A stretch of 64,000 nt of DNA from the NCBI RefSeq assembly GCF_015206895.1, contig NZ_JADEXU010000024.1, positions 1 to 64,000 of the forward strand, in the 5' to 3' direction. Shown here piece after piece: positions 1 to 64,000 of the stretch. Position 1 is the stretch's first letter; the number at the start of each line of letters is the position of its first letter. Made by a program: the position numbers and the translations under genes. Source of the stretch: Nostoc sp. LEGE 12450. Its GTDB lineage: Bacteria; Cyanobacteriota; Cyanobacteriia; Cyanobacteriales; Nostocaceae. The notes under the pieces are model-generated. The model was not told where the DNA came from. It was given only the letters and a program-made list of their open reading frames with translations, and ran no database searches.

Positions 1-151
1 CTCCTAACTCAGCACGGGCTAAACCTTAGCTATCCGCTAACAGCACTCGGAACTCAGCACTAAAAACGGAGCGTCTTGGCTAAGAAAGCATTAAAATACA
101 TTAAGTAAATTGCTCTTTTAACTTTGGTTGCTGCTAAGGCAAAGATAGTAT

Positions 152-1963
152 ATGACTGACGTTCCCGCAGTTCGCATTCGCAATTTTTGTATTATTGCTC
201 ACATCGACCACGGGAAATCAACCCTCGCCGATCGCTTGCTACAAGCAACTGGCACTGTTGAAGACCGAAAGATGAAGGAACAGTTTCTCGACAACATGGA
301 TCTGGAACGGGAGCGCGGCATTACGATTAAGCTGCAAGCTGCCCGGATGAACTACACAGCGAAGGATGGTCAGCAGTATGTGCTGAACTTAATTGATACT
401 CCTGGACATGTAGATTTCTCTTATGAAGTCTCCCGCTCTCTTGTTGCTTGTGAAGGAGCGCTATTGGTAGTAGATGCTTCCCAAGGTGTGGAGGCGCAAA
501 CTTTGGCAAATGTCTATTTAGCCTTAGAGAATAACCTGGAAATTATTCCGGTTTTGAATAAAATTGATTTGCCTGGGGCAGAACCAGAACGGGTAATTGG
601 CGAAATTGAAGAAATTATCGGTCTAGATTGCAGTGGTGCGATTCTGGCCTCTGCTAAAGAAGGACTTGGTATTGATGAGATTTTAGAAGCAGTTGTCGAG
701 CGGATACCGCCACCGCCCAATACCATAAATGAACGCTTACGAGCGTTAATATTTGATAGCTATTACGACAGTTACCGAGGAGTAATTGTGTATTTCCGGG
801 TAATGGATGGCACTGTCAGAAAAGGCGATCGCATTCATTTAATGGCATCCGGTAAAGAATTTGAAATTGATGAGTTAGGTGTGCTTTCTCCCACTCAAAA
901 GCAAGTTGAAGAACTCCACGCTGGCGAAGTAGGCTATTTGGGAGCGGCAATTAGAGCAGTAGCTGATGCACGGGTGGGTGACACAATTACCCTTAGTAAG
1001 GCAAAAGCTGAGTCACCCTTACCAGGTTATGCAGAAGCGAACCCAATGGTTTATTGTGGGATGTTCCCCATTGATGCTGACCAATTTGAAGACTTGCGGG
1101 AAGCATTAGAAAAGCTAGAACTCAACGACGCAGCCCTGCATTACGAACCAGAAACTTCGAGCGCGATGGGGTTTGGCTTCCGTTGCGGGTTTTTAGGCTT
1201 GCTGCACATGGAAATCGTCCAGGAACGCCTAGAGCGGGAGTATAATCTCGATTTAATCATTACAGCCCCCTCGGTGGTTTATAAGGTGATTACTCTCAAA
1301 GGAGAGGAACTGTACATCGATAATCCTAGCCGTTTGCCTTCTCCCAACGATCGCCAAAGAATTGAAGAACCATACGTCCAAGTAGAGATGATTACGCCGG
1401 AAACTTATGTCGGCAGTTTGATGGAGTTGTCACAAAATCGCCGGGGCATCTTCAAAGATATGAAATATCTCGCCCAAGGACGAACCACCCTTACTTATGA
1501 GCTACCCTTGGCGGAAGTTGTAACTGATTTTTTCGATCAGATGAAATCGCGATCGCGCGGTTATGCTAGTATGGAATATCACCTCATAGGCTACCGTGAG
1601 AACCCTCTGGTAAAGCTGGATATCATGATTAACGGCGATCCTGTGGATTCCTTGGCGATGATTGTGCATCGAGACAAAGCTTACAACGTTGGGCGGGCAA
1701 TGGCAGAAAAACTCAAAGAATTAATTCCCCGCCATCAATTCAAAGTCCCAATTCAGGCATCTATTGGTAGTAAAGTTATTGCCAGCGAACACATCCCCGC
1801 TTTGCGGAAAGATGTACTAGCCAAATGCTATGGTGGTGACATCAGCCGGAAGAAGAAACTCTTACAGAAGCAAGCAAAAGGTAAAAAGCGGATGAAATCT
1901 GTAGGTACTGTAGATGTACCCCAGGAAGCTTTTATGGCAGTACTGCGCTTGGATCAAAGCTAA
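152..1963 (+). CDS. lepA: Elongation factor 4 (LepA), back-translocating GTPase
   Basis: Translational GTPase that acts on the ribosome, known in the family to move it backwards after defective translocation. The 603-residue protein has the full family length. The G1 motif AHIDHGKST is at residues 16-24, the G3 motif DTPGH and G4 motif NKID follow, and the LepA-specific C-terminal domain ends with the basic stretch [18 protein letters not shown]. The ATG at 152 starts the usual N-terminus. It is preceded by a short AT-rich leader without a strong Shine-Dalgarno sequence. It is a single gene followed by a repeat-filled spacer. Identification is secure. Confidence 0.98.
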
Positions 1964-2333
1964 TAGAATTCAGGAGTCAGGAGTCAGAAGTCAGAATGAA
2001 TTTGAGTCCGAATGGCGGATATCGCTACGCAAAGCGAGTCCGCATACTCCTGCAAAGTAGCAAGCTAGCAAAAGCGTCTGAATCTACTATTTTCAGTCCC
2101 CCACCAAAATTTTTTATTCTGAATTCTGAATTCTGAATTCTTTTTCAACATCCGTTAATTTTAATTACAAAGGCTGTCAACAGCAGCCTCAAGCGTAAGA
2201 GTTTCAGCCTGCTGCTGGTAGAGCTTTCAGAAAGCCAGAGACTAACTCGCCATTGGCTCAAAGATCCTTGAGCGTGCCTCTAATGCAGGATTTCTAACAG
2301 CAAAATATATTTATTGTAGAAATTCAAAACATC
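1964..2333. repeat. Intergenic spacer with heptad tandem repeats
   Basis: This 370-bp spacer holds two short tandemly repeated repetitive (STRR) sequences of the type common in Nostoc. At 1971-1998 there are four degenerate copies of the heptad CAGGAGT. At 2116-2140 there are three and a half copies of ATTCTGA. Between them (about 2013-2080) lies a GC-richer interspersed repeat. No gene is visible. Confidence 0.75.
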
Positions 2334-5000
2334 ATGAGTAGCAAGCAGGCCCAAGAAGAACTCTCTGAGGCAGAGCAAAATTACCGCACTCTGGTAGAAC
2401 AAATTCCGGGCGTTGTTTATATTTTACCGATTAATAGCACTGCTCAAGAAGCTTATATTAGTCCGCAACTGCAACAATTGTTAGGCATTGCTCCCGAAGA
2501 TTGGCATCACGGTTTTTTTAATAGTTGGTTAAATTACACTCATCCAGACGATCACGATCGCTATTGGCAAGCTGTAAACACGACAATCGCCACCGGAGAG
2601 CCTTTGAGGGTCGAGTATCGAATGATGAGGCGCGATGGTGGAACAATTTGGGTGCGGGATCAAGCTAATCTTGTTCTCTGTGCGGATGGAGAAACTCAGG
2701 TACTTCAGGGTTTAGTGTTTGATATTAGCGAACGCAAACAAGCAGAAGCCGCATTGCAAGAGAGTGAAACGCGTTATCGTGCCATCCTCGAAGATCAAAC
2801 GGAACTGATTGCTAGAGGCTCACCAGATGGTATTGTTACTTTTGTTAATGAAGCTTTCTGTCGATTTTTTGGACTGAAGCGAGAAGAAATTATTGCCCAA
2901 CACTACGAACCTGTTGTGTTTGAGGAAGACCGGGAACGGGTGTTTAGTCTGGTAAATTCCATTAGTTCCGAAAATCCCGTGATTGCCATTGAAAATCGGG
3001 TCATAGCAAGCCTTGGCGTGCGGTGGACGCAGTGGATTATTCGAGGCATATTTGATGACCAGGGTACTCTTGTAGAACTTCAATCTGTTGGACGAGATAT
3101 TACTGACCGCAAACAGGTAGAAGAAGCATTAAGTGAAAATGAGCAAAAATTCCGGGCGATTTTCAATCAAACCAATCAGTTTATCGGATTACTTCAGCCC
3201 AATGGAATTGTATTAGAGGCTAACCAAACAGCGCTTGACTTTGCTGGGATTACTCGAGAAGAAGTAGTCGGTAAGCCATTTTGGGAAGCAAAATGGTGGA
3301 CAATTTCTTCAGAGACACAAGCACAATTAAAAACTGCGATCGCTGCTGCTGCTAATGGTGAATCTATCCACTATGAAGTTAACGTTTTAGGTCGAGACGA
3401 TGGAGCGATCGCGATTGATTTTTCACTACGTCCCATACTCGATGAAACAGGGTGTGTAACATTACTTATTTCTGAGGGACGAGATATTAGTGAATATCAA
3501 GCCGCGCTGCGCGAACGTCAAAAAGCTGAAGAGGCATTGCGCTCAAGTCAAGACTTTCTCCAAAAGGTTGCTAATACCGTACCGCATATTTTGTATTTAT
3601 TTGACCTCTTAAAAGGGACAAGCATTTATCTTAATCAAAAAAGTCTTAGCATTTTAGGCTACTCTCCAGAGGAATTTTGTAACGCAGATCCGCAGTGGTT
3701 CCTAAATTGCTTTCATCCAGACGACCAGCACCTCTGCTATGACATACCAAGTCGCTTCGTCAACCTTAGCGACAATGAAGTTCTTTCCACCGAATACCGA
3801 TTCCGACACAAAAATGGGGAGTGGCTTTGGCTGAATACACGAGAAGTCGTATTTGCCAGAGATGCCAGCGGCACTCCAATACAGATTCTTGGCTCGGTAG
3901 AAGACATTAGCACTCGCAAACAAGCTGAAGGATTGCTGCGACAACAGGCAGAGGGGGAACGGCTAATTACTGAAGTAACTCAACAGATTCGGCAATCACT
4001 GAATTTGGAGGAGGTTCTGAATACAACAGTCAACAGTATTCGAGAGTGTTTGGGTTCAGATTCCGTAGCAATCTACCAGTTGGAATCTGACGGAAATGGC
4101 TATTTTGCGGCAGAATCGCTGAGTGATGACTACCCGCAGAGATTAGAGCAGACACTGCATCCATTTTCGAGAACACGAGATTTTAGCTACTATTACCAGG
4201 GATTACCTACAGTCCTGCATAATATTCAGGAGTCTGATTTTTCAGCCGATGTTTTTGAGTTATTACAACTCTATCAAATCAAGGCTGCGATGGTAGTACC
4301 GATTTTGAATGGGGATCATCTGTGGGGTTTACTCATTGCTCATCAGTGTAGCGCACCTCGTTCCTGGCAAGTATTTGAAGTTAATTTGTTGCAGCAGTTA
4401 GCCAGTCAGGTAGCGATCGCTATTCATCAATCAGTACTCTACCAGCAAGTACAAGCTGCCAATGAAGAACTGCAAAGATTGGCCACTTTAGATGGCTTGA
4501 CTCAAATAGCCAATCGTCGCCGATTCGATCAATATCTTGAGAATGAGTGGCATCGACTCAAACGCGAGCAAATGCCGTTGTCTTTAATATTGTTCGATGT
4601 CGATTTTTTTAAACGCTATAACGATACTTATGGGCATTTAGCAGGAGATGATTGTCTGCGGCAATTAGGGAGTGCGCTTAAAAGTGTTATTAAGCGTCCA
4701 GCCGATTTAGTAGCCCGTTACGGCGGCGAAGAATTTGCTGTGATTCTGCCTAATACAGAGATTGAAGGAGCAATCTCTTTAGCTCAAACTATTCGACAAG
4801 CAGTCTATGACTTGATTATTCCCCATGCTCAATCTAGTGTGTGCGATCGCGTTACGGTCAGTCTGGGTGTTGCTAGCATTGTGCCAAATTCCGAAACTTC
4901 ACCGCAAGACTTGATTAATGCTGCGGACAAATCACTCTATATAGCCAAACAGCAAGGACGCGATCGAGTTCATACTGTTTGCGTCGTTACGCCTTCTTAA
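2334..5000 (+). CDS. Diguanylate cyclase with four PAS domains and one GAF domain
   Basis: Predicted cytoplasmic c-di-GMP synthase (2 GTP to c-di-GMP) under multi-sensor control. Domains in order, approximate: PAS 15-130, PAS 145-260, PAS 270-390, PAS 403-525 (each followed by a PAC-like segment ending in ER/DRKQAE), GAF 545-705, GGDEF 718-885. The active-site motif reads GGEEF near residue 797, and an RxxD (RPAD) lies exactly five residues upstream, so the allosteric c-di-GMP inhibitory site is present. No transmembrane segment is visible. The GAF domain lacks an obvious conserved bilin-binding Cys in its usual context, so the ligand is unknown. It stands alone, 370 bp after lepA and 224 bp before a glycosyltransferase. 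Confidence 0.93.
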   Translation: MSSKQAQEELSEAEQNYRTLVEQIPGVVYILPINSTAQEAYISPQLQQLLGIAPEDWHHGFFNSWLNYTHPDDHDRYWQAVNTTIATGEPLRVEYRMMRRDGGTIWVRDQANLVLCADGETQVLQGLVFDISERKQAEAALQESETRYRAILEDQTELIARGSPDGIVTFVNEAFCRFFGLKREEIIAQHYEPVVFEEDRERVFSLVNSISSENPVIAIENRVIASLGVRWTQWIIRGIFDDQGTLVELQSVGRDITDRKQVEEALSENEQKFRAIFNQTNQFIGLLQPNGIVLEANQTALDFAGITREEVVGKPFWEAKWWTISSETQAQLKTAIAAAANGESIHYEVNVLGRDDGAIAIDFSLRPILDETGCVTLLISEGRDISEYQAALRERQKAEEALRSSQDFLQKVANTVPHILYLFDLLKGTSIYLNQKSLSILGYSPEEFCNADPQWFLNCFHPDDQHLCYDIPSRFVNLSDNEVLSTEYRFRHKNGEWLWLNTREVVFARDASGTPIQILGSVEDISTRKQAEGLLRQQAEGERLITEVTQQIRQSLNLEEVLNTTVNSIRECLGSDSVAIYQLESDGNGYFAAESLSDDYPQRLEQTLHPFSRTRDFSYYYQGLPTVLHNIQESDFSADVFELLQLYQIKAAMVVPILNGDHLWGLLIAHQCSAPRSWQVFEVNLLQQLASQVAIAIHQSVLYQQVQAANEELQRLATLDGLTQIANRRRFDQYLENEWHRLKREQMPLSLILFDVDFFKRYNDTYGHLAGDDCLRQLGSALKSVIKRPADLVARYGGEEFAVILPNTEIEGAISLAQTIRQAVYDLIIPHAQSSVCDRVTVSLGVASIVPNSETSPQDLINAADKSLYIAKQQGRDRVHTVCVVTPS

Positions 5001-5224
5001 AGGCTGAGTTACAAAACGAGTACTCAATTGTCTTAAATTAAGAATTTGTATTATACCTTGCTTCTTATCGATAGCATACAGTTGATAACCTTTGATAAGC
5101 TTTAACAAAATAACTGTTAAAAAATCTAAAAATCTAGTAAAAGTACTCACTACATTCGCCAGACTTGTATTTTTAGGTAAATGTAGTTGTTTAGATATTT
5201 GTAAAGTGTCGGGGAGTCTAGCAG

Positions 5225-6412
5225 ATGAAGATATTGGTATTGAGTTGGGAGTTTCCACCAAGGATTGTTGGGGGAATTGCGAGGCATGTAGCGGAGTTGT
5301 ACCCGGAACTGGTAAAGCTAGGACATGAAGTCCACCTGATTACGGCGGAGTTTGGTCAGGCATCGATGTATGAGGTGGTTGAAGGAGTAAAGGTACATCG
5401 GGTGCCAGTGGCACATAGTAACGACTTTTTCCACTGGGTAGTCAATCTCAACTTGAGTATGGGAGATCACGGTGGTAAGTTGATCTTGGAGGAAGGGCCC
5501 TTTGATTTAATTCATGCCCACGATTGGTTAGTTGGAGATGCTGCGATCGCTCTCAAGCATAATTTTAAAATACCACTAATTGCCACAATTCATGCTACAG
5601 AATACGGACGCTATAACGGTATTCACACAGAGATCCAAGGCTATATAAATGGCAAAGAAACCTTGCTGGCTTATAATGCTTGGCGGATTATCGTTTGTAG
5701 CGACTATATGCGCCAAGAGGTAGAACGAGCATTACACAGCCCTTGGGACAAAATCGATGTTATCTATAACGGTATCAGAGCCGAAAAGAAACAGCATCAC
5801 GTAGATTTTCATGCGCTAGATTTTCGCCGCCAATTTGCTACAGACAATGAGAAAATCGTTTACTACCTCGGTCGCATGACCTACGAAAAAGGTGTACCTA
5901 TATTACTTAATGCTGCACCAAAAATCCTTTCGGAAATGGGAGGTAACGTTAAATTTGTCATCGTTGGTGGCGGCAATACTGACCATCTCAAGCGCCAAAC
6001 CTGGGATTTGGGAATTTGGCATCATTGCTATTTTACAGGTTTTCTCTCTGATGATTACTTAGATAAATTCCAGACTGTTGCTGACTGTGCCGTTTTTCCT
6101 AGCCTTTACGAACCATTTGGAATTGTAGCTTTAGAAAGCTTTGCTTCTCGCGTGCCTGTAGTGGTTTCTGATACAGGTGGTTTTCCCGAAGTGGTGCAAC
6201 ATACCAAAACAGGTATTGTTACTTGGGTGAACAATTCCGACTCTTTAGCTTGGGGAATTTTGGAAGTGTTGAAAAATCCAGGTTATCGACAATGGCTGGT
6301 GGATAACGCTTATGAGGATTTAGAGCGGCGCTTTAGCTGGCCGAAATTAGCTAGGCAAACTCAAGAAGTATATCAGCGAGTTGTGCAAGAGCGATCGCAA
6401 ATTTCCTGGTAA
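5225..6412 (+). CDS. Glycosyltransferase family 4 (glycogen-synthase-like)
   Basis: A retaining GT-B glycosyltransferase of CAZy family GT4. The N-terminal half begins with an ADP/UDP-glucose-transferase-like signature, SWEFPPRIVGGIARHVAEL, and has HAHDWL. The C-terminal half carries GRMTYEKG (nucleotide-sugar phosphate contact) and the EX7E motif in EPFGIVALE. The start at 5225 is supported by GGGGAG nine bases upstream. The opening resembles the small GlgA/GT4 proteins that many cyanobacteria have besides true glycogen synthase. The acceptor cannot be told from sequence, and the neighbours give no pathway context. Confidence 0.88.
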   Translation: MKILVLSWEFPPRIVGGIARHVAELYPELVKLGHEVHLITAEFGQASMYEVVEGVKVHRVPVAHSNDFFHWVVNLNLSMGDHGGKLILEEGPFDLIHAHDWLVGDAAIALKHNFKIPLIATIHATEYGRYNGIHTEIQGYINGKETLLAYNAWRIIVCSDYMRQEVERALHSPWDKIDVIYNGIRAEKKQHHVDFHALDFRRQFATDNEKIVYYLGRMTYEKGVPILLNAAPKILSEMGGNVKFVIVGGGNTDHLKRQTWDLGIWHHCYFTGFLSDDYLDKFQTVADCAVFPSLYEPFGIVALESFASRVPVVVSDTGGFPEVVQHTKTGIVTWVNNSDSLAWGILEVLKNPGYRQWLVDNAYEDLERRFSWPKLARQTQEVYQRVVQERSQISW

Positions 6413-6614
6413 GAGACTTTTCACAGAGGCGATTTCTTGAAGAAGTAAGGCTTACGCCCAATAGAGCCCCAAACCCTTTGTAAAGGGGAGGGAAGCAGAT
6501 TTTTCATTTGCTTTTATTACTGCTCACGTCGCTTATATCTCAGTACTGAAGTGACTGAGCTTTACCCTTACTGAAAACCTTGTAACAATCAACACAATTA
6601 CCTTTTGTGGCTAA

Positions 6615-7421
6615 CTAATCGTGCTTTGAAGCGTCAGGCATAATTGCCTCCTGAAGATTTACGCCACTGAGGTTAGCTCCCCTCATGTCGGCTCCTCTTA
6701 GGTTGGCTCCTCTGAGATTTGCCCCTGCCAAATTTGCGCCTCTCAGGTTAGTCCAACTCAAGTCAGCTTGACTCAAGTCAGCTTGACTTAAGTTAGCCCG
6801 CAACAGGTAAGCACCACTGAAGCGAGCCTTATTCAAATTAGCTTTGTATAAGTCAGTTTTATAAAGATAAGCCCCCAATACTTCCGCTTCGTACAAGCTT
6901 GCTTCGCTGAGGTCAGCCTCAATCAAGTTAGCTTCAATCAGGTTGGCAAAAGATAGATTCGCCCGTATTAGCTTCGCTGCACCTAAATCAGCATCTCTCA
7001 AGTTAGCGCCTTTTAGGTCAGTTCCAATTAGATTAGCATGAGCGATCGCAGCGCCTCTCAGATTCGCCTCACTCAAGTCGGCTCCAATCAAATTAGCCTG
7101 GCTCAAATCTGCCTGCGTAAGTATAGCACCACTCAAGTTAGCAACACTCAAGCTAGCATCACTCAAGTTAGCTTCAATGAGGAACGCTTTGCTGAGGTTG
7201 GCACTACTGAGGTCAGAACCACTGAGGTTTGCTCGCACCAATAAAGCATTACCTAAATCTACCTTTCTCAAATTTACCCCCTGGAGGTTTGCGCCTCTAA
7301 GGTTATGCCCTTGCAGATTTGCAGCGCTGAGGTCTGGTTCAATCTGAGGATTTTTCTTTCTCCATTCAATCCATGTCACTGCACCTGCTTTCAGTAAAGC
7401 TAGATGCTCTCGATTTGCCAT
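6615..7421 (-). CDS. Pentapeptide-repeat protein
   Basis: About 268 residues, almost wholly A(N/D)LXX pentapeptide repeats from residue 35 on, which should fold as a right-handed quadrilateral beta-helix. A short N-terminal segment (MANREHLALLKAG) precedes the repeats. No catalytic motif is visible and the function is unknown. I place the start at 7421 because AGGAGAG lies just upstream. An in-frame start at 7448 would overlap the stop of the upstream gene. Only about 10 bp separate it from ccmP, so the two are probably co-transcribed. That raises, but does not prove, a carboxysome-linked or scaffold role. Confidence 0.9.
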   Translation of the reverse strand: MANREHLALLKAGAVTWIEWRKKNPQIEPDLSAANLQGHNLRGANLQGVNLRKVDLGNALLVRANLSGSDLSSANLSKAFLIEANLSDASLSVANLSGAILTQADLSQANLIGADLSEANLRGAAIAHANLIGTDLKGANLRDADLGAAKLIRANLSFANLIEANLIEADLSEASLYEAEVLGAYLYKTDLYKANLNKARFSGAYLLRANLSQADLSQADLSWTNLRGANLAGANLRGANLRGADMRGANLSGVNLQEAIMPDASKHD

Positions 7422-7431
7422 TTTCTCTCCT

Positions 7432-8073
7432 TTACTCCTGACGACCACCTAGAGGATTTGCTCGGCCAGCTACACTTTCAATGGCCGTTAAAGCTCCCGC
7501 CGCACCTGCTAGAATATCCTGTTCTTGCCCACCTAAGTAAAGTCGTCCAAAGCTACCTACAGCTTGAACTTCAAGAATGTTAATCCTCGCCGCTTTCTCC
7601 GCTTCATTGGCAGCCAGTGCGGCGTAAGCAGCAGGTTCCACTTCTAATACATATAGTGTTTGTCCTGCTAGTAGTAGCTGTCCCCGGCGCGTGCGATTAA
7701 TCAGTTGTGTTTGATAAGCATCGATGTTGCGGATAATCTGACTAGAAATAACACGCGGTTTCAGACATTCCTCTCTTTTGACTCCTAGTGCCGCCAAAAT
7801 TGCTTGACCAGCAGCTCGCGTTTCACCTTGGGAGCTAGAATGAACTTCCAATAGTCCGTATAGTCGTTCAACTACCTGTACTCCCGGACGGACAGAGGCA
7901 GATTTCAGGGCTATATCTGTAATCTTATTAATTTCGATACCAGGAGAGATTTCAATCCACAGTGATGTATCCCCTGGTAATGGTAAGAAGCCTTGGGCTA
8001 CTGTTCCCATATATGCTGCATGTTGAGGTTGCAGGTTGTCGAGAAATACGAAACTGCGTAGTTCTATTCCCAA
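7432..8073 (-). CDS. ccmP: Carboxysome shell protein CcmP (tandem BMC-domain pseudo-hexamer)
   Basis: The 213-residue length and sequence match CcmP, the BMC-T shell protein of beta-carboxysomes. In this family two BMC domains per chain form trimers that stack into a gated double-layer pore for larger metabolites. The first domain (about 3-100) contains the conserved [18 protein letters not shown] segment. The second (about 105-205) contains [20 protein letters not shown]. The start codon is TTG at 8073. GGAGAG a few bases upstream and the family N-terminus MG(I/V)ELRS both support it. It is not next to ccmKLMN, as is usual for ccmP. A pentapeptide-repeat gene follows immediately. Confidence 0.93.
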
Positions 8074-8357
8074 GATTTTGCTCTCCAGTCATAAGGGTAA
8101 AAGTTATCTATTGCAAGATATGAGTGCCTAACTTGGGGCATTTTTGCCATAAGTGAAGGATGGAAAAACATAAAATATAAAAATTTTGCTGTCGATAAAT
8201 TTTACACCTGAGAAGTCTTCTGGCAGTAAAAACCGCCTTGATAATTGTACAAGCTTTATTACGCACAAATCGCTGCCTGCAATGCCTAAATCGGGCAATG
8301 CTTGTTTTGATTAACCGATCGAGTTAATGTGACAAAAAAAGTCTTTAGCTAAACTGA

Positions 8358-8388
8358 AGCGGGGAAAGTTGAGTGAACTTTCCCCGCT
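8358..8388. repeat. Perfect 13-bp-stem hairpin
   Basis: Arms at 8358-8370 and 8376-8388 (AGCGGGGAAAGTT and its exact complement) enclose a 5-base loop, GAGTG. There is no T-run after it on either strand and no gene ends nearby, so it is not an ordinary terminator. It could be part of a small RNA or a palindromic repeat. Confidence 0.7.
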
Positions 8389-8639
8389 ATCTTCAAAATG
8401 CTGCCAAAACCGCAGACAATTAAATTGACAATGCTACTACTAGTCTGTTAGGCGAAGTTTGAAGGGTAAAAGGAACGAACCATAGAGGCAAGGCAGCGCG
8501 GTCTTCTCCCAAAGGGAGAGGCTAGCGCCAAGGGGGTTTCCCGCATGAGCGACTGCCGCACAGAGAACACAGAGTTAGAGAAAAAAAGAGATGTTTAAGA
8601 AGTGTATAACCAAGCATTGTTGGCTTGACAGACTATTAA

Positions 8640-8672
8640 ATTTGTTTTTCTGCATTTAATAGAAAAACAAAT
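8640..8672 (-). terminator. Possible terminator hairpin downstream of the 65-aa gene
   Basis: An inverted repeat ATTTGTTTTTCT / AGAAAAACAAAT has a 9-base AT-rich loop. It lies about 100 bp beyond the stop of the minus-strand gene ending at 8775. The stem is AT-rich, so termination strength is uncertain. Confidence 0.35.
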
Positions 8673-8774
8673 CTATTAGTTTAAGGACTTCCAAAAAATA
8701 AATTATCCCAAATTACTTGTATGTACGCACAGTTGTGCTATCCGGAGATGGGATGTTTTTTTACTCTAAGTGCC

Positions 8775-8972
8775 TTATTCTGCCTCTGTCAGCATCCATC
8801 CGGAGTAAGCATCTTCGACAAATCTGCTTTGACGACGAGTTCCTTTATGCTTGCTCACTCTGACTTTGAGGGTGGTTATGTACACTCCATCTATTACCTG
8901 ATGTCCATAACCGAAAACTTGACCAATTTGCCCTGTTCTTTGATGCAAAGCATAATCCCCGATATTCAACAT
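8775..8972 (-). CDS. Small conserved hypothetical protein (65 aa)
   Basis: Short soluble protein starting MLNIGDYALHQRTGQIGQVF and rich in basic residues, with no transmembrane segment or Cys pairs. I know no function for it. It is favoured over the overlapping 91-codon plus-strand frame because AGGGAG lies at ideal spacing before its ATG. The composition is also protein-like, with a beta-rich KOW/SH3-like look (GQIGQVFGYG...VDGVYITTLKVRV). It lies about 100 bp downstream of the stop of the GT4 gene on the same strand and could be part of that transcript. Confidence 0.7.
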   Translation of the reverse strand: MLNIGDYALHQRTGQIGQVFGYGHQVIDGVYITTLKVRVSKHKGTRRQSRFVEDAYSGWMLTEAE

Positions 8973-9076
8973 AATTCTGACTCCCTAATTAACTAGGTTG
9001 GGTAGTTTGTGTTTGGCTGTTTGTGCGCGGCAAAATCGCTCTGATGATATTAGTTCCGCGCACAAATCTGTAAAAA

Positions 9077-10348
9077 TTAAGCTGCAATCCGGGGTCGAGT
9101 ATTGGATGCAGTTTGAGCCAACAAACGAGTGTAAAGTTGAGTCAGTCGGAATCCGACACTGTACCAACTAAAGGCAATTTCTGTCCGTTGTCGAGCCGCT
9201 TCACCTAATTGGTCTCGCCAAGTTGGGTTAATAAGAATACGGTCTATAGCAGCGGCAAAAGCTACTTCATCTTTAGGAGGCGCAAGTAACCCTGTGACTT
9301 CTGGTACAACAGTAAACTGCAACCCACCAACATCACTAGCTACGACTGGTGTCTGACTAGCCATTGCCTCAATAGCAACTAAACCAAAAGGTTCATAGTG
9401 GCTGGGGACTACGCAGACATCAGCGGCGGCGTAGTAGAAGGGGAGAACAGTTTCATCTAGGCGACCAGCAAAGGTTGTACAATTTTCTAATCCGAGTTCA
9501 GTCACGATGCTAGCAATGCGATCGCGTTCTATTCCATCACTCTGACCGGGACGGCTACCACCGCCAATTACTAGCTGGAGGTTAGCTTCACCCCTTAAAC
9601 TAGACTTGGCAACGGCTCTTACCAAGGTTTCAATTCCTTTGCGGCGGTCAAAACGACCAACATAGAGAACCATTTTGGCATCTGGGGCAATTCCCAACTT
9701 TTCTCGCGCCGCAGTTCGCTGAATTCCCCCAAATTTGTCAGTATCAGTGCCACAGGGAATCATTTCAATGTTCCCTTTGCTAGAAACGAGTACCCGCATG
9801 TGTTTCTGTTCTTGTGGACTGGTTGCAACTACACAGTCTATAGTTTCCAAGCAGGCTTTTTCTACAGCTAATCGTTTGGCTGCAATTACGGGAACATCAC
9901 CAATACTTCTGTATTTAACGGCTCCTAAAGAGTGGTAAGTATGTACCTGAATCAGGGGTTGCTGTTTTTTCAATTCCATACCCACCCAAGATGATAACCA
10001 GTAGTTGGTATGAATTAAGGAGTAATGAAACCCTTGGCGCTGCTGAAATTTCTGGAATTCTTCGATGAATTCAGGTAAATGGTCGAACAAGTTATCTCGC
10101 CCGATAAATTCGGCTGGGCCAGCTTTTAACCGAATAGTACGACAGTTTGGGCTATGTTGAGCGATCGCAGCTTGTTCAGGATTACTACGACGAGTGAACA
10201 TATCCACTTGCCAACCTTGCTGGGCTAAGGCATAACCTACTTGACGCACATAAACATTTTGACCTCCAGCCTCTTCTTGACCAATTTCAACCGCCGGGTC
10301 GCCATCAATAGAAATTAGGGCAATGCGATGTTTCTTATTCTGGAACAT
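9077..10348 (-). CDS. GT4 glycosyltransferase, probable sucrose-phosphate synthase
   Basis: 423-residue GT-B enzyme. The N-terminus (DGDPAVEIGQEEAGGQNVYV) has the GGQ-V-Y-V acceptor-loop pattern of sucrose-phosphate synthases and related GT4 enzymes. Later come HSLGA, the donor-site segment GRFDRRKG and the EX7E motif EPFGLVAIE. The size fits the minimal SPS of Nostoc-type cyanobacteria, which lacks the fused phosphatase domain. The proposed reaction is UDP/ADP-glucose + fructose-6-P to sucrose-6-P, making the compatible solute sucrose. Inositol-phosphate-type GT4 specificity (MshA-like) is the main alternative. Regulation: the 5' leader holds a c-di-AMP riboswitch (10515-10690), which fits an osmolyte gene. 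The start is ATG at 10348 with GAGG upstream. Confidence 0.8.
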   Translation of the reverse strand: MFQNKKHRIALISIDGDPAVEIGQEEAGGQNVYVRQVGYALAQQGWQVDMFTRRSNPEQAAIAQHSPNCRTIRLKAGPAEFIGRDNLFDHLPEFIEEFQKFQQRQGFHYSLIHTNYWLSSWVGMELKKQQPLIQVHTYHSLGAVKYRSIGDVPVIAAKRLAVEKACLETIDCVVATSPQEQKHMRVLVSSKGNIEMIPCGTDTDKFGGIQRTAAREKLGIAPDAKMVLYVGRFDRRKGIETLVRAVAKSSLRGEANLQLVIGGGSRPGQSDGIERDRIASIVTELGLENCTTFAGRLDETVLPFYYAAADVCVVPSHYEPFGLVAIEAMASQTPVVASDVGGLQFTVVPEVTGLLAPPKDEVAFAAAIDRILINPTWRDQLGEAARQRTEIAFSWYSVGFRLTQLYTRLLAQTASNTRPRIAA

Positions 10349-10514
10349 AGCTGATTTTCACCTCAAGGCAAATAATCCTGCCTCAAACGCCAGAAATCAA
10401 GATATTATTATCCTCTCTCAAGGCCGAGGGCAGGTACAACGAACCGCAAAGTTACCAGCCAAAGGACACTGACGAGAACAAGGCATTACTTATTAAGAAT
10501 GCTGCTCGTTCAGT

Positions 10515-10690
10515 CTCTTCTCAATGCCGACGAAGTTAGCTGACGGGCTAGGACTGAGAGATGTCCTTCTTAAGAAAGTTATGAGTTATGAGTTTAGTAA
10601 CTTTTAACTCCTCACTATTAACTATTAACTTTCTTCAAAATACGCCCCAGATTTGGTTCCTCCGCTCCGGTTTACCCTTTACAAATGTTT
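10515..10690 (-). promoter_or_regulatory. c-di-AMP riboswitch (ydaO/yuaA class)
   Basis: Read on the minus strand, the 5' half contains GGGTAAACC followed by GCGGAGGAACCA (10653-10666) and CTGGGGCG. The 3' half contains AGCCCGTCAGCTAACTTCG then CGGCATTGAG (10520-10548). These are the conserved core blocks of ydaO/yuaA aptamers in the right order and orientation. The variable stem between them pairs AAGAAAGTTA with TAACTTTCTT. It is enlarged by short tandem repeats (GAGTTAT type) near 10575-10625. The aptamer ends about 165 bases upstream of the GT4 start codon, leaving room for an expression platform. Confidence 0.87.
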
Positions 10691-10970
10691 GTTGGGAATT
10701 TAGTGGATTAGGCAGACTGATTTATTTTTCTTAAAAGTTTTATAACCTTTAGTCATCAACTATGTCAAGAGTATGAACAAAAAAATGGTGATGCTAATCA
10801 CTTCAAAGCGCGTTGTAACTAGCTTTGAAGAATCAGACTGTAAGGGAAAGTTGGAGTTGTTGAGAAGCTCTCAAGAAGAAACTTACTGATGTTGATTGCT
10901 ACATTTTCTTTAGTTTCTGAGAATGAAATAATCTTGAAAGTTTCAAAGAGTTAAATATACCAATGGCGTA
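10691..10970 (-). other. Upstream promoter region of the riboswitch-GT4 transcript
   Basis: This AT-rich stretch lies between the aptamer and the end of the phosphatase pseudogene. It probably contains the promoter for the riboswitch RNA. I see no distinctive box, and no gene. Confidence 0.35.
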
Positions 10971-11987
10971 CTATTTTGCTAAACCAAGTGTCCGACCAGG
11001 AAAACCAGCAACGTCAAAATATCGAGTTGAGCCAACAATTTGATACTTCAAGATCGTTTTTAATCCATTAGTACTTGGTTGGGATGTCAAAGTATTAGAT
11101 TTAAAAGAAACTTTTTTAACTCCTTTGACCAAAGATTTATGTAAAACACGACCTATAAGTTTTCCTTGATGGGGAATATTCAAATTTAAAGTCTTAGCCA
11201 AGGTAATAGCCACATCAGCATTACTTACTGGTACTCGGTTTACAAAAGCTTTCTTAAAGTCAGAACCGATCGCAGCCATATAATTGTAAGTATCAGCACG
11301 GCTAAAAGAGCCATGCATTCCCTGTCCTTGCTGCAAAGAAGAGTCTGCAACTTCCACACCGCAAGCAGTTGGGTCGCCACAACCAGTATCAAATGTCCGA
11401 AAGTTTACTACGATTGCTGGGCTAGGAAGATGAGATTTACCATCAAGCCCGATCGCACTTAAGGGTAAAGTACCTGGAATGGAGCCTAATTTATCATTTA
11501 CAAATAAACCACTAACATAATCTTCTTTTAAGAGGATATTTACAACTTGTTTAGCAATTGCTTTGTTATTTGCACTATTAGGTAAATAAATCAAATCTGA
11601 ACCACCATTAGCAGCCACTAATACATCAGGTTTATTTGCTTCTTTAGCAATCAAACCGTTTTTAGAAAACTTACCTTGAGTTGGATCAACCGCAGTATTT
11701 TGCTTATCTGGATCGAACAAAGACAATCCTAAACCATGAGCAATATCAATAGCTAGAAAACCAGGTGGCAAAAATCCTTTCATCACATCTGGATAATCAA
11801 GCGTTCTTGAATAGCTGGTTTTACTCTCCTTGCTGATGGTAGAAAAACCGTGATCGGCCGTCACAAAAATATTTGTAGAAGCTTCTAAATTTAGCTGTTT
11901 GAGGACAGCGCGGATTTGGGCAAGATTTTGATCGACATTTTGACGAGCTGCAAGTGAAGTGGGGCCTGAATTTGGTAATCTAAATAT
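10971..11987 (-). pseudogene. 5'-truncated alkaline-phosphatase-superfamily gene
   Basis: The frame encodes the C-terminal part of a type I phosphodiesterase/nucleotide pyrophosphatase-like protein of the alkaline phosphatase superfamily. VTADHG is the metal-binding Asp-His motif. An I/LDIAHGLG block and a further metal-ligand-like AIGSDFKKAF block follow. The coding sequence continues upstream of that motif without an ATG, reading SLAARQNVDQNLAQIRAVLK. It then meets a stop at 11988-11990. The N-terminal half with the nucleophile Thr/Ser is therefore missing and no plausible start exists. The only start-like codon (GTG at 11864) falls inside the motif. It is best read as a decayed remnant. 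The flanking sequence shows no insertion element that would explain the loss. Confidence 0.8.
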
Positions 11988-12159
11988 TTATACTCAGGGT
12001 GAATATGCCAGCTCTTTTAATCCATATAAGTAAAGTTTATTGGTTGAGATGAGCATCCCAGTTTTGGAAAAATATCTTTTAAATAATCCGAAAAGCAGCA
12101 ACTTCAGTTTGGAGATTAAGCATACAGTTACCAAAATCAGATAGACTCATTGCTAAATC

Positions 12160-13158
12160 ATGGTCAATACAAATTTAAAACTGAGATTTAAACCCGTTTC
12201 TCACAGTTGGGTTGCTCTGCATCCACAGCCTAAAGGAGTAATTCAATTTGTTGCAGGGGCTTTCTTTGGTACATTTGCACCCATGCTTTTTTATCGCCAT
12301 CTGCTTCAATCTCTATTTGAGCAGGGATATACTATTATTCTTTTACCGTTTAATTTTACGTTTGACCATTATGTAGAAGCGGGTTTTCTCATGAGAGAGC
12401 AGTATGAAATTCTGCCAGAGCTTGTGAGGATGGCAACTGTTGAAGGATATGATTATGAAGCCTATCTAGATGATAAAAACTTTTCTTGGATTGGACATAG
12501 CCTTGGCTGTAAATATATCTCCTTGTTAGAAGGATTTACTGCTTTACCTCCAGAGCTTCAAGAAAGGGAAAAGTTTATTCGGAATCTGCTAGCTTATACT
12601 TCAAATGAGTCACAGATAGAAACTGTTATTGCAGATATTAACATTCTGTTTGAGGAGCTTAAACGAAAAATTGCAGAAGATCAGAAACTAATTTGCACTT
12701 ATGTAAATCGGGAAGTTAAAATTAATAGTGTCTTTATTAAAGGGCAAGTTTCTATTCTCTTAGCGCCTGATATTAGCGATACAGGCAGCGCAATCCGCCC
12801 TCGATTTTTAGCGAATATCATTGATAATCTTGGTTGGGGTGTGAAACCAACTCCTGAAGAAACCAAGAATTTAATCAAGGATAGTGGGCTATTTAATATC
12901 ATGGGTTTAGTCTGCTTCCGGTCTGACAACATTGCTAAATTAACCTGTGAATGGTTTACTAATACTCTTAAAAAACCACCTCAAAAATTTCTGCAAACTC
13001 TTGAAGGTGGACATTTAAAACCTTTAGGTATTCAATTAGGAAAATATGTTATTAATCTTTTTGATAAACCTTTGGTTGAATCAGTTCAGAACCGAAATAA
13101 AGGCTTTGAGAATCATGTAATCCAATTACTTAATGAACTGAAAAAAGAATCAAAATAA
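12160..13158 (+). CDS. DUF1350 family protein (alpha/beta-hydrolase-like)
   Basis: 332-residue protein. The N-terminal signature, VIQFVAGAFFGTFAPMLFYR then LFEQGYTIILLPF, is typical of DUF1350, a family of cyanobacteria and plastids. Residues near 110-118 read WIGHSLGCK, a GxSxG nucleophile elbow, which suggests a serine hydrolase fold. The substrate is unknown. It contains several family-atypical charged stretches in the second half and is longer than most members. It converges with argC across a palindromic spacer. Confidence 0.8.
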   Translation: MVNTNLKLRFKPVSHSWVALHPQPKGVIQFVAGAFFGTFAPMLFYRHLLQSLFEQGYTIILLPFNFTFDHYVEAGFLMREQYEILPELVRMATVEGYDYEAYLDDKNFSWIGHSLGCKYISLLEGFTALPPELQEREKFIRNLLAYTSNESQIETVIADINILFEELKRKIAEDQKLICTYVNREVKINSVFIKGQVSILLAPDISDTGSAIRPRFLANIIDNLGWGVKPTPEETKNLIKDSGLFNIMGLVCFRSDNIAKLTCEWFTNTLKKPPQKFLQTLEGGHLKPLGIQLGKYVINLFDKPLVESVQNRNKGFENHVIQLLNELKKESK

Positions 13159-13279
13159 TGGGAATGGGGAATTGGGCATTGGGCATTGAAAAGAGGTAGA
13201 GGGGAAAACTAATCTCCCTGCTCCCTTGCTTCTTCCCTATTCCCCATTCCCCATTCGCCATTCCCAATTCCCCATTTTT
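13159..13279. terminator. Bidirectional hairpin spacer between convergent genes
   Basis: Repeats of GGGCATT and GGGGAATTGGG (13161-13188) are complemented by CCCCATTCC/CCCAATTCCCC (13238-13274). A T-run lies at the right end, just before the argC stop. The arrangement between two convergent genes fits a shared terminator built from heptad repeats. Confidence 0.55.
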
Positions 13280-14254
13280 TTATAACAATCCCAATTCTTC
13301 TGGAAAACCCAACATAATATTTAGGTTTTGGATTGCGGCTCCTGATGCGCCTTTGCCCAAGTTGTCGAGACGAGCAACTAGCAATGCTTCTTTGGTGGTG
13401 TCATTGGCGAATACAAAAACCTGAACAATATTGGTGCCGTTCACTGCGATCGCATCCAAAAATGTTCCGTCTCGCAGCAGAGTAGAATCTTGGTATGGAG
13501 CAACCTGCACAAATTTTTCACCTTGGTAGTAATCAGCGATCGCTTCATAGATTACCTCACCTGATGGTGGATTATCCAAAGTTCCTAACGGCAAAGGCAC
13601 TTGAACTAGCATCCCTTGCTCAAAATCCCCTACTGAAGGTACAAATAGTGGCGGCGATGCTAACCCTGAATAATAATGCATTTCCTTGACATGCTTATGT
13701 CCAAACTGCAAACCGTAGATTCCATAAGGATATAGTGACTCGCCCCCGGCTTGCTGTTCATGGAAGGTATGGTATTGTTTGATAAGATTCTTTCCGCCAC
13801 CTGAGTAACCTGATACTGCATTCACGGTGATGGGAAAATTATTTTTTAAAAGTCCCTTAGCAATCAACGGACGGATACAGGCTAAAAATCCTGTGGGATA
13901 ACAACCTGGATTGCTGACAAACTGAGCGCTGGCGATTTTCTCTCGCTGTCCTGGATTGAGTTCAGGGAACCCATATATCCAGCCATTAGCTGTCCGATGG
14001 GCACTACTAGCATCAAGGATTTTAACCGTAGTACTACTTACTAAGCTAACAGCTTCGCGGGCTGCATCATCAGGTAGGCAGAGAATAATAACATCAACGG
14101 CATTGATTAGTTTAGCTCGCTCATTTGCATCTTTACGTTTAGATGCCTCAATGCTAACTAACTCGATATCATCCCGTTGATTAAGACGTGAATAAATTTG
14201 TAAGCCTGTGGTTCCTGATTCGCCATCAATGAAAATCTTAGGTTTAGTAATCAT
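13280..14254 (-). CDS. argC: N-acetyl-gamma-glutamyl-phosphate reductase (type 2 ArgC)
   Basis: NADPH-dependent third step of arginine (ornithine) synthesis: N-acetyl-glutamyl-phosphate to its semialdehyde. The Rossmann start is IDGESGTTGLQIYSRL, the catalytic Cys is in SNPGCYPTGF, and VSGYSGGGK and HKHVKEMHYYSGL follow. These are features of the shorter type 2 enzymes. I choose the ATG at 14254, which gives the usual N-terminus (MITKPKIFIDG). An upstream in-frame start at 14308 would add 18 non-conserved residues. There are no other arginine genes nearby. Confidence 0.93.
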   Translation of the reverse strand: MITKPKIFIDGESGTTGLQIYSRLNQRDDIELVSIEASKRKDANERAKLINAVDVIILCLPDDAAREAVSLVSSTTVKILDASSAHRTANGWIYGFPELNPGQREKIASAQFVSNPGCYPTGFLACIRPLIAKGLLKNNFPITVNAVSGYSGGGKNLIKQYHTFHEQQAGGESLYPYGIYGLQFGHKHVKEMHYYSGLASPPLFVPSVGDFEQGMLVQVPLPLGTLDNPPSGEVIYEAIADYYQGEKFVQVAPYQDSTLLRDGTFLDAIAVNGTNIVQVFVFANDTTKEALLVARLDNLGKGASGAAIQNLNIMLGFPEELGLL

Positions 14255-14308
14255 GCGGGGAGTATCCTTAGATGTCAGTAGTATTTTAAAACAGCTATCA
14301 GTTATCAA

Positions 14309-15223
14309 AGTTTAAGATGGGAATTTACACCCCAAATCAAACTTACCACGCAATAGTTCTGGGGAACTCTGACTCGCAACTGTTTACTCTGCACTTTCTG
14401 AAGGATCTTCAAAAAGGCTTTAAGTGTCTCTTCTCCTATGCAGAAAACGGATGGTTTCAATCCTTTAATTTATAAAGTGGTAAAAAATTAGATAATTACC
14501 GACTGAAAAACTCCGCAGACTTGGCATTAAGAAGTCACGCTTTCTTCCCATACTTGGGCTTTACACCAGTATTTTATCGCTTTCTATATTTTGTGATCGC
14601 ACGTATGAGTACCACCTCAACTTGGCGGATTCTTCATCTTCAGCAGGAATAATTCCCAAAAGCCTTGTTTATGCAAGGCTTTCAGCTTACCAAGCGTGCC
14701 ATTCAACCCTTGGATGATCTGTTTCCAAGTTCTACTTTGCCCTCATCCTACTGCTAAATACACCTGCACAATACCTGACTTATTCTCCCTATCTCTCAGT
14801 ACAATCGCGGTTTACAGTATTTGTTCCAAATTGTTGGAGTGTAAATTGCTAAAAACCTTGCAGATTCCTAATTTGAGATTTTTTACAAAAATATTTTCCA
14901 ATTGATGATTTAAGTGCGGCATCTGGGAACAATCTATGGAACTCAGATTTTTGTTCGGTACTTAGCACTTACTAAGCGCTTAAGAAAAGAACATAAACCT
15001 GTTTAAAATGCTGTCCCAGTTTACCAAAATCACCCGTGAGTAAAAAACTAGAAACTTTAAAAGTATTTATCCTATTTTAGAGAAAAAATACCCGAAAGAA
15101 TCTAACTAAAAATAGTAATAAATAACACAGATATTTATCGCTCTTTCAACTGAGAAATAGATTTCTCATAGCTTTATTTTCCCAATTTTTAACACTCTAA
15201 ATGCGGATTTTTCAAGCCGGATT
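14309..15223. other. Long gene-free spacer
   Basis: About 900 bp between argC and the MFS gene. Around 14515-14695 the minus strand has a small hairpin (AAAGCCTTG / CAAGGCTTT) and an open frame of some 35 codons (reading ...PAEDEESAKLRWYSYVRSQ...) with no start codon. It could be a gene remnant but I cannot name it. The rest is AT-rich with no recognisable feature. Confidence 0.4.
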
Positions 15224-15268
15224 TTGGTATGGAATAAAAACTTACCTACACTTGCAGTATCTATAAAA

Positions 15269-16555
15269 ATGTCTAACTCTAAAATTCAAAAAGACCTTCG
15301 TCATAACTTGACCGTCAATGTTGTTGAAAGTGCATTTTTTGGTTTAGGAGCTGGTTTTGCCTCCTATATCACGATTATCCCTCTATTTGTTAGTGGTTTT
15401 ACCAATTCTGCATTGCTCATCGGTCTGATCCCAGCTATTCCGCGTTTAGGTTGGCAACTACCTCAGCTATTAACAGCTGATAGAATAGCTCGATTACAGT
15501 ATTACAAACCAACTGTAATGTGGTTGACAATTCACCAGAAACTTCCTTTTTTAGGATTAGCACTGGTTGCTTTGTTAGAGCTAAAACTCAATCACCAAAC
15601 TATCTTATATTTGACATTCGCCGTCCTCATTTGGCAGGGACTAGGTAGCGGATTTAGCGCTCCTGCTTGGCAAAGTATGGTTGCTAAAATTGTTCCATCG
15701 GGAAGGCTTGGCATTTTTTACGGTGCTTTAGCTGCGGCTGCTAATCTGATGAGTATCATTGGTGCTTTGAGTGCTGGTTTACTGCTCAAGCAAATTGCCC
15801 AGCCATTTAACTTTGTTCTCTGTTTTTTGTGTGCCAGCGTTGCGATGGCTCTATCTTGGTTTTTTATGTCTAGGACGCGAGAGCCAGTAAACAACTCATT
15901 ATCGACCATTGAAACTAGACGTGAATTTTGGGACAGTCTTAATGTGATTCTCCGGTGCGATAAGAATTTCCGTTACTTTGCGATCGCACGTATGCTTTCA
16001 CAATTAGCACTAATGCCACTTCCCTTCTATACACTCTATGCCGTACATCATCAAGGTATGGGAGAAGCATCTATTGGGTTAATTACTGGCGTGCTGATGG
16101 GAACGCAAACTATTGCTGGATTGGTTTTGGGTTGGGTAGGCGATCGCTGGGGTAACAAGTTGGTCTTGGAAGTTGGTTCTGTTGTTTGTGCTTTCAGCGC
16201 GGTTCTAGCTGGGCTAGCAACAAATGTAAACTGTTTTTACTTGGTATTTATAGGAGCGGGAATAGGTATGAGCGCTCTGCAAAATATTGCTGCGGTAATG
16301 ACCTTAGAGTTTGGTAATCAGCGTCAACGACCAGCCTATATTGGTCTTGGTAATACCCTTGTTGCCCCTGCCACAATGCTTGCTCCCCTTTTAGGTGGAT
16401 GGATAGTGGATAATATTGACTATAGAACTGCCTTCTTGGTAGCAGCTATAGGTGGATTAGTTACAGCACTAGTTTTGCACGTAGGAGTGCGCGACCCCCG
16501 TTATCTGGAACAAAATTTTAATAACCATTCAGTTGAAGTTTTGCCTGAACAGTAA
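15269..16555 (+). CDS. Major facilitator superfamily (MFS) transporter
   Basis: Polytopic inner-membrane protein with about twelve hydrophobic helices over some 428 residues. The loop GRLGIFYGALAAAANL follows helix 4, and a typical GDRWGNK loop 2/8 motif is present, both as in MFS drug/solute exporters. The substrate cannot be predicted. The start is uncertain: the ATG at 15269 (MSNSKIQKDLRHN) is chosen because the family usually begins just before the LRHNL segment. An ATG at 15224 is also possible, and neither has a clear ribosome-binding site. It converges with glpK, with stops 5 bp apart. Confidence 0.88.
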   Translation: MSNSKIQKDLRHNLTVNVVESAFFGLGAGFASYITIIPLFVSGFTNSALLIGLIPAIPRLGWQLPQLLTADRIARLQYYKPTVMWLTIHQKLPFLGLALVALLELKLNHQTILYLTFAVLIWQGLGSGFSAPAWQSMVAKIVPSGRLGIFYGALAAAANLMSIIGALSAGLLLKQIAQPFNFVLCFLCASVAMALSWFFMSRTREPVNNSLSTIETRREFWDSLNVILRCDKNFRYFAIARMLSQLALMPLPFYTLYAVHHQGMGEASIGLITGVLMGTQTIAGLVLGWVGDRWGNKLVLEVGSVVCAFSAVLAGLATNVNCFYLVFIGAGIGMSALQNIAAVMTLEFGNQRQRPAYIGLGNTLVAPATMLAPLLGGWIVDNIDYRTAFLVAAIGGLVTALVLHVGVRDPRYLEQNFNNHSVEVLPEQ

Positions 16556-16559
16556 GCAT

Positions 16560-18074
16560 TTACTCCTCCCAAGCCAGAGTGCGTTTCACTGCTTTTTGCC
16601 AAGTATCAAAGGTAGATAATGGCTTATCGCTCCTGGGTTCAAACACACGCTCAATTTGCCGTTGCTGCACCAGCGCTTCATAACTCTCCCAAAATCCTAT
16701 AGCTAAACCTGCTGCAAATGCTGCACCCTGAACGGTCGTATCGCGCATTATCGGCCGTTCAACTGGAATACCTAATACATCAGCCTGGAATTGCATCAAG
16801 AAATTATTTTCGCAAGCACCACCATCTACGGTTAATCGACCAACTGGAGTACTGCTAGATGAATTAATCGCCTGTACTACTTCCAAAACTTGATATGCGA
16901 TCGCTTCCAACACGGCGCGTACTAGATGCTCTGGTTGGACACTGGCGGTAATGCCGAAAAAGGCTCCCCTTGCACTCATATCCCAATATGGTGTGCCCAG
17001 TCCACTAAATGCAGGCACAAAGTAGACTCCGCCATTATCTTTCACCTGATTTGCCATCGTTTCACTTTCAGCAGCAGTTTTAATCAGCTTGAGGCGATCG
17101 CGCAACCATTGAATACAGGCTCCACTGGTAAACATACTGCCTTCTAAGGCATAACCTACATCCAATGCTCCGCTTGGATTTGCTTGTGTCCATGCCACCG
17201 TAGAAATAAGTTGATGGTGCGATCGCACAATTCGATTGCCTGTGTGAGCTACCAAAAAGCTACCAGTTCCGTAAGTACATTTCATCAAACCGGGGCGATC
17301 GCAACCATGACCAAATAAAGCCGCTTGTTGATCCCCCAAGATCGCAGTAATCGGAATTTCAGCACCCAACAAAGCCGCATCAGTAACTCCAAATACTCCT
17401 AAACTAGGCTGAATCTGGGGCAAAATATGAGCCGGAATTTGAAACAGATTTAGTAAATTCTCATCCCAATCACAGGTTTTGAGATTCATCAACATTGTCC
17501 GGCTAGCGTTGCTGTGGTCAGTAGCATGGACTTTCCCACCTGTGAGATTCCACAGCACCCAGGTATCAATAGTACCTGCTAAAACATTGTTTAGGTCAAC
17601 GTCTGTAAACTTATCTAATAGCCACCTAAGTTTGGTAGCAGAGAAATAGGCATCAATGATTAATCCAGTGCGATCGTAAATTTCATCAGCATAGCCTTGC
17701 TCTTTTAACTCGTGACAAAGGGGAGCAGTGCGACGATCTTGCCAAACGATCGCTCTATGGAGTGGTCTACCAGTAGTTTTGTCCCAAATCAAGCAGGTTT
17801 CACGCTGTACAGTTAGTCCCAATGCTGCGATCGTTGATGGAGCAATCTGGGCATTCTTAATGGCGGTTTCTATGACCCAACAGGTATCTTGCCAAATTTG
17901 TTGAGGGTCATGTTCTAACCAACCGGGCTGAGGATAATACTGAGTTAGTTCTTTGTATGCCTGCCCAACAATCTTACCGTCTGCGTTAAACACAAAGGCG
18001 CGGTTGCCTGTTGTACCTAAGTCTAGTGCTAAGATGTAGCCCGATGATAGAGTTGTGTTGCCAAGTGTGTGCAT
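16560..18074 (-). CDS. glpK: Glycerol kinase
   Basis: ATP + glycerol to sn-glycerol-3-phosphate (FGGY carbohydrate kinase family, cytoplasmic). The 504-residue length is normal. The phosphate-1 motif is LALDLGTTGNRAFVF. WQDRRTAPLC and the FGGY signature around GYALEGSMFTSGACIQWLRD follow, then SGLGTPYWD and DGGACENNFLMQ. About 11 bp of N-terminal extension precede the usual start region. It lies 135 bp downstream of a PAS-CRP regulator on the same strand. That suggests, without proving, that the regulator controls or is co-transcribed with it. Confidence 0.93.
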   Translation of the reverse strand: MHTLGNTTLSSGYILALDLGTTGNRAFVFNADGKIVGQAYKELTQYYPQPGWLEHDPQQIWQDTCWVIETAIKNAQIAPSTIAALGLTVQRETCLIWDKTTGRPLHRAIVWQDRRTAPLCHELKEQGYADEIYDRTGLIIDAYFSATKLRWLLDKFTDVDLNNVLAGTIDTWVLWNLTGGKVHATDHSNASRTMLMNLKTCDWDENLLNLFQIPAHILPQIQPSLGVFGVTDAALLGAEIPITAILGDQQAALFGHGCDRPGLMKCTYGTGSFLVAHTGNRIVRSHHQLISTVAWTQANPSGALDVGYALEGSMFTSGACIQWLRDRLKLIKTAAESETMANQVKDNGGVYFVPAFSGLGTPYWDMSARGAFFGITASVQPEHLVRAVLEAIAYQVLEVVQAINSSSSTPVGRLTVDGGACENNFLMQFQADVLGIPVERPIMRDTTVQGAAFAAGLAIGFWESYEALVQQRQIERVFEPRSDKPLSTFDTWQKAVKRTLAWEE

Positions 18075-18209
18075 AGCTGCTTTAACATACTGCGTAGGCG
18101 TAGCCCAACCTAGGCATCGCGATTTTAGAAATGCGTATTAAATCACATATACATTATTTTGTGTACATTTAGTTTAGGTCATCTTTTCTCACCAGATACC
18201 CATCTGTAA

Positions 18210-19379
18210 TTAATGGAAATCTTTCAAGATAATGTGTTTTTTGGAGTCAAAACTGATAATACCTTCTTCTTGTAATTTGCCCATCAATCGTGTAATTGTT
18301 ACCCTGGTAGTACAACAGGCGCTAGCAATATCTTCGTGAGTAAAGCGAACACTTAGGCGAGTTCCCTCTGGCACAGTTTCACCCACTTCTCGTTTCAAAA
18401 GTTCCAATAGATAGTGCAAGCGCTCTTGTACTCGTCGCCTTCCAGAAATAGCTAAAAAAGATTCTGTTTGCCGTAACCTCTGATTGATTTTTGGTAAAAG
18501 CGTATGGCTCAGATTTGGAGAAGCCTCTATCTCTGCCGCGTAAATTGATACTAACTTTACATCAGATAAGGCTGTTGCTTGGTAGATATTTAAAGAAGTC
18601 AAACTAGAGCCAAAAACCATTCCTGCTGTTGCCAATCCTATCAACACTTCTTCACCCGTTTCACAGTAAGTACTGAGTTTGACTAAACCCTGAGAAACAT
18701 ACCAAATTACTAGTGGATTGAGGGGAATAGTTTCTCCTTTAGAATGTTTATGCACTTGACCATCGTTGAACAAGTCGTCGTCATTCTTGACTGTTCCTGA
18801 TTCTAAATACTGACGGTCACTAATATTACGCACCATCCAGCGCAGAGAGATTGCCTTACCTTGCTGATTGCGGACAACTATCACTGTCAAAGCTGCATCA
18901 AAGGGCTCACCATGACGTTTTTGCAAGCGTACCAATAACTCTTTAACTCTGTCTGATTCAGATAACTGGATGAGTTCGCACCGAACCTGTTGACGTTCTC
19001 CTAGAGGAACAAAGTTCATCATTGGTTTACCCACCAAAAAATGCTTTGAAACATTGAGTAACCTCGCTGCGGTATGGTTAGCTTCTTGAATGATTCCTTC
19101 TGTATTAGTCACTAAATAGCCGTCCGGCGCAAACTCGAATAAATCTTGGTAGTGTTGGCGTTCTGCTTCTAGCCAATTTCGTGTTTCTAATAGTTCCTCA
19201 TTTTGCTGATACAGTTCTTGTGCCGCTAGCTGTACTATCTTTAAAGTGTTATAAAGTTCCTTTAAAGCTTGCGGCTGTAGATCCGGTGGAATCCAAGGTA
19301 ATACACTAGCAGTTTGGTATAAATCTGCTAAACGCTTGTGCAATATTTCTGTACGTTGGATAAATTTTTCTATGTTCAC
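18210..19379 (-). CDS. PAS-CRP fusion transcriptional regulator
   Basis: 389 residues. A predicted coiled coil (about 35-75) comes first, then a PAS domain (76-190) with the PAS core FEFAPDGYLVTNTEG. A cyclic-nucleotide-binding-like beta-barrel (about 205-310) follows, and a C-terminal CRP/FNR winged helix (about 320-385) with the recognition helix TRVTITRLMGKL. No iron-sulphur Cys cluster of FNR type is visible. The PAS domain probably supplies the signal. The cNMP pocket is not obviously intact, so cAMP binding is doubtful. It is upstream of glpK on the same strand. The leader contains a MITE-like element. Confidence 0.85.
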   Translation of the reverse strand: MNIEKFIQRTEILHKRLADLYQTASVLPWIPPDLQPQALKELYNTLKIVQLAAQELYQQNEELLETRNWLEAERQHYQDLFEFAPDGYLVTNTEGIIQEANHTAARLLNVSKHFLVGKPMMNFVPLGERQQVRCELIQLSESDRVKELLVRLQKRHGEPFDAALTVIVVRNQQGKAISLRWMVRNISDRQYLESGTVKNDDDLFNDGQVHKHSKGETIPLNPLVIWYVSQGLVKLSTYCETGEEVLIGLATAGMVFGSSLTSLNIYQATALSDVKLVSIYAAEIEASPNLSHTLLPKINQRLRQTESFLAISGRRRVQERLHYLLELLKREVGETVPEGTRLSVRFTHEDIASACCTTRVTITRLMGKLQEEGIISFDSKKHIILKDFH

Positions 19380-19469
19380 CTGAAATCACCGCTACTTGTT
19401 TGCAGAGGTTTAGCAAAAAAAATCTACTAGTAAGAAATTATGGAGTGTCTATTGACACTTACATACCTT

Positions 19470-19569
19470 GGGGGCATCCACTTTTGGCAGATCGACTTTT
19501 TTAGACCAACCATATAGTAGGGTTTTTGGCACCAAATAATTATGTTTCTTCCAAAAGTGGACGCTCCCC
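19470..19569. mobile_element. MITE-like element, 100 bp, with 7-bp target duplication
   Basis: The terminal inverted repeats are GGGGGCATCCACTTTTGG (19470-19487) and CCAAAAGTGGACGCTCCCC (19551-19569), imperfect by two positions. Directly outside both ends lies ATACCTT (19463-19469 and 19570-19576), a likely 7-bp target-site duplication. The element is too short to encode a transposase, so it would be moved in trans. It sits in the leader of the PAS-CRP gene. Confidence 0.75.
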
Positions 19570-20116
19570 ATACCTTCGGATGCTTTGTTACAATTAAGGC
19601 TACGGTATTTTGCTAGTTATTACGTCTACCTTTGGTGGGACAATTCGGTAAAATCAGCCAATACGATCAATAGGAGCGCCAAACTTGCTGACCTAAAATT
19701 ATGCTCATTTATAACCAAACTAATAAGCCAGTAAAAATTATGACTAGCAGACAAATTGGATAAGACAGCATAACCGTAAAAACCCCGTTCCCAAACTGAA
19801 TTTATCACTATTGTTTAAGCCACTTTGTCATTCCCCCAATGAATGATTTAGTGTTAATGATAATTGTTTGCAATTTTACCTAGAATAACTGATAATATTT
19901 TCCCTAACTTCCATCACAAGAATCAAGCCACTACTACCAAAGACATATAATCTAAGTTAAGTTTATTTGTGCTTATGAATACATTTGTTGGTAACAAATT
20001 TCACAACAAGATTTTCAACCTTCTGTAAAAAGTAAGGTATCAAAGTCTTTCGATCTTAAAATCAATTATGGAATTCTTTAGCACAGGCAAAGGAAAACTG
20101 AGGCCCGCCAGTCATA

Positions 20117-20164
20117 TAAAATACCAAAAAGAATTCTAATTACTGAATTCTGTTTGGTATTTTA
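20117..20164. repeat. 20-bp-stem hairpin
   Basis: TAAAATACCAAAAAGAATTC (20117-20136) is complementary to 20145-20164 at 19 of 20 positions, with an 8-base loop. It lies about 280 bp beyond the stop of the minus-strand gene ending at 20446, so it could end that transcript. It could also be a small mobile palindrome. Confidence 0.6.
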
Positions 20165-20445
20165 AAAATATGCGTATAGGAAATCACATAACAACTTAAC
20201 AATTATCCGCCTCTTTAGTTAGAGGATAAATGAAGCAGTCAGCTGATGTAATTTAACAATGCGTAACAGCTAATCAACGCGCAAGTTATGAGGAGTGATG
20301 GGTGAGGTGTCAATACTATAAAATCTCGTCACTCCCTTTTATTTGCTTCAATTTACAGTGCTTTTCAAGTTATTGAACTGCACTGTCCTACTCTCAACTC
20401 CTCGTCTCAGTCGTGGTGTAAATACATAAAATCTACTGTATTAAC

Positions 20446-21738
20446 TTAACGGATGCCATCATTATCAATAGCGCTGTAGCTATCGCTAGGGAAAAGCCCT
20501 AACCAGGGGTCAGAACTAGGAGTTAAAAATAGTTGGGCGTATACTTGCTCATTTAGGGCTTCTACACTGCTTGTTTGCTTTCCTTGCATAAACCATTGAT
20601 GAATTTGGCTGTGTAGCATATATTCATTTCTGACTGTATCTAAAGCCATTGTGGTTTCAAATTTTTTCACTATTATCGGCAAATTATCTTCTTTCGTGTT
20701 GGCAGGCTGAGACTTTTTAGCTCTGATTAAAGAGATACTATTTTGATCTAGCTTGACATCGGCGGCATAAAGTTGAGCAATTTTGTTCCAAACTTCCTGG
20801 TCGGTAATTTCAGCTAAAGCATTTTGATTCCGTTCAGCATCAGACTGAAAAGCACTCAGCATTGGCGTTTCAACTCTCATCTTAGAAACTGCTAAAGAAC
20901 TTGCTCTTTCTGCTGTAGGTGGCTGACTGGGGTTGCTCGGAACTTTCACCAACTTAGGGGGAGACTGGATACCCAGACGGGATAAATCTGCAACCCATTG
21001 GGCTTGGATAGAGTTTAAACGATCGCTGTGGTATTTTCTTAAAAAAGCCTCGCGATCGCTTTTTGCAAGTTTGCTATAATTTTTTACCGCTACTTCTGCC
21101 TGCTGTAACTGAAGTAAAAATGCTTTGGGACTATATAATCCTGGAATTGCGTCGATTGGACGACCCGATGCATCTAATATATAGTGAATGCTATTGCCTG
21201 TAATTGTCCGCTCCAACTTGCGTCCATCGCCAAAATCAATAGTTACTTTGGGTACAGGGCGCACCGATTGCCAGTGCAAAATAAAGTGGTCTTTAAGCAG
21301 CTTAGAAATTTCACTATTCGGATACAGCGCTACCCTGAAAAACCTACTATTGGCACAACTCAAATCCTGATCCAGTCTGCCCAGCAACCGCAGAGATAAA
21401 ATAGGTTTACCACTAGTTCTAGCAGCAGCTTTGGCTTGTTCTATGTCAGTGTACCAGTACAGGCGAGAGGCATAACAATCTCGTTGTTGACAGAGTTCGT
21501 CTAAAGCTACCCGGAGTGCAGAAGAAGGTAGAACTGCATCTGAAGAATTAATATCTAGCGTATTCCTATGAGATTTGAGAAATAGTTGTAACCCGCTTGG
21601 GCCTTGTTTCCGAAGTACAGAAACTTCTTGAGATAGCTTGGAGATTTCAGCTACAGGAGTTTGACCATCAGCTGCCTGCAAAAAACTGAAGCTGGCTAGC
21701 ATGAGTGCGAAAGGATATTTGAAGATTCTAAATTTCAT
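20446..21738 (-). CDS. Exported thioredoxin-fold-like protein, function unknown
   Basis: About 430 residues. An N-terminal signal peptide (MKFRIFKYPFALMLASFSFL then a QAADGQ cleavage-like region) argues for the start at 21738, which has GGAA upstream. Residues roughly 90-215 look like a thioredoxin-like domain. A tyrosine-rich entry (LYWYTDIEQAKAAA) leads to KPILSLRLLGRLDQDLSC, where only one Cys of a CxxC position remains. HFILHWQSVRP and GRPIDAIPGL complete it. The C-terminal half is charged and low in recognisable motifs. It probably acts in the periplasm. Redox activity is doubtful with a single Cys at this site. Confidence 0.6.
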   Translation of the reverse strand: MKFRIFKYPFALMLASFSFLQAADGQTPVAEISKLSQEVSVLRKQGPSGLQLFLKSHRNTLDINSSDAVLPSSALRVALDELCQQRDCYASRLYWYTDIEQAKAAARTSGKPILSLRLLGRLDQDLSCANSRFFRVALYPNSEISKLLKDHFILHWQSVRPVPKVTIDFGDGRKLERTITGNSIHYILDASGRPIDAIPGLYSPKAFLLQLQQAEVAVKNYSKLAKSDREAFLRKYHSDRLNSIQAQWVADLSRLGIQSPPKLVKVPSNPSQPPTAERASSLAVSKMRVETPMLSAFQSDAERNQNALAEITDQEVWNKIAQLYAADVKLDQNSISLIRAKKSQPANTKEDNLPIIVKKFETTMALDTVRNEYMLHSQIHQWFMQGKQTSSVEALNEQVYAQLFLTPSSDPWLGLFPSDSYSAIDNDGIR

Positions 21739-22490
21739 ATATTTCCAGAAAAATAGGGGCATGGGTATCGTTATTCCTAACTAGAGAAGTCTAGTCTAAC
21801 TTGTAAGAATCCCCAGATGCTCTGAAAGTTTCAGGTGGGATCGTAAAGCTTAAAATATCGATATAAGCTCAAAAAATTATCAGTTGATTGTTGGCTGGTG
21901 AACGGGATGCGGCTTTAGGGTGCCTGGAGATAAAGAAATAGTATCTATTACTTAACGTATACACATATTTCTTTAAATAAGCTACTTCATAAAGCTCAGG
22001 TTTTATTAAAATTTCATATACCTGCCGCTTTAGTTACTTAAATAAGCGAGTTTAGAGTTGATCTCCTATAAACTAGCTTTATTAAAAAATCAGTAGTATT
22101 CCTCTTTTAGTAATAGGTCAAATACAACTAAAGTATAAATGGTTGTGCTGGCTTAGTTGATAACAAAAACGTCAGCTATTTCAGGTGTATCTATTTGCTA
22201 ACTTTCTAACAGACTGATTCAGCAGTCTTTAAATAGCTATTCTCTTTTTATTAAAGAGAAATTTACATCACCCTTAATTTATAGGGTATTTAATTCGGTA
22301 CGCTTAAGCTTTTTCAGATAGTTAATTTACTAGTAAGTGCTAGTATTCATTCACTTATGAAACCCGATAAGCAGGTTTTGTAGGAAAAATTGTCATGATT
22401 TACATCCTAAAGCTACGGTTTATTTATAACTAGGAGCAAGCACAACTCCTTGAAAGTTTGAATATTTACTAACCCATTTTGCAAATCTCC
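21739..22490. other. AT-rich divergent spacer
   Basis: About 750 bp between two divergently transcribed exported-protein genes. It should hold both promoters. I see no repeat, RNA or hidden coding sequence in it. Confidence 0.4.
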
Positions 22491-22805
22491 ATGCAACAAT
22501 ATTTTTCTCATATACTCATACTGGCATTAGGAACAACTTCGACTTTGATGATTACTCCATGTCAAGGTCAAACTCCGGTAAAGCCCAACAATCAAAATAC
22601 TGAGAATATTAGTTCCGTATCTTCTAATTCACCTTCGGCTATTCCATTGAGTGATTCGGCCAATTCTACTAATAACAAACCAACTATCCTCTCTGAGGTA
22701 AGCAATAACTCTTCTGCTGCTAATGCAAATATAACTGCAACGAAGCCAAAGCCACGGCTTCCTATATTCAGCAGAATTTTTCCCACACCTTCGATGCAGC
22801 AATAA
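22491..22805 (+). CDS. Small exported Ser/Asn-rich protein
   Basis: About 104 residues beginning MQQYFSHILILALGTTSTLM, a signal-peptide-like hydrophobic stretch. After it come a low-complexity Ser/Asn/Pro-rich segment and a short basic, proline-rich tail (KPKPRLPIFSRIFP). The ATG at 22491 is preferred to a TTG four codons upstream. A Cys at the end of the hydrophobic part (ITPCQGQ) is not a good lipobox. Function unknown; it may be a lineage-specific secreted protein. Confidence 0.5.
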   Translation: MQQYFSHILILALGTTSTLMITPCQGQTPVKPNNQNTENISSVSSNSPSAIPLSDSANSTNNKPTILSEVSNNSSAANANITATKPKPRLPIFSRIFPTPSMQQ

Positions 22806-23170
22806 TCAACGGCTAATATTTACAGGATGTTCAACTTTATTTAGTGAAAATATGACTCCAGCAACAGAGATTCTAATTTTTCTCTTTTGCTGGGGTGAGA
22901 AGAATCTCATCCATAGCGGTTCTCATTTGTATGCAATATACCCTGACTTCACTTACATTTTCCTCTTTTAAAAGAAGAGAAGATTTGAGTGTTATCTCTC
23001 AACACAATAAGGTTGGGGCTAGGGTCTATATTGAACTTAACTGAGAACCGCTATATATTTTAGGCATACCCTGCTTTACTTAATGCTTGCATTTGACAAA
23101 GCAATAAACCAAACCATTGATTTTGATCTGTTTATACCTGAAGAGGTAATAAACCTTGTGCAGTCAGTTA
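22806..23170. other. Spacer containing a MITE-like palindrome
   Basis: This region between the small exported protein gene and the coding remnant at 23171 holds the 142-bp element at 22913-23054. The remaining 120 bp show nothing distinctive. Confidence 0.5.
22913..23054. mobile_element. MITE-like element, 142 bp
   Basis: The ends are perfect 13-bp inverted repeats (ATAGCGGTTCTCA at 22913-22925; its complement at 23042-23054). Weaker pairing extends about 34 bases inward on each side (…CAATATA…CCCT). There is no coding capacity. A direct target duplication is not clear. Confidence 0.65.
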
Positions 23171-23389
23171 CTACTTAATAGTATCGAGGTCAAATTTGCG
23201 GGAAATTTCGGTGGGATAGTCTGAACTAGTGCAGAATTCACCTTGAAAGGAAGGATAATCCCCTAATAGCTGATTCATACTACTTTCCAACATACCTGCA
23301 CACGCATCAATCAGTAGATAGTGCAGGGGATAGCTTAAATAAGGTTTGAAAAATAGCCTCTTTTTTCCTAAATTCGCTCGATTTGTATC
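23171..23389 (-). pseudogene. Coding-like remnant downstream of the EgtC-like gene
   Basis: An open minus-strand frame without a proper start reads KPYLSYPLHYLLIDACAGML then NQLLGDYPSFQGEFC and SDYPTEISRKFDLDTIK before a stop at 23171-23173. The amino-acid pattern looks like real protein, not chance. A 40-codon version could begin at the ATG at 23293. The frame overlaps the last codons of the amidotransferase gene in a different phase. I do not recognise the family. It is either the tail of a deleted gene or a very small protein. Confidence 0.35.
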
Positions 23390-24156
23390 TCACAGTCTGC
23401 TCTCACAGTAATTATGCTATTTTCTGGAAAAGCATTCCAGCTACCTATAAATAGAGGTTCAGATGCAATAATTACAGAATTTGAAAAAGTCGGATCGTCT
23501 CGAATCCAATAAAGAGATGGAGCCGGAGAAATTGTAGCAAATCGAGAAGCTATTAGGCGATGTCCGTCACTAAAGATTACATTAATTGAGGCTTCTACTT
23601 GATAGCGCTTTGCCATCTCCAATAGTGTTAATAATGTAGTACGTAAAGCATACTCTGGAGGCCGATGTTTGTTAATTTGACTTTGTGAAAGTAACAATGC
23701 AAAAATGTGTTCAGAGTCAGTATTACCATTAATTTCTTCGTAAAAATCTTGAGTTAAAGTGCTGCGAATTTTTCTGTGTAATGTTTTATGGAAATTTTCA
23801 ATCCTTCCATTGTGAATAAATAGGTGTTGTTGATGTTTAAAGGGCTGACAATTAGCAAAATCTACAGCTTGTTCGGATGTAGCACTGCGGACATAAGCAA
23901 GCACACACTTGGATTCAATGTAACGGCTGAGACTGGGTAAGTTTATATCATTCCAAATAGGTAGGGTATTTTTGTAGGTAAATGGTTCGATATCTTTTTG
24001 GGTATGATACCAACCCACACCAAAACCATCTGCGTTTACTATCCCAGAAGTCATTTCGCGCGGTTTATAACCCTGAACTATGAGTGAGTGTTCTGGTTTA
24101 TACAAAAGATGCTCTAAAGAAACAGGCGAACCAAGGTAAGCAAGTAAACGGGACAT
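23368..24156 (-). CDS. Class II glutamine amidotransferase, EgtC-like, with Cys2 replaced by Ser
   Basis: 262-residue Ntn-hydrolase-fold protein of the EgtC/YafJ group. EgtC members remove glutamate from gamma-glutamyl-hercynylcysteine sulfoxide in ergothioneine synthesis. NADGFGVGWY, YVRSAT, NCQPF, FIHNGRIENF and NTDSEHIFALLL match the amidotransferase core. The family nucleophile is Cys2 after Met removal (MCR.LAYLG), but here the start is MSRLLAYLG with codon TCC, so Ser stands at the catalytic position. AAGGTGG about ten bases before this ATG supports the start. An in-frame GTG at 24183 is possible but offers no Cys either. Activity is therefore uncertain. Its ATG overlaps that of the divergent nucleotidyltransferase gene. 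Confidence 0.82.
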   Translation of the reverse strand: MSRLLAYLGSPVSLEHLLYKPEHSLIVQGYKPREMTSGIVNADGFGVGWYHTQKDIEPFTYKNTLPIWNDINLPSLSRYIESKCVLAYVRSATSEQAVDFANCQPFKHQQHLFIHNGRIENFHKTLHRKIRSTLTQDFYEEINGNTDSEHIFALLLSQSQINKHRPPEYALRTTLLTLLEMAKRYQVEASINVIFSDGHRLIASRFATISPAPSLYWIRDDPTFSNSVIIASEPLFIGSWNAFPENSIITVRADCEIQIERI

Positions 24157-24919
24157 GATGAATATTCCACCTTCTATTAACACAATTATTGGGCAACAGC
24201 CTTACCCGCTTTTATTCGCCATCATTAGTGGTTCCCACTTATATGGTTTTCCGTCACCTGATTCTGATTATGACTTGCGTGGTGTGCATATTTTACCAAT
24301 TGAAAAAGTTGTAGGATTAGAAACTGGGAATGAAACTATTGAAGTTTCAGAAATTCGTGAAGCTTTAGAAATTGATTTAGTAACTCATGATGTCAAAAAA
24401 TTCTTTTTAATGCTGCTTAAAAAAAATGGCTACGTATTAGAACAACTATACTCACCTTTAGTATTAACAACTTCACCCGAAGCCGAGGAATTAAAATTTA
24501 TTGCCAAAGGTTGCATTACCCGTAACCATTATTACCATTATATTGGTTTTGCAGCAACACAATGGAAGCTTTTTGAAAAAAAACACACGTATCGCTTAAA
24601 GCCTTTACTTTATATTTATCGGGTTTTATTGACAGGGATTTATTTGATGCAAACAGGTATAGTTGAAGCTAATATAATGAAATTGAATGAGGTTTTCAAT
24701 TTACCGTATATTCATGATTTAATTAACCAAAAGCTAGCAGGGAAAGAAAAGTCTGTTGTGTCAAATGCTAATGTAGATTTTCATCAAATAGAATATGAAC
24801 GTCTGCGTCATAAGTTGCAGGAAGCATACGAATCTAGTCTATTACCTGAAGTACCTTCAGCGAATGCGGCTTTACATAATTTGCTAGTACGTTTGAGAAC
24901 TAATGTAAAATTACGGTAA
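24155..24919 (+). CDS. Predicted nucleotidyltransferase (COG3541-like)
   Basis: 254-residue protein of the DNA-polymerase-beta-like nucleotidyltransferase superfamily. The active-site signature GSHLYGFPSPDSDYDLRG lies at residues 26-43, with metal-binding Asp38 and Asp40 and the helper pattern EIDLVTHD near 72-79. The C-terminal helical part (from about 120) is typical of COG3541. The substrate is unknown. The ATG at 24155 shares two bases with the ATG of the divergent EgtC-like gene. A second ATG (24158) follows directly and would remove the overlap by only three bases. Confidence 0.8.
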   Translation: MMNIPPSINTIIGQQPYPLLFAIISGSHLYGFPSPDSDYDLRGVHILPIEKVVGLETGNETIEVSEIREALEIDLVTHDVKKFFLMLLKKNGYVLEQLYSPLVLTTSPEAEELKFIAKGCITRNHYYHYIGFAATQWKLFEKKHTYRLKPLLYIYRVLLTGIYLMQTGIVEANIMKLNEVFNLPYIHDLINQKLAGKEKSVVSNANVDFHQIEYERLRHKLQEAYESSLLPEVPSANAALHNLLVRLRTNVKLR

Positions 24920-25110
24920 TAAGTTTTATTTGCAAATCCTGTTTAAAAATGTTGTTCTTGCTTTTAAGACTTCCAAATAAAAAAATATCCAATTTGTAGG
25001 ATGTGTTAGATAGAAGAGGTAATACACCGCGATATGTGAACTAAAAGCACCCTACAAATATCGGATAATTTATTTTTTGGTATTTCCTTAACTATTAATT
25101 TCTAACTTTT

Positions 25111-25491
25111 TTACAACTTCAAATTCCAAGCAGCAAAAGCTAAGGTACCCCAACCAGCGAGAAAGGCTGCCCCGCCTAGTGGTGCGATCGCTCCCAAGGA
25201 CTTAATACCAGTTAAGCTAATGGCATACAAGCTACCTGAGAAAATAGCAATGCCAGCGATAAACAGCCATCCACTAGCGATGAGAGTGGGTTGAGGGGAC
25301 TGGGCGCGACTAATTAGTATTGCTACTAGAAAAAGTGCTAGAGCATGATACATTTGGTAACGAGCGCCAGTTTCAAAAATTTCTAGCGATCGCTCACTAA
25401 TTTTTTCACGCAAGGCATGAGAAGCAAAAGCACCAGCAGCAACTGATAAACCGCCTAAAATGGCAGCTATGCTCAAAAAAATCTGCGTCAT
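25111..25491 (-). CDS. DUF423 small membrane protein
   Basis: About 126 residues with four hydrophobic helices. The typical DUF423 start, AAILGGLSVAAGAFASHALR, is followed by GARYQMYHALALFLVA. The ATG at 25491 gives the usual N-terminus; a TTG at 25557 would add 22 atypical residues. Function unknown in all organisms. It follows another membrane protein on the same strand by 66 bp, so the pair is probably an operon. Confidence 0.88.
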   Translation of the reverse strand: MTQIFLSIAAILGGLSVAAGAFASHALREKISERSLEIFETGARYQMYHALALFLVAILISRAQSPQPTLIASGWLFIAGIAIFSGSLYAISLTGIKSLGAIAPLGGAAFLAGWGTLAFAAWNLKL

Positions 25492-25557
25492 TAGACCTAG
25501 CCGTAAGTTGGTAAAATAGTCATTGGTGAATAACAAAGGACTATTGACAAATGACAA

Positions 25558-26043
25558 TTAGACATCAAAATGATATGATACTGCCCCTTCTTCGTTCACC
25601 TTAAAGTTTGCATTGAATTCTTTAGCTTTTTCGTCTAAATACTGCCTAGCATGGGCTGCGGGTAGTTGTGACTTCATTGCAAAGCCTAAAACAGTTACAC
25701 GCCCATGATTTTCTTGTAGCATCCCATAAAAAATCGATTGCAGGCGATCGCTAACTTGTTGATTAAGAGCTTTTTTCTCCTGTCGGCTTTGACGGTATAA
25801 TCCCAATGCTAACCATGTACCCAGTGTTAGGGTAGGAATACCAAAAATTAGACGTTCTACGGCAGTATTATCAATTACAGGAGTATTTGTTGTTGAGAAC
25901 TCAATCGAACCATCCCAAGCTAAGGGTAGCGTGATTGATTCTTCCATAGTCGTTTTATTAAATACCTCTGCTGCTGATAGAGTTACAAACATGAATCCCA
26001 TTGTCAGTAGCCAAGCTGCGGCCAATTTTTCAGCAGTTTTCAT
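25558..26043 (-). CDS. Cyanobacterial membrane-anchored protein, function unknown
   Basis: 161 residues. An N-terminal hydrophobic helix (residues 8-28), a short extracytoplasmic segment and a second helix near 65-82 lead into a cytoplasmic C-terminal domain (about 95-161). GRVTVLGFAMKSQLPAAHAR then YLDEKAKEFNANF in this domain resembles a small winged-helix-like module found in cyanobacterial proteins. Immediately upstream of the DUF423 gene on the same strand. I know no function for it. Confidence 0.7.
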   Translation of the reverse strand: MKTAEKLAAAWLLTMGFMFVTLSAAEVFNKTTMEESITLPLAWDGSIEFSTTNTPVIDNTAVERLIFGIPTLTLGTWLALGLYRQSRQEKKALNQQVSDRLQSIFYGMLQENHGRVTVLGFAMKSQLPAAHARQYLDEKAKEFNANFKVNEEGAVSYHFDV

Positions 26044-26445
26044 AGTTCCACTTTAGATTTACACTTTGCTAGCGATTTTAACCTTACTTTCGCAAAGGTT
26101 CCAATATATCAATCTACTCCTGACGATAGGTTTGTCAGCGCTTCTTCTATCTTCTTGAGTCCTTTCTCGATATCTATCTAGGCGCTTACGGTTCTCCCAT
26201 TGTTTATTTGTCACGGAGGAAAGCGATCAGATTAAATGTCAAAAATAGTATAATTTTTGCTTTTATTACTTGAGTATGGGTGTGCGATCGCTATAATAAT
26301 TAATTGTTCATGCTCCCAATCAGAGCAATCATCGAGATCAAAAGCAGAATTTAGCGCCAACTATAATACTGACCAGTGTTAAACCTTGAGAGAGATTTTC
26401 AAATCGCAGCAGAGGTATAATATTTATCTTGCTGCGATTATAAAC
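26044..26445. other. Intergenic region, no supported feature
   Basis: About 400 bp upstream of the membrane-protein pair. A 51-codon minus frame opening with GTG at 26214 (MTNKQWENRKRLDRYRERTQ) has no ribosome-binding site and is not called. HIP1-type sites occur near 26284. Nothing else stands out. Confidence 0.4.
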
Positions 26446-27132
26446 TTAGTTGCGTGTAGCTTCAAGTAGGCGGGAAAAATAGAAACGAGTCTTCGTCATT
26501 GCTTTTCGTTGCAATGAAAAGCCATTACTTTCCAAGATTTTCACCACATCAGCCTCACGATGCAAATATGCACGAGTCGCTTTACTTGGTCCGGGAAAGA
26601 AACTGCCAATTTTCTTGAGTATACTCAGGGCGCAGGTTTTGGGTGCAAAACTGAGAATTATCCGCGACTGTGCCAAAGAACAGAGGTGAGAAATCATCTC
26701 ATCCGCTTTTTCTTGGGGGTAGTGAATGAGAACATCTAAGCAAATAACGGTATGGTAACTACCACTCAATGATTCCAAATCCTGCACGGCAAAAGTTGGA
26801 TTTTCAGCATTTCCCAAAGTTTGTTTAGCTCTATCCTTGCCTTCTTCCACCATTTTCTCAGAAATATCGGTGGCATAGACTTTAGCACCATCTACCGCTA
26901 GGGGGATGCTGAGACTACCGACACCACACCCAGCATCACAGATTGATAGCTCTGGTAAATTGTTATCAGCCTTCAACCAGCCGAGGACTGTATCCACGGT
27001 TTGCTGGTGTCCATTGCGGATGTCTAGTTGGACTTTGTTGACTTCGCCATCGCCGTAGATTCGCTTCCAACGGTCAAACCCTGTGGAATTGAAATACTCG
27101 CGAACAATCGTTTTATCGTCGGCTGCGTTCAT
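26446..27132 (-). CDS. chlM: Magnesium protoporphyrin IX methyltransferase
   Basis: Transfers a methyl group from S-adenosylmethionine to Mg-protoporphyrin IX, the step before the cyclase in chlorophyll synthesis, at the thylakoid/cytoplasmic membrane. The 228-residue length is normal. The SAM-binding motif I is CDAGCGVGSLSIPL (residues 65-78), with YATDISEKMV as motif II. The family-specific REYFNSTGFDRWKRIYGDGE start and FFPGPSKATRAYLH segment are present. It is divergent from the antiporter gene across 379 bp. Confidence 0.96.
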   Translation of the reverse strand: MNAADDKTIVREYFNSTGFDRWKRIYGDGEVNKVQLDIRNGHQQTVDTVLGWLKADNNLPELSICDAGCGVGSLSIPLAVDGAKVYATDISEKMVEEGKDRAKQTLGNAENPTFAVQDLESLSGSYHTVICLDVLIHYPQEKADEMISHLCSLAQSRIILSFAPKTCALSILKKIGSFFPGPSKATRAYLHREADVVKILESNGFSLQRKAMTKTRFYFSRLLEATRN

Positions 27133-27511
27133 AAACTTTGATTTTAGGGGTTCCCAATGCTTAAAATTATCATTGATAGGAACCCATAATAACGGTCTTC
27201 CAGATTTTTATAGATATGGCGCACAGAAGTAAGTTAGCACATCTTTGCACCTCTAATCATTCAAACGATAAGCGGTATGAGCCATTTTCTACTATTTATT
27301 CATCCATTATTTTCATTACTATAAATTCCATTCTTATTTCACCCTGGAGATGTAGATAACCCCTTCTTAAGGTAGTATCGTAATTGCGATCGCAGCATTT
27401 ATGCTGTGAAAGATTTTATTGTTTGTAACCAATAAGACTGAAAAAGCAAAAAATTTAAGTAAAATTTCTTATGTTAATTGTAAATTTCCTATTTAGGTTT
27501 AATTATTAAAC
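27133..27511. promoter_or_regulatory. Divergent promoter region of chlM and the antiporter gene
   Basis: AT-rich spacer between divergent genes, so both promoters must lie here. I see no recognisable operator. A short HIP1-containing stretch is at about 27388. Confidence 0.4.
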
Positions 27512-29593
27512 ATGGCACTGAACTCGCTAACAGACAGTCCTATTGTTGCATTTACAATTCTCTTAACAGTAATCTTTACTGTACCTCCTATATTTGAACG
27601 ATTAAAGCTACCTGGATTAGTGGGGTTGTTAGTTGCAGGTATATTATTAGGGCAAAATGGACTAAAGTTATTAAACCCTGAGTCTGAAACTATCAATCTG
27701 CTCTCGGATATCGGCAAACTTTATTTGATGTTTGTGGCAGGTTTAGAAATTGATTTAGAGCAGTTTCGTAAAACTAGAAATCGCTCAATTGGGTTTGGCA
27801 TTTTAACATTTTTAGTTCCAATGATTGCTGGCATTGCTACAGGACGATTATTCAATTTTGGTTGGAATGCCTCCTTCCTAATTGGTTCTTTACTGGCTTC
27901 TCATACCCTCTTGGCATATCCAATTGTGAGTCGTCTGGGAGTGGTAACGAATGAAGCTGTAACCGTCACGATTGGTGCCACAATTTTTACTGACACAGGT
28001 GCTTTGCTAGTATTAGCGATTTGTGTTGGAATTCACGGAGGAGAATTCTCCGCCATGAGTTTAGCGATTTTATTAGGTGGATTAGCAATTTACACTGCTG
28101 TTGTCCTGTTTGGCTTTGACTGGGCAGGAAAAGAGTTTTTTCGCCGTTCTGGGGATGAACAAAGTAACCAGTTTTTGTTTATATTACTAGCATTATTTTT
28201 GGCATCTGTCGGAGCGCAGGTAATTGGAGTTGAAAAAATTGTTGGTGCTTTTTTAGCAGGTTTAGCTGTCAACGATGTTCTAGGACGTAGCCCAGTCAGA
28301 GAAAAAATCGAGTTTATTGGTAGTGTTTTATTTATCCCTTGTTTCTTTGTGGACATGGGATTATTGATTAATATTCCTGCATTTATCAAAACCCTCAGTT
28401 CAATTTGGCTGACTCTGGTAATTGTAGTAGCTTTGATTGGCAGCAAATTTATAGCAGCATTCTTAGCCAAATTATTGTATCGCTACAACACGGCAGAATT
28501 GCTAACGATGTGGTCATTGTCACTACCACAGGTAGCAGCGACACTAGCAGCAACCTTGGTTGCTTATCAAACGAAAAATCCTGCTGGTGAGCGCTTAATC
28601 AGTGAAGCTGTCTTAAACAGCGTGATTGTCCTCATGCTGGTAACTGCAATTCTGGGCCCCATAATAACAGCACGATTTGCTCCTTCACTACAGCTTTCTC
28701 AGACAGATTTGGAAACAGATAGTTTGACAACTTGGTGGCAAGGTAATGAAAGTCAGCTAGTCGAGAAAAACCAATATCCATTTACTGTAGTAGTGCCAAT
28801 ATACAACCCCCAAACCCAGCGCTATTTAATAGAAATGGCAGCACTACTGGCTAGTCATGAATCTGGAAGGATTGTGCCATTAGCTATTACTAGAGCGCAT
28901 ATTCAGATGGATGACCCGCAGTTAGTAACAGCACTTGATCAAAGTCGAGAAAGATTGAATTTAGCTAAAGAAATCAGTCAAGAATTTGAGGTAGAAGTAT
29001 CGCCAGCAATTCGAATTGATGATGATGCAGCGTTGGGAATTAGCCGTGCCAGTCGAGAACAAAACGCTAGCTTAGTAGTGATGGGCTGGTCGCGGACAAC
29101 AGGTTTGCGTGCCCGCTTATTTGGTAGTGTAATTGATAGCGTTTTCTGGTCTTCTCACTGTCCAGTAGCAGTAACACGTCTCTTGAGCAGTCCTAAAACA
29201 ATCCAAAGAATTCTTGTACCAGTTGGAGACTTAACACGCCAAACCATCGGTGCTTTAAGGTTAGCCCAAATTTTGGCTGATGTTAATCAGGCTGAAGTTG
29301 TGCTGTTACATGTATGCGATCGCAAAACACCTCAGACTCGAGTAGAAAACTTTGTATCTCAATTGTCTGATATTACCTCTAAAAGCCAATTAGAGGTGAA
29401 TACAAATATCCAAACAATCAGGGGTGATGACGTTGCTAGAGTGATAATTCGGGAGGCTCAGGCGTTTGATTTAGCGGTGTTGCGTTCCGTTCGTTATCGC
29501 ACAGCCGGCGGATTAGCCGTCAGCGAAGTGACAACGCAGTTAATTCGAGAATTGAAATGCTCAATTGTATTGCTTGGAGAACCCCACTCATGA
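27512..29593 (+). CDS. CPA2-type cation:proton antiporter with C-terminal universal stress domain
   Basis: 693 residues. The first ~385 form a 12-13 helix Na+/H+ exchanger domain of the monovalent cation:proton antiporter-2 family (GLVGLLVAGILLGQNGLKLL; FVAGLEIDLEQF; GAFLAGLAVNDVLG; VDMGLLIN). The C-terminal ~270 contain two adenine-nucleotide-binding-like universal stress protein (USP) modules. The first carries ASLVVMGWSRTTG and the second ILVPVGDLTRQTIGALRLAQ. It exchanges Na+ or K+ for H+ at the plasma or thylakoid membrane. The USP part probably regulates transport by nucleotide binding. Stand-alone gene. Confidence 0.92.
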   Translation: MALNSLTDSPIVAFTILLTVIFTVPPIFERLKLPGLVGLLVAGILLGQNGLKLLNPESETINLLSDIGKLYLMFVAGLEIDLEQFRKTRNRSIGFGILTFLVPMIAGIATGRLFNFGWNASFLIGSLLASHTLLAYPIVSRLGVVTNEAVTVTIGATIFTDTGALLVLAICVGIHGGEFSAMSLAILLGGLAIYTAVVLFGFDWAGKEFFRRSGDEQSNQFLFILLALFLASVGAQVIGVEKIVGAFLAGLAVNDVLGRSPVREKIEFIGSVLFIPCFFVDMGLLINIPAFIKTLSSIWLTLVIVVALIGSKFIAAFLAKLLYRYNTAELLTMWSLSLPQVAATLAATLVAYQTKNPAGERLISEAVLNSVIVLMLVTAILGPIITARFAPSLQLSQTDLETDSLTTWWQGNESQLVEKNQYPFTVVVPIYNPQTQRYLIEMAALLASHESGRIVPLAITRAHIQMDDPQLVTALDQSRERLNLAKEISQEFEVEVSPAIRIDDDAALGISRASREQNASLVVMGWSRTTGLRARLFGSVIDSVFWSSHCPVAVTRLLSSPKTIQRILVPVGDLTRQTIGALRLAQILADVNQAEVVLLHVCDRKTPQTRVENFVSQLSDITSKSQLEVNTNIQTIRGDDVARVIIREAQAFDLAVLRSVRYRTAGGLAVSEVTTQLIRELKCSIVLLGEPHS

Positions 29594-29646
29594 TGTGGGG
29601 AGTAGTGTGGGCTACTCTTCATAAATTAATGAAAGGTGCGATCGCA

Positions 29647-30636
29647 CTAAACTGTTTGATGAGCTTGTAGCCAATTAAGCAAATCAGCGATCGCACTAAA
29701 ATCTAACAAAGCCTCACCCAGTGCTTCCAAATGTTCTAGAGAAAGACTTTGAATCCGTTCTCGAACTTCGTCGGGTAAATCTCCTACCCGTTTTTGTAGC
29801 TGTCGTAAGACAAGTGCTTGCTCACCTTCCTGTTTTCCTTCATGTTTTCCTTCCTGTTTTCCTTCTTCCTTTCCTCGCTCGTAGCCAATGCGCTCGCCTG
29901 TAGTGATGTAACTCATGGTACGCTCCTGCTCGAATAACTTAAATTCTTGCCAAAATTCTGCTTCTAACGCTTTTGGTAAAATCATAACCCAATCGATAAA
30001 ACGATAGAGGTTGCGAATATCCCTTTCTTGCAGCCCTTGTTCATATAATCGCCGGATTAAGCTAAATTTCCAATTTTTCCGTTCTCCTGGCTGTTTACTA
30101 GTTTGCTGGGTTTTCAAATGTGCCATTACCACCGTTGCAAACGGATTATCGCTATTTTCTAACTCTGTCCATTGTTGTTGATAATCCAGCAGTTTGATAG
30201 TTCCAAATCTAAAATTCAGACCACAATCGGGATAATTGTAACTGTATTGATTTGGTCTCCAAGTAGAGTCAGCATCACACAAAATTGCTAGGCTAATGGC
30301 TGGTTGAGCAAATTTGTCAAAAATTCGCAGGTTGTAAGAAAACATCCTTTGAGCAAAGGTATCTTCTGGTTTGGCCTGAACTTCGACATGAATCAACAGC
30401 CAAATTTCCTCTCCTTGAATTTGCCAGACTTTGACTAACTTATCTGCATATCTTCTACCAAGTTCAGCGTCCCGTGCTATTTGTTGAAATTCCTTATCGA
30501 GAAACTCATGGGGACGTTCCCAATTAATTAATGCTGCTGTTTGGGGGAAGAAAAACTGCATTGCTTGGGGAAAGTAGGCTTCTAAGATTTCTTTCCACGG
30601 CGAATCGTTATCAGCTCTTTCTCGTTCCTCGATCAT
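29647..30636 (-). CDS. Rpn-type PD-(D/E)XK nuclease-family protein with DUF4351-like tail
   Basis: 329 residues. The N-terminal two-thirds match the Rpn/transposase-31 group of cyanobacteria (WKEILEAYFPQAMQFFFP, EWRP-type helix, LIHVEVQAKPE as the E-x-Q active-site strand, FSYNLRIFDKF). The middle has a lysine/glutamate tandem repeat (G-K-x-E-G, about 254-272). The C-terminal 45 residues (LVLRQLQKRVGDLPDEVRER) are DUF4351-like. Rpn proteins are recA-independent recombination-promoting nucleases in E. coli. Copies are abundant in filamentous cyanobacteria and their role there is unknown. The repeat is 12-bp periodic in DNA, so copy-number change is likely. Confidence 0.85.
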   Translation of the reverse strand: MIEERERADNDSPWKEILEAYFPQAMQFFFPQTAALINWERPHEFLDKEFQQIARDAELGRRYADKLVKVWQIQGEEIWLLIHVEVQAKPEDTFAQRMFSYNLRIFDKFAQPAISLAILCDADSTWRPNQYSYNYPDCGLNFRFGTIKLLDYQQQWTELENSDNPFATVVMAHLKTQQTSKQPGERKNWKFSLIRRLYEQGLQERDIRNLYRFIDWVMILPKALEAEFWQEFKLFEQERTMSYITTGERIGYERGKEEGKQEGKHEGKQEGEQALVLRQLQKRVGDLPDEVRERIQSLSLEHLEALGEALLDFSAIADLLNWLQAHQTV

Positions 30637-31059
30637 CAGTTGATTGGTAAATTTATGTTCTTAATAGTAAGGTGTGAGCAGCCAATATTTTTCAGACAGG
30701 TTAGAAGTTCCTCTTTCGCGTACATTCCCTTTAGCTTGTAAATAAGCCAAAATGAGACTTAATGCTTAAGATTGTTTTTGGTGCGATCGCTCATCGTCTT
30801 TCGAAAATTCGCCACAGTCATCATAATATTTTCACCGCAGACGACAGGGAGAAATAACGATCGCTCTCCACGGAAGTTTCATTTTTCTCCGGAAATAGCA
30901 AAAATTTTTCATCCAACAAGAGAAATTTGCTCATTTTATTATTAATTTTTGTAAAATTGATGTCTTCAAGACTAGAAACCTGATATCTAGATAGCTAAAC
31001 TAACAAACAGTGCATCTGTACTGTTAATTATTAAAAGTAGATGTGGCGCTATAGCGTGA
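30637..31059. other. Spacer between divergent nuclease and sbcC genes
   Basis: About 420 bp with HIP1-like GCGATCGC at 30782 and AT-rich promoter-like sequence near 30930-31000. No hidden gene, RNA or repeat is evident. Confidence 0.4.
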
Positions 31060-34000
31060 ATGATCCCAGTACAACTTATCCTCAAAAACTTTCTTAGTTA
31101 CCGTGATGCAACTTTAGATTTTCGTGGTTTGCATACGGCTTGTATTTCGGGTTCCAATGGTGCGGGTAAATCTTCGCTTCTGGAAGCAATCACTTGGGCA
31201 ATTTGGGGTGAAAGCCGCGCCACTGCTGAAGATGATGTCATCTATTCTGGCGCTAAAGAAGTTCGGGTTGATTTTACTTTTCAAAGTAACCAGCAAAAAT
31301 ATCGGGTGATTCGTACCCGAATTCGGGGAGGTACTAGCGTTCTTGAATTTCAAATAGAAATCCCATCTGGGTTTCGCTCACTTACTGGCAAAGGGGTAAG
31401 AGCAACCCAAGATTTGATTTTAGAACATATCAAGCTCGATTACGATACATTTATTAATTCTGCTTATTTACGTCAAGGCCGTGCCGATGAATTCATGCTC
31501 AAGCGCCCCACGGAACGCAAAGAAATTTTAGCGGAGTTATTGAAACTCAATCAGTATGATGATTTGGAAGAACGAGCAAAGGAATCTTCTCGTCAGTTCA
31601 AAGCACGGGCAGTAGAGTTAGAGCGTTCTTTGGAGTCGATTAAAACTCAGCTGCAACAACGTGAGAGAACCGAAGCGCAAAGAGTCGAGTTAGAAGCTGA
31701 ACTCAACCAACTGCAACAGGTACAAGCATTTGATAATATTCAATTACAAAGTTTGCAAGTTGTCCAGCACCAGCGCCAAAATTGGGAACAACAACTCAGT
31801 TTTGTAAAGCAGCAATACCAAAATCTTACCCAAGATTGCGATCGCCTCCAACAAGAACAATCAGCTATTGGCTCTCAGTTATCAGATTTAGAAAAAATAC
31901 TACACCAAGAAGCTGAAATTAAAGCTGGGTACGCCCAATATCAAAGTCTCCAATCTCAAGAAGAAGCCTTTGCTGCCAAATTTGAAGAATACACCCGCGT
32001 TCAACAAACTCGCCAACAAAAGCAACAACAGCTTACCAAACAAATTCATGAAATCGAACGGCAACTGCAACAAGCCCAAGCGCAGTTAGAAGCTTTGCAG
32101 CAACAAGAGCGAGATATTCAACAAACTTTGACTAAATCAGGTGAAGTCGAAGCTGCTTTGGCACAATTAACCGCAGCTCGTCACCATGTTGCTCGCTTAG
32201 ATGAACTGCAAATGCAAGTTACTCCGTTGTTGCAACAACGAGCAACTTTACAAAGCCAACTGGATCGCACTCATGCTGGTTTAGTAGCGCGACTCGAACA
32301 ACTCCAAAGTACTGAGAACCAATTGCAACGCCAGCAGCACCGCCAACCGCAACTACAACAAGCGGTGATGGATGTAGCAATCCAGATTGAGGAACTGGAG
32401 AAAAAGCGGGTTTATCTGCAACGAGTCCAGGAAAAAGGGCATGAAAGGCGACACTTTATTGAACGTCTGCAAGCTCATCAACGTGACTATGAAAAGCTAT
32501 TGGGAGAATTAGAGCAAAAATTACAAATGCTGCAAAATCCTGAAGCACTTTGTCCATTGTGCGAACGCCCTTTAGACGAACATCATTGGAGCCGGGTGGT
32601 GGAAAAAACCCAGGCTGAGTTAGAGGATACCCAAGGGCAGTTTTGGGTAGTGCGGGAACAAATGGCTGTGTCTGATAGAGAAATTCAGGTACTTAGGCAG
32701 GAATATCGAGAAATTTCGCAACAATTGGCGGGCTACGATGGTTTACGCGAACAACGGGGACAGTTGGCAGCACAATTAGAAGCGACAACTGATGTCCAAC
32801 AACAGTTACAACAAATTGCTGTTGAAAAACAACATTTAGAGCGATCGCTCCAAGCTGGTGATTATGCTCCCGATAAACAAGCCGAACTCCGACAGCTAGA
32901 CCAATATCTGCAACAAGCTAATTATAATGAACAAGACCACGCTCTCGCCCGGAGTGAAGTTGAGCGGTGGCGATGGGCAGAAATTAAACAAGGGCAGATT
33001 AAAGATGCTACTAAGCGACAAGCGCAACTATTAGCCCGAAAACCAGAATTAAAATCCCAAATTGCTCAGTTACAAGTCAGAATCCAGCAGGATCAGACTG
33101 ATTCTGAATGTGCTAAACAAATTGCGGCTCTTGAACGTCACATTACTGAAATTGGCTACAGTTCCGAGCAGCACAATAATTTACGTCTGGCTGTTCGCCA
33201 AGCTCAATCTTGGCATTTGCGGTATCAACAACTGCTATCAGCCCAGCAGCAGTATCCCCAACTCCAGACGAGATTGCAAGAGTTAGAGGAATCCAGAAGC
33301 ACCAGAGTAAGGGAGCGGCAAAAACTTGGCGGACAAATCGAAAGCATTATCCAGCAACTACAAGCAACAGCTAACCCATCTGCCCAAATTCAAGCTTTAG
33401 AGCAACAGTTAGCAATCCGTAGACGGCAACTCGATGAACAAATAGCCAAGTTGGGGCGTTTGGAACAGCTGGCGCTTCAACTGGAAACGCTGCAAATTCA
33501 GTACGAACAACAGCAGCAGCAATTACAATCTTGCAAGCAGGAATATCGTGTTTATCAGGAATTAGCGCAAGCTTTTGGTAAAAATGGCATCCAAGCACTG
33601 ATGATTGAGAATGTGCTGCCGCAACTAGAAGCCGAGACAAATCAATTACTTTCGCGGCTGAGTGGTAATCAGTTTCATGTACAATTTATTACTCAAAAAG
33701 CTGGGCGTAGTGCTAAATCAACTAAGAAAAATGCCAAGCTGATAGACACCCTAGATATTTTAATCGCCGATTCTAGAGGAACGCGATCTTATGAAACTTA
33801 CTCTGGTGGAGAAGCCTTTAGAATTAACTTTGCCATCCGTTTAGCCCTGGCAAAATTATTAGCACAACGGGCAGGGGCGGCTTTGCAATTGTTGATTGTA
33901 GATGAAGGTTTTGGTACACAGGATGCCGAAGGATGCGATCGCTTGATTGCAGCGATTAATGCAATCGCCTCCGATTTTGCCTGCATCCTCACTGTCACCC

Positions 34001-34086
34001 ACATGCCCCACCTCAAAGAAGCTTTCCAAGCCAGGATTGAAGTGAATAAAACTCAAGAAGGTTCGCAGTTGAGTTTGTCAATTTAA
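31060..34086 (+). CDS. sbcC: SbcC-type SMC-family exonuclease ATPase subunit
   Basis: Large subunit of the SbcCD (Rad50-Mre11-like) nuclease, which cleaves DNA hairpins and processes double-strand ends. 1008 residues. The Walker A motif GSNGAGKSS is at 31-39. Long Gln-rich coiled coils (about 180-490 and 515-870) flank a zinc hook CPLC near 498-501. The ABC signature is TYSGGEAFRI and the Walker B is LLIVDEGFG near 944-951. No sbcD gene is adjacent. The 3' end overlaps the stop of the convergent PG-binding gene by 4 bp. The coiled coil is unusually glutamine-rich, as in other cyanobacterial SbcC proteins. Confidence 0.95.
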   Translation: MIPVQLILKNFLSYRDATLDFRGLHTACISGSNGAGKSSLLEAITWAIWGESRATAEDDVIYSGAKEVRVDFTFQSNQQKYRVIRTRIRGGTSVLEFQIEIPSGFRSLTGKGVRATQDLILEHIKLDYDTFINSAYLRQGRADEFMLKRPTERKEILAELLKLNQYDDLEERAKESSRQFKARAVELERSLESIKTQLQQRERTEAQRVELEAELNQLQQVQAFDNIQLQSLQVVQHQRQNWEQQLSFVKQQYQNLTQDCDRLQQEQSAIGSQLSDLEKILHQEAEIKAGYAQYQSLQSQEEAFAAKFEEYTRVQQTRQQKQQQLTKQIHEIERQLQQAQAQLEALQQQERDIQQTLTKSGEVEAALAQLTAARHHVARLDELQMQVTPLLQQRATLQSQLDRTHAGLVARLEQLQSTENQLQRQQHRQPQLQQAVMDVAIQIEELEKKRVYLQRVQEKGHERRHFIERLQAHQRDYEKLLGELEQKLQMLQNPEALCPLCERPLDEHHWSRVVEKTQAELEDTQGQFWVVREQMAVSDREIQVLRQEYREISQQLAGYDGLREQRGQLAAQLEATTDVQQQLQQIAVEKQHLERSLQAGDYAPDKQAELRQLDQYLQQANYNEQDHALARSEVERWRWAEIKQGQIKDATKRQAQLLARKPELKSQIAQLQVRIQQDQTDSECAKQIAALERHITEIGYSSEQHNNLRLAVRQAQSWHLRYQQLLSAQQQYPQLQTRLQELEESRSTRVRERQKLGGQIESIIQQLQATANPSAQIQALEQQLAIRRRQLDEQIAKLGRLEQLALQLETLQIQYEQQQQQLQSCKQEYRVYQELAQAFGKNGIQALMIENVLPQLEAETNQLLSRLSGNQFHVQFITQKAGRSAKSTKKNAKLIDTLDILIADSRGTRSYETYSGGEAFRINFAIRLALAKLLAQRAGAALQLLIVDEGFGTQDAEGCDRLIAAINAIASDFACILTVTHMPHLKEAFQARIEVNKTQEGSQLSLSI

Positions 34087-35552
34087 TTGAATTTTACCCG
34101 TGCATCCAGACCATAGGAACGAAGCATTTTCGTTAGGGTTTCGGCTTGTGCGCGATCGCTAAATGCTCCAGCATTCACATAATCCCCTAGATGGGATTGC
34201 TCTGTAACCGCATTGGGTATATATTGTTGCACCTTACTCAGAGTATCGTTATTCGAAATTGGCACTATTACTCTGTAAGGATTACTAGCAACTAATGTGT
34301 TGCCATTAGTCCCAGGTACAGCATAGGCATTGGCAGGAGGTAATACATAGCGATTATTTTCAGGTGTAGCATAGCCAGTATTAACAGGTACTAGATAGCG
34401 AGTTTCAGGTAATACAGAGCCATTAGCCTCAGTATAATTGCCCCCAGTTGAGCTATCTAACCCTAATGCTTGCCAAGTTTGCCAATCTACATTTCCAGTA
34501 ACATTAATTCGAGAATCTTGCTGGAATGAAATTACGGATGCTCTAGTGTAATCACTGAAAAATCCATCAGGATTGGTATTAGAGAAACCCAACTGCGATA
34601 AACGCTCTTGAACTAATGCGACATTATCTCCGCGATCGCCTACAGTCAGATAATCTCTGCTCGGTTGTTGAGTAATAGATCCACCCGTTGAGACTCTACG
34701 CACTGCATCTAAAACTTGAGCATTGGCAATGCCGTTAACCGGTAGACGATAATTTCGCTGGAATTTGCTCACAGCATCTCTAGTTATTGGGCCAATAGTC
34801 CCAGTAGGACTAGTATTAAAATAACCTAGCTGCTGCAAACGCCCTTGTAGTTCTTTCACTTGTTGAGTAGAAAGACTTGACGATCTAGACGATCTAGCTT
34901 GAGTTGGAGAGGAACCTAGTAGTGCATTCCAAGTTTGTCGATTCACAATCCCGTTAGCAGCTATGCGATAATTTCGCTGCAATTTAATCACGGCATTTCT
35001 AGTCATTGGGCCGAAATTCCCATTGGGAGTAGCATTCAAGTAGCCTAACTGCCGCAGACGTTGTTGTAACCTTGTCACGGCTGCACCAGTTTTGCCTTGA
35101 GAGAGAACGGGATATTGACCACTTGACCGCGATGCACTGCTAGTATTCCTACTTTGACATGCTCGTTGTAATGCTTGTTGCGTATTAATACCCACAACCC
35201 CATCAGCAGGTATTCTGTTCGCTTGCTGGAATTTGATCACAGCGTTTTGAGTCAGACTAGCAAACTTACCACTCACTGGACCGTTAAAGTAGCCTAACTT
35301 TTTTAAACACCTCTGGCTACTGCTAACTTCTGGCCCATTACTTCCGATTTTTTGAAGTGCTAAAGATTGCCCTGCGATACTCAGAAGCCCCGTAATTATT
35401 GCCGCAGACAAAAGACGCATCGTCGCACCGCTAGATAACTTTTTCCAATTCAAAAATTTGAAATTAGCTACGGTAGGAACAACCTTGACGCTTTCAGATG
35501 CCTCATAGACTGAGGCAAGCTTGGTTAAATAGCTATCTACCCCTGTTTTCAC
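34083..35552 (-). CDS. Exported peptidoglycan-binding protein with SPOR-like C-terminus
   Basis: 489 residues. A GTG start at 35552 gives the N-terminal cytoplasmic extension common to this cyanobacterial group. A hydrophobic export segment follows (MRLLSAAIITGLLSIAG, about 45-61); translation could also begin at that Met (35420). Four PG_binding_1 repeats come next (about 72-130, 147-205, 225-285, 300-365), each with an LGY/F-N-P-x-G-x-F/I-x-P-x-T/TR motif. A proline/tyrosine-rich linker leads to a C-terminal SPOR-like segment (VNAGAFSDRAQAETLTKMLR). It should sit in the periplasm on denuded glycan strands. No hydrolase domain is present. Confidence 0.88.
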   Translation of the reverse strand: MKTGVDSYLTKLASVYEASESVKVVPTVANFKFLNWKKLSSGATMRLLSAAIITGLLSIAGQSLALQKIGSNGPEVSSSQRCLKKLGYFNGPVSGKFASLTQNAVIKFQQANRIPADGVVGINTQQALQRACQSRNTSSASRSSGQYPVLSQGKTGAAVTRLQQRLRQLGYLNATPNGNFGPMTRNAVIKLQRNYRIAANGIVNRQTWNALLGSSPTQARSSRSSSLSTQQVKELQGRLQQLGYFNTSPTGTIGPITRDAVSKFQRNYRLPVNGIANAQVLDAVRRVSTGGSITQQPSRDYLTVGDRGDNVALVQERLSQLGFSNTNPDGFFSDYTRASVISFQQDSRINVTGNVDWQTWQALGLDSSTGGNYTEANGSVLPETRYLVPVNTGYATPENNRYVLPPANAYAVPGTNGNTLVASNPYRVIVPISNNDTLSKVQQYIPNAVTEQSHLGDYVNAGAFSDRAQAETLTKMLRSYGLDARVKFN

Positions 35553-35740
35553 TTGCTTTTTTTCAAGTTATGACCATACAAGATTATACTGCTTTCTCTG
35601 TGTCATGTTTGTTATTTGTATGATTCTTTACAAGTAATTTTTTAGAAGAAACAGGAGGTAGGGGAACTGCTCTGAACAAAGGAGAAAAAATTAAAAGAGC
35701 CATGACGGTTCCAGAGCAACAAAATTTATTTATGGAATTT

Positions 35741-36292
35741 TTATTGCTCTGTTTTTTCTGTATCCTCTGGTTTTTCAGGCTTTTGTTCATCAACTTTTTC
35801 AGTATTACCTGCTTTCACCCAACCTTCTTGTTCGCTATCTTCCAAACGGATCTTTTGCCAACCTTTGTCCTCGCTCTCTTCCAAAATAATAATTTTTTGA
35901 TTAAAAGCAACCCCACCAATTTTTTCAGCCTCTAGATTTGGTTGCGATCGCAAACTCAAGCCTTCAGCCCAACTAACACGTCCTCGGTAAGCTCCCGATG
36001 GCAATGCTTTTGGTGATGGGGTAGCCTTTGGTGATGCTGTGGGAGTAGGGCTTGAGCTTGGAGACGATTTAGTAGTAGATGTCCCAGGTGTCAGGCTGGG
36101 TTTAGCTCCTCCAAGCTCAGTTCCTTTTGGAGCTTGGGCTTTCACCGAGGGACTATCGTTGGAATAAACAGGTTTGGCAGGGGGTATGCCGGTGCGATTC
36201 ATAAAATAGAGTGCAATTGCAGCGCCGCCACCTATTAGTACAGCGATCGCTAAGAAAATCCCAAGTATAAATTTTGTTAAGCCAGACAACAT
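35741..36292 (-). CDS. Membrane-anchored SH3-domain protein
   Basis: 183 residues. One N-terminal transmembrane helix (about 5-30) is followed by a Ser/Thr/Pro-rich linker (65-100). A bacterial SH3 (SH3b) domain lies at 102-162 (GLSLRSQPNLEAEKIGGV, GWQKIRLEDSEQEGWVKAG). The tail is a highly charged KPEKPEDTEKTEQ. It probably binds peptidoglycan or another envelope ligand. It lies 120 bp downstream of the Ycf46 gene with an intervening hairpin, and upstream of the PG-binding gene on the same strand. Confidence 0.8.
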   Translation of the reverse strand: MLSGLTKFILGIFLAIAVLIGGGAAIALYFMNRTGIPPAKPVYSNDSPSVKAQAPKGTELGGAKPSLTPGTSTTKSSPSSSPTPTASPKATPSPKALPSGAYRGRVSWAEGLSLRSQPNLEAEKIGGVAFNQKIIILEESEDKGWQKIRLEDSEQEGWVKAGNTEKVDEQKPEKPEDTEKTEQ

Positions 36293-36320
36293 AGTTAAAA
36301 CCCGATCGCCAGTGGTAAAT

Positions 36321-36366
36321 AGTCAATAGTCAATAGTAATTCATGATTAACTGTTGACTATTGACT
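36321..36366 (-). repeat. Hairpin made from a heptad repeat
   Basis: AGTCAATAGTCAA (36321-36333) is exactly complementary to 36354-36366, with a 20-base loop. It lies just beyond the stop of the Ycf46 gene and is AT-rich. It may end the Ycf46 transcript or be a repeat pair. Confidence 0.5.
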
Positions 36367-36411
36367 CAGCAATTATTAACTGATCAATTATTGTAGCTAC
36401 TGTTAAAGCGT

Positions 36412-37923
36412 TCACGTAGTGCGCCGGAGGCGTTCGCTTAAAGGATTATGTTTCGACGCTAAACGCGCTCTCCCAGCCGCCGCCCATTCTTGGAGTTGCT
36501 GAATTTGCTCTACAGCAGTTCGCGCCAAGGGGATGATCTGACTCGCGGCTTCTAAAATATCGTCAGTAGCAAAGTCGCGGTTTTGGCTAAATCCAATATG
36601 CATCGCTTCAATTAAAGTTTGCTCAATCTCTGCGCCGGAAAAATCAGGCGTTTCATAAGCTAACCTTTCGATGTCATAACTTTTCAAGTTATGGGGGCGC
36701 AATCGGGATAAATGAACATCATAAATTGCTTTTCTCTCTTCTTGGGTGGGCAATCCCACAAAGAAAATTTCATCAAATCGCCCTTTGCGAAGCATTTCTG
36801 GCGGTAGGGCTTGGATGTCGTTGGCAGTGGCGACGACAAACACGGGTGAAGTTTTTTCGGCTAGCCAATTGATAAAAGTACCAAATACACGGCTGGCTGT
36901 TCCGGCATCACCTTTGCTACCAATTCCGGCAAAGGCTTTATCTATTTCATCAATCCACAAAATACAGGGAGCAAGGGCTTCGGCTACTTGGATCATTTGC
37001 CGAGTTCGAGATTCTGATTCACCCACCAAACCACCAAATAACCTTCCCACATCCAGACGTAGCAAGGGTAAATGCCAGTGATGAGCGATCGCTTTTGCCG
37101 TTAATGATTTACCAGTTCCCTGAATACCCACCAACATTAAACCACGGGGGTGCGGTAATCCGTACTGTCGGGCCTTATCAGTAAATGAGCCTCCCCGACG
37201 GATCAGCCAGTCTTTCAAGTTATCGAGTCCGCCAATATCAGAAATTTGCTCAGTGGCGGGGTAGAAGTCCAGGATTTGGGTTTGGCGGATAGTTTGGCGC
37301 TTTTCTTCCAAAACGAGATCCACGTCTTCTGGTTGCAATTCACCGTGGGTAGCGATCGCCTTTGCCAAAACTCGGCGAATCCGTTCCATCGAAAGCCCTT
37401 GACAAGAGCGCACCAAGTCATCTAAAACTTGGCCAGAAAGCGAGTTACCAGTACTTTGTAACAAACGATCTATCTCAGTTTTAATTTCTGGGGCGGCGGG
37501 TAAGGGAAACTCGACGACTGTCAAAACTTCGGTTAAATCGTCAGGAATAGCGATACGCGGCGACAATAGGACAATATTTTTTGGTTGCGACTTGAGGAGT
37601 CTGGACAGATTGCGGAGTTTGCGGGCGATCGCAACATCATCTAAAAAGCGATGATAATCTCGTAAAATCAATACAGCTGGCGCGGAAGCTGGTAATTTTT
37701 CGATAAATTCTAAAGCTTGCAACGGGTTACGTCGCCCAAACCCTACATCATTGGGGTTCCCTTGATAGCCATCGACAAAATCCCAAGTATACACTGGGCG
37801 ATTACCCTGGTTGGTTGCTTCTTCCCGAATAGCTGCTTCTACCCGTTCTTCCTCATAAGTGGGAATATAAATTAAAGGGTAGCGGGCACGTAGCAGCAGT
37901 TTAAACTCTTCACGGAAGTTCAT
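36412..37923 (-). CDS. ycf46: Ycf46-like AAA+ ATPase
   Basis: 503 residues. The N-terminal region (1-210) has the family start [20 protein letters not shown]. The AAA+ module spans about 225-450, with Walker A GIQGTGKS at 266-273, Walker [12 protein letters not shown] near 318-329 and the second region of homology GRFDEIFFV. Ycf46 is conserved in algal plastids and cyanobacteria. It is linked to regulation of photosynthesis and carbon use in the literature I know, but its substrate is unclear. Divergent from the HEAT-repeat gene, 64 bp apart. Confidence 0.92.
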
Positions 37924-37987
37924 ATATAGCTGTTATTGGTTAGTTTCTCTTGAACGCAATGTACAACTTTCTTGGTTCAGAAAGCCA

Positions 37988-38690
37988 ATGAGTAACCAGC
38001 CAGAACAATACAATATTGCTTTTCTCGTTCAGCAACTATGCACAAGTCAAGATAACGCTGTTCTCAAACAGACTACTAAACATTTGGGATTTATTGGTGC
38101 TAATAACCCGGATGTAATAGCTGCCTTGATTCATGTAGTACGTACTACAATTGATGAACCAACACGCTGGGCAGTAATTCAAAGTTTGAGCGAAATTGGT
38201 ACTGATAATAATGATGTTATCCAAACTCTGATTGAGCAACTCAACACTGCTCGTATACCTACCCGCAGGATAGCAGCTCAGAATTTGGCAAAAATTGCTG
38301 TTGGTAATCAATATGCAATTACTAGTCTAATAAATTTGGCACAAATAACTGAAGAAGAATATACTCGCCAGTATGTTGCTTATAGTTTAGGATTTATTGC
38401 AAAAGGTAATAGAGAGGCTGTTAATGCTCTAATTGATTTAATCTATAAAAAAAAGTTCCGATGAATATACTCACAACTTGTGTGTTGACGCTTTTAGAAA
38501 TGTTAGTGAGTGGAATAAAGATATAATTAATGCCTTAATTCAGATAGACAAAACAGCAGAATTTCACACTCGGTTGAAACTATTGCAGACGTTAAAAGTA
38601 AGAGGAGTAAATATAAATGGTTATACTTCGTATTCTTCATTTCGTCCATTATTAGAACAAATGAAAGAAGAAATTAACCAAACTGAATAA
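37988..38690 (+). pseudogene. HEAT-repeat protein gene interrupted at an A8 run
   Basis: The first frame (37988-38464, 158 aa) encodes HEAT-like alpha-alpha repeats (LGFIGANNPDVIAALIHVVR, LSEIGTDNNDVIQTLIEQL, LAKIAVGNQYAITSLINLA). It stops soon after AAAAAAAAG at 38447-38455. The coding pattern resumes in the +1 frame (SSDEYTHNLCVDAFRNVSEW...) to a stop at 38690. Removing one A joins both into a ~234-aa HEAT protein. The second half also has a separate TTG-start frame. It is either a recent pseudogene, a sequencing error in a homopolymer, or a slippage-rescued gene. It converges with a SUKH gene. Confidence 0.75.
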
Positions 38691-38760
38691 TAGGTTTGAC
38701 TTTTCACAATATCTGGAAAACTTCTCCTCTTGTGGCTTAAGGGGTTGGGTTTTGCGTAGT

Positions 38761-39348
38761 TCATCCTAAAAATTCTGGGTCGTTTAATATTTCCTCCATC
38801 ATTTGACCAAAAGATGGATATCTTTGTGCATCTCCATATTTAGAATCAAAGAACCAAGCTTCCCACTCACCATTAGTTGTAATAACTTTAGGATTAAGTA
38901 AAAAAATCATAAAATATTCTTCAGTACTAATTTCTAGACACGTTTGTAGATGTTCTACACGTATATAAGATTGCTCATTACCGTAAATAAAATATTCTTC
39001 GTCTGGTACTGGTTCCAAATCTTGGTGCAGTTCTATCAAATTATCTATAGAGCTTTCTTGGCCTAGAATATACCACTCAATCTCTTCAACTGAATAAAAT
39101 CTGATGCCATACTCTGAAGTAGAGTGCAACCCATTGGAAGCTTTGAGAAACTCTCTGTAAGAAGGCGGAAAGGTTACACCTAATCTAGCTTCAGCAGCAG
39201 AAATTTGCTCTTCAGTTGCGCCTGGATAGCCTAAAAATCCAGATTCAATAACTTCTGGAGATAACTCTTCCTGCTCATACTCTTCTAGTGCTTCTATTTG
39301 CTGACGGCTCCATTCTCTAATACGACTTTCCCAGTCAAAAGCCTTCAT
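38761..39348 (-). CDS. SMI1/KNR4 (SUKH) family protein
   Basis: 195 residues with the SUKH fold signature: GATEEQISAAEARLGVTFPP then SYREFLKASNG, an EYGIRFYSVEEIEW strand and a C-terminal WEAWFFDSKYGDAQRYPSF. In bacteria SUKH proteins often act as immunity proteins for polymorphic toxins, but no toxin gene is next to it here. It converges with the HEAT-repeat pseudogene 70 bp away. Function remains open. Confidence 0.85.
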   Translation of the reverse strand: MKAFDWESRIREWSRQQIEALEEYEQEELSPEVIESGFLGYPGATEEQISAAEARLGVTFPPSYREFLKASNGLHSTSEYGIRFYSVEEIEWYILGQESSIDNLIELHQDLEPVPDEEYFIYGNEQSYIRVEHLQTCLEISTEEYFMIFLLNPKVITTNGEWEAWFFDSKYGDAQRYPSFGQMMEEILNDPEFLG

Positions 39349-39677
39349 TATGTGATTTTTTGATTTAAAGTTAACTAATTAGTAGTTTAACAAAATAAGC
39401 TTTAATAGTATTAACTGATAAATTTTGATGTTAAATATTAGAGGTTGTTTGAAAAGCCAAGGTGATTAGAAATCGCGGCTACACAGACAAGAGCTTCTGA
39501 ACATTCCGATTGACTTAGTTTTAGTAATTGATAAAATATAACAATTTTTGATATCTTTTAGATAGAAATATGACTATCAACTCCTACCAGAAGTATTTAA
39601 TAAAATATAAAACAATAAGCCTGTGTAGACAGGCTTAGTTAGTGTAAGCGCAGATTTAAGTCTGACGAATTACCAAA
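39349..39677. other. Spacer with one terminator
   Basis: About 330 bp of AT-rich sequence between the SUKH and YceD genes. It contains the hairpin at 39616-39637 and otherwise nothing I can name. Confidence 0.45.
39616..39637 (-). terminator. Rho-independent-type terminator after the YceD gene
   Basis: TAAGCCTGT / ACAGGCTTA form a 9-bp stem with a GTAG loop. On the minus strand it is followed by TTGTTTTATATTTT, a T-rich tract. It lies about 40 bases beyond the stop of the YceD gene. Confidence 0.7.
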
Positions 39678-40199
39678 TTATTGTCCCGGAAGTTGCTTTT
39701 TCAGTGCTTCCAGAGAAGCCCAACGGTTATCAACTGGAGTTGCAGGACTATCAGAACTATCAACTGTATTACTTACAGGAATACCTGGACAATTCCTACT
39801 GCATAACTGTCGTTGAGGTACTGCCAAACACATCTGCTCATACAGCCATTCATTGGGATAAAAATGACCATCGGGTGGCAGGGTTTCAAGCAACTCTTCC
39901 ATAATCACTTCCCTTTCTAGGGGCAAGTCATTTACTTGATTTGCAGCTTCATCTAACCAGATAATTTCTTTGGTATCAAGCCCTAAGCGGCGATTGTATT
40001 GCTGCAAGCAGCGATTGCAGGTACAAGTAATAATTGTTTCTGCCTGAGCAGATACTTCCAGGTAAGTGCCATGATGCTGCACGCGCACATGACCGCGAAC
40101 TGGTGTTAACGTTTCCAGACCAGGCAGAAATTCCTCAACTTGAACTTCCTCTGTCCGCTCCGGGGCTTTAGTTAGCTGCGGAATATAAATTGCGTCCAT
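39678..40199 (-). CDS. YceD family protein (DUF177)
   Basis: 173 residues. DUF177/YceD proteins are linked to large-subunit rRNA (23S) metabolism and are often next to rpmF. The pattern CTCNRCLQQY then CSRNCPG gives two Cys pairs likely to bind zinc. The start ATG at 40199 and MDAIYIPQLTK N-terminus are usual for cyanobacterial members. It is downstream of the rpmH-rnpA-yidC-jag cluster, on the same strand, about 265 bp after jag, with an intervening palindromic element. Confidence 0.85.
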   Translation of the reverse strand: MDAIYIPQLTKAPERTEEVQVEEFLPGLETLTPVRGHVRVQHHGTYLEVSAQAETIITCTCNRCLQQYNRRLGLDTKEIIWLDEAANQVNDLPLEREVIMEELLETLPPDGHFYPNEWLYEQMCLAVPQRQLCSRNCPGIPVSNTVDSSDSPATPVDNRWASLEALKKQLPGQ

Positions 40200-40337
40200 A
40201 GGATTTGTGAGACATCCTCACGAGAATTAATGGTGATTACCAGCAATAATACTGATACTACATCTTTATTTTAGCTTTTAGGAACAAGAGAAATTTTGAA
40301 ATTATCTAGTTATGAGCTTCATTAACTCCTAACTCCT

Positions 40338-40465
40338 GTAGAGACGCGATTAAGCTAAAAATATTTTAATTTGCATCCTCAAAAAAATGAATCTTTTGTG
40401 GGGTGGGCATCTTGCCCGCCCTGGTTGTGCAAATTAAATACGCGACAGCTTAATTACGTCTCTCC
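40338..40465. mobile_element. Nested palindromic (MITE-like) element
   Basis: The outer arms GTAGAGACGCGATTAAGCT (40338-40356) and AGCTTAATTACGTCTCTCC (40447-40465) pair at 16 of 19 positions. Inner arms TTTTAATTTGCA / TGCAAATTAAA pair as well. The centre is a GGGTGGGC-GCCCGCCC hairpin (40401-40421). The right end abuts the stop codon of jag and may act as its terminator. Confidence 0.65.
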
Positions 40466-40992
40466 TAACCCCTAACTTCTTCCAACGAAGCTGGTCGTAC
40501 AACCAGATGACGATGCGGCTCTTTACCGCGACTGAAGGTTTCCAAATCTCCAAATTCCTTCAAGAAGGTATGGATTTGTCGCCTTTCAGCAGAACTGAGG
40601 GATTTGATTTCTACTTCTCTACCAGAAAAGCGCACTTCATCGGCTGCTGCTTCTGCTAATGCGCGAATTTCAGCTTCTCTTTTGACCCGGTAGCCATTCA
40701 ACTCAATAGTGTAAGAGGCTTGTTCCTCTGGGGGTTGGCTCAGGTTTAAAACTGAATTTGCTAGATACTGAATCGCATCTAGCACAGAACCATCAGTACC
40801 AATTAATATCTGGATTTGTTCTGTCGTCAAATTAGTTTGATCGATTGTTAACCAGTAATTATCTGGTTCTGGGGAATCGCTGTCTTGAGATTGGGGAGTT
40901 TCTAAATGACCCTGAATCTCAGCAGGTACTCCAGTGAGTTCCAGCAGGGTTTTTAACCACTGCTGACCTCGCTGCATCGAAATATTGCTCAT
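40465..40992 (-). CDS. Jag/KhpB family RNA-binding protein (KH + R3H)
   Basis: 175 residues. The KH domain (about 45-110) has [15 protein letters not shown] in place of the usual GKxGxxLxxLQ loop. The C-terminal R3H domain (about 110-170) has [20 protein letters not shown] and R-x-x-H-like [12 protein letters not shown]. Family members bind RNA with KhpA and affect cell elongation. In this position (after yidC) jag is highly conserved. Its ATG overlaps the yidC stop by four bases (ATGA), indicating translational coupling. An N-terminal Jag domain is absent, as is normal in cyanobacteria. Confidence 0.9.
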
Positions 40993-42140
40993 GATCCCCC
41001 TGTAGCCTTTTTCTTAGAACTTTTCGGTTCAAATGGCAATGCTTTTTGTTCGATGACTGTTGCTTCTTTCTCTTGAGTTTCTACAATTTTTTGCAGTTCT
41101 TCTGGTAGAGGTTCGCGAGAGAGAAGATAAGTTTGTGCAGTTTGGAAAATGTTACCAATCACCATATACATCAGCACCCCGGCTGGTAGGGGGAAGAACA
41201 AAAACATCCCAGAAAATATGACTGGAGTGATTTTGTTAACTGTATCTTGCTGCGGATTGCCACCACTGGAATTTTGCCCAGAAAGCATTTGGCTGACATA
41301 AAGGCTGATTCCAAAGAAGACAATCATGGCAACAATATCCCAGTGGATTGTGCCATCTGCATCTTGTGCGCCAACTCTGCCTAAAGCATCAATGAATAAA
41401 AAGCCTTTTTCTGCTGCTAGTCCGGGAATTGTTCCTTGAATGCTAACTTCTCCTGGCTGCAAGGCTTCTACATTGCCATCAGCATCAATTTTTATGCGAT
41501 CTTCGCCTTTGGTTATTTTCCAATCAGGAGTTAGCTTATTTTCTGGGTGTTCTGCTAAAAGTACCTGAAATGGTTTGCCTTCAACAGTCTGATATTGGAT
41601 CTTAGTTTGTTCTCCCACCGCTAGTTTGTTACCACTGGGAAGGATTGCAGCTACTTTAACGTGTTCCCCATCTGCAATATAAATATTTTGAGGAGCAGTC
41701 GCAAAGGCTTGCGGTTGAATTTGCTCGATTTGTTCTGAGGGAACGATTTGCAGGTTAACACTGTAGTTTGCACTTGCAAAAGGTGAACCCCGCAAAGTGG
41801 CAAACAGCGCTAATAAGACCGGCATTTGCACTAATAACGGAAAACAGCCTGCCAAGGGGTTGCCAAATTCTTTTTGGACATTGACCATTTCCTCCTGCTG
41901 CTTTTGCGGTTCATCCTTATAGCGCTCTTTAATTTCTGCCATCCGCTTCTGCATCAGAGGTTGTACAATTCGCATCTTCCGCATGTTGCGAATTGAGCCA
42001 GCACTCAGGGGATAGAGCGCGAAGCGGACTATCAATGTCAAAGCAACGATCGCCAATCCGTAGCTAGGCACAATACCATAGAAGAAATCTATGATTGGCA
42101 GCATCACGTTGTTCGAGAGAAAGCCGATACCAAAATCCAT
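40989..42140 (-). CDS. yidC: YidC/Oxa1 membrane protein insertase with periplasmic Ig-like insertion
   Basis: 383 residues. It inserts proteins, including photosynthetic subunits, into the plasma and thylakoid membranes. The core helices are at about 15-40, 95-115, 265-285, and 315-350. The cytoplasmic loop [20 protein letters not shown] and [16 protein letters not shown] are family landmarks. Between helices 2 and 3 there is a ~130-residue extracytoplasmic stretch that looks like a Big_2/Ig-like domain ([20 protein letters not shown]). The C-terminus is basic ([10 protein letters not shown]). Part of the rpmH-rnpA cluster and overlaps jag. Confidence 0.95.
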
Positions 42141-42346
42141 TATTCTGAATTCAACCTGAGGTACTGTAAACTAACTGAATCTAATTTATCTAAATCATAA
42201 ATTATGTGCGACTACCCTTAGCTACGGATAGCCGCACATGCCAAAAGTAGGGAAGTAGGGAGTGGTATGTATTTTTTGGTAAGTGCGAAGTTCTGAATTT
42301 TGTATTTTATCTGAGCAAATTCTGCATTCCCTATTCCCTACTCCCA
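42141..42346 (-). repeat. Short spacer with complementary repeats
   Basis: AGTAGGGAAGTAGGGAGT near 42246-42263 is matched by ATTCCCTATTCCCTACTCCC near 42328-42347. They can pair as a long stem in the transcript between the PH-domain gene and yidC, and may limit read-through. Confidence 0.45.
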
Positions 42347-42739
42347 TCACTTATTAGCAGCTACCGTATATTCGGGATTTTTCGCAGCAATTCTTTCATT
42401 AATGTAGTCATAGACTTCCCGAAATTTGGGAATTGCACGCAATTCGAGACGACTGCCGTTTTTTAGGGTTAGTACCATATCTCCCCACAAGCCAATGCCA
42501 CGGGGGATTGTGACAACTTTGACAATTTCTGAGTAAATTATGTCAGTGCGATCGCGCCCCTGCCAACCTCCGATCACGGTAACTCGGCGATCGGTGATGC
42601 GGAAACGCAGCCACAATGCTCTGACAATTGCCCCAACTGTTAATGGTATCCCGACAATGGTTAGCCCAATTAGCACGTTGACAATTAAATCCCCAATATG
42701 GGGACCACCTTCATAATAAACATCTTCACGAATTCCCAT
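42347..42739 (-). CDS. PH-domain (bPH2-like) membrane protein in the rnpA-yidC cluster
   Basis: 130 residues. One to two hydrophobic helices (about 18-45) come first, then a bacterial pleckstrin-homology-like domain (RFRITDRRVTVIGGW, LWGDMVLTLKNGSRLELRAIP). In cyanobacteria a PH-domain gene often sits between rnpA and yidC. A role in membrane biogenesis is plausible but unproven. The ATG at 42739 lies inside rnpA, which overlaps it by 14 bases. Confidence 0.82.
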   Translation of the reverse strand: MGIREDVYYEGGPHIGDLIVNVLIGLTIVGIPLTVGAIVRALWLRFRITDRRVTVIGGWQGRDRTDIIYSEIVKVVTIPRGIGLWGDMVLTLKNGSRLELRAIPKFREVYDYINERIAAKNPEYTVAANK

Positions 42740-43148
42740 CGAACACCTCAGCTTGTGCCAACAACTGCTCTAATTCTTGCAGAAATTGTGGGCTTACGCA
42801 CTTAGATTCTGCTGCTGTAGGTTTGACAATGAACACTAATCGCCATCCTGGTGATAATTTGGGCAGCAAACTATATAAAGCAGAAGTAATTTGCCGTTTG
42901 ATTCGGTTGCGAACCACTGCCCTTTTGCTGACTTTTGTGCTTATAGAAATGCCAATGCGTATGCTGGATATATGCACTGAGTCAATTGGTTGTGTAGTCT
43001 GAGTGGCAGTGTCCAAAGAAGGTTTTCTTGAATACAACGGCTTTAAGGCTCTCAATGTTAAATAAGAGCCATTACGCCGAATTCCTTCCCGGAAAACTGC
43101 CTGAAAATCCTTGCGGGATTTTAGCCGATTTGCTTTAGGCAAAGCCAC
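42726..43148 (-). CDS. rnpA: Ribonuclease P protein component
   Basis: Protein subunit of RNase P, which trims tRNA 5' ends. 140 residues. N-terminal LPKANRLKSRKDFQAVFREG and the RNR-like motif KVSKRAVVRNRIKRQITSAL are diagnostic. An unusually long middle segment (about 35-65, Thr/Ser/Gln-rich) is inserted between the F-x-x-V-F strand and the basic motif. The start codon is GTG at 43148. It lies 26 bp downstream of rpmH and overlaps the PH-domain gene. Confidence 0.95.
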   Translation of the reverse strand: MALPKANRLKSRKDFQAVFREGIRRNGSYLTLRALKPLYSRKPSLDTATQTTQPIDSVHISSIRIGISISTKVSKRAVVRNRIKRQITSALYSLLPKLSPGWRLVFIVKPTAAESKCVSPQFLQELEQLLAQAEVFDGNS

Positions 43149-43174
43149 AGATACTCTTTTAGCTTAAATATGCC

Positions 43175-43309
43175 CTAAACGCTCAAACGGTGACGGCCCT
43201 TTTTTCTCCTAGCTCTAATTACGTTTCTACCATCTGGTGTCCGCATTCTGGCACGAAAACCAGAGGTTCTTTTTCTCTTACGGCTAGTACCGCCTAGTGT
43301 TCTTTTCAT
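43175..43309 (-). CDS. rpmH: 50S ribosomal protein L34
   Basis: 44 codons: starts [20 protein letters not shown] and ends [11 protein letters not shown]. Highly basic, canonical L34. AGGAG lies eight bases before the ATG (43309). It is the first gene of the conserved rpmH-rnpA-(PH)-yidC-jag cluster. Confidence 0.97.
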
Positions 43310-43413
43310 ACTGTTCTCCTCTTAGGTGATTTTTATAAAAACTCACAATCTCTAATTGTATCACTTTTTTAGTGAATTGGGAACTGGGCATTGGTTACAC
43401 CCAATCAGCATTC

Positions 43414-43926
43414 TTAATTGATGCTCAAAATCCATGTTCCCATGTAGCGCAATAGTGGCACATCGCCAGGGGAAAGCACTTGGCAATTAAAGTAGTAAAC
43501 TCCGCCAAAGGATGGGTTTTTCACGTTAGACAAGACTACCTCAACTGCGCTACCTGCTGGTACAGGCTCTTGGGGAAAAATATTAATTAGCTTACCTTCT
43601 TTGTCCCACTTCACCTCAGAAAGCGGAACTGCTTTGCCTTTGACTCGGACTTCAATTTTTTGCTGGTCGAAAGTTCCTTTGTAATAATCAGGGTAGGTAA
43701 TGGCAAATTGACCAACTGCCAATTTCATTCTTTGGGCTGGAATCCTCAATATATATCGATCCCAACCATTGGCTTGTCCACCAAAATCTAATCGGAAGGG
43801 CAGTTGATTTTCGGATTTAATGCCACTAAACAGCGTAAATCCAGGTAAACTTTGTGCCCAAGTCAGGGCTGGAAATCCAGTCACTAAACAGCTAGTCACG
43901 GCTAAAGCGGAAAGTAAACGTCGCAT
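43414..43926 (-). CDS. DUF2808 exported protein
   Basis: 170 residues with a signal peptide (MRRLLSALAVTSCLVTGFPA, cleavage around TWA-QS). A DUF2808 domain follows: FRLDFGGQANGWDRYILRIP, AITYPDYYKGTFD, and a C-terminal GGVYYFNCQVLSPGDVPLLR then MGTWILSI. The family is cyanobacterial, extracytoplasmic and of unknown function. It lies about 105 bp upstream of rpmH on the same strand. Confidence 0.9.
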   Translation of the reverse strand: MRRLLSALAVTSCLVTGFPALTWAQSLPGFTLFSGIKSENQLPFRLDFGGQANGWDRYILRIPAQRMKLAVGQFAITYPDYYKGTFDQQKIEVRVKGKAVPLSEVKWDKEGKLINIFPQEPVPAGSAVEVVLSNVKNPSFGGVYYFNCQVLSPGDVPLLRYMGTWILSIN

Positions 43927-44693
43927 AATTGAGCTTCCTCTACCAAAAAATAAATCTGTTATCTAAAATAACCGTGTGTTAGTATTCGTTACTAAAGTTT
44001 ACTACTCACTTCCTGACAATTGACGTTCAGTGACAACAAAAAGTGCCATCCTCCCTGATGTTTAGACGGTAGTAAAATTCCTTAGTGATAAATATTACAT
44101 GCAATTAATTTACTTTATTACCCTTATAGAGTAATGTTTTGATGACTAGGTTGGTCAAATTTGGAACTCAATAGAAACACCGTTGGGATTGGATTGTGTT
44201 TCTAAATGTGTATAAGTGTATCTAAATTTGAGAATTTTGTTATAAAAATTGAGGCGTGCCATCAGCGATCGCCAGTTAAGTTGGGCTAAATTGATTAAAA
44301 TAAGTTGGATTGGAATCAAAGTCGTAATCATTAAAATTTGATTTGGAAATTATAAAGCCTTCAAAATTGGGTCAATATTATCTCTATAAGACAGAAATAC
44401 CAAAATTTCTCAATCCCGAAAATAAGCTGAAGATAAAGATGCAAAATTTGGGAATCAATTTAGGATGTGCAATACGTAACCCTGTTTGCAACTATCTGAA
44501 AATATGACATCTGCGAACGGCAAAGTCAGGCATTGCCTGGACACCTAAGAGTGGGAGAGGAAAGTTTCAAGGTTCAATCTACAAGTAAAAGTCATAGCTG
44601 ATGTTCCTGCCTAAGTACTATGAATACGGGATATCCCTCATCTAGACAATCACTTACTGGGCAGAGATTAGGTATTTATCTTCAGGAGATTTC
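43927..44693. promoter_or_regulatory. Divergent spacer upstream of the transhydrogenase operon
   Basis: About 770 bp. Immediately before pntA lies AGGAG (ribosome-binding site) at good spacing. The rest is AT-rich, with HIP1 at 44264. I see no operator I can name and no hidden gene. Confidence 0.4.
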
Positions 44694-45860
44694 ATGAGAA
44701 TAGCAGTTGCTAAAGAAATTGAAGTTTGTGAACGTCGTGTGGCATTAATTCCTGACACCGTTGCTCGATTGGTAAAGCAAGGTTTGGAAGTCTGGGTAGA
44801 AAAGGGTGCAGGAGAGCGATCTTTTTTCAGTGATACTGACTATGAAGCCGCAGGAGCCACAATAATTGGCGATACTGCCAAATTATGGGGCGAAACAGAT
44901 ATTCTTTTGAAAGTCAGCCCACCACAAGAACGAGAAGATGGACGTTCAGAAGTTGATTTGTTAAAGGAAGGGGCTGTATTAGTCAGTTTCCTCAATCCTT
45001 TAGGAAATCCTGTTGTAGCGCAGCAACTAGCAAATCGGAAAATTACAGCCTTGAGTATGGAAATGATTCCCCGTACTACCAGGGCGCAAAGTATGGATGC
45101 TTTGTCCTCGCAAGCTTCATTAGCAGGTTACAAAGCAGTATTAATTGCGGCAGCTGCATTACCGAAATATTTCCCGATGTTAACCACAGCCGCAGGCACG
45201 ATCGCTCCAGCGAAAGTATTTATTATGGGCGCTGGTGTCGCCGGATTACAAGCGATCGCTACCGCCAGACGCTTGGGTGCAGTGGTAGAAGCCTTTGATA
45301 TTCGTCCCGCCGTTAAAGAAGAAGTGCAAAGCTTAGGGGCAAAATTCGTTGAAGTCAAATTAGACGAAGAAACCGTCGCTGCTGGCGGTTACGCCAAGGA
45401 AATCTCTGAAGCTAGTAAACAACGTACCCAAGAAGTTGTCGCTGAACACATCAAAAATTCTGATGTGGTGATTACCACCGCCCAAGTGCCTGGAAGACAA
45501 GCACCACGGCTAGTTACAGAAGAAATGGTGGCGCAAATGAAACCAGGTTCAGTGATTGTGGATTTGGCTGCTGAACAGGGTGGTAACTGCGCCTGCACAG
45601 AACCAGGTAAAGATATTGTCTGGAACGGCGTAACGATTATCGGCCCCATCAACCTCCCATCATCGATGCCAATTCACGCCAGCCAATTGTATGCCAAGAA
45701 CGTAACATCGTTGATGCAATTGCTAATTAAAGACAAAGCTTTGCAGGTGGACTTTAGCGACGACATCGTTGATGCAGCTTGCGTTACCCACGCTGGTGAA
45801 ATTCGCAATCAACGAGTGCGCGATGCGCTACAAGCTTTGAGCGGCGTTGGAGCAGGTTAG
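44694..45860 (+). CDS. pntA: NAD(P) transhydrogenase subunit alpha, part 1 (dI domain)
   Basis: NAD(H)-binding soluble domain of the proton-translocating transhydrogenase, which links the NADH/NADPH balance to the proton gradient. 388 residues. AlaDh/PNT N-terminal domain first (MRIAVAKEIEVCERRVALIP), then a Rossmann motif GAGVAGLQAIATARRLGA near 178-195. DIRPAVKEEVQSLGAKFVEV and the mobile-loop region complete it. The alpha chain is split in two genes, as in many cyanobacteria and alphaproteobacteria. First gene of pntA1-pntA2-pntB. Confidence 0.96.
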   Translation: MRIAVAKEIEVCERRVALIPDTVARLVKQGLEVWVEKGAGERSFFSDTDYEAAGATIIGDTAKLWGETDILLKVSPPQEREDGRSEVDLLKEGAVLVSFLNPLGNPVVAQQLANRKITALSMEMIPRTTRAQSMDALSSQASLAGYKAVLIAAAALPKYFPMLTTAAGTIAPAKVFIMGAGVAGLQAIATARRLGAVVEAFDIRPAVKEEVQSLGAKFVEVKLDEETVAAGGYAKEISEASKQRTQEVVAEHIKNSDVVITTAQVPGRQAPRLVTEEMVAQMKPGSVIVDLAAEQGGNCACTEPGKDIVWNGVTIIGPINLPSSMPIHASQLYAKNVTSLMQLLIKDKALQVDFSDDIVDAACVTHAGEIRNQRVRDALQALSGVGAG

Positions 45861-45891
45861 TAGCCAAATTACTATAAGGAGTTTTGATTTC

Positions 45892-46185
45892 ATGACAGAG
45901 GCATTACTTGCTGCTTTGTTCGTATTTGTTTTGGCATCTTTTATCGGCTTTGAAGTCATCAACAAAATCCCACCGACTTTACACACGCCCTTAATGTCAG
46001 GCTCAAACGCGATTTCTGGAATTGCGGTACTGGGAGCAATAGTTGCTGCTGGTGCGAGAGACACAAGTGTGTCAGTAATTCTTGGTTTGATTGCTGTGGT
46101 ACTGGCAACAATCAACGTTGTGGGTGGTTTTTTAGTCACAGACAGAATGTTGCAAATGTTCAAGAAGAAGGAGATTAAGGCGTGA
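45892..46185 (+). CDS. pntA2: NAD(P) transhydrogenase subunit alpha, part 2 (membrane helices)
   Basis: 97-residue membrane protein forming the first helices of the dII proton channel. LASFIGFEVINKIPPTLHTP and LMSGSNAISGIAVLGAIVAA are typical. I choose the ATG at 45892, which has AAGGAG twelve bases upstream. An in-frame start at 45847 lies inside pntA and lacks conservation. Its stop overlaps the pntB start by four bases. Confidence 0.94.
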   Translation: MTEALLAALFVFVLASFIGFEVINKIPPTLHTPLMSGSNAISGIAVLGAIVAAGARDTSVSVILGLIAVVLATINVVGGFLVTDRMLQMFKKKEIKA

Positions 46186-47588
46186 GCGACTTTTTACCAA
46201 CTGGCATTCAGCTGACGTACTTAGTCGCTGCATCGTTATTCATTCTGGGCTTGAAAAAGCTGGGATCGCCGGCTACTGCAAGAAACGGTAATATCGTAGC
46301 GGCTGTGGGGATGCTGCTGGCAATTGTGGCGACAATGCTAGATCAACATGTGTTGAACTACGAGATGATATTGTTGGGCTTGGCGATTGGATCGGGAATT
46401 GGTGCGATCGTTGCCTATAAAGTCCAAATGACCGAAATGCCCCAAATGGTGGGTTTACTCAACGGTTTGGGTGGTGCGGCTTCGGCATTAGTAGCCGTTG
46501 CCGAATTCTGGCGGTTATTAGATAGTTCTCAGCCGATACCCCTAGATGTCAACATTTCCATGCTATTGGATGTGTTAATCGGTGGTGTTACCTTCACAGG
46601 TAGTTTTTTAGCCTTTGCCAAATTGCAAGGTTTAATTAGCGGTTCGCCGATTACATTTCCATTCCAGCAACCATTTAACCTCTTGCTTTTGGGTGCTTAT
46701 ATAGTAGGTAGTGCCTATTTAATCATCACACCAGATAGCTTACCCATATTCTTGGGAGTGGTTGGCGTTTCCTTAGTGTTGGGTGTGATGTTCGTCATCC
46801 CTATTGGTGGCGGCGATATGCCAGTGGTAATCTCGCTGTTGAACTCGTTGTCAGGTGTGGCGGCGGCGGCGGCTGGGTTCGTGGTGATGAACAATATGTT
46901 AATCATCGCTGGTGCTTTGGTAGGAGCATCTGGCTTAATCCTCACCGAAATTATGTGTAAGGCGATGAACCGCTCCTTATTTAGTGTGCTGTTCAGTGCT
47001 TTTGGTACAGGTTCTAGTTCTGGTGGTGGTGCTGCTAGTGGTGGTGCAACCGATCAAAGCGTCCGCAGTATCGATCCTGAAGAAGGGGCGATGATGTTGG
47101 GTTATGCCCGTTCTGTGGTAATTGTGCCTGGTTATGGTATGGCAGTTGCCCAGGCGCAACATAGCGTCCGGGAATTGTCAGATCAGTTAGAAAAAATGGG
47201 CGTTGATGTCAAGTATGCCATTCACCCCGTTGCTGGTAGAATGCCGGGGCACATGAATGTGTTGCTGGCGGAGGCAAATGTGCCTTATACCCAGTTGTAC
47301 GACATGGATGATATTAATCCCCAGTTCGATCAAGCGGATGTGGCTTTAGTAATTGGGGCAAATGATGTAGTAAATCCGGCGGCGCGGAGTGATACAAATA
47401 GCCCGATTTATGGTATGCCGATTTTGGAAGTAGATCGGGCGAAGCAGACGATTGTAATTAAGCGTGGGATGAGTACGGGTTTTGCCGGTGTAGATAATGA
47501 ATTGTTCTACAAGGATAAAACGACGATGCTTTTTGGTAGTGCGAAGGATATGGTGGCGAAGTTGGTTTCGGAAGTGAAGCAACTTTAA
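46182..47588 (+). CDS. pntB: NAD(P) transhydrogenase subunit beta
   Basis: 468 residues. About nine membrane helices (dII) occupy the first ~270 residues. The NADP(H)-binding dIII domain follows (VVIVPGYGMAVAQAQHSVRE, HPVAGRMPGHMNVLLAEA, VALVIGANDVVNPAA). A Gly/Ser/Ala linker (GTGSSSGGGAASGGA) joins the two parts. The start is a GTG at 46182, overlapping pntA2. In the complex, hydride passes from NADH in alpha to NADP+ in beta with inward proton flow. Confidence 0.96.
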   Translation: MSDFLPTGIQLTYLVAASLFILGLKKLGSPATARNGNIVAAVGMLLAIVATMLDQHVLNYEMILLGLAIGSGIGAIVAYKVQMTEMPQMVGLLNGLGGAASALVAVAEFWRLLDSSQPIPLDVNISMLLDVLIGGVTFTGSFLAFAKLQGLISGSPITFPFQQPFNLLLLGAYIVGSAYLIITPDSLPIFLGVVGVSLVLGVMFVIPIGGGDMPVVISLLNSLSGVAAAAAGFVVMNNMLIIAGALVGASGLILTEIMCKAMNRSLFSVLFSAFGTGSSSGGGAASGGATDQSVRSIDPEEGAMMLGYARSVVIVPGYGMAVAQAQHSVRELSDQLEKMGVDVKYAIHPVAGRMPGHMNVLLAEANVPYTQLYDMDDINPQFDQADVALVIGANDVVNPAARSDTNSPIYGMPILEVDRAKQTIVIKRGMSTGFAGVDNELFYKDKTTMLFGSAKDMVAKLVSEVKQL

Positions 47589-47738
47589 CGAACTGCGAAG
47601 ACGCAAAGGGCGCGGAGGAAGAATTTAGAAAGTTGGCTTGCTTTGGGAGTGTGATGCTTCTGAAGCAATTTTTTTTGGAGATTGTTTCAGATAAAGAAGA
47701 CTTTAATAAAAACGTACTAATTTTGTACTAATCAAAGC

Positions 47739-48767
47739 TTACAGCAATTTTCAGGTAAATAGACCACAGTGATTGAACCAACCGAAGGCATCATCTTCGT
47801 TAATATAATTGACAGCAAGAGCCATTGCTTGGTCGAGTGATTCGGTGGTGCGTGCCTCACAGGAACGGAGAAATTGCTTTAGTTTCGACCAACACAGTTC
47901 TATGGGAGATAAATCTGGAGAGTAGGGAGGCAAAAACTTGACTTTTGCACCAACAGATTCAATTGCAACTCTTACACGTTCAGCATGATGAACTCGGAGA
48001 TTATCCATGACCACGATCGCTCCTTTCCATAACTGAGGTAGTAAGACCTCAGTTACATAAGTGAGAAAAACATCAGTATTTGTACTACCTGGTACAGTCA
48101 TTGCTGCAATCAGCCCATCAAGGTTTAAAGCTCCAATCAAAGAAACGTTCCCACCTTTACTTCCGGGTATACTTCCAACTGCTCTTTCGCCATTGACTGC
48201 TCTGGCAAACAAGCGCGACATTGATAAATTCAATCCCGCAACATCTCCAAATATCAGATTTCTGACATCAATTTTATCTAACCACCGACGATAGTCATGT
48301 CTTAGCTCTTGTACTCTTGGGGTATCTTGCTCGCTAGCATAAAGACTTTTTTTTTACACGTAAGCCTAATTTTTCTACCGCACGATGCATTGTTGTGATA
48401 CTCACACTAATGCCTGTGCGTTCTGCATAGCGATCGCATAATTCTCTCAGTAACAAATCATTTTTTTCCTCAACCAAAGACTGGATCAGTGATAGATGCT
48501 CGTTTATTATTGTCGGCTTTTGGTATCCTCCACGTTGTTTCGCCTCGACTTGGCCATTTGTCCGATACTGGCGCAGTAGGTTTCGCACAAATGACAAACT
48601 GACCTTAAATCTTTGCGCTAACTGGCGTTGAGAGCCTTCTTTTGATTCCCAAGCCATAATCACGCGCTCACGCAAATCCTTTGAGTAAGATACTGGCATC
48701 TATTCAAACAATGCTATCTCTTCAGTCTACCTGAGTCTGTAGTTCAATTACCTGAAAATTGCTGTAA
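47739..48767 (-). mobile_element. IS630-family insertion sequence
   Basis: Terminal inverted repeats TTACAGCAATTTTCAGGTAA (47739-47758) and its exact complement (48748-48767) flank a transposase. IS630 elements insert at TA, and the TA pairs at 47740-47741 and 48765-48766 lie at the tips. The element is about 1.03 kb and is inserted between pntB and the DUF262 gene. The transposase is frameshifted. Confidence 0.88.
47751..48699 (-). pseudogene. IS630 transposase, frameshifted at an A9 run
   Basis: The 5' frame (48334-48699) encodes the helix-turn-helix half (SYSKDLRERVIMAWESKEGS, FKVSLSFVRNLLRQY). The 3' frame (47751-48233 and upstream in phase) encodes the DDE half. Its acidic residues are in LIFGDVAG, IVVMDNLRVHH and DLSPIELCWSKL. 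The break is at a run of nine A on the minus strand (plus 48347-48355). With eight A the frame would be continuous (…VKKSLYASEQDTPRVQELRH…). The first motif reads GDVAG where family members normally have DE, so the catalytic neighbourhood is also changed. Either decayed or rescued by slippage. Confidence 0.82.
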
Positions 48768-48919
48768 TTCATGTGTTGAGTATAGTTTTACAAAATTTTA
48801 TAGTCGAAATTAGCTCTTGGGCTTTGACAAAACAGTAATTTTAAGTTTATATGTATAAAGTTACACAGACTGACCGCAGCTTAATTTAACTACCTATTTT
48901 GGTGCAGGATAAATAATTT

Positions 48920-50950
48920 ATGGACAAAGAACTATATTCACTATCTAAAATTTTTACAGAAAAATTATATAGAATACCAGACTATCAGAGAGGATATGCT
49001 TGGAATCTGAAGCAACTTAAAGATTTTTGGAATGATTTAGAACAACTGGAAGATAGAAAAAATCATTATTTAGGAGTTTTAACTTTAGAAGAAGTTTCTA
49101 GCGAGGTTATCAATCAGTGGCAAAATGATTCATGGATCATACAGTCCAAAGGTTATGACGCTTACTATATTGTTGATGGTCAACAGAGATTAACAACTGC
49201 AATAATTCTCATTCAAGGATTGATTGAGTGTACAGAGAAAAATACTAAATTAAATTATAATACTGTTGAGGATATCCGCAAAAAATATATTTTTGATTCA
49301 AAAGATGACAGCATTTCTAGATCATATATCTTTGGTTATGAAAAAGATAATCCAAGTTATGAATTTTTAAAGACAAAGGTTTTTGACGAGCATTCTTTTA
49401 ATATTTCTGACAAGCAGGAGACGATTTATACTCATAACCTCGAAATAGCTAAAATATTTTTTAGAGATGCATTAGAAAAATTGTCTCATGCCGAGAGAGA
49501 AAATATATTTAAAAAATTAACACAGCATTTATTGTTTAATTTGTTTACCATTTCTAATGATATAGACGTTTGTATCGCTTTTGAGACGATGAACAATAGA
49601 GGAAAACCTCTTTCAGTGCTTGAATTATTGAAAAATAGATTAATCTATCTTACTATAAAGCTTAATGTTGAAGATTATGAAAAAAGAGATTTGAGGCATA
49701 GTATAAATGAAGCATGGAAAACTGTATATCATAATTTAGGTAAAAATAAAGATAATCCCCTAGATGATGACAAATTTCTCTTTAACCATTTTATTTTGTA
49801 TTTTGGAAAAGATACAAGCACTGAGGATGAAATATCTGCGGTTGAAACTTTTGGTATCAATATAAATACAAGTCGTTATGTTATTCGTGCTGATTACTAT
49901 AAATTTTTGTTAGAAAAAATATTTATATCTAAAAATATTGTTCAAGAAAACAATGGTGAGGGCAGCAATAATGCAATTAAGTTAAACACTAAATTCATAA
50001 ATGATTATGTCAGAGATTTGCAACAATCAGTTGTGTTATGGCATAAAATTTCTAATCCTTATTTTAGTGATTTTTCAGAAAATGAGAAAATTTGGTTAGA
50101 TAAACTAAACAGATTAGTAAATACAGGAACGGCATCCGTTGTTCCTCCTTTGATAATGGTTTTTTTCAAAAAAGAAACTAACACAGATAAAAGAGTCAGA
50201 TTTTTAAAAGCTTTAGAATTACTAATGTTTTTTGCTTTATTAATTGGTTTTCCATCTCAAGCAATATTTTCTATAACAGGATTCAATACTTTAGAAAAAG
50301 CAATAAACCTAAGTAAAAGTAAAGTGACAGCAGAAAAATTAATAAAAGAATTGGAAGAAATATTTAATGAAGTATATTTTGAAAAGGGAGCATTAAAACG
50401 AATAAAGTCTGAGTTTAAGACGCGAGACTTTTATAAGTGGCGTGGAATAAAATATTTTCTTTATGAATATGATTTACATCTACAATCATTGTCCAAACAT
50501 AACCAAAAAAAGATAAATTGGTATGAATTTATTAATAACGATTCTACAGAAGATTATAGAACTGTAGAACATATATATCCACAAACTGACAAAGATAAAT
50601 ATTGGCGTGATGCTTTTAAAAACTATACAACTAAAGAAAAAAATATATTAAAAAATTCTCTTGGTAACTTATTACCTCTTTCATCAGCTAAAAACTCTAG
50701 CTTTAGCAATAAATCTTTTCTTGTAAAAAAAGATAATGAAATAAATACTATTGGATATAGATATGGATCTTTTTCTGAAAATGAAGTAGCGACTTATGAA
50801 AATTGGACAGCTAAAGAGATACTTAAAAGAGGTATTGATTTACTAAATTTTATGGAAGAAAGATGGAAATTTAGTATAGGAAACGAACAAGAAAAAATAG
50901 AATTTTTGGGTATAGGATTTGTCTTAAAAAAAGAAGGTTTATCTAATTAA
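48920..50950 (+). CDS. DUF262/DUF1524 (GmrSD-like) protein, probable defence nuclease
   Basis: 676 residues. The N-terminal DUF262 (ParB-fold NTPase-like) has RIPDYQRGYAW at 18-28 and IVDGQQRLTT at about 84-93. A long helical middle follows. The C-terminal DUF1524 HNH-type nuclease has VEHIYPQ near 549-555 and SLGNLLPLSSAKNSSFSNKS. Single-chain GmrSD proteins are type IV restriction enzymes that cut modified (glucosylated hydroxymethylcytosine) phage DNA, and many DUF262 proteins are candidates for defence. The gene is far richer in A and T than its neighbours and uses AAA/ATA/TTA codons heavily. It follows IS630 directly. Both points suggest horizontal acquisition. Confidence 0.85.
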   Translation: MDKELYSLSKIFTEKLYRIPDYQRGYAWNLKQLKDFWNDLEQLEDRKNHYLGVLTLEEVSSEVINQWQNDSWIIQSKGYDAYYIVDGQQRLTTAIILIQGLIECTEKNTKLNYNTVEDIRKKYIFDSKDDSISRSYIFGYEKDNPSYEFLKTKVFDEHSFNISDKQETIYTHNLEIAKIFFRDALEKLSHAERENIFKKLTQHLLFNLFTISNDIDVCIAFETMNNRGKPLSVLELLKNRLIYLTIKLNVEDYEKRDLRHSINEAWKTVYHNLGKNKDNPLDDDKFLFNHFILYFGKDTSTEDEISAVETFGININTSRYVIRADYYKFLLEKIFISKNIVQENNGEGSNNAIKLNTKFINDYVRDLQQSVVLWHKISNPYFSDFSENEKIWLDKLNRLVNTGTASVVPPLIMVFFKKETNTDKRVRFLKALELLMFFALLIGFPSQAIFSITGFNTLEKAINLSKSKVTAEKLIKELEEIFNEVYFEKGALKRIKSEFKTRDFYKWRGIKYFLYEYDLHLQSLSKHNQKKINWYEFINNDSTEDYRTVEHIYPQTDKDKYWRDAFKNYTTKEKNILKNSLGNLLPLSSAKNSSFSNKSFLVKKDNEINTIGYRYGSFSENEVATYENWTAKEILKRGIDLLNFMEERWKFSIGNEQEKIEFLGIGFVLKKEGLSN

Positions 50951-51159
50951 GCAAATATGCGTGCCTTTGCGTGATATAAAAAATGATCGCCACACACTAG
51001 CCAAAATGCGCTCACCTAAACTCTGATTCCTTGGCATCTTGGCGGTTAGTTAAAAAAAGCGATCACCTGCAAAATCTTCAGCGTGCGATCCCCACTTTTT
51101 CTCCTGCCTCTGTATCCTCTGTGTAGCCTCTCGTAGAGAATGCATCGCCTGATGCTTCC

Positions 51160-54100
51160 CTAACCAACTATCCCTTTTATCGGAATTTCTATCCAGAACT
51201 CACAGCCATTACCAGGTTCAGAAACACATTTGATATTACCGCCGTGTTTTTCTACAATAATTTGGTAGCTAATAGATAACCCCAAACCGATCCCTTGTCC
51301 AGGTTGTTTGGTCGTAAAGAAAGGTTCAAAAATTCGCGATCGCATCATCTCTGGAATCCCACAACCATTGTCGGCAATCCAAATCAGAATACTATTCCCT
51401 TCGATTGTTTCTGTACGAATCCAAATTTTAGAATCGGCAATTATTTTTCCACAAGTTGCTGAGTTTTCTAATGCATCGATCGCATTATTGAGAATATTCA
51501 TAAACACCTGATTCATCTGCGCTGCATAGCAGACTACTGGGGGCAATTCACCATATTCCTTAATTACCTCAATAGCAAAAGAATTAGTCTGTGGTTGCAG
51601 TCGATGTTGTAAAATTAGCAAAGTACTGTCGATACCTTCATGAAGATTAACGGGTTTTATTCCTGTTTCGTCAAGTCGAGAAAAAATTCGTAACGACAAG
51701 ACGAGTTGAGAGATTCGCTCTGCCCCCATCTTCATGGAAGTCAAAATTTTGGGCAAGTCATCACTAATAAAATCTAAATCCATTGCTGCTGCTTGCTTTT
51801 GAATTTCTCCTGTTCCCTTAGGATACTGTTTCTGATAAAGACGGAGTAATTTAAATAAATTTTCGGCATGTTCCGTGACATAGATGATATTGCCGTAAAT
51901 AAAACTAATCGGGTTGTTAATTTCATGTGCTACACCAGCAACTAACTGCCCTAAACCTGCCATTTTTTCACTTTGAATCAATTGGCTCTGAGTGTTTTGT
52001 AATTCTTTAAGAGTCTGGGTAAGTTCTTCTTTTTGACGTTGAGTTTGTTCAAGTAATTCCGCTTGCTGAAGTCCTACCCCTAATTGAGTACCAATTTGCA
52101 TCAGCAAATCTACCTCATCTTCTTGCCAATCACGCGGTTTGAGATTTTGATACGCTGCTAGTAATCCCCAAAGTTTCTCGCCCTGAAAAATCGGCACAAT
52201 TATATATGCCCTAGCCTCCATTAGCTCAAGCAGAGCAATATGACAGATAGAATAATTGGCGCTGTAAATATCTTTAATAGCACTACTTTCACCATTAGCA
52301 AAGTTTCCACCTTGGGTTTGTTGCAAGTAATCATCTGCAACTACAGGTAAAATTTCCTTTACTGGTGTCCAACCTTGAGCTAAAGACTCAGCAACAAATT
52401 CGCCACTCCAATCAGTCCTGAATTGATAGATTGTCACTCGATCAACTTCCAATAACCGTCGGACTTCTTCTGCACTAGTGGCAAAGATGGTATCAATATC
52501 AAGAGACTGGCGAATTTTCTCCACTGTCGCAGCTAAGGCCTTCTCCCTTTCGGCTGCTTTCCGTTCTCGTTCGGCGGCTTTAGCCAGTTTTTGGGCTTGC
52601 ACCTGCATCTGTTTCAAAGACTCAGCTTGCTGTAATGCTACCCCCAATTGAACGCCAACTTGTGCCAATAAGTTGATTTCCTCATCTTGCCAATAACGGG
52701 GCTGGGAGTTTTGATAAGCCACTAACAATCCCCACAACTTTTCGCCCTGAGAAATTGGTACAAAAGCTTCATTCCGTGCATACTTACCCGCTTGCTTTCC
52801 TTGCACAAAAACACCTTCTGTCACTGGCTGCGGCTTAACTATTGGTGTCCAGCCATCAACAATGGAATCGGCGACAAATTCGCCACTCCAATCAGGATAG
52901 AAGCGATAAATTGCCACTCGTTCCACTTCTAATAGCCGACGGACTTCTTGAGTTGTGGTTTTAAAAATGGCTTCAATTTCCAAAGACTGACGAATTTTTT
53001 CTACAGTGTTCGCCAACGCCCTTTGTCTTTCAGCAGCTTTACTAATCTCTGCTGCTTGGATTTGCATTTGTTGAATAAATTCCGCTTGCTGCAAAGCCAC
53101 ACCTAATTGCGTGCCCACTTGGGTAAGCAAGTAAACCTCATCTTTTTGCCAATCACGGGTTCTGGCGTTCTCGTACACTGCTAGCAAGCCCCAGAGTTTC
53201 TGACCGTGGTAAATGGCAATGATTACATAAGCTCTTGCCTGATAAATTTCTAAGATTTTTATGTAGCAGTCGCTAAAGCCTGAATTGTAAATATCATTAC
53301 AAATTCGGTATACTTCACAACTGCTAAAGCTACCACCTTCGGTATCTTGTAAGTAGGTATCAGCAACTGGGGGTTTAGCTAAATCTTTGGCGCTACATTC
53401 ACTAACATTTTCACTTAATTCCGGCCGCTGCAATTGTTCATCAATGAGGGAAATCCAACCCGCTGCCACTGATTCAAACACGAATTCACCACTCCAATCA
53501 GGATTGAAGCGATAAATAGCCACGCGGTCAGCATTTAGCAGCTGCCTAAGTTCTACGGTGCTTGTGCGGAAAATGCTTTCTAAGTCTAGAGACTGACGAA
53601 TTTTCTCAATGGTTATGGCTATGGTTTTCTGCCATTGGGCTGCTTTTTCTCTGGCTTTTGCTTGTGCTAGTTGTGCAGATTGTAATTTGACTTGTTCCAG
53701 GTAATCTGCTTGCTGCAAAGCAACTCCTAGATGTTCGGCGATTAATTGCACAAACTCAATTTCTGATGCTTCCCATTGCCGAGAACTACTACACTGATGA
53801 ATACACAGCAATCCCCATAAATTTTTACCTTTTATCAAGGGGGCAGTTATATTGGCACGTACTTGGAATCTTTCTAGAATCTGGATGTAGCAATCACTAG
53901 CATTAACTTGATAAATATCAGCTATTGCTCTAATACGACCTTGCTGATACAAGCTTGCGAATTCCTCACTAAAGCAGTGGTCGCGCACTTTGGCTGTTAG
54001 TGCCGAATCCCATTCTGTGGCCACATCTTCATAGATAAATTCCCCTTCCCATGCCAAATCGGGATAAAAACGAAATACGCCAACTCGATCGCTTTTCAGA

Positions 54101-54288
54101 AGTTGGCGAACTTCAGTGACTGTAATTTTGAAGATAGTTTCTATGTCTAGAGACTCCCGAATACGGGCAATAACCCCAGATAAGGCTTTTTGTTGCTCAT
54201 TCTGACGCAAGGAGGATGTCACATCTGAATGAGATTCTTGCCGTTTTGAATTTGGTTCTATGGGTTGAGTAGTAGAGGAGTTTTCCAT
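51160..54288 (-). CDS. Histidine kinase with four GAF domains
   Basis: 1042-residue cytoplasmic sensor kinase. Four GAF domains (about 45-200, 225-400, 425-560, 585-745) are built on a repeated template ([20 protein letters not shown], ...W.GEFV.ES...GW.P, LWGLL.AYQN). The HisKA domain has [20 protein letters not shown] (about 815-834) and the HATPase_c domain has IADNGCGIP and [12 protein letters not shown]. The GAFs lack the Cys that binds bilins in phytochrome-type domains in an obvious context. No receiver domain is fused. Transcribed downstream of petN, separated by a perfect palindrome. Confidence 0.92.
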
Positions 54289-54386
54289 TCCCAGTGGGAC
54301 TTTAAATATTGAAAGTCTTCTATCTCATGATTCCCGTTGCGATTGCAAAGGTAACAGTTTTTTCCTGAGAATGCCAAAAAACAATA

Positions 54387-54413
54387 TAGGGACACGATAG
54401 TATCGTGTCCCTA
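54387..54413. repeat. 27-bp perfect palindrome
   Basis: TAGGGACACGATA-G-TATCGTGTCCCTA: 13-bp arms around a single central base. It lies between the petN pair (minus) and the four-GAF kinase start (minus). It may act as a terminator for the petN transcript, or be an interspersed palindromic repeat of the kind known in Nostoc. Confidence 0.75.
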
Positions 54414-54440
54414 CAAGAACATTTTTCAACCACGAGAAAA

Positions 54441-54602
54441 TTATCGCCGCTTGGGAGTGGCGCTGCGGCTGGTGCGTTTCTCTTCATCTCGGCGACGGCG
54501 ATCGCGCCAATCTGCCACGGTTAAATAACCAATACCACCAGTAACTCCTACGAGTAGCACTGCGGCTACTATTGTTAAAATACTCAAAAATGGACTTTCC
54601 AC
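54441..54602 (-). CDS. 53-aa membrane protein co-encoded with PetN
   Basis: GTG start at 54602, 53 residues: MESPFLSILTIVAAVLLVGV forms one transmembrane helix (about 5-30), then a very basic, hydrophilic tail (DWRDRRRRDEEKRTSRSATP). GAGG lies five bases before the start, and the start is only seven bases past the petN stop, so the two are almost surely co-transcribed. I do not recognise it as any known cytochrome b6f or photosystem subunit. Small single-helix proteins of this shape are typical of photosynthetic complexes or their assembly factors. Confidence 0.75.
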   Translation of the reverse strand: MESPFLSILTIVAAVLLVGVTGGIGYLTVADWRDRRRRDEEKRTSRSATPKRR

Positions 54603-54609
54603 AATGCCT

Positions 54610-54699
54610 CTACAGCCCGTTACGTCCCCAAACTACCATTGCAATTGACCAAGTGAACACAACTAACAGTGATACCCAACCTAGTGTCAAAATCTCCAT
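54610..54699 (-). CDS. petN: Cytochrome b6f complex subunit PetN (VIII)
   Basis: 29 residues: [20 protein letters not shown] then a WGRNG-type ending. This is the canonical single-helix PetN of the thylakoid cytochrome b6f complex, needed for complex stability. The ATG is at 54699. Followed seven bases later by the 53-aa membrane protein. No other pet genes are nearby, as is usual for petN. Confidence 0.95.
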
Positions 54700-54712
54700 A
54701 GTCCTGCTTTTC

Positions 54713-55041
54713 AAATAATTACAAAAGGTTTCTAATATTTATCATACAGGGATTAGGCAGGCTGAGATTTTTTTATAAATGGTATTGTAACTTTGGCTGG
54801 CGATGTCTACGATGGTCACTGAGCTTGTCGTACTCCTTCGGAGAAGCAAGCTACGCGCAGCGTCTCGTAGAGAAGTGCGGGCTACGCCTACGCAAAATAT
54901 ACACCATTTTTCTTGATAAGCTAGCACTTCAAGCATTAATAAAGACGAATGTAAAAAAATAGGGATCGCGCTTTCCTACTAGATGGTTTGGGAATACTAG
55001 GTTTACGGGTATATATTTCAAATCCAACAACCCCTAGTATT
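54713..55041. other. Spacer with interspersed repeat, divergent promoters of petN and the ethylene-receptor-like kinase
   Basis: About 330 bp. The segment 54815-54895 is a GC-rich interspersed repeat with internal palindromes (CTCCTTCGGAG; CTACGCGCAGCGTCTCGTAG). Copies of its motifs also occur near 51122-51145 (CTCTCGTAGAGAATG). No gene seen. Confidence 0.55.
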
Positions 55042-56928
55042 ATGCCAACATTTTTCAACTATCCTTTCCAATCCAACGGTTTTATTCCCCACGGACATTG
55101 TTATCTCTGGCAAACTGGATTAGTTTGGCTCCACATTATTTCTGATGCCACGATCGCTCTGGCTTATTATTCTATTCCCTTTCTACTGATTTACTTTATT
55201 TCCAAACGCAAAGACGTTCCTTTTAATGGAGTTTTTTTGTTATTTGGTGCTTTTATCATTGCTTGCGGTACTGGACACTTAATAGATATTTGGACGCTTT
55301 GGTATCCAGACTATTGGATTGCAGGTGGTTTAAAAGCTTTAACTGCCATTATTTCTATATACACGGCATTTGCGTTATTTTACCTCATGCCTCAAGCTCT
55401 GGCACTACCCAGCCCAGCCCAGTTAGAGGCTATTAATCAAGTCCTTTCAACAGAAATTGTCGAGCGCAAGCGTATTGAGAAAGAACTACGTCAAGCAGAA
55501 GAAGTTGCTCAAAACTCCAGCCAAGCTAAGAGTGAATTTCTGGCCAACATGAGTCATGAACTACGCACACCTCTTAACGGCATCCTGGGCTATACACAAA
55601 TTCTCCAACGCACAGAATCTTTAAGTGAAAAAGGACGTAAAGGACTCAGCATTATTTATCAATGCGGTTCTCATCTTTTAACCTTAATTAATGATGTTCT
55701 GGATCTCTCCAAGATCGAAGCCCGGAAGTTGGAATTGTATCCTGTTGATTTCTACTTGCCTGCCTTTATAGATAGCGTGACTGAAATTTGCCGCATCAGG
55801 GCAGAACAAAAAGTCATCGCATTTCACATTGAAATCGATCCTGATTTACCAACAGGTATTCATGCTGATGAAAAACGCTTGCGGCAAGTATTGATTAACT
55901 TGCTTAGTAATGCCATGAAGTTTACTCATCAAGGCAGTGTCACTTTCAAAACTCAGGTCATTAATCAAGAATCAAATACTAATGGGAAAACTAACTACAA
56001 AATTCGCTTTGAGGTAGTAGATACTGGCACTGGCATAACCCCTGAACAAGCCGAAAAAATCTTCCAGCCCTTTGAGCAAGTGGGGAGTCAGAAACGACAA
56101 TCTGAAGGTACAGGCTTAGGATTAGCAATCAGCCAAAAAATTGTTTTGTTGATGGGTGGTCAAATTCAAGTGCAAAGTGAATTTGGCAAAGGTAGCACTT
56201 TCTGGTTTGAGGCAAATTTGTCAGAATCTAAAGACTGGGCAAAAGTTTCTAGAGTAGTTGAGCAGGGAACTATTATTGGTTATCAAGGACAAAGGCGCAC
56301 CATTTTGATTGCGGATGATAAATGGGAAAACCGATCGGTAATTGTAAATTTACTAGAGCCTGTTGGGTTTACTGTTGTAGAAGCTACTAATGGTCAGGAA
56401 GCATGGGTACAGTCTCTAGCCCACAAACCAGACATGATTATCACTGATTTAGTGATGCCGATATTGAATGGATTTGAGTTAATTAGTCGTTTGCGTCAGT
56501 CTGGGGCATTCAAAGAGATTCCGATCATCGCTTCGTCAGCAAGTGTGTTTGCAGTCGACCAGCACAAAAGTATTGATGTAGGTGCAGATGCCTTTTTACC
56601 AAAGCCTGTAGAAGCTGAAAATATGCTGGAAATGCTACGACAGTTTTTGCAACTGGAATGGATTTTTGACGCTAAGGTAGAGGCTATTAAGAAAATCTCT
56701 AAAGATGGTTCTAATCAACAAAATGAGATGATTTGCCCTAGCAAAGATGTTTTGCAAGAGTTACTCGAACTATCACAAGACGGCGACATTCAAAATATTT
56801 TAGAACTGGCTGAAAAACTTTCTGCATCTGATGAAAAGCTAAACATCTTTTCCCAGCAACTCATGCAGCTTGCTAGTAATTTCCAACTCAAACGTTTGGA
56901 AACTTTTATTGAAAAACACATCAATTAA
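55042..56928 (+). CDS. Hybrid histidine kinase with ethylene-binding transmembrane domain
   Basis: 628 residues from the ATG at 55042 (the TTG at 54988 is unlikely). Three helices (about 25-135) match the ETR1 ethylene-binding domain. The residues that in Arabidopsis ETR1 are Asp25, Tyr32, Ile35, Pro36, Cys65 and His69 occur here as Asp35, Tyr42, Ile45, Pro46, Cys75 and His79, with the same spacing. A coiled-coil linker comes next, then HisKA (MSHELRTPLNG, His172) and HATPase_c (GTGLGLAIS). A receiver domain (phospho-acceptor Asp469 in TDLVMPILNG) and a C-terminal helical module follow. No GAF domain intervenes. The next gene, 30 bp on, is a REC-kinase. Confidence 0.9.
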   Translation: MPTFFNYPFQSNGFIPHGHCYLWQTGLVWLHIISDATIALAYYSIPFLLIYFISKRKDVPFNGVFLLFGAFIIACGTGHLIDIWTLWYPDYWIAGGLKALTAIISIYTAFALFYLMPQALALPSPAQLEAINQVLSTEIVERKRIEKELRQAEEVAQNSSQAKSEFLANMSHELRTPLNGILGYTQILQRTESLSEKGRKGLSIIYQCGSHLLTLINDVLDLSKIEARKLELYPVDFYLPAFIDSVTEICRIRAEQKVIAFHIEIDPDLPTGIHADEKRLRQVLINLLSNAMKFTHQGSVTFKTQVINQESNTNGKTNYKIRFEVVDTGTGITPEQAEKIFQPFEQVGSQKRQSEGTGLGLAISQKIVLLMGGQIQVQSEFGKGSTFWFEANLSESKDWAKVSRVVEQGTIIGYQGQRRTILIADDKWENRSVIVNLLEPVGFTVVEATNGQEAWVQSLAHKPDMIITDLVMPILNGFELISRLRQSGAFKEIPIIASSASVFAVDQHKSIDVGADAFLPKPVEAENMLEMLRQFLQLEWIFDAKVEAIKKISKDGSNQQNEMICPSKDVLQELLELSQDGDIQNILELAEKLSASDEKLNIFSQQLMQLASNFQLKRLETFIEKHIN

Positions 56929-56958
56929 TTTCAGTTAAATTCCAATTTCCAATTCATC

Positions 56959-58224
56959 ATGATCAAACCCCTAAATAACGGATTTATTTTAATTGTGGAT
57001 GATAATCCCACAAATTTATCTGTCCTGTGTGCAGCGCTCAATAGTGAGGGTTTTCGTTTTCGTGTTGCAGTGGATGGAGAAACTGCGATCGCTCAGGCTG
57101 AACGCAATCAGCCAGAGTTGATTTTGCTGGATGTACAAATGCCTGGTATTGATGGATTTGAAACTTGTCGTCGTCTCAAAGCCAATCCTGCCACCCAAAA
57201 CATTCCGATTATTTTCACCACTGCCTTAGCGGATACGGAAAGCAAAACGAAGGGATTTTCTCTTGGCGCAGTAGATTACATCCCTAAACCGTTTGCACAA
57301 GAGGAAGTCATTGCTAGAGTGCGTGTACATTTGCAACTCAAAAAATTGACTGAATCTTTGGAACAACAAGTTAGCGATCGCACCAAGGCTTTGCAACAAG
57401 CTCAAGTCCAATTGGTACAGCAAGAAAAACTATCAACACTCGGAGAATTAATCGCTGGTATTGGCCATGAAATCAACAACCCCATCAATTTTATTTCCAG
57501 CAATATTCCACCCTTAGAAGAATACATTGCAGGAGTAACCGAGTTGCTCCTACTGTATGAACAAGAGTATCCCAACCCAACAGCTAAAATTACTACTGCG
57601 ATTGAAAGATTGGATCTGAACTTCGTTCTCGAAGATATGGTAAAAATTTTAAACTCACTCCAGCTAGGAAGTGAACGAATTCAAAACCTTTCTAATTCAC
57701 TCCGCAATTTTTCTCGCTCGGATAGTGATACAAAAATACCTGCTGATTTGCACCAAGGACTCGATAGTACACTAATGATTTTGCAACACCGCCTCAAGGC
57801 TAACGGCGATCGTCCCGGTATTGAAGTTATTAAAAGTTATGGAGTATTACCAGAGGTAAACTGCTATTTAGGGCAGATGAATCAAGTATTTATGAACATT
57901 CTGGCAAATGCAATTGATGCCCTTGATGAAGCTATAATGCAAGGCAAAATGAGCAATCTAATTCCTGAGATTAAAATTGCAACAGAAATAGATTCTGAAC
58001 AATTGGTTATAATTCGGATTGCTGATAACGGAATTGGCATTCCTGAACGGCTTAAACAACGCTTATTTGAGCCGTTGTTTACCACAAAAACCGTTGGTAA
58101 AGGCACTGGACTTGGCTTGTCGATCGCTTATGAAATAGTTGTAGAGAAACACAAAGGTGTATTAGATGTAAATTCTCAACCAGGTAAGGGAACCGAATTT
58201 ACCATCAAAATTCCTATAGAATAG
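56959..58224 (+). CDS. Receiver domain-histidine kinase fusion
   Basis: 421 residues. The N-terminal receiver (about 9-125) has acidic VDDN and phospho-acceptor Asp58 in ILLDVQMPGIDG, and the switch lysine in YIPKPF. A coiled coil (130-160) leads to HisKA-like IAGIGHEINNPINFIS (His about 170) and HATPase_c (IADNGIGIP, GKGTGLGLSIAYEI). It lies 30 bp after the ethylene-receptor-like kinase on the same strand and probably forms a phosphorelay with it. The HEINNP-type dimerisation box resembles that of the four-GAF kinase in the same block, so the two kinase domains seem related. Confidence 0.92.
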   Translation: MIKPLNNGFILIVDDNPTNLSVLCAALNSEGFRFRVAVDGETAIAQAERNQPELILLDVQMPGIDGFETCRRLKANPATQNIPIIFTTALADTESKTKGFSLGAVDYIPKPFAQEEVIARVRVHLQLKKLTESLEQQVSDRTKALQQAQVQLVQQEKLSTLGELIAGIGHEINNPINFISSNIPPLEEYIAGVTELLLLYEQEYPNPTAKITTAIERLDLNFVLEDMVKILNSLQLGSERIQNLSNSLRNFSRSDSDTKIPADLHQGLDSTLMILQHRLKANGDRPGIEVIKSYGVLPEVNCYLGQMNQVFMNILANAIDALDEAIMQGKMSNLIPEIKIATEIDSEQLVIIRIADNGIGIPERLKQRLFEPLFTTKTVGKGTGLGLSIAYEIVVEKHKGVLDVNSQPGKGTEFTIKIPIE

Positions 58225-58318
58225 AAGCATTTAATTAATTACAAAGCTGCTCTAGCATTTATCATACTGGAGACAAGGAAAAATTTCTCCAATACCTAAT
58301 CACTAATTTCTATATAGA

Positions 58319-58780
58319 GTGAATCAAATTTTAGATCCTCAATTAATGGCAGAACGTGTAGAATCCTTCAAAGCTGGAATAGTTGGAGGTTTCTCTGTGT
58401 GTTTTGCTTTTGTACTTCTCAGTGTTTTGAATACTTTTGTACTAGCAAAGTATTTTCAGAACCTTGCAAGTCTGCACAGTGATATTAACTGGCACTTGTG
58501 GGTGAGTGGTGCAATCGCAACTTTTAGTGGCTTACTATTTGGTGTCACTTACCGCTATATCATCCGCTCAGATAAAAATCCCCAACTTAAAACTGGTGGG
58601 GTTCTGGCCTTTGGTTTGGTGCGGGGATTGACTCAGATAGAGCTTGGGTTGAATTCAAATATCACAATTTGGTCTTTTTTGGTATTAGCGGCAGAAAGTT
58701 TATTGTGGTTTGCGTTTGCTGCGATCGCTCTTGATCTTGCGATTAAACTCCGTTGGGTTAAACCTTTTTCATCAATCTAA
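58319..58780 (+). CDS. Four-helix cyanobacterial membrane protein, function unknown
   Basis: 153 residues with about four hydrophobic helices (GIVGGFSVCFAFVLLSVLNT; VSGAIATFSGLLFGVTYRYI; a third short helix; IWSFLVLAAESLLWFAFAAI). The start is GTG at 58319 (N-terminus MNQILDPQLMAERVESF); an ATG at 58346 is an alternative. Neither has a strong ribosome-binding site. 94 bp after the REC-kinase gene on the same strand, so it could belong to the same transcript. No function known to me. Confidence 0.65.
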   Translation: MNQILDPQLMAERVESFKAGIVGGFSVCFAFVLLSVLNTFVLAKYFQNLASLHSDINWHLWVSGAIATFSGLLFGVTYRYIIRSDKNPQLKTGGVLAFGLVRGLTQIELGLNSNITIWSFLVLAAESLLWFAFAAIALDLAIKLRWVKPFSSI

Positions 58781-58994
58781 ATTCCTTTCTCTAAGTATAC
58801 TAGTCGCATATAGATGTGAAATCCTTCCTATAAGCGTTTGTGGCGCAAATAGATAAAAAGCTGGAAACATTGCAATTTTGTAGTATGCTTAATACAATTA
58901 GCCTACAAGCACTATTTGTGTAATATATTGTATCAGTTTTCAAAAATAAGTATAAATAATTACTAATATTCGTTCCCAGTATTTCTTCCCTAAT

Positions 58995-59552
58995 ATGCAA
59001 ACTAAAATATCCCACTATTATTTGATAGTCGATCTGGAGGCTACGTGCTGTGACAAGAAGACTATTCCTCGTCACGAAATGGAAATCATTGAAATCGGTG
59101 CGGTGATGCTCAATCGAGCAACATGGGAAATTGATTCTGAGTTTCAGCAATTCATCCAACCTGTGAGACATCCACAACTGACAGATTTTTGTACCGAACT
59201 GACTAGTATTCGGCAGCAAGATGTTGATGAAGCACCAAAATTCATTGAGGCAATTCCTCGATTTAAAGAATGGATTTATTCATTTCCTAATCATATTTTT
59301 TGTTCTTGGGGTAATTACGACAAAAAGCAATTTATTCAAGATTGCGTGTTTCATAATTTCCCTTATCCTTTTACTTCAGAACACATAAATATCAAAGAGA
59401 AATTTTCAGAATATCTTGGCGTATCTAAAAAATTTGGTATGGCACAAGCTCTCAATGAGCTAGGGATAGAATTGAAAGGTACACATCATCGCGGCATTGA
59501 TGATGCTCACAATATTGCATCTATCTACAGACAGATTAAAAGCACTAAATAA
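58995..59552 (+). CDS. DEDDh 3'-5' exonuclease (Eri1/KapD-like)
   Basis: 185 residues. The ExoI motif LIVDLEATC supplies Asp and Glu. The ExoII region CSWGNYDKKQF gives the next Asp, and ExoIII HHRGIDDAHNIA supplies the His and last Asp, so the active site is complete. Proteins of this ERI-1/KapD type degrade RNA 3' ends or nicks. Precise substrate unknown. The start is ATG at 58995. Stand-alone. Confidence 0.88.
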   Translation: MQTKISHYYLIVDLEATCCDKKTIPRHEMEIIEIGAVMLNRATWEIDSEFQQFIQPVRHPQLTDFCTELTSIRQQDVDEAPKFIEAIPRFKEWIYSFPNHIFCSWGNYDKKQFIQDCVFHNFPYPFTSEHINIKEKFSEYLGVSKKFGMAQALNELGIELKGTHHRGIDDAHNIASIYRQIKSTK

Positions 59553-59631
59553 GTTGGAAAATGGAAAACTCGTAACATCCCATCTTAAAATGTTTCGGTA
59601 GATTACGAAAATTGTTGCTACAAAATTATTC

Positions 59632-60021
59632 CTAGTCAAAAGGATTTTTGGAGGAACCTTTTTTGCTATTGGGTGAGTATTCAGAACAATTCATAGCTTC
59701 TCCGGTAAGAACAATAGAAGGATTGACTGCACATTTTAGATAATGATTGTTTGAATAAAATCGACAGTTTTTACAAGGAAGTTTGTGTAAACCGTTAATA
59801 GAAATAACCATTTTATCATCTAAAAATGCCCGGATTTTTTGCAATATTAGAAAAAAAACTACCCAGGCAATTAGAAAGCCAACAGGAGATAAGGATATCG
59901 CTAGATCGGGAATGCTTAATTCATGCGTTTGTGCTTGTTCATTTCTTGCTTCACTCAAGTTTCCTTGATGTAAATTACTATTGGCTAATACACGTTTTTG
60001 CAAAATTAGATCGTGATACAT
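59632..60021 (-). CDS. Small membrane protein with C-terminal cysteine cluster
   Basis: 129 residues. One membrane helix (about 48-66, GFLIAWVVFFLILQKI) separates a polar N-terminus from a C-terminal domain. That domain has CKNCRFYSNNHYLKCAVNPS then AMNCSEYSP: four Cys arranged CxxC...C...C, probably a metal site. The family occurs in cyanobacteria, with function unknown. It ends 80 bp from the convergent exonuclease gene. Confidence 0.65.
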   Translation of the reverse strand: MYHDLILQKRVLANSNLHQGNLSEARNEQAQTHELSIPDLAISLSPVGFLIAWVVFFLILQKIRAFLDDKMVISINGLHKLPCKNCRFYSNNHYLKCAVNPSIVLTGEAMNCSEYSPNSKKGSSKNPFD

Positions 60022-60699
60022 ATTATTTACCTTTTCCTATATGTATTTACTAACTTGATTTTTGATAGTCGGCTAACTAGAAATTTAGAACCATAACAAA
60101 CTTAAAAACTATCCATATTTGTTCATGCTAGATATGTAGATATCAAAAATCTTTGAACAATAAGGGTATTTATGGATTAGATTGTTTTATGTGTATTTTA
60201 ATTAACTAACAATCACTACACAACTGCCAGTAGCACATATTTTAATGTTTACAATGGTTTAATTATAGGTTTAGCAAAATAAGACTTCGCCTATATCTGC
60301 CAAGAGTTTTGCTTGTTATTTTAAGTTATATACCCAAGGGAAGAAATTAGAGAATAGACTTATAACTGGATATTTCTATGTTAAGATAAATCTAAAAATA
60401 TTCTTAAAATTTTATAGACATTAAAGCTGTATCACTTTCCAGTTATTTTTTTATAAAAATCTTGAATCCAATGATGGTTGTATTAAAAATTTATTTATTA
60501 GAGATTTATCACTGGCAATGTAGATTTTGGGGTGTGTTAAATAGCCCCATATACTTGCAGTGATTAATTCTATTATTTTGATAATTTTTTGCTCTAGTTA
60601 CCTGATAAAGTAAGATATATATCTGGGTTAAGCGGGCTATCAAAGAATAGTCTCTCATCAGATTGCAAGCCAATAAGATTGATTTTGAGGCTACAGTTT
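60022..60699. promoter_or_regulatory. Long AT-rich leader upstream of the superoxide dismutase gene
   Basis: About 680 bp, very AT-rich, between divergent genes. TTGAGG nine bases before 60700 is the likely ribosome-binding site of the next gene. No hidden gene, riboswitch or repeat recognised. Confidence 0.4.
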
Positions 60700-61497
60700 A
60701 TGATAAGGTTTTTGCGAAAAAAAATAGTTTTTTTCTTTACAACAATTGTGCTGGCAATTCTGCTAATTTCTCATCAACCAGTACTAATAGCTGAGGCACA
60801 ATCTTCTACACCAACACCAACGCCTGCTAGGTCATTTCCCCCTGTGGCTTATCCTAATAGGGCACTAAGCGCTTTCCCTGCACAGCTACCACCATTGCCT
60901 TATGGTTATGGGGCATTAGGAAAAGCTATTGATGCTGAAACGATGAAATTGCATCATGATGCACACCACGCTAGCTACGTCAAGAACTTAAATGATGCAT
61001 TAAAGCAGTACCCAGATTTGCAAAAAAGAAGTGTTGAAGCTTTATTAGTGGATTTGAAAAGCGTACCTGAAGATATTCGGACAAAGGTGCGTAATAACGG
61101 TGGTGGTCATCTCAACCACACGATTTTTTGGCAACTGATGAGTCCCGACAGTGGTGGACAACCAACGGGAGCGATCGCTCAAGAAATTAACCAAACTTTT
61201 GGCAGTTTTGATGCCTTTAAAAAACAGTTTAACGCAGCAGGTGCTGCTCGGTTCGGTAGTGGCTGGGTTTGGCTAGTACGAAATCCTCAAAATCAACTCC
61301 AGATTGTTACTACAGCAAATCAGGATAACCCAATAATGGATGGTTTCTATCCGATTATGGGTAACGATTTATGGGAACACGCTTATTACCTTAAATATCG
61401 CAACCGTCGGGCTGAGTATTTGAATAATTGGTGGAATGTTGTGAATTGGCCGCAGATTAACAGGCGATCGCAACTTTCATCACAACAACCTCGTTAG
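60700..61497 (+). CDS. sodA: Membrane-anchored Mn/Fe superoxide dismutase
   Basis: Converts superoxide to O2 and H2O2. 265 residues from the ATG at 60700. An N-terminal membrane anchor or signal ([17 protein letters not shown], about 8-26) and a Thr/Pro linker ([12 protein letters not shown]) precede the catalytic part. Ligands are visible: His in [11 protein letters not shown], His in HLNHTIFW, and Asp/His in [17 protein letters not shown] and the MGND context fit a Mn-type rather than Fe-type enzyme, but this is not decisive. It should act at the outer face of the thylakoid or plasma membrane, as known for Nostoc-type SodA. Ends at a good terminator. Confidence 0.93.
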
Positions 61498-61761
61498 CCA
61501 TACCATCAAGGATATCAAACCACTTATAGAAATCTTTATAAAGCTACCTCTAGAGGTAGCTTTATTCATAGCACTGCTACCCCTTTAGATTCTTTTTTAC
61601 CAGATATCTAATTATGAATTACGGATTTTTTAACTTATTCGCCGTAAGTCCCCCACTGAATTTGGTACTTCCGTTTCCAGTAGCGGGATATAAGGCGGGA
61701 AAAACTGAAATCGTTCTCAACCAATACGAGGCGTAGCCGAGTAAGGGCAGAGAACATTTGA
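61498..61761. other. Spacer with terminator and repeat
   Basis: After the sodA terminator the sequence 61640-61740 is an interspersed GC-richer repeat containing GGCGTAGCCGAGTAAGGG. No complete gene. The tail of a transposase follows directly (61762). Confidence 0.5.
61538..61565 (+). terminator. Hairpin terminator of sodA
   Basis: ATAAAGCTACCTC-TA-GAGGTAGCTTTAT: perfect palindrome with a 13-bp arm (loop opens at TCTAGA), then a short T-containing tract. Forty bases past the sodA stop. Confidence 0.75.
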
Positions 61762-61920
61762 GGTTTTTCTAAATATTATAAAGTTGTTGCCAAAGTGTAT
61801 GAACGAGTTAGCAATTCCCGTCTTGATTTTCTACATAAACTTAGTTATGAGTTGGTCAGCGATAGCCAAGCGATTACAGAAGCCAACACTGTACTTGGTA
61901 CTCCAAGTCAGTGTGGGTAG
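61762..61920 (+). pseudogene. tnpB: TnpB/OrfB fragment of an IS200/IS605-type element
   Basis: Open frame of 52 codons with no start, reading GFSKYYKVVAKVYERVSNSR then LDFLHKLSYELVSDSQAI. This is the conserved helical stretch of TnpB (usually ...VARLHERIAN.R.DFLHKLST.LV...). No other part of the protein is present. The C-terminal end runs into the tail of the convergent gene (stop at 61908-61910). It is a fossil of an IS605-family insertion. Confidence 0.8.
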
Positions 61921-63227
61921 TTCACAGACCGATGTTTAGAACGAACTATGTATAGTAGAACAATTAGCAATACAAGCGCTTTGATCATTGATGGCTCCAC
62001 TACCTTCTTCACTTCCGTAGGGGGTTTAGGAGTGACATTACACGGAATCTCAATGATCTGTGTGTGATCGGAACCATTACCACTAGGAGTCAGATCGCAT
62101 TCACCTTTGCTGGTGAGAGACAAAGGTGTAGGTGTAGGTGGAGGTGTAGGTGTAGGTATAGGTGTATTTCCTTGAGAAACAGATGGTTGACCTGAAGAAC
62201 TATCGCCATCCATTAATAGAATCATCGCTATAACAAGAGCTCCAATTCCTAGTGGCCAGAGTGGAAAGGAATCAGGACTATCTGCTACGACGACATCTCC
62301 CTCAGAGCCAGGGATATCAAAGGCTATTGTTTCTCCATCCAAAGGTACTGGACTATCACTTACCAACATATCTCCTGGGATATCTTCTCCCAAAAGCTGA
62401 TTAAATTCTTCTGGAATCGCATTGTTGGGTCGTCCGAGTTCCCCACCATCTTCGGAGTATGGATAAGATAGTAGCTCAAAAACCCTCTTTTCGAGTTGGT
62501 CTGGATCTCCAGAATTCAACGCATTTAAGCCTGTAGAGATTTTATTTATATAAAAATTTGTCATCTCTGGCGACAGACCTAAAGATTGAATTTGCTCCTT
62601 AATGTTGGAAATTTTTGAGGCTTCTTCAAACAGCAGTCGTCCGTATGAGAATTTCAAGTCTAGTAGTCCATCACGGAGGCTGACCGAGTTATTGCCTCCT
62701 GAGTATGGAGACCAGTAGAACTGGTTTGTTACCAGTCCGAGTCCTTCTACTGGATTGCGACCAAAATGTTGTCCAAGAAGGTATTGAGAGCTATCCATGA
62801 TTGCGGGGGATTCGTTTCTCCAAAAAGAGGCGAAAGGCACCGCAGAGAGATTGGGATTGTTACCGTAAAAGCTAGCGAAATTCTGGAAATTTTTCTCCCC
62901 ACCGGCTGCTCGAATCAGGAGGTTTTGATAAGTACTCCCACCGTTTAATTCCACTAATCGTTGGATTACCGATCCAGTTTTATTGCAGGTCAGACCAAAT
63001 CCCACATTACATCCAGGAATGACTCGCATCTGGTTCAAATTCTGGTTATTGATTTGGTACTGGAGATACTCAGGCTCCAATCCTTGTTGGATACCATAGC
63101 GTCCAATATTGAGTTGTCCAAAAGCAGACTGACACGTAGTGAGTCCTACTGCAAGAGATGAGAATGCGATCGTTGCAAAACGAACCGCCTTCGATATTGC
63201 AATTCTTTGAAAAATTGATTTAGGCAA
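61908..63227 (-). CDS. Large exported protein with C-terminal PEP-CTERM-like sorting signal
   Basis: 439 residues. A signal peptide (about 1-37, ending AFGQ) is followed by a mostly polar region of no known family. Two hydrophobic segments occur late: LWPLGIGALVIAMILL (about 325-340) and a final MIKALVLLIVLLYIV then a basic RSKHRSVNYPH tail. The segment VVEPSMIKALVLL resembles the PEP-CTERM sorting signal, with V-E-P-S in place of V-P-E-P-S. A threonine/proline repeat (TPIPTPTPPPTPTP) lies between. Probably an envelope or extracellular protein of unknown role. Confidence 0.6.
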   Translation of the reverse strand: MPKSIFQRIAISKAVRFATIAFSSLAVGLTTCQSAFGQLNIGRYGIQQGLEPEYLQYQINNQNLNQMRVIPGCNVGFGLTCNKTGSVIQRLVELNGGSTYQNLLIRAAGGEKNFQNFASFYGNNPNLSAVPFASFWRNESPAIMDSSQYLLGQHFGRNPVEGLGLVTNQFYWSPYSGGNNSVSLRDGLLDLKFSYGRLLFEEASKISNIKEQIQSLGLSPEMTNFYINKISTGLNALNSGDPDQLEKRVFELLSYPYSEDGGELGRPNNAIPEEFNQLLGEDIPGDMLVSDSPVPLDGETIAFDIPGSEGDVVVADSPDSFPLWPLGIGALVIAMILLMDGDSSSGQPSVSQGNTPIPTPTPPPTPTPLSLTSKGECDLTPSGNGSDHTQIIEIPCNVTPKPPTEVKKVVEPSMIKALVLLIVLLYIVRSKHRSVNYPH

Positions 63228-63337
63228 GATGCACCTCCAATAAACGACAGCAATTTAATTGGGCTGGGCATTTGGTATTGGTTCTTCTCCCCAATCTCCA
63301 GTCCCCAACCCTCAGTCACCAATCCCCACTCCCAAAT

Positions 63338-63979
63338 TCAACTCTTAGGTAAATAAATGTTGATCGTGATTCCGGTACCTTTGAGATTTCCTGATGAGAG
63401 TGTGTGATATAAGACCATTCCCCGATTTGGTTGATCGAAAAGAAACGCACGACGTGTAGGTTTGATCTTCCCTTGCTTTACCAAGGAAACGAAGGCTTCT
63501 AAATATCTACGTATACCTTTGCGGTTCTCTTGAGTAGTATTCAGATGATGCTCGATCAGCATCATAAAGAAGTCCAAGCTACGATTTTCCTGCCCCTGAA
63601 TCAGACTGCCCTCATCTAGAAAAGAACTTGCTATGAGCCTGTTATCAACTCGTTTAACCTTAAACAGAGTAAAGTAACGCCCTTCTTGTTTCGGATCGTT
63701 CGCATAACAGACCCAAGAACCCTCTTGATTTTGGGTAAAACCTTGTTCAGCAAGGTAAGAAAGCAAAGAATTATTGGCCTTAGTCTGTGGTGGAGGTAAT
63801 AAATCTTCAATGGGATCTAAAGAGCAAATCCTCTGTGTTGTTTTCTGTTGAGACACAGCAGCAGCCTCCTGGATACGGAGGCGCAGGGGCTTGTCAGCAG
63901 ACATTGCCATGCTAGACATTGCAGCCAATACAGACACTTGGAGAGCGATCGCTCCAATCAAACGAACAATGATATTCAT
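63338..63979 (-). CDS. Exported cyanobacterial protein of unknown function
   Basis: 213 residues with a signal peptide (MNIIVRLIGAIALQVSVLAA then MSSMAMSADK). The mature part carries a motif resembling QGFTQNQEGSWVCYANDPK and a C-terminal FDQPNRGMVLYHTLSSG. A Cys at about 55 and another near 93 could pair. No enzyme motif found. It lies 110 bp upstream of the PEP-CTERM-like protein on the same strand. They may be one operon. Confidence 0.6.
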   Translation of the reverse strand: MNIIVRLIGAIALQVSVLAAMSSMAMSADKPLRLRIQEAAAVSQQKTTQRICSLDPIEDLLPPPQTKANNSLLSYLAEQGFTQNQEGSWVCYANDPKQEGRYFTLFKVKRVDNRLIASSFLDEGSLIQGQENRSLDFFMMLIEHHLNTTQENRKGIRRYLEAFVSLVKQGKIKPTRRAFLFDQPNRGMVLYHTLSSGNLKGTGITINIYLPKS

Positions 63980-64000
63980 GTTTTACCTGTTACTTTTACT

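Follow-up and report, generated by a model that had tools for sequence, protein, structure and literature searches.

The leader of a sucrose-phosphate synthase (SPS) gene in Nostoc sp. LEGE 12450 very probably contains a ydaO/yuaA-class c-di-AMP riboswitch that, as part of the 5' end of the SPS mRNA, would set one of the two SPS paralogs of this cyanobacterium. Sequence comparison establishes that the aptamer is present, that its position is conserved, that it is restricted to a single SPS clade and that the leader downstream of it is conserved; the detailed architecture of the leader is a fresh proposal that is only partly supported.

The aptamer and its target gene

A cmscan search of the window (the entire 64,000-nucleotide stretch of DNA analyzed here) against Rfam 15 identifies a match to RF00379 (ydaO/yuaA, c-di-AMP) at 10724-10510 on the minus strand, whose score of 67.1 bits exceeds the gathering score of 38 and whose E value is 2.1e-13 for a search size of 64 kb and 4227 families. 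No other match in the window rises above a gathering score, and this one spans model positions 1-134 of 134, that is, the full length with the conserved core. The initial annotation had recognized both halves of the aptamer on the minus strand by short motifs, all of which are found, and the covariance search that it proposed is significant; the interval that it assigned, 10515-10690, locates the aptamer and is slightly short, given that the 5' side with TCAGTCTGCCTAATCC reaches 10724. The main features are as follows.

10510..10724, minus strand: c-di-AMP (ydaO/yuaA) riboswitch aptamer (RF00379), with stretches of 33 nt and 61 nt in the variable loops
10577..10630, no strand assigned: heptanucleotide tandem repeats in the larger variable loop, AGTTATG at 10577-10594 and TAACTAT at 10598-10630 (Tandem Repeats Finder)
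9077..10348, minus strand: sucrose-phosphate synthase, single GT4 domain, 423 aa (identity to Tll1590, active-site residues, Pfam GT4 domains)

The spacing between the aptamer end and the ATG (10348) of the GT4 gene, which lies on the same strand, is 161 nt. The full-length model match, the position in a 5' leader and the conserved core are shared with the RF00379 class; in contrast to the class, the window element has long peripheral loops, no terminator-like site was found by a scan for intrinsic terminators in 10300-10900, and the leader continues 3' of the aptamer into a conserved module of about 100 nt, which cyanobacterial transporter riboswitches share. The long variable loops with their tandem repeats might suggest a decayed or ligand-shifted relic that does not respond to c-di-AMP, but this appears highly improbable considering that the core fits RF00379 end to end, that the loops of relatives vary freely in length and widely in content, and that aptamer and leader are kept across genera.

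The downstream gene had been annotated as an SPS-like GT4 gene, and the comparison with characterized enzymes bears this out. The best PDB match of the encoded protein is T. elongatus SPS Tll1590 (PDB 6kih), with 459 bits compared to 208 bits for the next enzyme; the two proteins are 52.5% identical over 413 columns, Tll1590 is reported as an assayed SPS (PMC7264703), and 11 of the 11 checked active-site residues named in that paper are kept (A48, Q51, R105, H158, R178, R249, R253, E331, P332, L335 and E339, numbered as the chain number minus 3). The SPS equivalog domain of NCBIfam, TIGR02472 (sucr_P_syn_N), scores 122.8 bits, under its cut-off of 576, and TIGR03449 (mycothiol_MshA) scores 273.8 bits, above TIGR02472 yet under its own cut-off of 462.5. 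The TIGR02472 model presumably covers another SPS type; because neither cut-off is reached, the SPS name is taken from the assayed relative and the retained residues. The missed equivalog cut-off and the higher, if insufficient, MshA score could be read as pointing to a product other than sucrose-6-phosphate, i.e., another sugar of the sucrose family such as glucosylsucrose, and T. elongatus is reported to encode a glucosylsucrose synthase adjoining SPS (PMC9909042). Such a specificity is improbable, however, because the assayed SPS is far ahead of any other enzyme in the PDB search, the glucosylsucrose synthase entries 7FGA and 7FG9 given in PMC9909042 are absent among the matches listed (60 of 72), and the F6P-contact and catalytic residues are all retained. 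These comparisons support the assignment of the gene to the single-domain cyanobacterial type of SPS.

Two neighboring frames deserve mention. A second GT4 glycosyltransferase gene is located near SPS on the plus strand (5225-6412); its best NCBIfam match, TIGR02149, stays below the cut-off (144.8 of 302.4 bits). Just 5' of the riboswitch, on the minus strand, a frame of 297 aa (10971-11864) has no Pfam match and, by eye, resembles the C-terminal part of an alkaline-phosphatase-superfamily protein with the front missing.

Distribution among relatives and paralogs

All 20 Nostocaceae loci searched with cmscan (L065-L084, from 29 other-genome loci of the family search) carry RF00379 just 5' of the SPS orthologue, and it precedes SPS in 37 of 48 named loci (20/20, 15/20 and 2/8) drawn from a scan of genome contigs; the two sets share genomes, and their records include metagenome assemblies. 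The arrangement noticed in the initial annotation, with the riboswitch upstream of SPS, is accordingly kept in the majority of the named loci, and the position of the aptamer before SPS is conserved across genera. The 11 loci that lack the aptamer (L148, L151-L156 and L158-L161) all show 74% identity or less. With the E value limit relaxed to 0.5, a search of 14 sources shows RF00379 in L183 and L185 and none in L148, L151-L154, L156, L184 and L186-L190.

Paralogous SPS genes give a different picture: RF00379 is present in 0 of 20 such genes (800 to 850 bases at the gene start were searched), each from a genome that also has an SPS with 78% or more identity to the window SPS. The same holds for the second SPS of the strain itself (contig C216, L095), which is 70% identical to the window SPS and 53.2% identical to Tll1590 and upstream of which cmscan finds no RF00379.

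In a tree of 66 SPS rows with Tll1590 as the outgroup, all 39 riboswitch-bearing rows fall into a single clade of 43 rows (SH-aLRT 97), and none of the 23 rows outside this clade has the riboswitch. The tree leaves out L162, which is only 40% filled, and L183, L187 and L188, which are second copies of records already included; it includes L012, a member of the riboswitch clade that belongs to another family of the same order. The clade rows without an aptamer are L148, L152, L156 and L184. The riboswitch label needs 3 changes on this tree, compared to a mean of 21 in shuffles, which test clustering only. This distribution fits one gain and two losses of the riboswitch before SPS; the root is unsure because the outgroup branch is very long, and the riboswitch-SPS arrangement may have more than one origin.

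SPS-like stretches were also encountered within longer open frames (G400:C200:45471-46703, 1282 aa, and G393:C9:28769-29986, 993 aa), which perhaps represent fused enzymes.

Leader architecture and direction of control

The features around the aptamer that enter the proposed mechanism, all on the minus strand, are listed here in the 5' to 3' order of the leader.

10739..10768, minus strand: promoter-like TTGACA-18 nt-TATAAA, with 14 nt between its end and the aptamer (read from the sequence)
10464..10472, minus strand: UCAGUGUCC, which can pair with the aptamer 3' tail AGAGACUGA (RNAalifold and pair counts in 37 leaders; covariation weak)
10429..10460, minus strand: H4 hairpin, GGCUGGUA...UACCUGCC, proposed to be the third arm of a three-way junction (94.6% of cells paired)
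10358..10364, minus strand: Shine-Dalgarno sequence GAGGUGA (read from the sequence and the alignment)

A strict scan, which demands T at the end of the second hexamer, finds no consensus promoter in 10300-10900. Of 49 sequences searched, 34 show the 5' anchor of the aptamer, and in 33 of these the loose pattern TTGAC...TA occurs just 5' of it (no chance rate computed); transcription would start just 5' of the aptamer.

The alignment of relatives shows strong conservation of the SPS leader 3' of the aptamer. For 37 leaders, the RNAalifold consensus consists of 26 predicted pairs, of which 2 vary on both sides, and has an outer UUGAG/CUCGR helix, a hairpin between the aptamer 3' tail and UCAGUGUCC, and the GGCUGGUA/UACCUGCC stem. 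When the 23 pairs of the putative junction are counted (the three helices with five neighboring pairs, excluding two small helices predicted by RNAalifold), standard pairs make up 95.3% of 850 cells versus 37.6-48.3% after sliding, and 10 of 500 shuffles reach 95.3%. The covariation of the junction is weak, its score being reached by 177 of 500 shuffles; 3 pairs change on both sides compared to a shuffled mean of 1.1, and 36 of 500 shuffles reach 3. Unusual folding stability was not found in the window leader, either after the aptamer (z of -1.35) or as a whole (-1.80).

Under the mechanism that we propose, binding of c-di-AMP would bring about formation of the aptamer closing helix P0 (UCAGUC with GACUGA), and in the ligand-free RNA the 3' strand GAGAAGAGACUGA (GAGAGGAGACUGA or a close variant in most relatives) would pair with the downstream UCAGUGUCC. 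P0 and the downstream hairpin are mutually exclusive because the same 3' tail can pair with UCAGUC at the aptamer 5' end. The long hairpin H1ext, the predicted ligand-free alternative to P0, would be joined by H4 and the outer UUGAG/CUCGR helix to give a three-way junction. This junction most likely represents the ON state, with c-di-AMP as the OFF signal and control at the level of translation given the lack of an intrinsic terminator in the scan, so that sucrose-6-phosphate would be produced when c-di-AMP is low.

Several other elements were considered for the leader. The Shine-Dalgarno sequence may be sequestered by H2 (CCUGCC/GGCAGG, 92.3% of cells paired) or by H3 (UUUGCC/GGUGAA, 85.1%), but the covariation of these helices does not exceed that of shuffles. 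A leader peptide (TTG or CTG AAC GAG CAG CAT following a run of purines) was discarded because, by eye, its frame is not conserved.

By eye, the transporter riboswitches have a layout like that of the SPS leader, with P0 opposed to a downstream pairing, and the H4 hairpin is visible in them too. The energies of the downstream pairing are better with the partner from the same row than with partners of the main other group, at -18.2 versus -14.8, -15.5 versus -13.5 and -12.7 versus -11.1 kcal/mol (87 of 93 rows; L007, L034, L055, L119, L149 and L150 were dropped). Nine rows, among them the third riboswitch of the strain, form a group in which both alternatives are mostly kept with different letters; its same-group mean of -13.3 kcal/mol is no better than that across groups, and group-level covariation was not seen among these rows. 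Some transporter leaders contain, by eye, CCGAG...CUCGG followed by a T run; because this combination is absent in others, no general terminator is claimed for them.

If the element is a riboswitch, repression of SPS by c-di-AMP is the likelier direction of control. Precedent within the class favors it: the kdp riboswitch of B. thuringiensis is reported to be an off-switch that acts by termination (PMC6488665), and the nlpC riboswitch of C. glutamicum an off-switch that probably acts on translation (PMC9960051). Folding of the 85 of 93 leaders in which a start was found gives no fixed direction for SPS. In the test by group, for which 65 of the 93 rows qualified and in which the sequences are related and the p values carry no kinship correction, the predicted accessibility of the Shine-Dalgarno sequence among 44 SPS leaders is higher in the free form in 16 and in the bound form in 13 (p 0.35); among 21 transporter leaders, a free aptamer tail is predicted to leave the sequence more open in 11 and less open in none (p 0.0004).

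The opposite sign, with the same riboswitch and target but with c-di-AMP turning SPS on, the ligand-bound leader being the translated one and sucrose rising with c-di-AMP under salt or osmotic stress, draws on physiology. Salt is reported to go along with more c-di-AMP in Anabaena PCC 7120 and with less in F. diplosiphon, and sorbitol with more in Synechocystis and F. diplosiphon (PMC5986932); the rise in Anabaena counts against a simple off-switch, and a figure legend in a review puts forward that c-di-AMP could induce osmoprotectant production (PMC4284465). The folding of the SPS leaders, 16 versus 13, leaves the sign unsettled. We nevertheless consider activation rather unlikely, since the class members characterized in PMC6488665 and PMC9960051 are reported as off-switches and the transporter leaders, which have a similar platform, are predicted to have a more open Shine-Dalgarno sequence without the ligand in 11 of 21 cases and a less open one in none.

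c-di-AMP signaling, related riboswitches and osmolyte synthesis

The genome of the strain encodes one diadenylate cyclase (PF02457, 129 bits), and the host can be expected to make c-di-AMP. It also encodes one 7TM-HD protein (PF07698), an architecture named for cyanobacterial c-di-AMP phosphodiesterases (PMC5986932). There are three S6PP matches, two of them strong, which are not specific because the S6PP family is matched in 11 of 14 control genomes too.

Two further RF00379 elements are located on one contig of this genome (L094, 6127-6356 and 9789-9924). An ABC transporter with a permease and an ATPase that reach the NCBIfam nitrate-type cut-offs follows one of them. The other, the third riboswitch of the strain, is followed by a Usp gene and a CitMHS/ArsB-type permease and is perhaps the counterpart of the c-di-AMP riboswitch before slr0753 of Synechocystis, which is reported as verified (PMC10117731). 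The slr0753 riboswitch is a fellow cyanobacterial member of the class, but its target is a transporter, whereas the target here is an enzyme of osmolyte synthesis.

More broadly, RF00379 is present in 179 of 291 genomes of the order and in 131 of 145 of the family. The first downstream frame was obtained for 54 of 60 riboswitch loci, which were chosen by score from the order and family searches and do not constitute a census: 38 frames form one cluster (its representative resembles an ABC permease by eye), 6 belong to a cluster with a CitMHS-permease-like representative (also by eye), 3 are SPS-like, and 7 fall into smaller clusters or are single. In two genomes (L099 1216-4493 and L102 927-3986), SPS and a nitrate-type ABC permease are divergent and share an intergenic region, each with its own c-di-AMP riboswitch.

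Elsewhere, c-di-AMP is a messenger that controls potassium and osmotic balance. A review and a research paper (PMC4284465, PMC5986932) credit Nelson et al. 2013 with osmoprotectant-synthesis targets of c-di-AMP riboswitches in cyanobacteria, so the link from c-di-AMP to osmolytes is less new than the initial annotation implied. A description of SPS under a c-di-AMP riboswitch was not found in titles and abstract openings of a literature that largely lacks subscription papers. According to a 2023 review on cyanobacteria, few c-di-AMP effectors have been identified so far (PMC10117731), and the response regulator OrrA reportedly regulates sucrose synthesis in Anabaena PCC 7120 under salt stress (PMC6753628).

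For the Nostocales as a whole, we lean slightly toward a scenario in which c-di-AMP would be a direct compatible-solute switch, with one SPS paralog captured once, early in the clade, and the P0/junction platform reused for SPS and the ABC transporter. As judged from the genomic data, the SPS leader can be assigned with good support to a known riboswitch class, its target being both sensible and conserved, and c-di-AMP probably also sets the production of a protective sugar in this Nostoc-type cyanobacterium. The signal-controlled SPS paralog would be set apart from the switch-less one, and the proposed route from c-di-AMP to sucrose synthesis provides a concrete, testable connection in filamentous cyanobacteria.
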